Below, one piece after another: positions 1 to 43,382 of a stretch of DNA of 43,382 nucleotides (position 1 is its first letter; each line of letters begins with the position of its first letter). This DNA is from an uncultured Arenicella sp. Lineage in GTDB: Bacteria; Pseudomonadota; Gammaproteobacteria; Arenicellales; Arenicellaceae. The translations under genes and the position numbers were made by a program. The notes under the pieces are model-generated. The model worked only from the letters and a program-made list of their open reading frames with translations. It was not told where the DNA came from and did no database searches. The DNA is taken from contig CALJJR010000106.1 in assembly GCA_937973905.1 (NCBI GenBank), positions 1 to 43,382 on the forward strand. The letters are read 5' to 3'.

Positions 1-39
1 GCCGCTTTTAGCTGAATGCATACTGTTACTAATACAACG

Positions 40-324
40 TTATCCTTGTTGCTTAGTAGCGGCTTCTTTCGTTGCTTCCTTACTCGCATTAGGCTTGCTA
101 GAGCGCTTAGCTTTTGTGCGGCAAAAAGCATTCACTTTACGACCATCGCTGCGTTCATAGCCTGCAACCCAACTGCACGACTGCTGCGAATCACAAGCTG
201 CGTTATCAAGGCCTTTGCATTGACTGGCCGCATTAGCTTGGCCAGACAAAGCTAGCCCCGCAGCGAGCAAGGCGCCGAGGGTTAAAGTTCGAGTTGTGGA
301 TGCGTTGTTTAACAATGATTTCAT
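40..324 (-). CDS. Small secreted cysteine-containing protein, function unknown
   Basis: A 94-residue protein that I do not recognise. It opens with a clear Sec signal peptide: basic start, hydrophobic core around residues 15-27, and likely cleavage after GQANA near residue 33. The mature part is about 60 residues, with four cysteines spaced like two disulfide pairs, and it ends in a Lys/Ala/Thr-rich tail. The start is supported by a strong Shine-Dalgarno sequence (rc of 331-338, AAGGAGAT) about 8 bases upstream. It lies downstream of, and in the same direction as, the dCTP deaminase, 159 bases away, so it is probably transcribed separately. A periplasmic or secreted location is inferred. The basic tail might bind anionic polymers, but that is a guess. 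Confidence 0.72.
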   Translation of the reverse strand: MKSLLNNASTTRTLTLGALLAAGLALSGQANAASQCKGLDNAACDSQQSCSWVAGYERSDGRKVNAFCRTKAKRSSKPNASKEATKEAATKQQG

Positions 325-349
325 TGCATTATCTCCTTATAAAAGTAGA

Positions 350-365
350 GCTCCAGTCCTGGAGC
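350..365. repeat. Short perfect inverted repeat upstream of the small secreted gene
   Basis: GCTCCAG (350-356) and CTGGAGC (359-365) form a 7-bp stem. It sits just upstream of the small secreted gene's ribosome binding site. There is no T-run directly after it on the minus strand, so it is more likely a leader hairpin or operator than a terminator. Confidence 0.35.
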
Positions 366-401
366 AAATTTTAGCTGGCTACTCGCCAACCCGTTTACGA
401 C

Positions 402-442
402 CCATACCTTGGGTCGAGAGAGACTATAACCAAGGTCTAATG
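402..442. repeat. Interrupted inverted repeat between dCTP deaminase and the next gene
   Basis: CCAT-ACCTTGG (402-412) can pair with CCAAGGT...ATGG (430-442) around a 17-base loop. It lies 42 bases past the stop of the dCTP deaminase on the minus strand and could help end that transcript, but it lacks a U-tract. Confidence 0.3.
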
Positions 443-483
443 GCTCACGCCTCCCCCATTTGGGTGAAATTTATGCACTCCAT

Positions 484-1599
484 CTATTGAGTCTTGAAAT
501 GCTTGGAAAGCTTGAGGCCTTGCGCTTGGTAATTCGACTTAAGCCCGTTTCCATAAACCTTATCAGGAGTCTCTAACATTTTTTCATAGACGAGTCGGCC
601 GACATTCTGGCCATCTTCCAGAAGAAACGGAACATCGAAGGAACGTACTTCTAAAACCGCTTTTGCTCCTGCTCCGCCAGCCTCGGCGACACCAAAACCC
701 GGATCAAAAAAACCAGCATAGTGCACTCGAAATTCACCGACTAGAGTGTCATAGGCCACCATCTCTGCAGCATAGTCGACTGGGACTTGCACGGCCTCTT
801 TGGACACCAAGATATAAAACTCGCCTGGGTCTAAGATAAGCTGCCTGTTATTTTCTTTTCTAGGGTCGCGATACAGTGGCTCCCAAAAATTCTGTGCTAA
901 ATGAGCGGCAGGCTCATCAACATCCACGACACCAGAATGGCGCTTAGCACGAAACCCGATGAGACCTGTTTCTGGGTCACCACTGAGATCCACACTGACT
1001 GGCACACCATTCTTTACCTGACGGGCCGTTAGCTGCGTATCCACCAATGCGTGCTTCTGTTGCAAGGCCCAATGCTCCTCGTTACTAAGTGACGGAGATC
1101 CAGATCGTATACGCAGCTGCGAAAGGCGAGAGCCAACACGCACCAAAACGCTAAACGTCAGCGGCGCAATCTCGGCATAAAGAGGCCCACTGTAACCCGC
1201 TTGAACTTGCTCAAATTCATCACCATTGTCGGTAATCAAGCGGGTAAAAACATCCAGCCTGCCGGTGGAACTCTTTGGGTTGCCCGCCGCACTAAGTGCT
1301 GGGGGTAAATCTAAAGACTCCAGCAGAGGCACAATATAGACGCACGACTTTTCCAGTACCGCGCCATGCCTAAGGTCGATTTCATGCATCGCCATATGTT
1401 CGAGGCACTGCGCAACGGTTCGATCTTCACCCGGCAGAAAAGAACTCCGCACGCGAAATGCCTTGGATCCGAGCCGCAGATCAATGCTGGCTGGTTGAAT
1501 CTGATCATCCAGCACTGCTTTTTCAGCGCGCACGGTTTTACTGGCGACAAGGTCAGACAAATGCTGACAGGCCAGCGCTCCACGTTTATCGAAAGACAT
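484..1599 (-). CDS. dcd: 2'-deoxycytidine 5'-triphosphate deaminase (long, two-domain form)
   Basis: Deaminates dCTP to dUTP in the cytosol, feeding dUTPase and thymidylate synthesis. The N-terminal block DQIQPASIDLRLG and the downstream SSTGRLDVF stretch match the long dCTP deaminase family, which runs about 350-390 residues against about 190 for E. coli Dcd. The protein reads as two copies of the dUTPase/Dcd beta fold. The first half carries the SSxGR phosphate-site motif. The second half carries VHYAGFFDPGFG followed by AVLEV, which resembles the catalytic strand and glutamate of ordinary Dcd. The frame opens at 1644, but I prefer the ATG at 1599 because family members begin a few residues before the DQIQPAS block. 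Neither start has a strong ribosome binding site. It is divergent from the histidine kinase gene. Confidence 0.88.
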   Translation of the reverse strand: MSFDKRGALACQHLSDLVASKTVRAEKAVLDDQIQPASIDLRLGSKAFRVRSSFLPGEDRTVAQCLEHMAMHEIDLRHGAVLEKSCVYIVPLLESLDLPPALSAAGNPKSSTGRLDVFTRLITDNGDEFEQVQAGYSGPLYAEIAPLTFSVLVRVGSRLSQLRIRSGSPSLSNEEHWALQQKHALVDTQLTARQVKNGVPVSVDLSGDPETGLIGFRAKRHSGVVDVDEPAAHLAQNFWEPLYRDPRKENNRQLILDPGEFYILVSKEAVQVPVDYAAEMVAYDTLVGEFRVHYAGFFDPGFGVAEAGGAGAKAVLEVRSFDVPFLLEDGQNVGRLVYEKMLETPDKVYGNGLKSNYQAQGLKLSKHFKTQ

Positions 1600-1718
1600 A
1601 TTGGCTAAATTAGTAGCATTCCAAGTTATTGAATGCGCGATCATATCAACTTATTAAGCGATATCGGAAAATCAACCGTTGTTTGTGGCCTCCATCGCGC
1701 TCAGGTAACATCAATACA

Positions 1719-2900
1719 ATGAAACGCTGGTTCAGAAACAATTCTATTTATCGCGTTGCTGCACTGAATTTTGGGCTATTTATCGTACCCGCAACCGTGT
1801 TGGCAGTGCATCTCTTATTTTCGATAAATCATGAGCTTTCGGTGATGCTCGACAACCCCTCAAATTACGACTTTCGGGCCGAAGTTGTGGAAGACACCGG
1901 TTTCGTGCGTGAGCTGATCACAAGACTACGAAGCGCCTCGCCCGCCTATGCACAACAAGATGAATTCGTTGAGTACCTAAGAGATCTGCGACTAATTGTT
2001 ATCTTGATCTGGGTCGGGCTCTTTCTAGGCGGGCTGTGGTTGGTTGCAGACCTATCCGGGAGGTTGCAAAAACAACTCTCAACCATGTCTAAGTCGATTC
2101 AGGGCTTGGTGGAAAATGATTTGAGCCAAACGATAAAAATTGCAGGTAACAGCGACGTTCTAAAAGTCGGCGAGCAGTTGGAACAACTTCGACTGCGGCT
2201 CGACCGCAACGAGCAACAGCAAGTTCAGTTTTTACAACATGTGTCGCACGAGATTAAAACCCCACTGGCATCTATCCGTGAGGGCATCAAATTGATGAAT
2301 GATGAGTTACTGGGCTCAATTAACGCTGATCAAGCAGAAGTTACTCAGATCATTCTTAAAAATAGCCGCGAGCTGCAATCCTCCATTGAGAGCCTTCTCG
2401 ACTACAATCAAGCACTAGTAGCGCCGCGCGAGAGCGAGAGAGAACGAGTAGACCTTTGCGACCTCATCGAACACGCAATTGCTCGACAGACCCTTGGAAT
2501 AAAAGCCAAGGGATTGGAGATTAATAAGCACTTAATTCCTGCAGAGGTCTGCGTCAATCAAGCTCAGATCCTGACAGTACTGGATAATTTGTTATCAAAT
2601 GCGATACGATTCTCACCTTCGGGGGGGCGGATCCATCTAGAACTGCACCATGATAACCAGATGTATCATTTGCTGGTCCAGGATGAAGGCCCAGGAATTC
2701 CAGATGATCAGAGAAATATGGTATTTAGCGCTTTTTTTGTGGGCACATCAAAACCTAAGAACTCATTGAAGGGCACGGGGCTCGGTCTCTCCATTGCGCG
2801 CGAGTACGTGGAATTGCACCGCGGCGCCATAGAAGCCCTTGACCCAGATGACGGCCCTCTGAGCGGGGCATTGTTTCGCGTTTGCTTAGTAGATAACTGA
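1719..2900 (+). CDS. GlrK/QseE-like sensor histidine kinase
   Basis: Inner-membrane sensor kinase of about 393 residues. It has a transmembrane helix near residues 12-34, a periplasmic loop of about 55 residues, a second helix near 91-110, a HAMP-like linker, and a HisKA domain with phospho-accepting His177 in HVSHEIKTPLASIREG. The HATPase domain has N-box NLLSNAIRF, G1 DEGPGIP and G2 GTGLGLSIA. The HisKA sequence is closest to the GlrK/QseE type that pairs with a sigma-54-type regulator, and exactly such a gene follows 2 bases after the stop. I chose the ATG at 1719, preceded by CAGGT, over the in-frame ATG at 1629 because the kinase proper begins there and the intergenic region is then left free for divergent promoters. 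The signal is unknown; envelope stress is the family precedent. Confidence 0.88.
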   Translation: MKRWFRNNSIYRVAALNFGLFIVPATVLAVHLLFSINHELSVMLDNPSNYDFRAEVVEDTGFVRELITRLRSASPAYAQQDEFVEYLRDLRLIVILIWVGLFLGGLWLVADLSGRLQKQLSTMSKSIQGLVENDLSQTIKIAGNSDVLKVGEQLEQLRLRLDRNEQQQVQFLQHVSHEIKTPLASIREGIKLMNDELLGSINADQAEVTQIILKNSRELQSSIESLLDYNQALVAPRESERERVDLCDLIEHAIARQTLGIKAKGLEINKHLIPAEVCVNQAQILTVLDNLLSNAIRFSPSGGRIHLELHHDNQMYHLLVQDEGPGIPDDQRNMVFSAFFVGTSKPKNSLKGTGLGLSIAREYVELHRGAIEALDPDDGPLSGALFRVCLVDN

Positions 2901-2902
2901 AT

Positions 2903-4303
2903 ATGGATACGAAAGTGGCACAAGATGGACTTGAAGAGTTTCGCCTGACTGGACGTGAGCAAGCACGTCTCTTGTTGGTGGATGATAACCCCGACCTTCT
3001 GCGATTAATTGCCATCAGGCTTCGACCATTTAATTTTGAGCTTAGAACAGCTGAGAGTGCAGAGGATGCGTTAACTATTTTGGCAGTCTGGGCTGCCGAC
3101 CTAGTCATCACCGATCTCCGCCTGCCAGGCATGTCAGGAATGGAGTTGTTTAGTCAGATCCAACAAGACAGCCCGCTATTGCCAGTCATCATACTCACCG
3201 CTCACGGCACCATTCAAGACGCCGTGCAAGCAACGCAAGCGGGTGTCGTCAGTTACCTCACAAAACCGTTCGATGGTGATGCGCTGGTCGATCGAATCCA
3301 ATCAGCTCTGTTTACCAGTGGGTTTACCGAGGCGCAAACCGTCTCATCCGATGAGGTTTATTACGACCGGCGATGGCGCGGACGCATTGTCAGTACAAGT
3401 CCAGCGATGAAAGCGCTGCTACTGCAAGTAGAAAAACTGGCGCAAACCAATGTGCTTGTTATGTTCGAAGGAGAGGCCGGTACCGGTAAAGGAGAACTCG
3501 CACGTGCACTGCATCGACGCAGTGATCGAAGTGATAGTCCATTTGTTGAAGTAAGCTGCAGTGCCTACGCCGACGAAGTGCTATTTGCTGAAGTGTTCGG
3601 CGTTTCAGCAGACGCTCAGCAAGGCATCAAAGCACAAATTGGTAAATTGCGAGAGGCAAATGGGGGCACTTTGTTGTTTAGAGACTTTGATGAAGCCTCG
3701 ATAGATTTCTTACGCAGTGCCCTAGGCGCGGCAATTGAAGGCCGTGCCAGCACCATCAATAACAATGAAACGTATCCGATTAATGTTCGCATTGTGGCAA
3801 GTTCCGCTTCCATGGACCCTGCGGATAGGCCAAGTCAAGAATTGTGGGACATGGGCTATAAGCTAGGGCTGACGCCGCTACAAGTGCCACCGCTACGCGA
3901 ACGTCGCGAGGACATCCCCTTAATTACAAATCAGTACCTACAAGATTTCAGAGATGATCTGGAAACGCAGTTTTCGAGCGCTGCGCTACGTCTCCTTGTG
4001 GCTGCAGAATGGCCGGGAAATATTCGCCAATTAATCGCGGTTGTTCGCCAATGCGTGCGTTTAACAAGCACCAGAATTATTCCCGAAGCTCTGGTCGCCA
4101 GCCGTATTCAAAGCCCCTTGTTTCAGATTGCCCCCTTATCATCAGCACAACGAGAATTTGAACGCGGGTACTTGATCGATGTGCTTAAAGCGACCCGCGG
4201 CAACGTAACTCGCGCTGCAGCGATTGCCAAACGTAATCGAACTGAGTTTCATCGCTTGCTCAAAAAACATCAAATCGAAGCCAAAACTTTTCGCAATAGC
4301 TAA
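2903..4303 (+). CDS. GlrR/QseF-like response regulator with degenerate sigma-54 activator domain
   Basis: A 466-residue regulator: receiver (about residues 20-135; acidic pair D27/D28, phospho-site D71, K121), AAA+ central domain (about 165-395) and a Fis-type helix-turn-helix (about 425-460, GNVTRAAAIAKRNRTEF). Walker A is intact (GEAGTGK, 190-196). The GAFTGA sigma-54 contact loop is replaced by DAQQGI around 237-242. Walker B reads TLLFRDF where the family has TLFLDEI, so the magnesium-binding Asp is Arg. The arginine-finger segment reads LWDMGYKL, so both expected arginines are missing. The later WPGNIRQL sensor II motif is kept. The receiver and DNA-binding domains look functional, so it may act as a phosphorylation-controlled repressor or sigma-70 regulator. 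It forms an operon with the upstream kinase, 2 bases apart. Confidence 0.87.
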   Translation: MDTKVAQDGLEEFRLTGREQARLLLVDDNPDLLRLIAIRLRPFNFELRTAESAEDALTILAVWAADLVITDLRLPGMSGMELFSQIQQDSPLLPVIILTAHGTIQDAVQATQAGVVSYLTKPFDGDALVDRIQSALFTSGFTEAQTVSSDEVYYDRRWRGRIVSTSPAMKALLLQVEKLAQTNVLVMFEGEAGTGKGELARALHRRSDRSDSPFVEVSCSAYADEVLFAEVFGVSADAQQGIKAQIGKLREANGGTLLFRDFDEASIDFLRSALGAAIEGRASTINNNETYPINVRIVASSASMDPADRPSQELWDMGYKLGLTPLQVPPLRERREDIPLITNQYLQDFRDDLETQFSSAALRLLVAAEWPGNIRQLIAVVRQCVRLTSTRIIPEALVASRIQSPLFQIAPLSSAQREFERGYLIDVLKATRGNVTRAAAIAKRNRTEFHRLLKKHQIEAKTFRNS

Positions 4304-4335
4304 TGCGTGCAGCGGCAAAGAATCTATTTGCCTTA

Positions 4336-4365
4336 TTGGTAAGACCCAACTCAACAAGTTATAAT
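4336..4365 (+). promoter_or_regulatory. Sigma-70-type promoter of the glycine cleavage operon
   Basis: TTGGTA (4336-4341) and a perfect TATAAT (4360-4365) are separated by 18 bases. The predicted start, around 4372, lies a few bases before the first helix of the glycine riboswitch, as expected for its promoter. Confidence 0.7.
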
Positions 4366-4380
4366 CGCCGCGCGATGAAG

Positions 4381-4540
4381 GCTTTGCGGGAGAGAGAGTT
4401 TGTTAACACGAACTCCGCCGAAGGCGCAACGTGCTCGTAACCGCTCAGGCAAACGGACCACAAAGCTGACACATCGCCTCTGGAGAGTGGTGCTACGCAC
4501 CCACCGAAGGGGTAATCTTTCAGGTCACCGGACAGAGGAG
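4381..4540 (+). ncRNA. Tandem glycine riboswitch (two aptamers)
   Basis: Two glycine aptamers in tandem. Aptamer 1 is closed by GCTTTG (4381-4386) pairing with CAAAGC (4461-4466) and holds GGGAGAG, CGCCGAAGGCGCAA and CTCAGGCAAACGGACCA. Aptamer 2 is closed by CCTCTG (4477-4482) pairing with CAGAGG (4533-4538) and holds GGAGAG, CACCGAAGGGGTAA and TTTCAGGTCACCGGACAG. These conserved boxes are diagnostic of the glycine riboswitch. It lies in the 5' leader of gcvT-gcvP, where the known role is to switch on glycine breakdown when glycine is abundant. Identification is by motif recognition only; I did not run a covariance model. Confidence 0.95.
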
Positions 4541-4547
4541 CAAAAGA

Positions 4548-4671
4548 CTCACCACGCTGCGGCATAGTGCTGCAATGTGTGGTGAGACATATTGACTCCC
4601 GAAACTTATTGAACACTTGGCACATCGCCGACGCATAAGTTTCACCTAGACAAGCATCCTTGCAGAGGTGA
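4548..4671 (+). promoter_or_regulatory. Candidate translational expression platform of the glycine riboswitch
   Basis: Four segments can pair in two exclusive ways. A (CTCACCAC, 4548-4555) pairs with B (GTGGTGAG, 4579-4586). C (TCACCT, 4642-4647) pairs with D (AGGTGA, 4666-4671), which is the gcvT ribosome binding site; the C-D hairpin is extended by CAAG/CTTG (4651-4654 with 4659-4662). Alternatively GGTGA of B (4581-4585) pairs with TCACC of C (4642-4646), freeing D. No U-tract follows either hairpin, so control of translation is more likely than termination. The pairings are read directly; the switching mechanism is inferred. Confidence 0.6.
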
Positions 4672-4678
4672 CCACCGA

Positions 4679-5794
4679 ATGTCTGAACTCGCCAAAACCC
4701 CTTTATATAAACAGCACCAAGCACTGGATGCACGGATTGTCGACTTCGGCGGTTGGGCGCTACCGGTCAACTATGGATCGCAAGTTGATGAACATCACGC
4801 CGTAAGAACAAGCGCTGGGATGTTTGACGTTTCGCATATGACTGTTTCAGACGTCACCGGGCGAGACGTTATTCCTTTTCTTCGATTTCTGCTCTCAAAC
4901 GATATCGGCAAAGCGAGCAAGACACCGGGAAAAGCAATTTACAGTTGCTTGCTCAATGAATCTGGAGGCGTGATTGATGACCTAATCGTCTATCGCATGA
5001 CCGACCAGCACTGCCGGCTAATCACTAACGCCGCCACAAACATTAAGGACATGGCATGGATCAAACAACAATCCAGCGGCTTTGAAGTAGACTTTCAGGA
5101 AAAACCAGACTTAGCAATACTGGCGGTACAAGGCCCAAGCGCAATTAGCCATGCCTCTTCTTTGGCGCCCTTGCTTAGCCAGAAGGATCAAGAGCTCATC
5201 GCCTCACTGCAACGATTCCAGGGCGCGGCTCTAACCGACATGCCAGACAGTTTTGTTGGCAGAACCGGCTACACCGGCGAAGATGGGCTCGAATTCGTAC
5301 TCCCAGCGGAATCGGCCAAGCAATTATGGGAAGCCTTATTAGCAAAAGGCGTTCAACCATGCGGATTAGGGGCTCGAGACACTCTCCGTCTGGAAGCCGG
5401 TATGTCTTTGTATGGGAATGATTTGGATGAATCTCATACTCCCGCTGAATCCGGCATTGCGTGGGCCGTGGCCTTATCTGACCAACGTGATTTCATCGGC
5501 AAGCAAGCGGTGCTATCGGCACCAAGGTTTCAAATGATTGGCCTTGTATTGCTTGATCGTGGCGTTCTTCGCGGGCACCAAGCGGTCTTTATTGACGATA
5601 ATGAAATCGGCGAAATCACCAGTGGAACCTTTTCGCCAACCCTCGAGAAGTCGATTGCTTTGGCACGTGTCTCAGCAGATTCGAACATTCAGCAAGGTGA
5701 TCAATTGCAGATCAAAATCCGCGCTAAAACCTTGAATGCGCAAGCAGTCAGCTACCCATTCGTAAAAAACGGCAAAGCTTCATTTAACCTATAA
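4679..5794 (+). CDS. gcvT: Glycine cleavage system T protein (aminomethyltransferase)
   Basis: Transfers the methylene group from aminomethyl-lipoyl H protein to tetrahydrofolate, releasing ammonia. The 371 residues match the usual length (E. coli 364). Hallmarks are LYKQHQALDARIVDFGGWALPV near the start, GMFDVSHM, the folate-site segment GRTGYTGEDGLEF, and RLEAGMSLYGNDLDE. The ATG follows AGGTGA at 7 bases, and that ribosome binding site is inside the hairpin of the glycine riboswitch leader. gcvP follows directly after the stop. gcvH, usually between gcvT and gcvP, is absent from the window. Confidence 0.97.
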   Translation: MSELAKTPLYKQHQALDARIVDFGGWALPVNYGSQVDEHHAVRTSAGMFDVSHMTVSDVTGRDVIPFLRFLLSNDIGKASKTPGKAIYSCLLNESGGVIDDLIVYRMTDQHCRLITNAATNIKDMAWIKQQSSGFEVDFQEKPDLAILAVQGPSAISHASSLAPLLSQKDQELIASLQRFQGAALTDMPDSFVGRTGYTGEDGLEFVLPAESAKQLWEALLAKGVQPCGLGARDTLRLEAGMSLYGNDLDESHTPAESGIAWAVALSDQRDFIGKQAVLSAPRFQMIGLVLLDRGVLRGHQAVFIDDNEIGEITSGTFSPTLEKSIALARVSADSNIQQGDQLQIKIRAKTLNAQAVSYPFVKNGKASFNL

Positions 5795-8632
5795 GTGATG
5801 ACAATTAGAAAAGATATGACAACTCGAACAACTTTTGCACAACGCCACATTGGTCTCAGCGACGCCGACATTGACCACATGCTAGCGACATTAGGTTACA
5901 ACTCGCTGGATGATCTAACCGCCGCAGTGGTTCCTGAATCAATTGCCGACAATTCGCCACTCGATCTGGCACCCGCGTTAAGCGAAGAAGATGCATTGGA
6001 AGAACTCGCTGAAATTGCCGCTAAAAATACAGTAAACACATCGTTAATCGGGCAAGGTTACTACAACACCTTTACGCCCAAGGTAATCCAGCGCAACGTA
6101 TTGGAAAACCCGGCTTGGTACACCGCCTACACCCCGTATCAACCGGAAATATCGCAGGGCCGCTTGGAGGTTTTGTTCTACTTCCAGACCATGGTCACTG
6201 AGTTAACCGGCATGGATATCGCCAATGCGTCTTTGCTCGACGAAGGTACGGCGGCAGGCGAAGCCGTGACCTTGGCTCACCGAGCACTGCGCGGCAAAAA
6301 GAACAAATGTTTGGTGTCAAAAAACTGTCACCCACAGACTTTGGAGATTTTGCACACCAGAGCGACACCACTGGGTATCGAGTTGATTGAATTTGATGAG
6401 ACTGTAAACGTCGAAGATTGGACTGATGTGTTCGCGGTATTGGTGCAATACCCTGACACCTACGGCACCGTCAGCGAACTCAAAGATCTGTGTGATGCCG
6501 CACATGAGGCTGGTGCACTGACGATCATGGCCAGCGACCTGTTGGCCCTAACCTTGTTGAAATCACCAGGCGAACTTGGTGCCGACATCGTGGTTGGAAA
6601 CTCGCAGCGCTTTGGCGTGCCGCTGGGCTTTGGAGGCCCTCATGCAGGGTTCTTCGCAGTCAAGGACAAGTACAAGCGATCAATGCCGGGCCGCCTGGTT
6701 GGCCAATCGATCGACTCGCATGGTAACCCCGCGTATCGGTTAGCACTGCAAACACGGGAACAACATATTCGCCGCGAGAAGGCCACGTCGAACATCTGTA
6801 CGGCGCAAGCTTTGTTGGCGATCATGGCAACTCTGTACGCTTGCTATCACGGCCCCAAACAGTTACGAACGATCGCATTAAGCGCACACACGCTGGCACA
6901 AAAGTTCAAAGCAGCATGCGAAGCCAATTCACTTCGCTGCAACAGCGACGTGTTCGACACGGTGACAATAAGCAACGTAAACGCTGAGAGTGTTTGCGCC
7001 ATTGCACTAGAACGAGGCTACAACTTAAACAAACGCGCAAGCGATACCATCAGTGTCGCTTTTGATGAGACCAGCACCGAGCAAGACGTGCTGGCGGTGC
7101 TCGCTTGCTTTGGAATTGAATTCGACTCTTTGCAATCTGTCGAACCGATCAGTACAGATCATCTGCGCCAAGATGAATATATGACGCAGGCCGTGTTTCA
7201 TCAATATCACAATGAGACCGAGATGATGCGTTATTTGCGCAGGCTCAATGAAAAGGACATCGCCCTAGACCGTGCCATGATTCCACTCGGCTCATGCACG
7301 ATGAAGCTCAACGCTGCGGCTGAAATGACCCCAGTGACTTGGCCAGAATTCTCGCAGATACACCCTTTTGCGCCACACGATCAAAGCGAGGGATATCAAG
7401 AGATGATTGTCCAGCTCGAACAGATGTTGTGCGCTTGCACTGGCTATGACGCGATGTCATTGCAGCCGAATGCAGGCTCTCAAGGTGAATACGCAGGCTT
7501 ACTCGCGATTAAAGCTTTTCATGATGCCAATGGTGAAAACCAACGCGACATTTGCTTAATTCCGGGGTCAGCCCACGGCACCAATCCCGCCAGTGCACAA
7601 ATGGCCAATATGCAGGTTGTCGTGGTCAAATGCGATGATCGCGGCAATGTCGATATTGATGATCTCAATGCCAAGATCTCTGCAAATGAAGGCCGGATCG
7701 CGGCAATTATGATTACCTACCCTTCCACACACGGTGTGTTTGAAACCGGCGTGCGTGAAGTCTGTGATTTAGTCCATCAAGCCGGCGGCCAAGTCTATAT
7801 TGATGGTGCCAATTTGAATGCCATGGTTGGCGTGGCTCAGCCTGGTAAGTTCGGCGGCGATGTATCGCATCTGAATTTGCACAAAACGTTCTGCATTCCA
7901 CATGGCGGCGGCGGCCCGGGTGTTGGCCCAATTGGAGTTGGTAAACATCTTGCCCCCCATATGCCTAAAGATGGCGTGAATTCTGAGCGAACCGGCAACT
8001 TGATCAGTGCCGCGCCATTTGGCAGTGCCAGCATTCTGCCTATTTCTTGGATGTATATTCGTATGATGGGCGCTGAGGGTTTACGCAAGGCCACTCAAGT
8101 TGCCATTTTGAGCGCTAACTATGTGGCTCACCGATTAAAGGACGAATACCCCATACTGTATACCGGCAACAATGGACTGGTTGCTCACGAGTGCATAATC
8201 GACACTCGCGCAATGAAAGATGACGGCGTCAGTGTTGACGATATCGCTAAAAGGCTCATCGATTACGGATTCCATGCGCCAACCATGAGTTTTCCAGTAC
8301 CGGGCACATTAATGATTGAACCGACTGAAAGCGAACCCCTTGCAGAGTTGGAGCGCTTTTGCCGTGCCATGAAGGGAATTTATTCAGAGTATCTGCTGGT
8401 GAAGAAAGGGGAAGTGCCTATGGACAATAACCTTCTTGCGAATGCACCACATACTGCCAAAGTTTTGCTGGCTGATGAGTGGAAAGCACCGTATTCAAGA
8501 AAACACGCTGCGCACCCAGATGACACTTTAGATTACTCAGTTAAGTATTGGCCACCGGTTGGTCGGGTTGACAATGTGCACGGAGATAAAAACCTGATCT
8601 GCTCTTGCCCGTCCATGAGCGAATACGAATAA
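5795..8632 (+). CDS. gcvP: Glycine dehydrogenase (decarboxylating), P protein
   Basis: Pyridoxal-phosphate enzyme that decarboxylates glycine and passes the aminomethyl group to lipoyl-GcvH. At about 945 residues it is the fused single-chain form. The N-terminal half opens with [17 protein letters not shown] and contains [13 protein letters not shown]; the C-terminal half has [15 protein letters not shown] and the PLP-lysine segment [16 protein letters not shown]. The start is uncertain. A GTG at 5795 abuts the gcvT stop, with an ATG at 5798 and another at 5816; 5816 matches family N-termini best. It is co-transcribed with gcvT under the glycine riboswitch. The end is convergent with the lipoprotein gene at 24 bases. 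Confidence 0.97.
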
Positions 8633-8656
8633 AGGTTAAAACACAGCGAAAACCAG

Positions 8657-9265
8657 TTATCGAAACCAGCCGCGCCCGCGTTCAAGATCTTCCTTGCATA
8701 ACGCCAATTGAGCCGAGAACTTCTTGGCTCGTTGGTCAACACGTTTAGCGGTTTTCAGCAACCACTGTTTGGAGAGATGTGTTCCTCTAGAGTAACCGCC
8801 ATGCCCTTCGTGGTAGTTCAAGTACTGGCCATAACCATCCCACTTCGAGACCTTGTTGCGCTGATAAGTATTATTCATATACCACTGAATAAAATCATAG
8901 GCGTTGGCAAAATTACTGCGGCTACTAAACGCAGATCCAGCCTCCTGTTCATACTCCTTCCACGTACCTTTTAGAGCTTGAGAATAGCCGTAAGCGTTGC
9001 TCGCGCGACCAGTAGGAATAAAGCCTAAAAAGTACTGCATGGGTGGTTTCGCTTTACGTCTAAAACTGGACTCTTGGTACATAATCGCCATCGGTAGCTG
9101 AATGGGCCCACCCCATCTCTCACTGCTTCTCTTTGCGGCGCGATACCAACTTGGTTTTTCTTCGAAAATCTGGCAAATATTGTCTATGTTACTAGGTTTC
9201 TTTGTCGCGCATCCGCTGACAAAAAAAAACGCTGACAAGCACAACAAGAACAAGCTAAATTTCAT
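8657..9265 (-). CDS. SLT-like lytic transglycosylase-fold lipoprotein
   Basis: A 202-residue probable lipoprotein. It has a signal sequence ending in the lipobox VSGC (Cys19) and then a domain resembling the lysozyme-like SLT fold. MYQESSFRRKAKPP matches the catalytic-Glu region (ESxxxxxA), and ASNAYGYSQALKGTWKEY matches the GlyLeuMQ-like segment. Later aromatic blocks (FIQWYMNNTY, YLNYHEGHGGY) fit the rest of the fold. It would cleave or bind peptidoglycan at the inner or outer membrane. Its start overlaps the algR stop (ATGA at 9262-9265), so translation is coupled to the pilus regulator and the gene closes the pilin operon. A role in opening the wall for pilus passage is inference only. 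Confidence 0.8.
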   Translation of the reverse strand: MKFSLFLLCLSAFFFVSGCATKKPSNIDNICQIFEEKPSWYRAAKRSSERWGGPIQLPMAIMYQESSFRRKAKPPMQYFLGFIPTGRASNAYGYSQALKGTWKEYEQEAGSAFSSRSNFANAYDFIQWYMNNTYQRNKVSKWDGYGQYLNYHEGHGGYSRGTHLSKQWLLKTAKRVDQRAKKFSAQLALCKEDLERGRGWFR

Positions 9266-9990
9266 GAGCTAAGAAATGATTTCACGCTAGATAAACAACG
9301 GCGGCTGATCGGAAACTGGGTTTCAATATTTTTCAATACCGCAAATTTTACCCCATCTGCAGACTGCTTAATTGCGACCAGTTCACTTTTGTTAATCAAT
9401 GTATTTCGATGTAATCGAAGAAAATGGTCGGTGAAGCGGTCTTCTAATTGTTGCAATGAGTACGAAACAACAACCTCGCGAGAATCTTGCAGACCAGCGA
9501 CCACCGACTTAGCCTCGCTGCGAAAGTAATAGATGTCTGCCAATGGCAAACGCGCGACCGAGTCTTTTTCAGAGATTCGAATGCTTGGCGCGGCCTGCGC
9601 GTCAGCAAGTCGTTTAATTTGCAGATGGCTCAACCGTTGCGCGCTGACTATCGCTTTTTCCAACTCTGGACGAGCCACGGGCTTTAAAAGATAGGCAACG
9701 GCATTCGCATCGAAGGCTTCGATCGCATATTGATCATAGGCGGTACAATAAACGATGGCCGGCGGCTGGTCGCTTGTGGCGACAATTTCGCGCGCCGCTT
9801 CCAACCCGTTCATGCGCGGCATTTCGATATCTAAAATCACCAAGTCAAAAGCTTGCTCGCGAATTTTTTCCAACGCCTGCAGGCCGTCGCGTGCTTCCCC
9901 GCCCACTTCAACCCCGTCAATCTCCTTGAGGAGTCTGTTTAAACGAGACCTCGCTAAGGGTTCATCATCAACAATAAGTATAGAAATCAC
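9262..9990 (-). CDS. algR: AlgR-like LytTR-family response regulator
   Basis: A 242-residue regulator. The receiver domain (residues 1-115) has the acidic pair D8/D9, phospho-site D54 in VILDIEMPRMNG, and the KPV motif in AVAYLLKPVARPEL. A LytTR DNA-binding domain (about 140-240) carries DIYYFRSEAKSV and FLRLHRNTLINKSELV. This is the AlgR type, which in Pseudomonas activates the fimU-pilVWXY1Y2E minor-pilin operon with its partner FimS/AlgZ. Here it lies 22 bases after pilE in the same direction, and the AlgZ-like kinase lies upstream of the same operon. The start codon is GTG without a good ribosome binding site, suggesting low or coupled translation. Confidence 0.9.
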   Translation of the reverse strand: MISILIVDDEPLARSRLNRLLKEIDGVEVGGEARDGLQALEKIREQAFDLVILDIEMPRMNGLEAAREIVATSDQPPAIVYCTAYDQYAIEAFDANAVAYLLKPVARPELEKAIVSAQRLSHLQIKRLADAQAAPSIRISEKDSVARLPLADIYYFRSEAKSVVAGLQDSREVVVSYSLQQLEDRFTDHFLRLHRNTLINKSELVAIKQSADGVKFAVLKNIETQFPISRRCLSSVKSFLSS

Positions 9991-10012
9991 ACTGCTAGTA
10001 ATGTGACTTCAA

Positions 10013-10489
10013 TTAACTCTGCCAACAATCTTGACTCGCGGTACCGCCAGAGTTTGTCGACGTTCGAACACCGCGGTCTGTCAGCACAAAAGAAGCGCAT
10101 TTGCTATCGTCGTTCTGTCCGCTGCCGGTCTTGGGTGTGACGGCAATGGAAAAACAAGTGTCGTTGCCATTTACTTGACAGCTTGGATGCGTGACAGCAA
10201 TTTCATAGTTCTCGAGCGAGTCGGATAGATTGTCGCAGGCGGCATTATCGTAATCATTGCGCAAAGTATATCGTCGCTCTTGAATGCCCGCACATTCGAG
10301 AGCCGCAGTGGTGGCTTCTGTACGAGTCGACTTGCGAACCTGATCAAGATAGCTGGGGTAGGCAATTCCAGCAAGAATGCCTACCACCGCCACGGTGATC
10401 ATCAGTTCGATTAAGGTGAAACCTCGATGGTTACGGGTTTCATCACTAAGTTTCTGCTTCGTTTCAATGTTCATCTTATTCATGCTCAT
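10013..10489 (-). CDS. pilE: Type IV pilin-like protein PilE (minor pilin)
   Basis: A 158-residue prepilin. A long leader ends at Gly23, followed by the class III signal G/FTLIELMITVAVVGILA with Glu at position +5 for PilD cleavage and N-methylation. The globular domain has six cysteines, two of which could form the C-terminal D-loop. It is last of the pilin set, and its ATG overlaps the pilY1 stop (TAATG). In Pseudomonas PilE is a minor pilin linking the priming complex to the fibre; its position after pilY1 supports that role over a major pilin. Confidence 0.92.
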   Translation of the reverse strand: MSMNKMNIETKQKLSDETRNHRGFTLIELMITVAVVGILAGIAYPSYLDQVRKSTRTEATTAALECAGIQERRYTLRNDYDNAACDNLSDSLENYEIAVTHPSCQVNGNDTCFSIAVTPKTGSGQNDDSKCASFVLTDRGVRTSTNSGGTASQDCWQS

Positions 10490-13400
10490 TAGTTTGCAAG
10501 CGGCACTTCAGTCCAAGACTTACGCCCCGTAATCGTTGGTGGCAATGGAATTGGCTTGTCGCCAATTTCGCCAGTACTCAACGGAACCTTAATTCGAATG
10601 CCAGTTCTACCATCAGATTGCGGGACAATCAGCAAAGATGACGTAGCCGCAATACCCTCTCCAATAACTTCAGAGCGAACTAGATCCCCACCTGTCTCAC
10701 CTAGCAAGCCATCGAAATCATCAGTAACAAATGGTGTGCCTGTCGAGAAATCCACGGCGTACAGAGAACTCGTTCCAAACTCATTGGTACATGCATTGCC
10801 ATCTGAAACCGGCGGTAAGAAGTCAGTAAAGAACAAAAAGTCTCTAAACACTAATGGCTCAGCTGAGCTTCGACTAGACAGGGAATTTACAATAGGCAAA
10901 TCAAGAAACCAGCCAGCTCCGGTCGTTCGCATATATTGTTTAAAACCATTGAAAGTAGTTATGGGGTTACCATCAGCGTCACTCAGCGAAATCCCACTGA
11001 TTCCACCGTCTGTCTGAACAGTGACATTAGTAACGTCGACTAGAGAACTTCTGGCAATTGTACTTGGAGCGGTGGTGCCTAGAGGATCCAACTCTTCTTT
11101 CACACCGTAAAATGAGTTTTGGTCATCCTGCCTAAAATCCTCGGAGTCAAATAAACGGCCAGAACCAAACAGCAACCAATTGTTCCCAGCGCGATCACCA
11201 ACCATGGTTGGACGAAACGGAATAGGCTGATTCGCATCAATCACTTCCGTAACACTGCCATTGAACAGGCGATTAAGACTGCCGCTAGGTGAATCCGTAG
11301 GACCCTCAATAGAACCAAAATAAACGGCCTCTTCGGTATAATCAAAGTTCCAATCCTGTGCGACGATATCACCCGTAAAGCTGTTAGCTGGGCCGTAGAC
11401 AAACTCTGTTTGAGCACCATTCGAGAGATTGTATTTGTAGACTCGCGCCTGTTGATTACTTTCAGAAGTTTGGATATCCGTGGGGCCAGAACCAAATACA
11501 AGGAACCACTCTACGATACCCGAACCGTTAACTTCTCGAACCACGGTTGGCTTGCCGGTGGTAAAACCAAGAGCAGGGTCGGTAATCTCAGCAATCAATT
11601 CCGGCGGCTCTTCTGGATTCGTTACATCCAGCACCAAATAAGCGGGTCGAGTAGTAATGTCGGCCGTAGATTCATCAGCATCATCATCGATTTCAGGGAA
11701 GATACCGCCACCTAAGCTCATTCCCACAACCAAAATCGTACCCCAACCATCTGGATGATCCGTATCATCGGTGAAAATTTGAGCATCGAAGGTTTGCACC
11801 GCACCGTCAACATAGGCAACGTGAAGCGCTGAGTTGTAGCTAGAATCAGCAACCCATTTTAAATGTGGCAACAGGTTGTAAGGAATAAACGACCACAACT
11901 CTGCACCAAGAGCATGCTCAGTAGCACCTGGCGACTTTGGATTAGAAGTACTAAAAGTGACTGAATTAGGATCCCAGAAGCCTCCGTTGAAGGCATGCAA
12001 CATACCATCGTTACCACCTACATAAACCATGCGACGACGGCCAACCGAGTCATAGTGGTCCCTAAAATTTGCATAGGTCTCGGCCACATCAGGGAACAAT
12101 AAATTAATGCTGTCATTTGGGACATCCACCTGTGCGGGCGTAGAGTGCAGTACATCGCCAAGTAGCAGTGGATTTTCATCCGGCAAGGTTCGATTGCGCA
12201 TTTCTGGGCGCCCTTCTTGCCCTCTGGTAAAAGCGATCAGATCTTGTGCTTTAGCTTGAGCAAGCGCTTGATCGTCGGCATCCCAATCATCACCGTCTAA
12301 ATCGACATCGTCACCAGCGGAGTCACGTGCCAGCAGCGTAAAATTAGAAGGGTTGATCGCATCTGAAGACTCATCATCATTCCACACAAAGTCGACCACG
12401 GTTCCGTTTAAGTTAGTCAATATATGCCGATACCCAACAGCAGGGTCTGCAATTGATTCGTACGGCCGTTGAGTCAAAAACAACTCGCCCGCGCCTGCGG
12501 TTGGTACTTGGTCATAACCGCCAAGTACATCGGACGCTTCCCAAATAGGCACTAGTTCGGACAACTCGATTAAGTCATCAGCCCCCCCAGGATCGCGAAT
12601 AGCTTGAGTTCGTTGCAAAATAGGGTCGAAATCAAGTCTAAAGGCGGTATCGTCGGCATCAAGAGTACCTGCCGTTGTCCCATTGTCTTCGCGCAAATCA
12701 CCCGTGTCATCAACAAAGTACATAGAGAGTGAACCCGTCCAGTAAACCGGGTCCGATGTCGTGCCGTCATTCAGAGTTTTGGTTGTTTCAGGAATGTACA
12801 AAGCCTGTACTACAGAACCCGCTGATTGAACGCTAGACGTTACTACAGACAATCCACTTGCAGAGCCGAGATTTGCAGTAATTCCGTCAATGGAGCGTTG
12901 TAATTGCTCTTCTAGCTGAGCCGAGTTATTTGAGTAAAAACCATAATTTCCGTCTGCATTAGTGTCATCACGCCCGTCGTCAGCAATGTTCTCCAATTGA
13001 CCACGGTCAGTGTTATTGAGTGCGAAGCCAAACACCCAGGTCTCAATACCGCTCGCCTTTAAGCCTCTCACCTGTTCTTCAACGGAGGCAACCGACCCGC
13101 TGACATCTGAGACACTCAAGGCACTCGCGCCGCTGGTAACCGCACTAAAATTTCGCGTCGGTCGTCCATCACTTAATAGAAAGACAAAGGTGTCTGGGCG
13201 GCAATTGGCGGGCGCACCGGCACCCGCCGACAAACTTAGATAGACATCACTGCTTACCGCCGGATCTGAAGTAGCATTAGGATTGGTCCAAAGACTCTTG
13301 TGGATTTCATTATCGTTGCCGTCGGTATCCAGCTGCAACGCATCCAAGGTGAGATAACGCCGCGCGCTGTACATCGCGCCAGCGAGCGGAGTCGAGCCCA

Positions 13401-14097
13401 CGCTGCGAATAATACCTTTGTCGACAATGTCATCTTGCGAAGAAAAATACGTTCTTAGGCCTGGGCTGAACCGCCCTGATCCATCGGCATTACGTTTTCT
13501 AAACGAATAGTTGCCATTAGAATTGGAGCCTGCAACAAAGCTCGGCGTTTCGGGCTCGATGGCCATGAGACGTTTAACCAAAGTCAGGTGTGTCCCAGTT
13601 AACGACTTCACTGGCGCCATTAAAATACCCTTACCGCCACTTTGATTTTTAAAATAGTAATCAATTTTACTGCCGGGTGTTCCACATCCAGGGTAACCCC
13701 GACAGTCATCCAAAGTCACAGTACCGTTTTGACTATTTTGTGCGCCAAACGTCATTACTCCGACATTAATCTTATCGGCATTACGATCAAAGATATTTTG
13801 AAATGCGGTTCGAACACGATACGAGTTACTTCGCGGGTCATGCGCATTACCGTCATCCAGCTCATAGTTGCCACCGTCTTCGTCTGAGGTGCTGCCCATA
13901 CTTCCCGAGTTATCGATTACGATCAGAATATTCGGTTTCAAATCGGGCCGTTCACCGAATGTTTCTGGCAAGACACTGTAGTCTTCCACCACCGCAGAAG
14001 GTGCAGCTTGCACACCAACGATATGGCGTGGGCCTTGCAATCCGGTTGCAAAGGCAAGGATCGCTGCCAGAAGTGTGATTTTAATTTGTTGTTGCAT
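10489..14097 (-). CDS. pilY1: PilY1, calcium-binding pilus tip adhesin
   Basis: A 1202-residue exported tip protein needed for pilus extension and surface sensing. After a signal peptide (residues 1-32) comes a von Willebrand A domain starting near residue 54, with MIDAS motif DNSGSM (D62, S64, S66). The C-terminal part has beta-propeller-like PilY1 repeats (VYVGGNDGMLHAFNGG, WSFIPYNLLPHLKWVAD, GWGTILVVGMSLGGG). DWNFDYTEE (915-923) sits where Pseudomonas PilY1 has its EF-hand-like calcium loop and keeps acidic or amide residues at 1, 3, 5 and 9. The start is backed by CAGGT about 7 bases upstream. It sits between pilX and pilE, as in Pseudomonas. Several opposite-strand open frames here are shadows. 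Confidence 0.95.
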   Translation of the reverse strand: MQQQIKITLLAAILAFATGLQGPRHIVGVQAAPSAVVEDYSVLPETFGERPDLKPNILIVIDNSGSMGSTSDEDGGNYELDDGNAHDPRSNSYRVRTAFQNIFDRNADKINVGVMTFGAQNSQNGTVTLDDCRGYPGCGTPGSKIDYYFKNQSGGKGILMAPVKSLTGTHLTLVKRLMAIEPETPSFVAGSNSNGNYSFRKRNADGSGRFSPGLRTYFSSQDDIVDKGIIRSVGSTPLAGAMYSARRYLTLDALQLDTDGNDNEIHKSLWTNPNATSDPAVSSDVYLSLSAGAGAPANCRPDTFVFLLSDGRPTRNFSAVTSGASALSVSDVSGSVASVEEQVRGLKASGIETWVFGFALNNTDRGQLENIADDGRDDTNADGNYGFYSNNSAQLEEQLQRSIDGITANLGSASGLSVVTSSVQSAGSVVQALYIPETTKTLNDGTTSDPVYWTGSLSMYFVDDTGDLREDNGTTAGTLDADDTAFRLDFDPILQRTQAIRDPGGADDLIELSELVPIWEASDVLGGYDQVPTAGAGELFLTQRPYESIADPAVGYRHILTNLNGTVVDFVWNDDESSDAINPSNFTLLARDSAGDDVDLDGDDWDADDQALAQAKAQDLIAFTRGQEGRPEMRNRTLPDENPLLLGDVLHSTPAQVDVPNDSINLLFPDVAETYANFRDHYDSVGRRRMVYVGGNDGMLHAFNGGFWDPNSVTFSTSNPKSPGATEHALGAELWSFIPYNLLPHLKWVADSSYNSALHVAYVDGAVQTFDAQIFTDDTDHPDGWGTILVVGMSLGGGIFPEIDDDADESTADITTRPAYLVLDVTNPEEPPELIAEITDPALGFTTGKPTVVREVNGSGIVEWFLVFGSGPTDIQTSESNQQARVYKYNLSNGAQTEFVYGPANSFTGDIVAQDWNFDYTEEAVYFGSIEGPTDSPSGSLNRLFNGSVTEVIDANQPIPFRPTMVGDRAGNNWLLFGSGRLFDSEDFRQDDQNSFYGVKEELDPLGTTAPSTIARSSLVDVTNVTVQTDGGISGISLSDADGNPITTFNGFKQYMRTTGAGWFLDLPIVNSLSSRSSAEPLVFRDFLFFTDFLPPVSDGNACTNEFGTSSLYAVDFSTGTPFVTDDFDGLLGETGGDLVRSEVIGEGIAATSSLLIVPQSDGRTGIRIKVPLSTGEIGDKPIPLPPTITGRKSWTEVPLAN

Positions 14098-14136
14098 AGT
14101 TTTACCTGCCGAGCGCTTTAGATTGAGGCTCTCAAA

Positions 14137-14871
14137 TCATTGAATGACGTAAATTGATTGAAGCATTACTCTTGCTTCACCTTCGTTGCCGGCCGTCCCC
14201 AAGGCCGTAACGCGGAATTGCATATTGTCAGTTTGGCAATATGGCCAAAGTGACTCTGTACTATCTAACTCTAGGCTGGTAGGAACACCGCCGGCGCCTG
14301 GGGTGCCTGCACAATCAGAGGGTGTACCTGGCTCAGGGACAAAGCCCATAAATTCGATAATATATTTAGGGTCTTCGGCCAAATTTAGCCGGTTTCTCAC
14401 GCTTGGCGTGACTTCACGGTGGCGGCTTGCAGTGTTCCAAACATTAAGTTTGTTTCGGTTACCACCATCGCGAATCATGACCCAATGGTTGTACTGTGGG
14501 TCATCAGGGTCAAAGTTTTGGTCAAACTCTACTGGCGAACAAATTCCACCACGACCGATGCTCATCTGGCAGCTTTCTGCCGCATTGCGCTGCGCCGTTA
14601 CACCACCTTTAAAACCGGCATACATTCTCGATGCAATTTGAGTACCAATAGCCTCAACATCCTGTTCGCCGGCCAGCAAGGCGATTTCTGCCGCTTCGAA
14701 AGCCGCTTGTCGTTGCAGGGTGTTGCGCGTCATCTGCTCACCCATCAAATTTGACCGTAATGACGACACCCCAATTAGGGTGACCACAAACAGCATTGCT
14801 AACGAAATAAACAGCACAATGCCTTGTTGATTTTTGTAGTTAAATTTTTTCATTAGATGTTTTGTTTTCAC
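14137..14871 (-). CDS. pilX: Type IV pilus minor pilin PilX
   Basis: A 244-residue minor pilin. The N-terminal region QQGIVLFISLAMLFVVTLIG, followed by RNTLQRQAAFEAAEIALLAGE, is typical of PilX, which usually lacks the strict FTLIE motif but has a Gly and a hydrophobic helix with a downstream AAE. The start is either GTG at 14871 or ATG at 14853, giving a shorter basic leader; neither has a strong ribosome binding site. It works with PilV, PilW and PilY1 in the pilus-priming complex at the tip. It starts 13 bases past the pilW stop and is followed by pilY1 after 39 bases. Confidence 0.92.
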   Translation of the reverse strand: MKTKHLMKKFNYKNQQGIVLFISLAMLFVVTLIGVSSLRSNLMGEQMTRNTLQRQAAFEAAEIALLAGEQDVEAIGTQIASRMYAGFKGGVTAQRNAAESCQMSIGRGGICSPVEFDQNFDPDDPQYNHWVMIRDGGNRNKLNVWNTASRHREVTPSVRNRLNLAEDPKYIIEFMGFVPEPGTPSDCAGTPGAGGVPTSLELDSTESLWPYCQTDNMQFRVTALGTAGNEGEARVMLQSIYVIQ

Positions 14872-14884
14872 CAGATAAGGCGGA

Positions 14885-16123
14885 TTACCGAGTACGTTGT
14901 TGGTAATTCACCGCCGCAGTGTTCCGCTCTACAACGTAGGAACGAACTACGCCTGTATTGCGCGGTTTCAAGGTTGTATTCACGGCGTACCGCATCACTT
15001 GGTCAGTGGGATCTGTAGGCGTGACAACCATATGCCCAAGCAATTGCAAAGCGGTATTTTGAGCTTCGTCGCTGGCAACCTCCGGTGACCTTAATACCAT
15101 GCCAACGCGAACAGCAACTACGTTCTGCCAATCATCAATAAAACGGGCACTGGCATAACGGTTTGCCAATCCATCGCCCGATGTGTCCTCGCCATATAGA
15201 AACTGTAGGGTCTCGACACCCTCAACAAGCTCTGCTGGATCATCGCCGACACTACCTCGGCCCAGGTCCCAGCGAAATAACGAGGGCAAACCACTCGCTC
15301 CAATACCCACGTAATAAGCGGCTGAAGTAACCTTATGTATTTTTGAATCAGGCCCCCAACCGTAGGACCATATTGGCACGCCGGTCTCGAAGGATTGACT
15401 ACGATTGCGCGGTTGGCCACGAGTCGTCGGTTCCGCAACTATTCGGCTCTGGTTGGACTCGATTGCGGTATCAACTTGCAATAGATCGGCAACATAGCAG
15501 TCACCCGCCATAATGAACTGCATAGCCTCGAAATCATGGTTATCCGCGGTTGTCACGGTCGTGTCAGCAGTACTAAACTCGGTACTCAACACTGCATCTG
15601 TTTCTTCTACACTGTTAATGATGATAAAGTCAGATCCCTGTATGGGTTTTGGATTAGCGTTATTAAATACTGCATCTTGCATTGCTCCTGACACAGCCGT
15701 GCCGATACCATCGTGCTGAGTAGATACGAAGTTGTCTTTATTAGGAGCATCTTGGAGAGCTGGAAGCGTATAGGTATCGACGCTAGAATCAGTGCCGGAA
15801 TAATCCCACCCAGTTATTGGTGACGTAAAATTTATCATGCGCTCATTGTTCAACTTTGATCGAACATAGTCCACGCATCCTAAATTTCCGGCTCGACGAA
15901 TATGATCAGCTAAAAAGTGAACGGCGAAGCGGCCATTTTCTTGAATCCGACTAACCCCTTCCGTCATACGATAGGTTGTTTTAGTAGAGAGATAAGACTG
16001 AACGGTTATCGCTGATAGCAACAGCCCTAACACCAAAGCCACTAACAACTCTACGAGAGTGAGCCCTAGCTGGCTTTTAGGCTGCGTTGGATGCGACGTC
16101 GCTAATTTTTTTATGTCGTTCAT
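14885..16123 (-). CDS. pilW: Type IV pilus minor pilin PilW
   Basis: About 412 residues with the prepilin signal QLG/LTLVELLVALVLGLLLS (Glu at +5), followed by the PilW-typical ENGRFAVHFLADHIRRAGNLGC. The large periplasmic domain is of the usual PilW length. The frame reaches GTG at 16144, which overlaps the pilV stop; ATG at 16123 is preceded by GGATTGAG and gives a normal leader, so I favour it. It is part of the tip priming complex with PilV, PilX and PilY1. Confidence 0.92.
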   Translation of the reverse strand: MNDIKKLATSHPTQPKSQLGLTLVELLVALVLGLLLSAITVQSYLSTKTTYRMTEGVSRIQENGRFAVHFLADHIRRAGNLGCVDYVRSKLNNERMINFTSPITGWDYSGTDSSVDTYTLPALQDAPNKDNFVSTQHDGIGTAVSGAMQDAVFNNANPKPIQGSDFIIINSVEETDAVLSTEFSTADTTVTTADNHDFEAMQFIMAGDCYVADLLQVDTAIESNQSRIVAEPTTRGQPRNRSQSFETGVPIWSYGWGPDSKIHKVTSAAYYVGIGASGLPSLFRWDLGRGSVGDDPAELVEGVETLQFLYGEDTSGDGLANRYASARFIDDWQNVVAVRVGMVLRSPEVASDEAQNTALQLLGHMVVTPTDPTDQVMRYAVNTTLKPRNTGVVRSYVVERNTAAVNYQQRTR

Positions 16124-16140
16124 ATTGCTCAATCCGTTCC

Positions 16141-16668
16141 TCACCGAACGTCAAAACGGTAGATAAATTGCTCTCTCTCCGCTTCGTTATCTAAATTATC
16201 CAGCTCATACCGATCATCCCAGCTAATTCTCATTACATACTGGCCATTACTTGGCTGCTCGAGCTGTAAAGTAGCGTCTGGAAAGACCGCGATTGCTGAC
16301 TGATACCATTCATATAGATCGGCAGCACGAATCTCAGTTGCGCTGCAATTTGTCGCACTCACGGAAGCGGAAGTGGCGACGCAACTTGCGGTTGAAGGAA
16401 CCTGCCCTTGACTCAAAGCATAGGCCGCATCTGGGTTGGAGCGCACTCGATCCATCAGGTCATAAGCCAAGAAATTAGCTTGCGACCGAATATAAGAATC
16501 GTAGGCAAACTTAACGCTGGTGTTTTGCATTGCTGCTAACCCAAGCATGCCGATCGACATGATGAGAACAGCGACTAACACTTCAACCAAGCTGACGCCG
16601 GCTTGCTCCTTGGCCCTCAGCGGAGCTGAGTTTTTCGTTCGCTTGAGAGTAGATTTTGCTGAGTTCAT
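16141..16668 (-). CDS. pilV: Type IV pilus minor pilin PilV
   Basis: A 175-residue minor pilin with signal QAG/VSLVEVLVAVLIMSIGMLG (Glu +5) and the PilV hallmark LAYDLMDRVRSNPDAA. The mature domain is short, as usual for PilV. It lies between fimT (58 bases away) and pilW (overlapping or 17 bases away), in the Pseudomonas gene order. It joins PilW and PilX in the core that recruits PilY1. Confidence 0.93.
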   Translation of the reverse strand: MNSAKSTLKRTKNSAPLRAKEQAGVSLVEVLVAVLIMSIGMLGLAAMQNTSVKFAYDSYIRSQANFLAYDLMDRVRSNPDAAYALSQGQVPSTASCVATSASVSATNCSATEIRAADLYEWYQSAIAVFPDATLQLEQPSNGQYVMRISWDDRYELDNLDNEAEREQFIYRFDVR

Positions 16669-16726
16669 TAGAGAATTTATTCGGAATATTTACGGTACTT
16701 TTTTTGGTTAAGGCACTGAGCTTTGG

Positions 16727-17347
16727 TTAAGGCACTGGGCAAGTGAGAACTTCGCTCGCTATTCGCCCAGTTTGCGTCACTGAAACTGTTCGCCCGAGAT
16801 CACCAGCACGGTCATCACAAATTTGAATTGCCGCAGTAGAGGCGGTGTCGGCACGCAACCCAGTTGAACTGAACTTAATAAAATCGTCGGCACCGCCTAA
16901 GGTGGTTACAACCATGTCTGCCGGCGCGCTGCCATCGAATTGATAAATCAAGTCGTCGTCGTTACTTTCATCGTAAGCATTGTCGCCAATGGTGACGCCG
17001 TAAATTTGATCGGGGTCTTTGATATAGACAATGTAGCCGTCGCTCCAATCGCCACCGCTCGGTGCGCAGGTAGGCGCCGCCGTCGCTGCGTTATCCGAAC
17101 GACAAATAACCGAATAGGCACCTCGAGAAACCGCGACTTGGCGGGCAATATTGATCCCGGCGACTAACTCATTGGTGATCGACGTGATGCGGTTATTTTT
17201 GGTTAAGGCAATGAAGTTAGGCGCGGCAAGCGCTACCAACACAGCGGCTGTAATCATTACGAACAAGAGCTCAAGCAGCGTAAACCCTTTATGGCGCTGA
17301 TTTTGAACTGATCGTCGAGTCTTTAACTTGTAGTTTTTATTAGACAA
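16727..17347 (-). CDS. fimT: FimT/FimU-type GspH-family minor pseudopilin
   Basis: A 206-residue pseudopilin with signal HKG/FTLLELLFVMITAAVLVALAAP and then the GspH/FimT pattern NNRITSITNELVAGINIARQVAVSRG. FimU-class proteins join the minor-pilin core to PilE; FimT proteins bind DNA during uptake in some species, and the two are hard to separate by eye. The only usable start before the leader is TTG at 17347; upstream codons in the frame contain no start. The rare start may hold expression low. It is the first pilin gene of the cluster, with a 182-base upstream region that should hold the operon promoter. Confidence 0.9.
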   Translation of the reverse strand: MSNKNYKLKTRRSVQNQRHKGFTLLELLFVMITAAVLVALAAPNFIALTKNNRITSITNELVAGINIARQVAVSRGAYSVICRSDNAATAAPTCAPSGGDWSDGYIVYIKDPDQIYGVTIGDNAYDESNDDDLIYQFDGSAPADMVVTTLGGADDFIKFSSTGLRADTASTAAIQICDDRAGDLGRTVSVTQTGRIASEVLTCPVP

Positions 17348-17369
17348 TGCGAGGGTCCCACTAGCCTCA

Positions 17370-17382
17370 TTTGCAGTGCAAA
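17370..17382. promoter_or_regulatory. Perfect palindrome upstream of fimT
   Basis: TTTGCA (17370-17375) and TGCAAA (17377-17382) flank one base. It lies about 23 bases upstream of the TTG start. On the minus strand, TACTAT (rc of 17384-17389) immediately upstream could be a -10 box. The palindrome would then overlap the transcription start, a natural operator position. The protein that binds it is unknown. Confidence 0.4.
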
Positions 17383-17470
17383 GATAGTAGTGATCAGCCC
17401 CAAAGCTGTCCAGTAAACTATTGATAACTGGTCGAATTGAACCGATAAGCGGTCGTTATTTACAAATTAA

Positions 17471-17490
17471 TAACAGTTTTTAACAGTTTT
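17471..17490. repeat. Tandem 10-base direct repeat in the pilin operon control region
   Basis: TAACAGTTTT is repeated exactly twice (17471-17480 and 17481-17490) between algZ and fimT. One helical turn separates the copies, as for paired regulator sites. On the minus strand it overlaps a possible TTGAAA -35 element. Confidence 0.4.
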
Positions 17491-17529
17491 CAAGAGCAAG
17501 CGGATTCAAACGTACACCTGTCAAGCGGG

Positions 17530-18600
17530 TCAGGATCTTCGCGTTTTTAAGGCGTCTTTTTTGGGGATTCGCATGATCACTTGGTGTGTACCTTCTTCGT
17601 GGCGAACATTGAAAGTATGTTGATCGTCATACATTACAAATAACCGTTCGCGGATATTGTCCAAGGCCATGCCGTGACCCGCAGCAACTTTCTCGCCTTC
17701 ATCTATGGTGTTGGCGATAAGAAAAGAGATTAATTGCTTGGTCTCGCGAATATCGATTGTTATCTCGACTGAACCATCCTTGGCCGCGCCATGCACTACT
17801 GCATTTTCAATCAAAGGCTGCATGATTAACTTGGGCACTTTCCAGCGTTTCGGTGTTTCGACGCTGCGCTGCCATGTCACTTTAAGACGAGAATCTAGGC
17901 GCCATTTTTCCAGTTCCAAATACTGCTCGCAGAGTTCGATTTCTGCCTCGAGGTCATGCGTATTGTTGGCGTCGTCCAAACTTGCTCTAAACAGCTTCGA
18001 CAAAGAAAATATTGCATCGTCGGCGGCCACCGGATTGACCGAAATCAGTTCGGAGATCGTGTTTAAACTGTTGAACAAAAAGTGGGGCCGAATTCTCGAT
18101 TGCAGGGCCTGAATGCGCGCCAGTGACTCGATTTGACCACGCGCCTCTATCAAACTCAGTAATGCAAAAAATCTCAACACCAGCAGAGCCACAATTGTTG
18201 CGACCACGCCTCGTCGCCAAAATTGTTCCCAATTAAAAACCCACTGATTGTTTTCAAAATTAGGTGCAAACACCCATTGGCTGGTTACTTCAACCAGCGC
18301 GAAATCGAGCAAGCAAACACCGAACGCCAAACTGAAGGCCAGATAATTCGTTTGCCGATTAATTGGCCGCCGGAGCCAGCAAAGCAAGACACTGCCAAAC
18401 AGGGCTATCCATAAAAGATACAGTGCGTTTTTGCCAAGTGCAGTTAAAAAATTAACCTGAGCAGAGACCACCGTCATAGCAATCGCGAGTAACACAGCGA
18501 TCACCACCACCATTAATATGGAGGTGTTACGACAAATTTCAGGTATTTGAAAGCGGCTGGATACCGCCGGAGTAAAAGGTTCTTTGAGCTTAGCAGCCAC
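17530..18600 (-). CDS. algZ: AlgZ/FimS-like sensor histidine kinase
   Basis: A 356-residue inner-membrane kinase of the LytS/FimS type. The hydrophobic N-terminal half (about residues 25-150) has around four membrane segments. The His_kinase domain follows, with His173 in RIRPHFLFNSLNTI, and an ATPase domain with N-box PLIENAVVHG and GHGMALDNIRERL. It is the expected partner of the AlgR-like regulator at the far end of the pilin operon. The start is GTG at 18600, 19 bases after ispH in the same direction, so it may be part of the ileS-lspA-ispH transcript. In Pseudomonas algZ-algR are adjacent and far from the pilin genes; here they bracket them. Confidence 0.9.
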   Translation of the reverse strand: MAAKLKEPFTPAVSSRFQIPEICRNTSILMVVVIAVLLAIAMTVVSAQVNFLTALGKNALYLLWIALFGSVLLCWLRRPINRQTNYLAFSLAFGVCLLDFALVEVTSQWVFAPNFENNQWVFNWEQFWRRGVVATIVALLVLRFFALLSLIEARGQIESLARIQALQSRIRPHFLFNSLNTISELISVNPVAADDAIFSLSKLFRASLDDANNTHDLEAEIELCEQYLELEKWRLDSRLKVTWQRSVETPKRWKVPKLIMQPLIENAVVHGAAKDGSVEITIDIRETKQLISFLIANTIDEGEKVAAGHGMALDNIRERLFVMYDDQHTFNVRHEEGTHQVIMRIPKKDALKTRRS

Positions 18601-18619
18601 AATCGAACTTCAAATTATG

Positions 18620-19546
18620 TTAATCGGTACGAAGTTCGATCGGGAGAGAGAAGGACACGCTCTCGATAGGGCCGGCCGCCTCGTTAACAACTTTGCCACC
18701 AAACTCTTTGACACGGTCGATCACTTGCTTGACCAAGACCTCGGGCGCTGAAGCCCCCGCGGTAATACCCACAACATCGATATTATTGAACCAACTCTCA
18801 TCGATTTGAGACGGTTTATCAACCAGATAACTGGGCACCCCAATTTGCTCAGAAAGCTCCTTCAAGCGATTAGAGTTTGAACTATTGGTTGAACCCACTA
18901 CGATCACCACCTCAGCATCTCGTGATAGCGCTCTCACCGCATCTTGCCGGTTTTGCGTGGCGTAACAAATGTCGTCTTTACGAGGGCCTTGAATATTAGG
19001 GAACCGCTGCTTTAGCGCTTCGATGATCCGTTTTGTGTCGTCCACTGACAACGTAGTTTGAGTCACATAAGCGAGATCATCCGGATTTGCGATCGACAGC
19101 GTCGCTACATCACTGACGTCTTCAATCAAATGCATGCCGCTGTCAGCCTGGCCCATTGTACCTTCGACTTCTGGGTGGCCTTGATGCCCTACCAATATGA
19201 CCTCTGTGCCACGCTCGCGGTACCGCTTCACTTCCATATGCACCTTAGTGACCAATGGACACGTGGCGTCAAACACCTTTAGATCTCGATTAGCCGCCTC
19301 TGCTTGCACGGCTCGGGACACGCCATGGGCACTAAAAATCACCGTTGCACCGTCAGGAATCTCGTCGAGTTCCTCTACAAATACCGCACCCTTTTGTTTT
19401 AGGTCATCAACCACAAACCGGTTGTGTACGACTTCATGGCGCACATAAATCGGCGCATCAAATAACTCCAATGCTCGCTCGACGATATCAATTGCGCGAT
19501 CAACACCTGCACAAAAGCCCCGAGGGTTTGCGAGTAAAATTTTCAT
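18620..19546 (-). CDS. ispH: 4-hydroxy-3-methylbut-2-enyl diphosphate reductase
   Basis: Last enzyme of the MEP isoprenoid pathway, making IPP and DMAPP. It is 308 residues. Iron-sulfur cysteines are seen at C12 ([13 protein letters not shown]), C96 ([12 protein letters not shown]) and C194 ([11 protein letters not shown]), with catalytic E126 in [11 protein letters not shown]. The ATG overlaps the lspA stop (TAATG). The ileS-lspA-ispH order is the common gammaproteobacterial one, here without the fkpB/slpA gene that often sits between lspA and ispH. Confidence 0.97.
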
Positions 19547-20046
19547 TATTCGTGTTCCGTTAAGTCCAAAAAAGGTTTACCAAAGGCTTCACTGATCAAC
19601 AAGGCTGCCCCACCAAAAATCGCCGCATCAGCAAGATTAAAATGTGGATAGTGCCAATCTTGATAAAACCAATGAATAAAATCCACCACGTACTGATAAA
19701 TAACGCGGTCAATTGCATTGCCAATGGCTCCGCCGATAATCAGCGCATAGGCAATAGCAAGGTGAATCTGGTGACGTTCTAATTGCTTAATCATCCACAC
19801 CAATACACCACTGATAACAACGGCGAGCGTGACAAAAAATACGTGCTGCCACCCTCCGGCTTGGTTCAAGAAGCCAAACGCAGCCCCAGTATTATGGACC
19901 AAAGAAAAATCAAACCAAGAGAAAATGGGTATCACTCGCTCGCGCAGAATATGCTCTGCCCAATACTTTGTTAGTTGATCGGCGAGCAACACAAACGCGC
20001 TCAACCATAACCAGCGCAAATGCGTTGTTGTAGTCGTATCAGGCAT
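19546..20046 (-). CDS. lspA: Lipoprotein signal peptidase (signal peptidase II)
   Basis: Inner-membrane aspartyl protease that removes signal peptides from diacylated prolipoproteins. It has 166 residues and four membrane helices. The catalytic aspartates are D113 in [11 protein letters not shown] and D140 in FNLADAAI. The conserved [11 protein letters not shown] loop is present. It overlaps the end of ileS by 8 bases and touches ispH, so all three are translated from one message. It would process the lipoproteins encoded elsewhere in this window. Confidence 0.96.
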
Positions 20047-22867
20047 ACAGCCGTGATTCTCCTTCGGCGTCTATATTCTCCACGCAGCGGCCACAGAGCT
20101 CTGGGTGAGCGGTAATATCTCCGACCTCGGGGCGTCGATGCCAGCAACGCACACACTTTTCATTGGTGTTAGCTTCCACGACTATGTTGAGATCACTGAT
20201 CTCGGTCTCACTGCCGGCTGGCGATTCATCAATATTGGCCAGCGTGGCTTCGGAGGTAATTAAGATAAAGCGTAGCTCTTCTTTCACGCCACTCAGCGCT
20301 TGAAGCATGTCACCACTCGCATACAAGTGCGCGGATGCATCCAGCGCCGCACCAATCTTGCCTTCTTTTCTCAAGGCTTCAATCTTGCGCGCTACTTCGT
20401 TCCGGGCTGCAATAATCAACGCCCAGTTTTCGTCTGCCAGAGCTTCACTCGGCAGATCATCAAGACCCTTGTAGTGCGTGGCGAATAGCACCGATTCTTC
20501 TCGCTCTCCCTGCATATGGCCCCAAACTTCTTCAGCGGTAAAACTCAATATCGGCATTATACTGCGCACCAAGCTTTCGAGAATATGCTGCATTGCCGTC
20601 TGCGCAGACCGACGAGCGAGCGAATTCTCTGGCATCGTGTATAAGCGGTCTTTCAGTATGTCTAAGTAGAACCCACCCATATCGACCACGCAAAACTGAT
20701 GCAAGCGTTGGTAAATTTGATGGAACTGAAAGCTCTCGTAAGCTTGGGCCATCTCATTCTGAACGCGCGCAGTAAGGCGAACTGCCCATTGATCCAGACT
20801 TAACATTTCGTCATAGGCGATCGCGTCGGCCTGACTAAAACCATCCAAATTACCAAGTAGGTAACGAATGGTGTTGCGTATACGCCGATAGCTTTCGCTG
20901 GTGCGTTGAAATATCTCACTCGAGATCGTCATCTCATTGCGATAATCCGCCGATGCAATGTACAAGCGTAAAACGTCCGCCCCTAGAGAGTTAATGATCT
21001 CTTGCGGTGACATCACATTGCCCAATGACTTAGACATCTTGCGCCCGTCTTTGTCGACCGTAAAACCATGCGTAAGCACCGTCTTATAGGGGGCCGCGCC
21101 GTTCATCGCCACGCTGGTCAACAAACTTGACTGAAACCAGCCGCGATGCTGGTCGGAACCCTCAAGATATAAATCAGCCGGCCCTGCCAGTTCTGGACGT
21201 GCATCGACCACACTGTGGTGAGAAACACCCGAATCAAACCAAACATCCAAGGTGTCGGTGACTTTCTCGTAGTCATCGGTGTCATCGCCTAGTAGCTCAC
21301 TGTCCTCCAGATCGTACCAAGCTTGAATACCTGCCTGCTCAATTCTCTGCGCCACAGCCTCCATAAGCTCCAAAGTTTTGGGATGCATTTGACCGCTTTC
21401 TTTGTGCAGGTAAATCGGGATTGGCACACCCCAGTTACGCTGCCGAGAAACACACCAATCAGGTCGATTTTCAACCATGGTCTCAATGCGAGCCTGCCCC
21501 CAACTCGGTTCCCAGTCGACTTCCTTGATGGCTTGTAAGGCCTGCTTGCGTAAGCCTGCATCGCCTTCAAGATGCGCCATGCCAATAAACCACTGCGCAG
21601 TAGCGCGATAAATCATCGGGGTTTTGTGGCGCCAACAATGAGGATAACTGTGTTCATACTCTTCGTGCTTAAGCAGCGCTTGGTGCTGCTCCAAGACTTC
21701 GACAATATGTGCATTAGCCTTGAAGACAAATTCGCCAGCAAAAATTTCTGTCGACTCCAAAAATGAACCGGTAGGCCCCACCGGATTATTAACCGGCAAG
21801 TCATAACGCTTACCAACCTGAAAATCGTCACCGCCATGCGCTGGTGCAGTATGTACCGCGCCGGTTCCAGCCTCGGTGGTGACATGCTCACCCAAGATCG
21901 TTAAGGAGCGACGATCGTAAAACGGGTGCTGCAATTCGAGCAGCTCTAATTTAGAACCATTGAAACGCGCCAGCACTTCGCCACTCAAGCCATAGCGCTC
22001 CAGCGCCGAATCCATGAGCTCTTCGGCCAACACCAATTGCTGCTCACCAGCTTGAACCAAAACATAATCAAGTTCTGGATGCAGCGCTACGGCTTCATTC
22101 GCTGGCAGGGTCCACGGCGTAGTCGTCCAGATGACCAGTGCGGGATCGTGTAACGTGCCAGCATCGATACCAATTTTGTTAGCGAACGCAGCAACATCAA
22201 CGACCTTGAATTTAACGTCAATCGCTGGTGAAACTTTATCCTGATATTCCACCTCTGCTTCAGCCAAAGCTGATCCACAGGCTGGACACCAGTAAACTGG
22301 CATCAAACCATGATATAGATGCCCCGCTTCAACAATCTTAGCGAGCGACCGCACGATATTAGCTTCGGTATTGAAGTCCATAGTGGTATAGGGGTTTTCC
22401 CAATCACCTTGGATTCCCAAGCGGACAAAATCAGCCTTCTGAATTTCGATCTGGCGCTCCGCATACTCGCGGCACTTCTGACGGAAAGTCTTTTTATCAA
22501 TCTTTTGGCCAGCCTTACCGTGCTTCTTTTCTACCTGAATCTCAATCGGCAAGCCATGACAATCCCAACCAGGAACGTAAGGAGCACGTAAACCCTGCAG
22601 ATTACGAGACTTAACAATAATGTCTTTGAGCACTTTATTCACGGAATGGCCGATATGGATCGCTCCGTTCGCGTAGGGAGGGCCATCGTGCAGAACAAAC
22701 GTATCTTTGTCCGCGCGTTGTGCCTGCAGCGCATGGTAGGCGTCTAACTGCGCCCACTTCTCTAAAATTTTAGGCTCTCGATTTGGCAAGCCGGCTTTCA
22801 TGGGGAAATCCGTTTGCGGTAAATTGATCGAGTCTTTGTATTGGCTACCGGGCTTTTCTTTGCTCAT
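20039..22867 (-). CDS. ileS: Isoleucyl-tRNA synthetase
   Basis: Class I synthetase of about 942 residues charging tRNA-Ile in the cytosol. It has the HIGH-type motif PPYANGAIHIGHSVNK, KMSKS in DGRKMSKSLGNV, editing-domain segments, and a C-terminal zinc module CVRCW...CGRC. The frame opens at 22936, but the first 23 residues lie over a terminator hairpin, and ATG 22867 begins MSKEKPGSQY, which fits the family; a purine-rich AAGAAG lies upstream. The ~140-base leader after ribF contains an intrinsic terminator, suggesting separate or attenuated control. Confidence 0.96.
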   Translation of the reverse strand: MSKEKPGSQYKDSINLPQTDFPMKAGLPNREPKILEKWAQLDAYHALQAQRADKDTFVLHDGPPYANGAIHIGHSVNKVLKDIIVKSRNLQGLRAPYVPGWDCHGLPIEIQVEKKHGKAGQKIDKKTFRQKCREYAERQIEIQKADFVRLGIQGDWENPYTTMDFNTEANIVRSLAKIVEAGHLYHGLMPVYWCPACGSALAEAEVEYQDKVSPAIDVKFKVVDVAAFANKIGIDAGTLHDPALVIWTTTPWTLPANEAVALHPELDYVLVQAGEQQLVLAEELMDSALERYGLSGEVLARFNGSKLELLELQHPFYDRRSLTILGEHVTTEAGTGAVHTAPAHGGDDFQVGKRYDLPVNNPVGPTGSFLESTEIFAGEFVFKANAHIVEVLEQHQALLKHEEYEHSYPHCWRHKTPMIYRATAQWFIGMAHLEGDAGLRKQALQAIKEVDWEPSWGQARIETMVENRPDWCVSRQRNWGVPIPIYLHKESGQMHPKTLELMEAVAQRIEQAGIQAWYDLEDSELLGDDTDDYEKVTDTLDVWFDSGVSHHSVVDARPELAGPADLYLEGSDQHRGWFQSSLLTSVAMNGAAPYKTVLTHGFTVDKDGRKMSKSLGNVMSPQEIINSLGADVLRLYIASADYRNEMTISSEIFQRTSESYRRIRNTIRYLLGNLDGFSQADAIAYDEMLSLDQWAVRLTARVQNEMAQAYESFQFHQIYQRLHQFCVVDMGGFYLDILKDRLYTMPENSLARRSAQTAMQHILESLVRSIMPILSFTAEEVWGHMQGEREESVLFATHYKGLDDLPSEALADENWALIIAARNEVARKIEALRKEGKIGAALDASAHLYASGDMLQALSGVKEELRFILITSEATLANIDESPAGSETEISDLNIVVEANTNEKCVRCWHRRPEVGDITAHPELCGRCVENIDAEGESRLYA

Positions 22868-22910
22868 GCTCTGCTTCTTGGCTCGCGCGGCGAAATCGCC
22901 AGCGCAATAT

Positions 22911-22946
22911 AAAAACAGCCCGCCGCAGTAGTCCACGGCCGGGCTG
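22911..22946 (-). terminator. Intrinsic terminator in the ribF-ileS interval
   Basis: On the minus strand CAGCCCG (rc of 22940-22946) pairs with CGGGCTG (rc of 22916-22922), with inner CCG/CGG pairs, and is followed at once by TTTTTATATT. It lies 60 bases past the ribF stop and only 48 bases before the ileS start, too close for a normal promoter between terminator and start. Confidence 0.7.
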
Positions 22947-23005
22947 CTGGTAAATTCTTATGCTCGTATTTTAAGCAACTCGGTTGCGCAAAGATAGCGC
23001 TTTAC

Positions 23006-23947
23006 TTAGCTATGAATGAATTCGCTCGCAGCACAAATTTCACGCGCAGCAGCGGCGTCCAGTTCGATTTGTTCGCGAAGCGCGGCAAACGACTCAAATT
23101 TTTGTTCTGGGCGAATTTTTTGTAAGAAGTTCACCGTGATCGACTGATCGTAAATATCGTCATCAAAGTCAAACAAGTGCACTTCCAAACGATTCTCCTG
23201 ACCATCAACGGTCGGTCTGGTGCCAACATTTGCGACACCACCAACGACAACTCCGTTCAGCAATTGAACTGCAACCGCATACACGCCATGCACAGCGTAA
23301 TTTTCCGCATCCAGAACTAAATTTGCTGTCGGAAAATTAATCGTGCGCCCGCGTTGCTCACCGTGTCGCACAACTTCAGCAATCGTATACCGCCGGCCCA
23401 ACAAAGCCTGTGCAGCATCAAAATGCCCGACGCTGACCGCGTCCCGAACACGCCCGCTACTCACTCTGGCACCATCGATGGCAAATGTGTCATGAGCGAT
23501 CAATTCAAAACCATGTTTCGTTGCGGCTCCCTGTAGAAAGTTAAAATCTCCAGCTCTATCTTTGCCGAAGCGAAAATCATCGCCAACGCTTAGGTATTTG
23601 ATTCCAAGCCCAGCAATCAATATCTCATCAACAAACTTAGCTGGCGAATATGCAGCGAGATCTTTATCAAAATCAATCACCAGTACTTGGCTAACACCAA
23701 GCTCAGCCAACCGTTCTATTCGCTGGCTGAGGGGCTGCAAACGTTGGGCTGCATGAGGCGCGAAATACTCTTTGGCCAGCGGGTCAAAGGTTACCACCGT
23801 TGATGGTAATTCGAGCTGCCGCCCAGCAGACAGCAGCGTTGAAATCACCATCTCGTGACCGAGATGAACGCCATCAAAATTACCGATTGTTGCAACGCAA
23901 GGTTGCTGCGCCTCAGGTAAAGACTGGATTCCTCTAATTATCTGCAT
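23006..23947 (-). CDS. ribF: Bifunctional riboflavin kinase / FAD synthetase
   Basis: Makes FMN and FAD from riboflavin. It has 313 residues. The N-terminal nucleotidyltransferase domain has GNFDGVHLGH and the YLSVGDDFRFGKDRAGD motif. The C-terminal flavokinase domain has GEQRGRTINFPTANL and VANVGTRPTVDGQENRLEVHLFDF. It is placed upstream of ileS as in most gammaproteobacteria, with murJ further upstream; the DUF2203-like gene and a 100-base gap intervene. Confidence 0.96.
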   Translation of the reverse strand: MQIIRGIQSLPEAQQPCVATIGNFDGVHLGHEMVISTLLSAGRQLELPSTVVTFDPLAKEYFAPHAAQRLQPLSQRIERLAELGVSQVLVIDFDKDLAAYSPAKFVDEILIAGLGIKYLSVGDDFRFGKDRAGDFNFLQGAATKHGFELIAHDTFAIDGARVSSGRVRDAVSVGHFDAAQALLGRRYTIAEVVRHGEQRGRTINFPTANLVLDAENYAVHGVYAVAVQLLNGVVVGGVANVGTRPTVDGQENRLEVHLFDFDDDIYDQSITVNFLQKIRPEQKFESFAALREQIELDAAAAREICAASEFIHS

Positions 23948-24047
23948 GGGTGGGTTTATTAATTCGAATATCGACCGACTGGGCCTATCAAACGCTCACC
24001 GATTTCAGTAAACGTTCTGCGAGTTTAACAAGCAAGTGGTAGGCAGG

Positions 24048-24434
24048 TCATGCCCAGTCTGGGTCTGTTTCTTCTATGTATTTGGACAAGCGCTGACGGT
24101 CGGCGTAGCTCGCGCCATGGGAACGGAAGAAGTTTAAGCTGGTTTCAGGATAGCGCCAAGACAAACAGCCTTCTCCGACATCAAATTCAACGACCCACAA
24201 ACCGAATACGCTCGGGCCTAGTTGTTCAACTTTCGCCTTCCACCGCGAAACTATCTGTTCAAACTCGCGCTCTATTGATGCTCTGCGTGGGTCATTGGAC
24301 AACAAACGATTTAATCGCTCTTGAACGGGTTGTAACATTTCTCGATGAGACTTCGTCACCGCATTGATTAAGGGCAGCAGCTCGCGGGCCTCAGCCAGAT
24401 TAAACAGTTTGCCGGTTTCACCAATTTCGGTCAC
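24048..24434 (-). CDS. DUF2203-like small cytosolic protein
   Basis: A 128-residue soluble protein. The pattern FNLAEARELLPLINAV at the start, a charged helical middle, and LGPSVFGLWVVEFDVGEGCLSWRYPE match DUF2203-family proteins from memory. No catalytic function is known to me. The first half is probably helical coiled coil. It starts 3 bases after the murJ stop, so it is in the murJ operon and may be translationally coupled. Involvement in cell-wall synthesis is only suggested by position. Confidence 0.7.
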   Translation of the reverse strand: MTEIGETGKLFNLAEARELLPLINAVTKSHREMLQPVQERLNRLLSNDPRRASIEREFEQIVSRWKAKVEQLGPSVFGLWVVEFDVGEGCLSWRYPETSLNFFRSHGASYADRQRLSKYIEETDPDWA

Positions 24435-24437
24435 TGC

Positions 24438-26003
24438 TTAGTTCTCAGAATCCACTACTGATGCTCCGCCAGATCGAAGCAGCAATTGGTGCGGACGCAA
24501 ACCCAACAAATATAAAACCGCAAAATAGCTTATGCCACCGCTCGCAACCTGAACACCGAGCGCGATAACGCGAGTACTCAAAGATGCCTGGAACCACCAC
24601 TGATCAGAGTGATTTAAAAAGATGAGCGCCGCGGTCATACAAGCGACTGCTAGCAGTACTCTAATCACAAACCATAACCAACCCGAACGCGGCGAAAAGA
24701 TGCCCTGCCGCCGCAACTCAAAGTACAAAAGCACCGCATTGACCCAAGCTGCGATAGAGATAGCCAATGCAAGCCCGGTGTGAGCCAAGTATCGCACCAA
24801 GATGATGCTCAGCACTACGTTGACCCCAACCGCAATCACGGCAATTCGCATCGGTGTTTTGGTATTCTGGCGTGCGAAAAACCCTGGCGCCAATACTTTC
24901 ACTAAAATAAAGCCACTCACACCCACCGCAAACGCTTTTAACGCAGTCGCAGATTGAACGACGTCATCGGCACTAAATGCGTTGTACTGAAAAATTGTTG
25001 AGAGCAATGGGGTTGCTAAAACGAACAGTGCCGCAGTTGCAGGAAATGCAATAAGAATGACCCAACGAAGCGCCCAATCCATCATCTGCGAGTAGCTGCT
25101 CGCAGTACCGCTTACGTGTTCGCGAGACAAGCTTGGTAGTACAACTGTGGCTAAGGCAATACCAAAAACACCCACCGGAAACTCCATTAGACGATCAGAG
25201 AAGTAAAGCCAGGACACACTGCCCGTGACGAGAAAAGATGCCAGGAATGTATTTATTAGAGTGTTAACCTGAGCGACCGAGACGCTGAAAACCGCTGGTA
25301 GCATGAGGCCGAATACTTTCTTTACATGTGGGTTTTGCGGCTGGAGCGTCGGCCTAGGAAGATATCCCTCCTTAGCGAGTGCCGGCAGCTGGAAAACCAA
25401 TTGCACAAACCCTGCTATCAGCACTCCAATCGCCAGCGCTTGGGCTGCATTTGCAGTCGCAGGAAGCAAAACGAGCATTGCTGCAATTAAACAAAGATTT
25501 AGCAGCACCGGCGTCACTGCTGGCACCGCAAAGCGGTTCAATGTATTTAGAACGCCCCCCGACATGGCCACTAGGGAGATACAAAATAGGTATGGAAACA
25601 TCCATCGCAGGGCCTCTACCGTAACGTCGAACTTCTCGGGTTCATCCATAAATCCCGGTGCGAACAAGCGGATGATCCATGGCGCAAAAACGATGCCCAA
25701 TACACTTAAAATCAAGGTTGCGAGTGCCAAAATACCGGCGCTGGCATTGACAAACTGCCTCGCCGTTGCAGTATTTCGCTCCGTCAATTCGGAAAAAACC
25801 GGCACAAAAGCCTGCGAGAACGCGCCTTCACCAAAAATTCTACGCAGAAAATTTGGAATACGAAAAGCCACAAAAAAGGCATCCGCCATCGCACCTGGCC
25901 CGATTAAATTGGCCATAATCACATCTCGCAGTAAGCCAGATATGCGCGACACGAAGGTCATGACACTGACGATCGCGGTTGATTTGAGGAGTTTCTTGGA
26001 CAT
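24438..26003 (-). CDS. murJ: Lipid II flippase MurJ
   Basis: MOP-superfamily integral membrane protein of 521 residues and about 14 helices that flips lipid II across the inner membrane for peptidoglycan synthesis. The N-terminus VMTFVSRISGLLRDVIMANLIG and MADAFFVAFRIPNFLRRIFGEGAFSQAFVP is diagnostic and keeps the essential arginines and acidic residue of the central cavity. It is divergent from rpsT across 205 bases, the usual gammaproteobacterial arrangement. A short AGGAA precedes the ATG very closely. Confidence 0.97.
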   Translation of the reverse strand: MSKKLLKSTAIVSVMTFVSRISGLLRDVIMANLIGPGAMADAFFVAFRIPNFLRRIFGEGAFSQAFVPVFSELTERNTATARQFVNASAGILALATLILSVLGIVFAPWIIRLFAPGFMDEPEKFDVTVEALRWMFPYLFCISLVAMSGGVLNTLNRFAVPAVTPVLLNLCLIAAMLVLLPATANAAQALAIGVLIAGFVQLVFQLPALAKEGYLPRPTLQPQNPHVKKVFGLMLPAVFSVSVAQVNTLINTFLASFLVTGSVSWLYFSDRLMEFPVGVFGIALATVVLPSLSREHVSGTASSYSQMMDWALRWVILIAFPATAALFVLATPLLSTIFQYNAFSADDVVQSATALKAFAVGVSGFILVKVLAPGFFARQNTKTPMRIAVIAVGVNVVLSIILVRYLAHTGLALAISIAAWVNAVLLYFELRRQGIFSPRSGWLWFVIRVLLAVACMTAALIFLNHSDQWWFQASLSTRVIALGVQVASGGISYFAVLYLLGLRPHQLLLRSGGASVVDSEN

Positions 26004-26149
26004 TTCCTAAGGACCGAGCCTTGGCGACTGAGCTGAGCACATTCTACTTGGAAATTTCGCTGCTTAAGCGAGGTTTTGGCGTGTATTTGGTGAAGTTGTG
26101 TCTACTCGCGACCAACCTTGAAAAACAGGCGGTATTTAACGCTTATTTG

Positions 26150-26178
26150 TTGACATAGTCACGCAAAATCTGCATATT
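26150..26178 (+). promoter_or_regulatory. Promoter of rpsT
   Basis: A perfect TTGACA (26150-26155) is followed after 17 bases by CATATT (26173-26178), preceded by TG. A strong promoter is expected for a ribosomal protein gene, and this is the only good match in the murJ-rpsT interval on this strand. Confidence 0.6.
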
Positions 26179-26208
26179 CCGCTTTCGATTTTACGAGGTA
26201 CTTTCAAA

Positions 26209-26475
26209 GTGGCTAATTCTCCACAAGCGCGCAAGCGCGCACGACAAAATTCAGTTCGCAGACTGCGTAATCACTCGCAGCGTTCTGCCGTACGTACTGC
26301 TATCAAAAAGCTGGAAGCCGCAATTGAAGCAGGTGACAAAGCAGCTGCTCAAGCAGCCTATGTCGCATCGGTTTCAAAAATTGATAAAGCAACAATCAAA
26401 GGCTTGCATCACAAGAACCGCGCAGCTCGACTGAAAAGCCGACTTAACAAGCGCGTTCAAGAAATGGCCGCCTAG
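26209..26475 (+). CDS. rpsT: Ribosomal protein S20
   Basis: 88 residues, the normal S20 length, binding 16S rRNA in the 30S subunit. It starts ANSPQARKRARQNSVRRLRN and is rich in Lys, Arg and Ala. The start codon is GTG at 26209 with GAGGT upstream. A non-AUG start recalls E. coli rpsT, whose UUG start is needed for autogenous translational control. It is a monocistronic unit with its own promoter and a strong terminator. Confidence 0.98.
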   Translation: MANSPQARKRARQNSVRRLRNHSQRSAVRTAIKKLEAAIEAGDKAAAQAAYVASVSKIDKATIKGLHHKNRAARLKSRLNKRVQEMAA

Positions 26476-26536
26476 ATGCCCAAATAAGTGCTTTTGCAGT
26501 TTGTCCGAAGTTTGGACTACTGGCAGCAGTCTAGAA

Positions 26537-26560
26537 AAGGCCCATGACGGGCCTTTTTTT
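26537..26560 (+). terminator. Intrinsic terminator of rpsT
   Basis: AAGGCCC (26537-26543) pairs with GGGCCTT (26549-26555) and is followed by a run of T to 26560. It lies 61 bases after the rpsT stop. Confidence 0.9.
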
Positions 26561-26694
26561 ATGAGATTTCCAAAATCGTTAGCCAGCATCATCTGTCGCT
26601 AGAATAAGATTGGTATAGGCCATCTTTGTAATTAATCTCTCACTTAGGTAACCTTGGCAAAAACACGGCCTGACGCAAGGCAGAATCTTCAAGG

Positions 26695-28026
26695 GTGGAA
26701 CAGGACGTGAGTCGAATTCGGCAGCTAATCGATACACAACTTAGTGGCATGCAACGCTTAGCAGTTTTAGTGCTGCTGGCCATTTTATTGCGTCTTATTC
26801 TGATGCCGTTTTTCCTGCATATGGATTTGCTGAGTGAGTTTAAACGGGTCAACTACGCCGTCGAGAATCTCTCTTTCTACCCAGGCTTTAATCGAATAAT
26901 CACTTTCTGGATAGAATGCGCGTTTTATAGCATTACCCAGCTGTTCGTGGTCAATGGAGAACTACTTTTGTTCCTCCCTGATCCACTTCATTCGACGTCA
27001 ACGACGACGCAACACTTTATCTTTGCTGGTGACCCTCATATTTTTCGTCACCTATTCATATTTAAAATCCCTTATTTAGTATTTGACCTGTTATCAGCGT
27101 GGCTCATTTGGCAGTACTTTAAGAGCAGTACCTGGCGAAACGTAGCACTACTCTTGTGGCTCTTTAATCCAGTTACGATTTACGCGAGTTATGTATTTGG
27201 CCGATTCGAAATTATCTCGATATTTTTCTTGATCGCTACTGCGTTGAGCCTAAAACAGCATCGCGTGCTTGTAGCCGCGCTGAGTTTTGGTTTGGCGCTA
27301 AATTGCCGCGAAGTAAACATTATTTATGTTCCAGCATTTCTGCTTGCTCTCTACCATTTCTTGGCTCACTCGCAGATCAGCAAAACGAGAATATTCCTTG
27401 CCTTTACGGTTGTTGTCAGCCTTTGGCAATTGCCGCAGATTATTGAGACCTTGACCGGTGCGGCCCCGCTTTTTAGCGGCCCGACCAAGGTCGTGGATAT
27501 AGACAGAGGCATTACAGCTTTGACTGCCAGTAAGTTTGCCGGTGTGTATCCGTTTTTCCTACTGTTCGGAATCGCTGCTTTTGTGTTGCTTGCTAGGGTG
27601 AGTAACGAAACGTATCTAGCGCATGAGGCTTTTGTGGTGGCGGGTGCATCGACCATCGGCGCATTTTTCGTGACCGGTTTTCATTCTGCGCATTACTTCG
27701 CATGGATTATGCCGTTTCTCGTGTTATTGCTGTACCAACGAGAGGGGCTCTTGCTTCCTATACTGGCGCTCATCGCATGCTGGTTTTCTTTTTGGATGTT
27801 GAACCCTGAGGGGGCCTATTTTACGCCACTACTCGCGACACCTATTCACGAATCATTGTTTGGTTGGGGCAACTTCGCGCAGGTTTATCAAGGGTATTTC
27901 AGAGGGCATGCCCTGCTTGATGTTGCAAATATCAGAACGCTGATTTTTACGTTTTCAGTTGCCTGCTTGATCGTCATCGCTGTTCGCGCACTTTCTTTAA
28001 GCGCGCCTGTTTCTGAAAAACAATGA
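26695..28026 (+). CDS. Polytopic membrane protein, probable GT-C-fold glycosyltransferase
   Basis: About 443 residues with roughly ten membrane helices. It resembles the GT-C superfamily (polyprenyl-phosphate-sugar-dependent mannosyl- or arabinosyltransferases). An acidic residue sits in the first periplasmic loop (D44 in HMDLLSEFKR). A later segment LFNPVTIYASYVFGRFEIISIFFL matches the NPxxIxxSxxFGxFD pattern common in such enzymes. The sugar and acceptor are unknown. The start is uncertain: GTG 26695, GTG 26707 (AAGGG upstream) or ATG 26749. Its stop overlaps the next gene's ATG (ATGA), so the two are translated together. It is inserted between rpsT and proB. Confidence 0.65.
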   Translation: MEQDVSRIRQLIDTQLSGMQRLAVLVLLAILLRLILMPFFLHMDLLSEFKRVNYAVENLSFYPGFNRIITFWIECAFYSITQLFVVNGELLLFLPDPLHSTSTTTQHFIFAGDPHIFRHLFIFKIPYLVFDLLSAWLIWQYFKSSTWRNVALLLWLFNPVTIYASYVFGRFEIISIFFLIATALSLKQHRVLVAALSFGLALNCREVNIIYVPAFLLALYHFLAHSQISKTRIFLAFTVVVSLWQLPQIIETLTGAAPLFSGPTKVVDIDRGITALTASKFAGVYPFFLLFGIAAFVLLARVSNETYLAHEAFVVAGASTIGAFFVTGFHSAHYFAWIMPFLVLLLYQREGLLLPILALIACWFSFWMLNPEGAYFTPLLATPIHESLFGWGNFAQVYQGYFRGHALLDVANIRTLIFTFSVACLIVIAVRALSLSAPVSEKQ

Positions 28027-29099
28027 CTCAAAAATTAACGACATCCATTTGGCTGATTGCCCTATTGTCTCTAGGTAGTGCAATGGCCGCTCCGATGGCG
28101 GTGAACGATTTTGAACTGGCCGGCGATGACATCTATCAAACCGCGGGCCCAGACCCTCATTTGGTATTCGATTATAAGAACAATAAATCGATGAGCACGA
28201 AAGGCAGCTGGGTATCGATCGATTTAATCGAGCAACAGAACACCAACGCCTACAAACCGAAGCTACAGCTCTATTGGCGTCAAGGCGCAGAGACGTTCTC
28301 CCAAACGCGAATGATAAGCGCCAATATCAAGTTGGGTGAAAATCGGTTTTTTCTACCATTTTCTCTTATCGACGCATCGCCAGATGAGGTGCGTATCGAT
28401 CTTGAGGGATGCGTGTGTAAGATCGCCATCAAAGAACCGGTCGCGAGCGATGAAGTAGTCGCTGCAAAGTATCATCCCTCTGGATTCGCTAAATACTTAA
28501 AGCTTTATCAGGGGTTCGACTTAGCAATAAACGACTGGGTGGGCCAAGAACTGGTGCAGGAGCGGCCCGGTGTATTCACATTTTCAGGATGGGACCCGCG
28601 GATTATCAATCAAACTCCGCTCAACATATCCAGCGGAGTCGCAGCCGGGATTTATTTTGCCTTCGACTACGACACTCAAGCCCCCTATCAAAAGTTTGAA
28701 CTTTTTTGGCAACTCGCCGGGCTAAAATGGAGCGCTCTAAGATCTGCGCATTTCTTACTTGAGAACAATGGCACGAGTCAGAAACAGATTTTCATCCCTT
28801 TTGAGCGCATTTACTCGTCGCGACGGCTGAATCGTCTTCGGCTAGATTTTGCGGCCTGCGAAACCTGCCGTTTTGCACTCAAACAAGCCCGTATTGTGGG
28901 AATCAGTGAGCAACGCAAGTATCAGGAATTCATACCAGACAGACTGTACTACGTGCACACGGAGCATCCACCTGCCGCTGTGATGAAACGCGATATTGCG
29001 CGCAAACTTTCACACGACTGGCCGTTCTTTCTAGTTTGGCTGCTGCTGATCGTGGCAACAACTGGGCTAGGGTTTAGATTTATTCGTAGGCAAGTTTAA
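28023..29099 (+). CDS. Membrane-anchored periplasmic protein with two homologous repeats, unknown function
   Basis: 358 residues. A signal peptide (1-22, cleavage near AMA) and a C-terminal membrane helix (about 333-353, then RRQV) place the body in the periplasm. I see an internal duplication: residues 44-140 and 190-293 align. Shared elements are DP near the start, KLQLYWRQ/KFELFWQL, FFLPFSLI/IFIPFERI, and VRIDLEGCVCKIAIKE/LRLDFAACETCRFALKQA. Each copy ends with a close cysteine pair (C130/C132, C279/C282). This looks like two beta-sandwich, carbohydrate-binding-like modules. It is coupled to the GT-C-like gene (ATGA), suggesting a shared role in surface glycan work. Its 3' end overlaps proB by 33 bases on the other strand. 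Confidence 0.75.
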   Translation: MTQKLTTSIWLIALLSLGSAMAAPMAVNDFELAGDDIYQTAGPDPHLVFDYKNNKSMSTKGSWVSIDLIEQQNTNAYKPKLQLYWRQGAETFSQTRMISANIKLGENRFFLPFSLIDASPDEVRIDLEGCVCKIAIKEPVASDEVVAAKYHPSGFAKYLKLYQGFDLAINDWVGQELVQERPGVFTFSGWDPRIINQTPLNISSGVAAGIYFAFDYDTQAPYQKFELFWQLAGLKWSALRSAHFLLENNGTSQKQIFIPFERIYSSRRLNRLRLDFAACETCRFALKQARIVGISEQRKYQEFIPDRLYYVHTEHPPAAVMKRDIARKLSHDWPFFLVWLLLIVATTGLGFRFIRRQV

Positions 29100-30212
29100 T
29101 AGCACGAGATTATCTCGGTGAATCAACTCATGATCACCGCGAAACCCCAATATTTTTGCGAACTCTCTGCCATGCAGACCCTGCAGCTTTACTGCATCGG
29201 CCGATGAATAATTGCTGAGCCCGCGCGCGATTTCGACTCCATTAGGGTCAACACAGCTGACCAAGGCGCCACGTTCAAATTCATTCTCAATCTGGGTAAC
29301 GCCAATTGGCAACACACTGCGCCCCTCTTGCTGAATCACTGTCGCGGCACCGCTATCGAGGTGCACCACCCCATCACAGCGCATTTGACCCGCCATCCAT
29401 TGCTTGCGCGAATTAAACCGTCCGCTAGCGGTCAGGCAAGTGCCAAGGTCATCGCCTTTGTACAAATCAAGGAGTACATCTTCAAGTTGGCCGTTGGCAA
29501 TAATCGTGGCGCAACCAGAATGAGCCGCCTTTTTTGCTGCAGCCAACTTGGTAATCATACCCCCACGACCCAGACTAGACCCTGTGCCCGCCATATCATC
29601 CAGCTGAGGGTCACCCGCGACACCCTGAGAAATCAATTTCGCGCCAGCATTGGTGCGCGGATCGGAATCATACAAACCATCCTGGTCGGTCAATAAAACC
29701 AACAAGTCTGCGCCCACAAGATTCGCGACTAAAGCACCCAAATTATCGTTATCGCCGAAACAAATCTCATCAGTCGCCACGGTGTCGTTTTCATTTACGA
29801 TTGTCAGAACGTTTAGGTTTAGCAAGCTTTGCAGGGTATTGCGGGCATTCAAATAACGCTCGCGATTGGCGATATCAGCATGCGTCAATAGCACCTGAGC
29901 TATTTTGACTTTGTGTTGGGCAAACGCCTCGTCATAGGTTTGAACGAGTGCTGCCTGCCCGACAGCAGCTGCGGCCTGCAACTCATTCAATCGCTCTGGA
30001 CGAGCTTGCATTTCTAACTCCCCTATTCCGGCAGCAATCGACCCTGATGAAACCAGTACTATCTCGATATCATGTTGTCGCAGCTTGGCAATCTGGTCGC
30101 TCAAACGTTGAATCACGCGTTTCGAAAGTGTTAGGCCATTCTCGGTGAGTACGGCGCTACCAACTTTGACTACCCACCGGCGTTGGTGTTTAAGTTGTTC
30201 TCTAGCAGACAT
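29067..30212 (-). CDS. proB: Glutamate 5-kinase (with PUA domain)
   Basis: First step of proline synthesis: phosphorylates glutamate. The 381-residue long form comprises an amino-acid-kinase domain (VVKVGSAVLTENG, LVSSGSIAAGIG, IVNENDTVATDE, GTGSSLGRGGMITKLAAA) and a C-terminal PUA domain (VHLDSGAATVIQQ onward). It starts immediately after the obgE stop (TAAATG), so the two are co-translated. The last 33 bases overlap a convergent gene. Confidence 0.96.
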   Translation of the reverse strand: MSAREQLKHQRRWVVKVGSAVLTENGLTLSKRVIQRLSDQIAKLRQHDIEIVLVSSGSIAAGIGELEMQARPERLNELQAAAAVGQAALVQTYDEAFAQHKVKIAQVLLTHADIANRERYLNARNTLQSLLNLNVLTIVNENDTVATDEICFGDNDNLGALVANLVGADLLVLLTDQDGLYDSDPRTNAGAKLISQGVAGDPQLDDMAGTGSSLGRGGMITKLAAAKKAAHSGCATIIANGQLEDVLLDLYKGDDLGTCLTASGRFNSRKQWMAGQMRCDGVVHLDSGAATVIQQEGRSVLPIGVTQIENEFERGALVSCVDPNGVEIARGLSNYSSADAVKLQGLHGREFAKILGFRGDHELIHRDNLVLLNLPTNKSKP

Positions 30213-31295
30213 TTAAACTTCTTGCGGAGCTTGGGGTATAGACTTCAATTCCTCGGGTTGCGCATCGCGGTCAGCTTGTTGCAAAGTTTGCATAATATCG
30301 TTACACAGCGCTTGCGTGCCAAGCTTGCTGATTGCGCTAATAAAATATACCGGGCCATCCCAATTCAACTGCTTGAGAAGCGACTCTGCAATGGCATCTC
30401 GATCTTCATCCAAAACGGTATCGGTCTTGTTAATCACCAACCAGCGATCCAAACGGTCGAGTGGCACGTCAGCCTGTTCACTATATTGCTTTAACTCTGC
30501 TTCGATGGTTCTAACATCGCGCAAAAGATCGGCGTTCTCGTCGCCATAGGGTGCAATGTCGATAACATGCAGCAGAAGCCGGGTACGTGCGAGGTGACGC
30601 AAAAACTGAATTCCCAAACCGGCGCCATCGGCCGCCCCCTCAATTAAGCCCGGGATATCAGCGATGACAAAACTGCTGCCCATCCCTAAGCTCACCACGC
30701 CAAGCTCTGGGTGCAACGTTGTGAAGGGATAATTGGCCACTTTGGGGGTCGCTTGTGATACCGCACGCAGCAGCGTGGATTTACCAGCATTTGGCAGCCC
30801 TAAAAGCCCCACATCTGCGAGTACTTTAAGCTCAAGACGCAGGGTACGAACGTCGCCGGGTTTGCCCTTGGTGGTTTTACGTGGCGCTTGATTGGTGCTT
30901 GATTTGAAGGTTGTATTACCCAAACCACCACCGCCGCCTGCGGCGACCAAAACTTGCGTTGAATCCTCGACCAGATCGGCAATCTGTTCACCGGTTTGGG
31001 CATCGAACACCAAAGTTCCAACGGGCACCTTAATAGTTACGTCGTCACCGCCTTGGCCGGACTTAAGCTTGCCACCACCGGATTTACCGTTTTGCGCTTG
31101 GTAGTGACGCACAAAGCGAAAATCAGCGAGCGTGTTTAGACCATCAGTAGCAACCAAATAGACGCTGCCCCCACGCCCACCGTCGCCACCATCTGGGCCA
31201 CCCTTGGGGATATATTTTTCACGGCGAAAACTTAGAGCGCCATTGCCCCCGTTGCCAGCTTGAACCGTAATGTCAGCTTCGTCTACAAATTTCAT
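30213..31295 (-). CDS. obgE: Obg-family GTPase
   Basis: A 360-residue ribosome-assembly and stress GTPase. The glycine-rich Obg fold (residues 1-158) opens with [26 protein letters not shown] and contains [12 protein letters not shown]. The G domain has G1 [12 protein letters not shown]3 DIPGLIEGA and G4 NKTD. The usual rplU-rpmA neighbours are not upstream; a terminator and a phasin gene are there instead. proB follows with no gap. Confidence 0.97.
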
Positions 31296-31416
31296 GGGTG
31301 AATTTTAGCGGTTCGCGACCGCCGCATTAAGGTTTATTTTCTCAAAGCGCACTAAAACTGGCGCCGGAACGAAGCTTTTTACTTCGGATGAAGTTTTTAA
31401 TCGACATATAACGCAG

Positions 31417-31441
31417 AAAGGCCCGCACTAAGCGGGCCTTT
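31417..31441 (-). terminator. Intrinsic terminator after the phasin gene
   Basis: A 10-bp perfect stem, AAAGGCCCGC (31417-31426) with GCGGGCCTTT (31432-31441), lies 22 bases past the phasin stop. The U-tract on the minus strand is short (TTTCTG), so efficiency is uncertain. Confidence 0.65.
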
Positions 31442-31463
31442 CGCGCAATTGCTTGAAAAGATC

Positions 31464-31970
31464 TTAAGCAGATTTTTTCAGGTCTTTGCTCAAAGACTCC
31501 AATTTGTCAGACATTTCTTGCAAGCGTGAAGGAATATCAACAACTGAAACGAGACCAGTCAATCGGTTCTTAGCAACTTCGATTTGCTCTTCGATGTTGG
31601 CACGGCTTTCTTTTAAGATCACCTCTGCATCATCTTGAACTTTCTCACCACGAGTAACGAGGTCTTCAACCAATTTTTGGCCTTCTTCGTTAATTTGCGT
31701 GTAACGAGTACGTAGCTCTTCGTTAGTGCGGTTAACACGAGTTTGAATTTCTTCAACTGAACGTCCGAATACACCCAAGCCTGCAAACCAAGCTTGACGC
31801 GCCAATACTTGCGCTGATTCGATATTTTTGTTCAGTGAACCTAATACGTTAGTTGCTTGCTCAGCAACGTCGTTTTGAACTGATTTTGCTGCTTTGGTTG
31901 TGACCTTGGCAGTAGATTTAGCAGTTGATTTAGCTGATGTTTTTTTGCTAGCAGTTTTCTTAGTAGCCAT
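31464..31970 (-). CDS. Phasin-family granule-associated protein with lysine-rich N-terminal tail
   Basis: About 168 residues. The central part, LARQAWFAGLGVFGRSVEEI followed by YTQINEEGQKLVEDLVTRGEKV, matches the PhaF/PhaI-type phasin family that coats polyhydroxyalkanoate granules. Long amphipathic helices and coiled coil fill the rest. The first ~30 residues are a Lys/Thr/Ala/Ser repeat, like the histone-H1-like tail of PhaF or AlgP but at the opposite end. The start is ATG 31970, preceded by GGAGAAC, rather than the in-frame ATG at 31982. It is 90 bases after gpsA. No PHA synthase is in the window, so it may instead have a phasin-like membrane or nucleoid role. Confidence 0.85.
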   Translation of the reverse strand: MATKKTASKKTSAKSTAKSTAKVTTKAAKSVQNDVAEQATNVLGSLNKNIESAQVLARQAWFAGLGVFGRSVEEIQTRVNRTNEELRTRYTQINEEGQKLVEDLVTRGEKVQDDAEVILKESRANIEEQIEVAKNRLTGLVSVVDIPSRLQEMSDKLESLSKDLKKSA

Positions 31971-32041
31971 GATGTTCTCCACAAAAAGTGAATTAAGTTT
32001 TCGATGGCGTGAAGTCTATCCGCGGCGATTAGAATTCGCCC

Positions 32042-32057
32042 CCTAATTAGAATTAGG
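32042..32057. repeat. AT-rich inverted repeat between gpsA and the phasin gene
   Basis: CCTAATT (32042-32048) and AATTAGG (32051-32057) flank two bases, just 3 bases past the gpsA stop. It may be an operator for the phasin gene or a weak hairpin. There is no U-tract. Confidence 0.35.
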
Positions 32058-32060
32058 TTT

Positions 32061-33071
32061 CTAACCCGGCTCTGCTTCTGAGCCCGCGAGGGTTCGTACC
32101 AAACCATGAAACGCCTGCATCGGCGTTCGTTCCCCGGCAATTACTCCTGCCACATCAGCGGCAATGGGCATTTCAATCTGGTGTTTCTCAGCAAGCTTCA
32201 TCACCGTAGGGACACTCTTAACCCCTTCCGCCACCATAACCATATCGGCAATAATTTCGTCTATTTTTCGACCCTTACCAAGTTGTATACCCACTTGGTG
32301 GTTTCGGCTTTGCTCAGAAATACAGGTGGCCAACATATCACCCATCCCGGTAAGCCCTGCAAAGGTTTCAGGCCGCCCACCTAAAGCCACACCTAGCCGG
32401 GTAATTTCTGCCAAGCCTCGGGTAATCAAAGCTGAACGAGTATTGTCGCCAGCTCCTAGCCCAACGCCCATACCAACGGCAATGGCGATAATGTTTTTCA
32501 ACACGCCCCCAAGTTCACAACCGATCACATCGTCGTTCGTGTAAACGCGGAATAAGCCACTATTAAACACTTTCTGCAGTTGTTTAACGATAATATCGTC
32601 ATCCATTGCTAGCACACTGGCGGCCGCTTGACCGGCCATAATTTCTCTTGCCAGATTAGGGCCGGTCAGCACCCCAACTGGGTGCCCTGGGAGCGCCTCT
32701 TCGATCACCTGAGACATACGCAAATCAGTACCTCTCTCCAAGCCCTTGGTCAACGAGACAATCGGAATCCATGCTCTAACGTAGGGACCAACCTCTTCAA
32801 GCACCTCTCTAAAACCGCTAGAAGGAACACCCATAACCAACACATCGGCGTCTTTAACAACCTTTTTTATCTTGTAATGAGCTTCCAACTTAGGTGATAA
32901 CTTCACACCAGGTAAATACTTTTCGTTGGAGTGATTCTTGTTAATTTCATTCACCGTGGCCTTATCGCGAGCCCACATTTTCACGTCCGCATTGCGAGCA
33001 GCTAAAGAGGCGACGCTGGTGCCCCAAGAACCTCCGCCAAGCAGGGCTACTTTCAATCGTTTAGTCTTCAT
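32061..33071 (-). CDS. gpsA: Glycerol-3-phosphate dehydrogenase (NAD(P)+)
   Basis: Reduces dihydroxyacetone phosphate to sn-glycerol 3-phosphate, the backbone for phospholipids. It has 336 residues. The dinucleotide-binding loop is LLGGGSWGTSVA (residues 10-21); further family blocks are SLTKGLERG, GPNLAREIMAGQAAA, GCELGGVLKNIIAIAVGM and GLTGMGDMLATC. It starts 3 bases after the plsB stop, so it lies in one operon with the two acyltransferases that use its product. No secB, its common neighbour, is seen. Confidence 0.97.
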   Translation of the reverse strand: MKTKRLKVALLGGGSWGTSVASLAARNADVKMWARDKATVNEINKNHSNEKYLPGVKLSPKLEAHYKIKKVVKDADVLVMGVPSSGFREVLEEVGPYVRAWIPIVSLTKGLERGTDLRMSQVIEEALPGHPVGVLTGPNLAREIMAGQAAASVLAMDDDIIVKQLQKVFNSGLFRVYTNDDVIGCELGGVLKNIIAIAVGMGVGLGAGDNTRSALITRGLAEITRLGVALGGRPETFAGLTGMGDMLATCISEQSRNHQVGIQLGKGRKIDEIIADMVMVAEGVKSVPTVMKLAEKHQIEMPIAADVAGVIAGERTPMQAFHGLVRTLAGSEAEPG

Positions 33072-33074
33072 CTA

Positions 33075-35384
33075 TTAATCCAGATCATTGGGTAATGCGA
33101 GCGCACGGATATGCTCCAGGCGGTGCGCCAATACTCGAAAACTCTTGCTGACATGACGGCGCTTTTCCAGTTGCTCAGTATCGCCGGCTTCAACTAAGCC
33201 GTAGCTATCGAGCAACTTGTAGCCGTTTTTAAACAACATGTCACCGATCGAAGCTCGGCTGTTAATTCGGCGCTGTAAATAAGCTTGGCGTGCGTATTTG
33301 AAAGCAGCACTGACCGCCGCTTTGCGCTCCATCGTTTGATCAACATCCAGCCTCGCGAAAACCTCTGCCATAACTCGATACGCTTCGATATAAGGTCTCA
33401 GTACAGCATGCGCGACAAGGGGCCGCATACGTGCCAAAAATGTATTCGCCCATGTAGCGTCTACTTTAAGCTTTTTTTGCCAGTCCTTATCAAAGTAATC
33501 CAATTCGGCTTCAAGCTCCTGGTTGAATTCCTCAGTTGGAGAATAAAAGAACTCAAACTTGAATAGGTCACGTAGACGATTGGCTTCATGCCAAAACTCG
33601 GTAAGCGGGTTATTGGGGCTATTAGCCGCTTGCAACAAGGCCAACTCAGCAATGGCTTTGGTCACAAAATGGTGAACAATAGTGTTGCGATAGTAACTGG
33701 CCTGCGTTTGCTGCTCTTCGGCCACCGCATACACAGTTTCAGGGCCCTGATCATAGCGGTTAATCAATTCACTATTGACCATGGCGTCAATGATTTCCCG
33801 CATATGCTCAATATTCTTGTCTTCAAAATCGCTAGTAAAACGAATTCCGCGAAATTCTGCCCAATCGCGCAATTCCTCCATACCGGCCCGCAGCTCCTCG
33901 ATGGTCTGTGCTCTTGGAGCTGAACCCAATAACGCCATCGCCATCAATGAAGTTAGGGTAACCGGCGTCACTCGATTCGCCTCGACGCCTACTTTAAACG
34001 CAGTTTTCGCCAAGGCGAGTTTGTCGTCTGAAATCTGCTCACGATCGACCACCACGGGTTCACCGAAGTCAATATAGATTCGTCCAAGCGGCCGTCGCAA
34101 TCGGCGCAAATAAGAAATAAACCAGCTTAATGATTCCGGCCGCTTGATCGCACCACCCTGCTCAGCGGCGTAATCTTTAACGTCATTGATCATGTCGTAA
34201 TTAATCGCTACCGGAATTATGTGCAACTTGTCCGCCGATGAATCAGCAATGGCATCCATGACATATTTTAAAATCCCATAGCGTGGCGGCATCAATTTGC
34301 CAACGCGTGAACGCGTGCCCTCAAACGACCAAGTGAGCGGGAAATGTTTTTCCATCAAATAGCCGAGATAATTTCTTAGGATCAATTTGTAGAGCAGATC
34401 ATCTTGAAACGAGCGTCGAATAAAAATTGCGCCCGCGCGTTTGGCCAGAAAACCAACGCCAGCAAACGCCATATTAATACCACCCACAATATGCGGTGTG
34501 GGGAAGTCGTTCTCAAACAGCATCGCCTGCATGGCCACGCCATCCATATGGGTTTTATGTGTCCATAGTAGAGCGGTTGGGTGTTCGCGAACAATCTGTC
34601 GAAACCGCAGCAGACGTTCCTGATCAACGACTAAGTCATCTTCATACCCCATACCCATGACGCGGCGATTGAAGCTGGCCATCACGTCTTGCCAGAAGTT
34701 ATGCGGGACCGAGATCAGTTCATTGAATATCGGCAGGGCGCGTTCGCGCAGTTCAGTCTCAGACTCACCAGTCTGGGCTGAAATCTCTAGCAAACCCTGT
34801 CGATAGCGTTCGCTCGCTCTGATTTGTCGTGCTACTTGGCGGGGAACTTTATAGCGCCCGCCGCGCAAGCGACGTTCAGCAACATCCAAGGTCAACCCCG
34901 CTCGACTAGCAATGTATTCGGCTAGGTTGGCATCTATCTTGGTGCGTGATGCTTGTTCTTCAAAACGCTGCTTTAGATCGCCTAAGGTCGCAGGTTTGCC
35001 AGCCAAGCACATCGCTCGGGACGGATCTTTACGCAGTATACGCTTGGCTTGAAAGCGTGTGGGGCGGCGAGGATTACCACGCACGAGGTCACGCAGGCGC
35101 GGATTGTTATCCAAGCGATCAAAATGAGTTTTCCAAACTACTCTCAATGGCACCAGCAAGGTGTCATCGGATAAGTCTAATTGATTGATCAGCTGACTGG
35201 TGTCGATATCTTTGGAATCATGAGCAATGGGTACAATGGCAACTCGCGCTTCACCAGCAAAGTTAGATTCCTTGCGAGTTTTGTTTAGCCAATCATGAAT
35301 TAGCGTTTCCTCTACCTGGTGATCCGCGTCAGCGATAAATAAGACGGTGTTCGCTGACAGGTCTTGCCAAGGGTTATCTTGCAT
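33075..35384 (-). CDS. plsB: Glycerol-3-phosphate 1-O-acyltransferase PlsB
   Basis: Membrane-associated enzyme that puts the first acyl chain on glycerol 3-phosphate. At 769 residues it is close to E. coli PlsB (807). It has the HX4D motif H276-D281 (THKTHMDGVAM), the GAIFIRRSF block, and SFEGTRSRVGKLMPPRYG, all diagnostic of the PlsB/DHAPAT group. The long N-terminal region (1-230) and helical C-terminal domain follow the family plan. The gene lies 8 bases after the HAD-PlsC fusion and 3 bases before gpsA. Confidence 0.95.
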   Translation of the reverse strand: MQDNPWQDLSANTVLFIADADHQVEETLIHDWLNKTRKESNFAGEARVAIVPIAHDSKDIDTSQLINQLDLSDDTLLVPLRVVWKTHFDRLDNNPRLRDLVRGNPRRPTRFQAKRILRKDPSRAMCLAGKPATLGDLKQRFEEQASRTKIDANLAEYIASRAGLTLDVAERRLRGGRYKVPRQVARQIRASERYRQGLLEISAQTGESETELRERALPIFNELISVPHNFWQDVMASFNRRVMGMGYEDDLVVDQERLLRFRQIVREHPTALLWTHKTHMDGVAMQAMLFENDFPTPHIVGGINMAFAGVGFLAKRAGAIFIRRSFQDDLLYKLILRNYLGYLMEKHFPLTWSFEGTRSRVGKLMPPRYGILKYVMDAIADSSADKLHIIPVAINYDMINDVKDYAAEQGGAIKRPESLSWFISYLRRLRRPLGRIYIDFGEPVVVDREQISDDKLALAKTAFKVGVEANRVTPVTLTSLMAMALLGSAPRAQTIEELRAGMEELRDWAEFRGIRFTSDFEDKNIEHMREIIDAMVNSELINRYDQGPETVYAVAEEQQTQASYYRNTIVHHFVTKAIAELALLQAANSPNNPLTEFWHEANRLRDLFKFEFFYSPTEEFNQELEAELDYFDKDWQKKLKVDATWANTFLARMRPLVAHAVLRPYIEAYRVMAEVFARLDVDQTMERKAAVSAAFKYARQAYLQRRINSRASIGDMLFKNGYKLLDSYGLVEAGDTEQLEKRRHVSKSFRVLAHRLEHIRALALPNDLD

Positions 35385-35392
35385 TGATTAGC

Positions 35393-37150
35393 TTAAGAGG
35401 TTTTTGCACTGCGTTTAGTTGTCTTTTTCGTACTGCTAGGCCGTTTGGTTTTTTTCTTCGCACTTTTAGTTGGCTTGGCAGTTGGCTTGCCAGTTAGCTT
35501 AGCTTTAGGCTTTGGTGTTGCTTGTTCCACTCCTTGATTAACGGATTTTGCAGATACCTTTGGCGCGGTCTTGCGTCGACGACGTTTGGTCTGCAGATTG
35601 GTTTTTTTAAGTGACGTTGTTGGGCGTCTTTTAACCTTTTTCTTGGCCGCTTTCTTCTTATCTTCTATCAGCACCGCAGTGGCGGCGGCGGGCGATTTTG
35701 CCGGCATCGTACCTTGCTGCAACACCATTTGATCGAGTTCTTCCAAAAACATATCACGCACGTAGTCGACATGTTCATCAACGGTTTCTGCTCGCCATTC
35801 GGATGTATCAACCGGTGGCAATATGGTGACCTTCACGGTTGCGGGTCGCATCACAAACTGCCCTCTTGGAGAGACGTCGATGGCATTGTGAATGACAATA
35901 GGCACAACCGGAACTTCAGCCTGAATCGCCAAGTGAAAAGCGCCTTTTTTGAAGCGCCCTAAATTTGTAGAAGTAGATCTCGTTCCTTCCGGTGCAATAC
36001 ATACGCAACGCCCTTCATTGCGCATTACATCAACCAATGGCTGCATTGCTTCTACCGCTGAGCTAGTATTTTCACGATCTATTAAAACCGTCCCCGCATA
36101 CTCAATCACCTTGCCGAGTATCGGCACGTTGCCTATTTCTTTCTTGCCAACACCTGCCATGTCGCGCCTTAGTAGCGCGGCCAATACCAACATGTCAGCC
36201 TGACTTTGATGATTAAAAACGAACACGCAAGGTCGATCGGACCAGACATATTCCTCGCCTTCGACATCCAGCTCCATACCCGAGATGGCACCAGCCACAT
36301 CGGCAAATAATGAAGTCGAAAAATTACGACTCTTGCGTAGTGAGCCTGTTAAAGCATAGATCGGTAAACCGGCCAGCGCCGACCCTACCATAGTGCCTTG
36401 CATGGCAAAGGTACGTAGGTAGTCTTTAATCCCAACCTTGCCTCGACTGTTAAAATCCTGCACCGGCCAACCGCGCCCTCTAGAGATAGCACGCAAGCGG
36501 CTATTGGGATTCAACGGCCGCGGCTTGCCGACATATTCGAGCAGTTGGATATCTTCGTCACTGTCAGAGTAGAAAAAACTCTCTTCTCTGATGGCACCTT
36601 CGGCAGCAAGTATTTTTTCAGCTGCGGCAACCTTACCCATACCGTAACAAGTAGGCCGAATGACATCACCCGTAAATTTGCCATTATGAATTTCCAAATG
36701 CGTGCACATCACATGCGGTATTCCAAGGTCTCTAGCCGCAGGCATTACTTGGTACGGAGTAGCTGCTGATACCAAGGCAACGGTATGCCCCTTTTTAAGA
36801 TGCGCCTCAATCAGGGCTCGCGATTCTGGGTAAATCAACTTTGCGAGATGCTTCTTGTAGAGTTCTTCACCGAACTCTAGATAATCGGACTCCTTTATCC
36901 CTTTGAGCGCACCGCTGGTCTCAGTCATCATGGCTGAGAAATCCATCGTGCCCATACTGAACTTCGTCATGATTGAGACGAGTTCAGGCAGTTGACGATA
37001 TTTTACGTCTCCACGCTTAATCTGCTCACGCAGAAACTTAGTTGCTGAATAGCCGTAAATAATAGTGCCATCAAAATCAAAAAAGGCCGCAATTTGTGGC
37101 CCTTCGGGAGATTGTTCAACTTCTTTAACGACTCGTGGGTAAAGTTGCAT
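35393..37150 (-). CDS. HAD-IB hydrolase / PlsC-type acyltransferase fusion with lysine-rich tail
   Basis: 585 residues in three parts. Residues 18-215 form a HAD-IB phosphatase-like domain (FFDFDGTI with D25, D27, T29; late acidic motif YSDSDED). Residues 295-480 form an acylglycerol-phosphate acyltransferase domain (NHQSQAD, H314-D319; EGTRS at 388-392). Residues 482-585 form a disordered basic tail with about 36 Lys/Arg in 104. The acyltransferase should add the second acyl chain, giving phosphatidic acid; the HAD part may dephosphorylate a serine- or glycerol-type phosphate. It is first gene of the run into plsB and gpsA. The tail resembles the phasin N-terminus and is not usual for the fusion family. 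Confidence 0.9.
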   Translation of the reverse strand: MQLYPRVVKEVEQSPEGPQIAAFFDFDGTIIYGYSATKFLREQIKRGDVKYRQLPELVSIMTKFSMGTMDFSAMMTETSGALKGIKESDYLEFGEELYKKHLAKLIYPESRALIEAHLKKGHTVALVSAATPYQVMPAARDLGIPHVMCTHLEIHNGKFTGDVIRPTCYGMGKVAAAEKILAAEGAIREESFFYSDSDEDIQLLEYVGKPRPLNPNSRLRAISRGRGWPVQDFNSRGKVGIKDYLRTFAMQGTMVGSALAGLPIYALTGSLRKSRNFSTSLFADVAGAISGMELDVEGEEYVWSDRPCVFVFNHQSQADMLVLAALLRRDMAGVGKKEIGNVPILGKVIEYAGTVLIDRENTSSAVEAMQPLVDVMRNEGRCVCIAPEGTRSTSTNLGRFKKGAFHLAIQAEVPVVPIVIHNAIDVSPRGQFVMRPATVKVTILPPVDTSEWRAETVDEHVDYVRDMFLEELDQMVLQQGTMPAKSPAAATAVLIEDKKKAAKKKVKRRPTTSLKKTNLQTKRRRRKTAPKVSAKSVNQGVEQATPKPKAKLTGKPTAKPTKSAKKKTKRPSSTKKTTKRSAKTS

Positions 37151-37276
37151 GCAGATGTTGCTTGCGGTTCGCGTATCCGGCAGTCAATACTACCGCAACC
37201 CCGCCGATTTACAAGGTTACAAGCGTACAAGGCGCGGCTAAGCGGCTCATGCTAGACTTAGCAAAAAGGGTGGAAT

Positions 37277-38353
37277 ATGAAGCAACCCCGCAAGCGTCTT
37301 TTTATACTAAATCGATCTCTGATCGCACTAACGCTGTTGATCAGCCACTCGGCTTACGCCGTAAAACCCCTGTTCACTTCCAACGAACCTCTGCAGGCAG
37401 TATTAACCGCGCCACTTACACAGACCTACAGAGAAAAAAAACAAACCGTACGTCTATACCAAGAAGGCTCTCTCAGCTATAAATTTGGCTCTGATCAAAC
37501 CAATCGACTTGCGGTCAAAATTCGCACCCGTGGAAACTTTCGCCGATTGAACTGCGCACTGCCTCCATTGCGCTTGAACTTCGCCAAGAAGGCTAATGAC
37601 AGTACGGTATTTGAACGACAAGATAAGCTCAAATTGGTCGGCCCCTGCAAACCCGGCTCCGCTTACCAAGACCTGCTGGGTTTGGAATATCTCGTGTATA
37701 AAATCTGGCAAGAACTCAGCCCATACCATTTCAAAACTCGGTTGGTTGATCTCAATTACATAGACACAAACCGAAAACGGAAACCTTGGAAAGCCACCAC
37801 CTTCGTTATAGAAGAAGTGGACGACATGGCCAAACGCCTTGATCTTACGCGTTTAGCCCAGCCAAAGGTGAAACGGCAGCAGATGCACCTCGCGCAAACC
37901 GCTCTACTCGAGCTATTCCAATTAATGATTGGCAATTCCGACTACTCAACTCTCGCGGCACCGGCCGGAGACAACTGCTGCCACAATGCCCGTCTGCTGG
38001 TTAAGCCAGGTAGCTCAAGCGATGCAATTCCAGTGCCCTACGACTTTGATGTTGCCGGTTTTGTCGATGCTCCGTATGCGACGCCAGCCCCGCAGTATCC
38101 GATTGAAAACGTGCGCCAGCGTTACTTTACCGGCTGGTGCAAAGAAGATCGGCACTTTAAAAATGCGATTCAAACTATTCAGGATAAGAAAACTACTATC
38201 TACGAGATCATAGCGACAGCGAGTGTAATCTCAGATCGAACTCGCAAAAAAGCCACACGATACCTCGATGGATTCTTCACCATGACTGATGATCAAAAAC
38301 GCGTGCAACGCGAAGTTATTGATCGGTGTAGAGGCTCGGTAGTGGCGGGCTAA
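37277..38353 (+). CDS. Secreted protein resembling CotH-type atypical kinases
   Basis: 358 residues with a signal peptide (cleavage near residue 28, HSAYA). The layout recalls the CotH kinase-like family. IRTRGNFRR...LPPLRLNF (82-102) matches the RG(N)xxR...K/LxxxF start. KLKLVGPC (117-124) is a candidate ATP-site lysine region. FVIEEVDDMAKRL (176-188) matches the E-x-VD hinge block. MIGNSDY then GDNCCHNARLL (231-241) and VPYDFDVAGF (253-262) match the catalytic HN and metal-binding DFD. This is an inference from motif order, not a confident family match. AAGGGTGG precedes the ATG. It is convergent, 6 bases apart, with an exported phosphatase and near a DUF4956 gene. Confidence 0.6.
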   Translation: MKQPRKRLFILNRSLIALTLLISHSAYAVKPLFTSNEPLQAVLTAPLTQTYREKKQTVRLYQEGSLSYKFGSDQTNRLAVKIRTRGNFRRLNCALPPLRLNFAKKANDSTVFERQDKLKLVGPCKPGSAYQDLLGLEYLVYKIWQELSPYHFKTRLVDLNYIDTNRKRKPWKATTFVIEEVDDMAKRLDLTRLAQPKVKRQQMHLAQTALLELFQLMIGNSDYSTLAAPAGDNCCHNARLLVKPGSSSDAIPVPYDFDVAGFVDAPYATPAPQYPIENVRQRYFTGWCKEDRHFKNAIQTIQDKKTTIYEIIATASVISDRTRKKATRYLDGFFTMTDDQKRVQREVIDRCRGSVVAG

Positions 38354-38359
38354 ATGAAA

Positions 38360-39583
38360 TTAATTCCCTGTTTGCTTTTGTGATTCTTGTTCTGTTTGCT
38401 CGGCATTTGCTTCGGCTTCTGCCTTTTCAACCAGCTCGCGATAACGAATTACCTTTGCCGGGTCAGCAAGTAAGCTTTGTGCGGTATCGAAATATTCGTC
38501 AAACTCGGTTTCGTTCTTAGGAAGCGCTACTTTTTCACCGCCCAGGAGCATATTGACTTCGTCGCCAACAATCTCTAATGCGGCAAACCCACTTCCATAA
38601 TGTTCGGCTAAGCCGACATCAGCGAGTAGCACTTTGCCACCAAACCGTGGAACAATAATTGGCGCAAGAGGAGTGTGCGCCACTACCATACGGCTGGCAT
38701 TCAGATCAGCCAAAATTTGATTTAACTGTGCGGTGTTCTCTTCGTTCTGAGAGCGTCGAATCCAACCACGGTCCCAGAGCGGCCCATTCGGGTCTTCCAC
38801 TATCGATTCTGCCGGTAGTTGTTCGCCCATGGCCAGATCTGTACGGATTCTAGTATTCATTTCAGCAATTGGCATACCCGCGTAATTCGGTGAAATACCG
38901 CCGTGGACAAAAACCGTATCACCCACCTTGGCAACCGCTGGGCGTGATAACACCCATTTGCCATATTCACCGGTCGGCGCCCACGCAAGACGATGTTCGA
39001 CATAACCGAGAGGAAAGTTTTGCTCCCAGTCCTTTCGGTAGGCCCGATTAAAAGTTGGCAGCTCGTTATTCGGAAGGGTGTTCTTTAGATGGGCAATAGT
39101 TTGCTCGTAGTACGCTTTTCGGCGCTTGCGCGAATTGCGATCTTTGAAGGACTCATACTCTCCAGCGTGCACGTAGCGCAGATCCCCAGTCATCATCATC
39201 GCTTCATGATTGCCGATCAGCACAGTGACATCTCCGCCCGCTTCCTTGGCTTGAGTTTGCAGGCTTATCAATAAATCCATAGTCTTGCGTGAATCTGGGC
39301 CACGATCTGGAATGTCCCCTAGCTGCACGAGGTGTGCGTTTTCACCTGACCAGTTGAGTGCCTTATCGAGCAAACCAACTTTCTTAAGCAAGCCTACGAA
39401 TTGTTCAAAGTCGCCATGCACGTCCCCTATCGCAATAATTCTTTGTTCTGTCAGATTTTGCGGTGCCTGCGCCACAGCATCCGGCGACGTTTGCTCGGCG
39501 AGCCCGGCTGGCGACACGCAAGCGAACAAACAACCCAGCGCTGCGGTTACGAGCAACAAAGCGAACGGTCGTTGTATCATCAC
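38360..39583 (-). CDS. Exported Shelph-type (bacterial PPP-like) metallophosphatase
   Basis: 407 residues. A signal sequence (1-30) contains Cys18 and Cys22, so a lipoprotein is possible. The calcineurin-like domain has the PPP-family metal motifs in order: GDVHG (53-57), GDIPDRG (89-95), GNHEAMMM (124-131), then VFVHGGISPNYAG and VVAHTPL. The insertions match Shewanella-like protein phosphatases (Shelphs), which act on phosphotyrosine or other phosphoproteins. The last ~25 residues are Glu/Gln/Ala-rich. The start overlaps the stop of the DUF4956 gene (ATGA), so the two are co-translated. Confidence 0.85.
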   Translation of the reverse strand: MMIQRPFALLLVTAALGCLFACVSPAGLAEQTSPDAVAQAPQNLTEQRIIAIGDVHGDFEQFVGLLKKVGLLDKALNWSGENAHLVQLGDIPDRGPDSRKTMDLLISLQTQAKEAGGDVTVLIGNHEAMMMTGDLRYVHAGEYESFKDRNSRKRRKAYYEQTIAHLKNTLPNNELPTFNRAYRKDWEQNFPLGYVEHRLAWAPTGEYGKWVLSRPAVAKVGDTVFVHGGISPNYAGMPIAEMNTRIRTDLAMGEQLPAESIVEDPNGPLWDRGWIRRSQNEENTAQLNQILADLNASRMVVAHTPLAPIIVPRFGGKVLLADVGLAEHYGSGFAALEIVGDEVNMLLGGEKVALPKNETEFDEYFDTAQSLLADPAKVIRYRELVEKAEAEANAEQTEQESQKQTGN

Positions 39584-40347
39584 TTCACCTCACCCGTAGG
39601 CGGTACGGCTTGTGCTGCCTTGGTTTCAGCTTTCACGCGTTTGCGTTCAGCCGCATGATGCGACTCCAAACCATCACCAAAAACGCAGACAAGTAAGGCG
39701 CTGTAATTAAAAAACACCGTCAGAACTACGGCAATATCGAGCGCCTTTATGCCCGCCGCAATACCGACGGCAATCGCGACAAAAATAAACAAGGTATCAA
39801 AGGTGTCTGAGAGTGCGCGGCGAAACTGTACGCCAGCCACGATGCCCGCCAAGCTAAATGCCAAGGCCAGACTGTGCTGAACCACCATCACAATTCCGGC
39901 AACAACGGCCGGCAATATCAGCGTGGTTTCGTCCAAGGAATGATCATGTTCGCCATTTCGATGGATAGCTTTGTAAACCCACGCGACTGGAAGCATCAAC
40001 AACAAACTGCCGAGCATCGAGAAAAATAGCGACCTTGCATCACTAAATAAAAATCTCGAACTCAAGTCTTGATCATCAGCTTGCAATGCATCGAAGCCTT
40101 CATCATCAAGATCACCGCTAAGCATTGCCTCTTCGAGTTGGCTAATTTCAAGATCTGCGCCACCTGACAACTCACTCACACCACCTACAGGGAGATGATC
40201 GATAACCACCGGGGAAAAATTGAGCAGCACCGTCAACGAACCAAACAGCACGATGTAGTAAAGCGTAATCTTGAGCAGCAGTTTTAACAACACTCCTCGT
40301 TCCTGCGTAATGGTGTCGGGGCTGTTAGCGCCGTTATGTATTTGCAT
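39580..40347 (-). CDS. DUF4956-family membrane protein
   Basis: 255 residues. An N-terminal membrane helix (about 20-45) is followed by an acidic periplasmic stretch, then a core of about three further helices containing SLALAFSLAGIVAGVQFRRALSDTFD and IFVAIAVGIAAGIKALDIA, the DUF4956 signature. The C-terminal tail is Lys/Ala-rich and cytosolic. The start has a clear GGAGG 6 bases upstream. From memory, DUF4956 genes often sit beside CotH-like and VTC-type polyphosphate polymerase genes. Here a CotH-like gene is close, but no VTC gene is in the window. The function is unknown. Confidence 0.85.
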   Translation of the reverse strand: MQIHNGANSPDTITQERGVLLKLLLKITLYYIVLFGSLTVLLNFSPVVIDHLPVGGVSELSGGADLEISQLEEAMLSGDLDDEGFDALQADDQDLSSRFLFSDARSLFFSMLGSLLLMLPVAWVYKAIHRNGEHDHSLDETTLILPAVVAGIVMVVQHSLALAFSLAGIVAGVQFRRALSDTFDTLFIFVAIAVGIAAGIKALDIAVVLTVFFNYSALLVCVFGDGLESHHAAERKRVKAETKAAQAVPPTGEVK

Positions 40348-40451
40348 GCAATGCCTCCGCAGGCAATTCTAAGTTAATCATTGGGTCTACTCAAACCTAG
40401 GGTTACGCATACGTTATACTCGCGATTCCAGCGGTTTCTTTCAGCGCCCTC

Positions 40452-41810
40452 ATGAGCAACACCTCAACCGGACCAAAAATTGGCTTCATTAGTCTTGGCT
40501 GCCCTAAAGCCCTAGTAGACTCGGAACGCATACTGACACAACTCAGAGTCGACGGATACGAAATAGTGCCGAGTTACGATGATGCCGACATGGTTGTCGT
40601 CAACACCTGCGGCTTTATTGACGATGCCAAGAAGGAGTCTCTTGACACTATTGGAGAGGCGCTCAATGAAAATGGCAAAGTCATTGTCACCGGGTGCATG
40701 GGCGCCAATGAAAGTGACATTACTGATGTGCACCCAGCTGTGCTTGATGTCTCTGGCCCGCATGCTTACGAACAGGTTGTGGGCGCGGTAAAAACGCACC
40801 TGCCGTTTGAGAAAAAGTATGACCACACGATTGACCTCGTGCCCCCGCAGGGTATTAAGCTAACGCCACGGCATTACGCTTATCTAAAGATTTCAGAAGG
40901 CTGTAACCACCGCTGCAGTTTTTGCATTATCCCTTCGATGCGCGGCGACTTGGTGAGTAGACCCGCCAATGACGTCATTGCTGAAGCTGAAGGCTTGGTG
41001 CGGTCGGGGGTGCAAGAGTTGCTGGTGATTTCTCAGGACACTTCAGCCTACGGCGTGGATACCAAGTACCGCACCACGTTTCATAATGGCAAGCCGATCA
41101 AAACCAAGATGCTGGACTTATGCAACGCGCTCGCCGAAGTGGGTGGCACGGCTGGTAAGGATAATCCATGGGTGCGCTTGCACTACGTTTACCCCTACCC
41201 TCACGTTGATGACGTAATTCCGTTGATGGCAGAGGGGAAAATACTGCCTTACCTCGACATCCCTTTTCAGCATGGCTCGCCAAGAATCCTGAAAGCCATG
41301 AAACGCCCTGGAGCCATCGACAATACGCTTCAACGCATTCAGAAATGGCGATCGATCTGCCCTGAGCTCACGATTCGCAGCACTTTCATAGTTGGTTTCC
41401 CAGGCGAGACTGAAGACGATTTCAAGATGTTGCTTGATTTCATCGAGGAAGCGCAGCTTGATCGCGTTGGCGCCTTCAAGTATTCACCTGTCGAAGGCGC
41501 TAAAGCCAACCAGCTCGATGGTGTGGTGCCCGACGAAGTCAAAGAAGAACGACTTGCCACATTTATGCAAACTCAAGCCGCGATTAGCACCGCTCGCTTG
41601 GCCAACAAAGTAGGCAAACAGATAGAAGTTATTGTTGACGAAGTGGATGAAGAAGGTTGCATCGCACGCAGCCAAGCTGACGCACCGGAAATAGATGGTT
41701 TGGTCTACTTAAACGGTTTCACGCAAGCGACACCCGGCACGCGTTTAATGGTGGCCGTCACTGCCAGTGATGAACACGACCTCTGGGCAGAAGTGGTGAG
41801 CGGCAACTAG
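40452..41810 (+). CDS. rimO: Ribosomal protein S12 methylthiotransferase
   Basis: Radical-SAM enzyme that adds a methylthio group to an Asp of ribosomal protein S12. It has 452 residues. The N-terminal cluster cysteines are in [22 protein letters not shown] and VTGCMG. The SAM-cluster motif is [20 protein letters not shown] domain lies at the C-terminus. ALVDSE and the IPSMRG motif separate RimO from MiaB. A TATACT (40415-40420) upstream could be a -10 box, but I see no good -35. Its stop overlaps the convergent DUF2834 stop. Confidence 0.97.
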
Positions 41811-42139
41811 CTGAGTTTCGCCCCCAATTGTTTGTGCCGTGAGTAAAGATACAAGGCAAAGCCGGTGGCGACCCCAGGCACTAGGCCCAGTATCAAATAT
41901 AGCCGTCCGCCTTGAATGCCATGGTGTTTAGCATCAAACACAACCAATACCGCTAACACCAACCAGCAACAGATGGTATCAAGTGAATACCCGCTGGCAT
42001 AAGGATTTACAAAACCCGCCGCCAACGCTCCAATTACGTCTGGGTTCTGCCACAAAGGCGGCACCACAATCACACAAAAAAGTGCCGTAAATAGGGCAGC
42101 GATACTCAGCAGTAGAATGTTATAAGTATTTGAGGACAT
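41807..42139 (-). CDS. DUF2834-like small membrane protein
   Basis: 110 residues with about three membrane helices (roughly 8-28, 52-70, 76-98). The pattern [33 protein letters not shown] and the basic end YLYSRHKQ fit DUF2834 proteins. The function is unknown. The start is preceded by GGAG at 8 bases. Its stop codon lies in the CTAG that also holds the rimO stop on the other strand. Confidence 0.7.
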
Positions 42140-42228
42140 ATAATGCTCCGAGCACGCGCTCTGTTTTAGATTTTACTTGGCTTACAGCAGATTAAAATAA
42201 TCAGGCTACCTTTACCGCGATTACCACT

Positions 42229-43131
42229 ATGAATCTCGACCACATAATGCATGAATTTGCGCAGGACGATCTCATATATTGGTTCGTACCTATTTTTCTG
42301 CTTGGTGCTGTGATCGAGTATTCGATTGCGAAACGACGGAATCTAGAACTGCACGTAAGTAGTGACACGAAGGCGTCTTTATGGATGATGGTGTACGTTG
42401 TGATCGTAGATATTTTGCCTAAGTTGGCAGGATTTATCGCCATCTTCATGTTGCATGAAATCAGCCCGCTGAAAGATGTTATTGGGCGTCAGTGGTGGGC
42501 TTGGGCACTGCTGTTGTTACTTGATGACTTTACCTACTACTGGTTTCATCGCTTGAACCATCAAGTGCGCATAATGTGGGCCGGGCACGTAAGCCACCAC
42601 TCGGCGATTCGTATGCATTTTGTCACCGCACTGAGGCAAGGCGTGGGCGAGCGCATTCACAAATATATTTTTTGGTTGCCGTTACCTTTGCTGGGATTCG
42701 ATGCATTGATGATTTTCACCATGATGACTTTGAATCTTTTTTATCAATTTTGGACTCACACCGAATTGGTTAAACGCCTGCCCGCTCCTATTGAGTGGAT
42801 TTTTAACACGCCTTCACACCATCGTGTTCATCACGCGTCTAACCCGCGCTACCTAGATCGTAATCATGCGGGCGTCTTTATTCTCTGGGATCGGCTGTTT
42901 GGTTCCTTTTCTGGAGAAATCGAGACCGACCCACCTAAGTACGGGCTCACCGAAAACCTTGATAGCCATGCCGCCATGCATGTTGCCACGCATGAATACC
43001 GTGCGATCTGGCGTGATGTAAAGCGCGCTTCTCGTTGGCAAGACAAACTCAAGTATATTTTTTGGGCACCCGGATGGAGTCATGACGGGCCGGATAAACG
43101 GGCGAAATTTATCCGCCAACAGATCGTTTGA
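42229..43131 (+). CDS. Fatty-acid hydroxylase / sterol desaturase family protein
   Basis: A 300-residue di-iron membrane enzyme. Three histidine boxes are present: FHRLNHQ, HVSHHSAIRMH and HHRVHHASN. N-terminal membrane helices (about 14-32, 48-75, 85-105) and a pair in the middle complete the family fold. It should hydroxylate or desaturate a lipid such as a fatty acid, carotenoid or hopanoid; the substrate is not clear from sequence. It is divergent from the DUF2834 gene and convergent with the next kinase at 23 bases. Confidence 0.9.
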   Translation: MNLDHIMHEFAQDDLIYWFVPIFLLGAVIEYSIAKRRNLELHVSSDTKASLWMMVYVVIVDILPKLAGFIAIFMLHEISPLKDVIGRQWWAWALLLLLDDFTYYWFHRLNHQVRIMWAGHVSHHSAIRMHFVTALRQGVGERIHKYIFWLPLPLLGFDALMIFTMMTLNLFYQFWTHTELVKRLPAPIEWIFNTPSHHRVHHASNPRYLDRNHAGVFILWDRLFGSFSGEIETDPPKYGLTENLDSHAAMHVATHEYRAIWRDVKRASRWQDKLKYIFWAPGWSHDGPDKRAKFIRQQIV

Positions 43132-43154
43132 AGCGGCGAGCCTCAGAAACGCAG

Positions 43155-43382
43155 TTAATTCAGTAATACGTGGAACCGAGTACCGCGCGGTGAACTGTCA
43201 CGGATAGAAATCTCACCTTCGTAGGCTTCCACAATTCCCTTAACAATATGGAGGCCCAAACCATGGCCAGGTGTTTGACTGTCAAGACGGACACCACGTT
43301 GCAAAATGCTCGCTTTTAGATTCTCGTCAATACCGACGCCATCATCACTCACGACAATCTCGGTGGCAAAACGATGTGAGTT
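43155..43382 (-). CDS. PhoQ-like sensor histidine kinase, 3' end only
   Basis: The C-terminal 75 residues of a kinase whose frame stays open to the window edge. It shows the ATPase-domain G1 box VSDDGVGID, the QRGVRLDSQTPGHGLGLHIV segment (G2 box) and GEISIRDSSPRGTRF. QRGVRxDxxxPGxGxGL is the PhoQ-type spelling. The remainder, and presumably a PhoP-like regulator, lie beyond base 43382. Confidence 0.9.
   Translation of the reverse strand, partial: NSHRFATEIVVSDDGVGIDENLKASILQRGVRLDSQTPGHGLGLHIVKGIVEAYEGEISIRDSSPRGTRFHVLLN

Follow-up and report, generated by a model that had tools for sequence, protein, structure and literature searches.

What does a response regulator built like a sigma-54 activator do once its AAA+ domain has lost the residues of an ATPase? 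The question is raised by a gene pair in a 43,382-nucleotide stretch of DNA from an uncultured Arenicella sp. (the window in what follows), in which the start codon of a GlrR-like regulator lies 2 bases past the stop of a histidine kinase gene. The pair and the parts of the regulator that matter here are:

1719..2900, + strand: cognate histidine kinase; the reading frame opens at 1629, the likely ATG is at 1719, and the kinase motifs are intact
2903..4303, + strand: GlrR-like response regulator with degenerate AAA+ domain; open reading frame, ATG start, 466 aa
2972..3301, + strand: receiver domain, aa 24-133 (Pfam and clade alignment)
3113..3115, + strand: Asp71, presumed phospho-acceptor (alignment)
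3470..3490, + strand: Walker A / P-loop GEAGTGK, aa 190-196, kept in the clade in 11/11
3554..3556, + strand: position of the switch asparagine, aa 218, here Ser (alignment)
3596..3643, + strand: L1 loop without GAFTGA, aa 232-247, one residue shorter (alignment)
3668..3688, + strand: TLLFRDF at aa 256-262, in the place of Walker B; the Asp is gone, and where the Glu stood there is an invariant Asp
3839..3871, + strand: former arginine-finger segment ELWDMGYKLGL, aa 313-323 (alignment)
4136..4294, + strand: Fis-type helix-turn-helix (HTH) region, aa 412-464, with the recognition stretch RNRTEFHRLLKKH (Pfam and alignment)

An earlier reading made from the sequence alone had described the Walker A motif as intact, Walker B as TLLFRDF, the GAFTGA loop as absent and both arginine fingers as missing. 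The first two motifs are present in the window protein as stated, the L1 loop reads FGVSADAQQGIKAQIG, lacks GAFTGA and is one residue short, and in the finger segment the first Arg has become Leu and the second Lys. One loss had escaped that reading, namely the switch asparagine, whose position is occupied by Ser. Of the features that characterize sigma-54 enhancer-binding proteins, the P-loop is found in the window protein; the loop, Walker B and both fingers are not. The roles of the glutamate switch and of the arginine fingers are described in excerpts of PMC7175178.

Pfam domains follow one another as Response_reg (24-133), Sigma54_activat (162-302), AAA_lid_14 (332-402) and HTH_8 (417-441). 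The top NCBIfam model is GlrR (PRK15115) with 365 bits, which lies under its cut-off of 763, so that the protein does not qualify as a GlrR equivalog; the single-sequence structure prediction has a mean pLDDT of 34. Ten orthologues with 45-55% identity came out of a search that covered 61 related genomes first and 109 genomes of the order afterwards. Nine are in the 17 other genomes of the same genus, and the tenth is encoded on a contig of 3,150 bases in a genome from another family (G034); the tree places it within the genus, and its contig is probably mis-binned. The window protein and these orthologues are referred to as the clade; two members (L018, L019) are cut by contig ends, and domain identities were taken from the nine full-length ones. 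In a sample of the class, 90 of 369 genomes held a match at E <= 1e-110, four of these in the genus. Outside it, this threshold gave 89 matches in 86 genomes, of which 86 were taken and G276, G241 and G227 left out; together with ten proteins of the same order and E. coli GlrR they make up the 97 GlrR-type proteins used for comparison. Some of the aligned proteins carry N-terminal extensions, which leave the motifs untouched.

In a tree of 50 rows the clade forms one branch with support 100/100 and a stem of 1.47 changes per column. Its 11 rows lie among 48 GlrR-type rows, which are split (100/98, starred) from an outgroup of two NtrC/NtrX rows, both long branches. A further starred node (96/90) surrounds the clade, whose sister group has a support of only 81/76. 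Judged from this topology, the regulator is a relative of GlrR (QseF) by descent, and most simply the degenerate state arose once and is old.

The losses are a property of the whole clade. All ten orthologues lack the loop, the Walker B Asp and Glu, the switch Asn and the first finger, which answers the question, put forward with the sequence-only reading, of whether the losses are common to a clade of GlrR homologues; a sequencing or assembly error is rejected on the same ground. Counted over all 11 members, the GAFTGA loop is found in none, in contrast to 96 of the 97 GlrR-type proteins outside, and the switch Asn in none against 94 of 97. None has an F-T core in L1. Walker B has lost both its Asp and its catalytic Glu (0/11 each), with an Asp in the place of the Glu in 11/11; this replacement, Asp261, directly follows the position of the former Walker B Asp in every member. 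The first arginine finger is found in 0/11, and the second Arg in 2/11 (L011, L019), so the statement that both are missing holds for the window protein and not for every relative. The sensor II Arg is present in seven of the nine clade members that extend to it.

Outside the clade these residues are nearly universal (n = 97: Walker B Asp 97, Glu 96, first finger 97, second finger 96). The 96 loops read GAFTGA (68), GSFTGA (21), GAFSGA (3), GAFTDA (2), GAFTSA (1) and NAFTGA (1), and the other ten genomes of the order with a match at E <= 1e-90 all have loops of the GAFTGA type. The sole loop-less protein among the 97 is L077 (G309:C19:52287-53615), in which L1 is deleted and Walker B and the fingers are intact. 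As a side observation, four GlrR proteins from another family of the order (L050-L053, genomes G077-G080) combine GAFTGA or GSFTGA with a P-loop of the form SPSGTGK, which begins with Ser instead of Gly.

Against these losses stands what the clade has kept. The receiver residues D27, D28, D71, T99 and K121 are invariant in the nine full-length members, and from general knowledge of receiver domains we take Asp71 to be the phospho-acceptor. The pattern motifs of the clade kinases are likewise largely in place (H-box 11/11, N-box 9/11, G1 8/11, G2 11/11). We put a probability of roughly 0.7 on the reading that the protein is a DNA-binding regulator, controlled by phosphorylation and independent of sigma-54, with a P-loop that binds nucleotide and does not hydrolyse it. 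The kinase, as its intact motifs suggest, would still phosphorylate Asp71, and the Fis-type HTH would still bind DNA. Given the residues lost, the AAA+ domain would no longer contact sigma-54 or run an ATPase cycle; because the P-loop is kept in all members, it most likely binds nucleotide without hydrolysis and supports an assembly on DNA that depends on phosphorylation. The sensor II count would weaken nucleotide binding for some members. The regulator would then act on sigma-70 promoters, as activator or repressor, in the manner of Rhodobacter capsulatus NtrC. The earlier proposal that sigma-54 activation was lost while the phospho-acceptor and DNA-binding parts were kept is thus well supported as far as the alignments go.

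The most serious alternative is decay: with the sigma-54 target and QseG lost, selection would have become weak, the AAA+ domain would have eroded by drift, and the system would be on its way out. The genomic setting lends this some weight. Downstream of the pair the window continues with:

4377..4470, + strand: glycine riboswitch aptamer ahead of gcvT, a neighbour outside the system (searched for in the window only)
4679..5794, + strand: gcvT, syntenic neighbour

The genes gcvT and gcvP follow the regulator wherever the contig continues, and a PurU-like gene (formyl-transferase/ACT) separates dcd from the kinase in every clade locus except the window (11 of 12); at the G034 locus dcd would lie past the contig end. 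In five genomes of the genus (G003, G007, G010, G011, G013) the synteny is continuous and the pair is absent: gcvT follows about 0.6-0.8 kb from the PurU-like gene (in G013 from dcd), which leaves no room for it. The pair is therefore dispensable in the genus. Its presence on a GcvT-GcvP-Dcd tree requires 6 changes, and two of them depend on G009 and G016, where the contig ends at the locus (in G005 the contig end cuts the kinase). The 6 changes on the tree fit gain or loss alike; that the pair always occupies the same genomic position speaks for repeated loss.

Decay could also account for the divergence of the AAA+ domain, with a mean identity down to 0.40. The mean identities of receiver, AAA+ and HTH are 0.64, 0.40 and 0.75 in the clade versus 0.56, 0.67 and 0.61 outside, figures that set one genus against a whole class, for which reason medians from receiver-matched pairs are more trustworthy. 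These medians are 0.64 (receiver), 0.40 (AAA+), 0.48 (lid) and 0.75 (HTH) for the 36 pairs of the nine clade members, and 0.60, 0.68, 0.59 and 0.64 for 2746 pairs of 96 intact GlrR-type proteins, the deletion case L077 being left out; the intact pairs were chosen with a receiver identity in the clade's range, and the comparison, being matched on the receiver, cannot show a tightening of the receiver itself. At similar receiver divergence, the AAA+ domain went from the most to the least conserved part of the protein, and the HTH is more conserved than in intact proteins; this conservation of the HTH speaks against a system in decay. So do the open frames of all nine full-length members, window included, and the invariance of the P-loop and the new Asp261 in 11/11; G190, G193, G195, K196 and Asp261 belong to the 15 of 141 AAA+ positions that are invariant in the clade. 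Third codon positions vary most in the receiver, AAA+ domain, lid and HTH in each of the four pairs tested, which indicates that even the AAA+ part is still under some selection. Only such codon-position contrasts were used, since dS is saturated for most pairs and domains and makes dN/dS unusable. On balance we regard decay as unlikely.

A P-loop kept without the parts for hydrolysis could also mean that the AAA+ domain senses another nucleotide, such as c-di-GMP, with the receiver as a second input. FleQ and VpsR bind c-di-GMP, and chains of both are among the sequence relatives with solved structures. We consider this reading doubtful, appreciably more so than decay.

Compared with known systems, the clade regulator most resembles the GAFTGA-less regulators of sigma-70 promoters. 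Loss of GAFTGA as such is already known in single bEBP lineages, namely TyrR, HupR, some alphaproteobacterial NtrC proteins and VpsR. According to excerpts of PMC10274813 and PMC3162934, R. capsulatus NtrC lacks GAFTGA, acts at sigma-70 promoters and needs phosphorylation and ATP binding, not ATP hydrolysis. The available text of PMC3162934 also lists TyrR, DhaR and HupR as GAFTGA-less regulators of sigma-70 promoters and describes E. coli TyrR as sigma-70 dependent and Vibrio cholerae VpsR as GAFTGA-defective. R. capsulatus NtrC and HupR belong to other lineages and share the missing GAFTGA with the clade, the likeness being drawn from description; VpsR, too, is likened by description and by its GAFTGA defect alone. 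Caulobacter NtrC is likewise GAFTGA-less and works at sigma-70 promoters; in the accessible part of PMC10274813 its Walker A Lys and Walker B Asp are said to be present and both required, whereas the Walker B Asp of the clade is gone. In our alignment E. coli TyrR also has GAFTGA deleted, and unlike the clade it keeps the Walker B LDE and both arginine fingers. Brucella NtrX (PDB 5m7n) has the same receiver-AAA+-HTH order and a short L1 without GAFTGA, and differs in keeping LDE and FREDLFHR. The NtrX-like protein of the window's own genome (L002, G000:C1:1582-2931) also has no GAFTGA, with INE for LDE and FSEDLYYR for FREDLYYR, and the NtrX-like proteins L196 and L200 of G014 and G008 look much like it.

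With E. coli GlrR/QseF the clade shares the domain order, the GlrR side of the tree, a near-identical recognition helix and an adjacent QseE-like kinase; it differs in having no GAFTGA, Walker B, switch Asn or first arginine finger. A further difference is a Tyr-to-His change fixed in the recognition stretch of the clade, so that its operator may by now differ from that of E. coli. In the open-licence literature, no ATPase-dead or QseG-less GlrR was found among the titles and beginnings of abstracts of the matches listed. The clade has lost nearly all of its ATPase residues, yet its P-loop and receiver site are still there and its DNA-binding end is strongly conserved. It thus offers a natural experiment on the use of the AAA+ fold in a protein where this fold has ceased to be a motor. 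The annotation of these proteins as sigma-54 regulators is probably wrong.

On the output side, four of six intact relatives of the order have a sigma-54 -24/-12 match within 500 bases of the operon, that of L158 lying on the other strand. None of the 12 clade loci has one, three of them being without downstream DNA; the matches are raw pattern counts, and the expectation of about 0.015 per locus is an estimate at equal base frequencies. In one intact relative (G021, L159:10150-10420) three consecutive YGTCGC-N6-GCGACR sites separate glrR from a TGGCAC-N5-TTGC promoter; in another (G026, L161:5959-6300) two such sites and a TGGCAC-N5-TTGC promoter are placed directly downstream of glrR. By eye, the reading frame behind the G026 promoter appears to encode an exported, EF-hand-like protein.

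The gene rpoN was found in 16 of the 18 genomes of the genus, and a lineage-wide loss of sigma-54 is rejected as the general cause. One of the two others, G014, is 99% complete; rpoN was not detected in it, and an open kinase-regulator pair is present. Its NtrC (L195, G014:C27) has the loop GAFAGA, in which the central Thr is gone, in comparison to G[AS]FTGA in the three rpoN-bearing genomes looked at. In G008 (78% complete) rpoN was not detected either, and its NtrC has the loop GAFSGA and an LDD Walker B. Among the genomes, G014 offers the strongest hint at a regulator that does not depend on sigma-54, with an assembly gap as a possible cause of the missing rpoN. It also bears on the idea that the protein joins another bEBP, for example NtrC, in mixed rings as a subunit without catalytic activity and there modulates sigma-54 transcription: the window's own genome does contain rpoN and an NtrC-like protein with intact motifs, whereas in G014 the regulator occurs together with an altered NtrC loop and rpoN was not detected, and the arginine-finger residues are lost in the clade, so that we judge such rings very improbable. 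The idea that loop and Walker B have merely moved and still provide weak sigma-54 activity, for which the displaced Asp261 might be quoted, is hardly credible in view of the missing F-T core in all 11 loops, the alteration of both finger positions in 9/11 and the absence of a sigma-54 promoter match next door.

The sequence-only reading had gone one step further and suggested that the pathway was rewired to sigma-70 control or repression. By the precedents given above this is plausible; a target promoter or operator of the regulator was not found with the patterns searched, and counts of E. coli-type sites do not set carriers apart from non-carriers. TGTC-N10-GACA occurred 377 times versus 293 for the reversed control in the 11 genomes with the kinase gene, and 201 versus 180 times in the other seven. 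For YGTCGC-N6-GCGACR the numbers were 11 versus 11 in ten carriers, 2 versus 3 in five non-carriers and 44 versus 46 in eight intact relatives, which is whole-genome background even there; the clearest excess was seen in G041 (16 versus 6). Upstream of the 12 clade kinases TGT-N12-ACA matched once, with a shuffle mean of 1.5.

The input side is remodelled too, a point absent from the earlier reading. E. coli QseG is an indispensable lipoprotein that attaches to QseE at its periplasmic domain of 140 residues (PMC6075780), and in a survey qseG is consistently flanked by qseE and qseF (PMC12691602). The genes of kinase and regulator are adjacent in the genus, and the order qseE-qseG-qseF does not occur; the window has no qseG before the regulator. 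The QseG family (PF13942) was detected in none of the 18 genus genomes, with a positive E. coli control. Intact relatives of the order do have a reading frame in the place of QseG. Of the two kinds of such frames tested against PF13942, one scored 23.6 bits (cut-off 27) and the other gave no match, so a diverged QseG might exist elsewhere in the genus. The predicted periplasmic loop is about 55 aa in the window kinase and spans 55-79 aa in eight of 12 clade kinases (seven from genus genomes and that of the G034 contig, the ones called cleanly by a simple hydropathy scan) versus 146-156 aa in four intact relatives. The scan gave no clean two-transmembrane call for the remaining four clade kinases, for one relative or for E. 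coli GlrK. Compared with E. coli GlrK/QseE and QseG, no QseG is found and the sensor of the kinase is about half as long. From these two changes the stimulus, too, has probably changed along with the rebuilt sensory side.

Taken at both ends, this would mean that GlrK-QseG-GlrR was rebuilt within one genus, with sensor docking and QseG dropped at the input and the AAA+ domain turned into a non-hydrolysing nucleotide-binding module that gates phosphorylation-dependent assembly at sigma-70 promoters. We offer this wider account tentatively and consider it somewhat less likely than not; if it is true, these proteins would stand in a natural series that leads from an ATP-driven sigma-54 activator to an ATP-gated ordinary transcription factor. 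A last observation concerns the kinase genes themselves. Raw pattern matches to a sigma-70-like element, TTG-N18-22-TAnnnT followed by ATG or GTG, are present upstream of the clade kinases in 11 of 12 loci (L147-L156 and L163, the window being the exception) and coincide with the kinase start in eight; the closeness of this element to the start codon suggests a leaderless kinase transcript.
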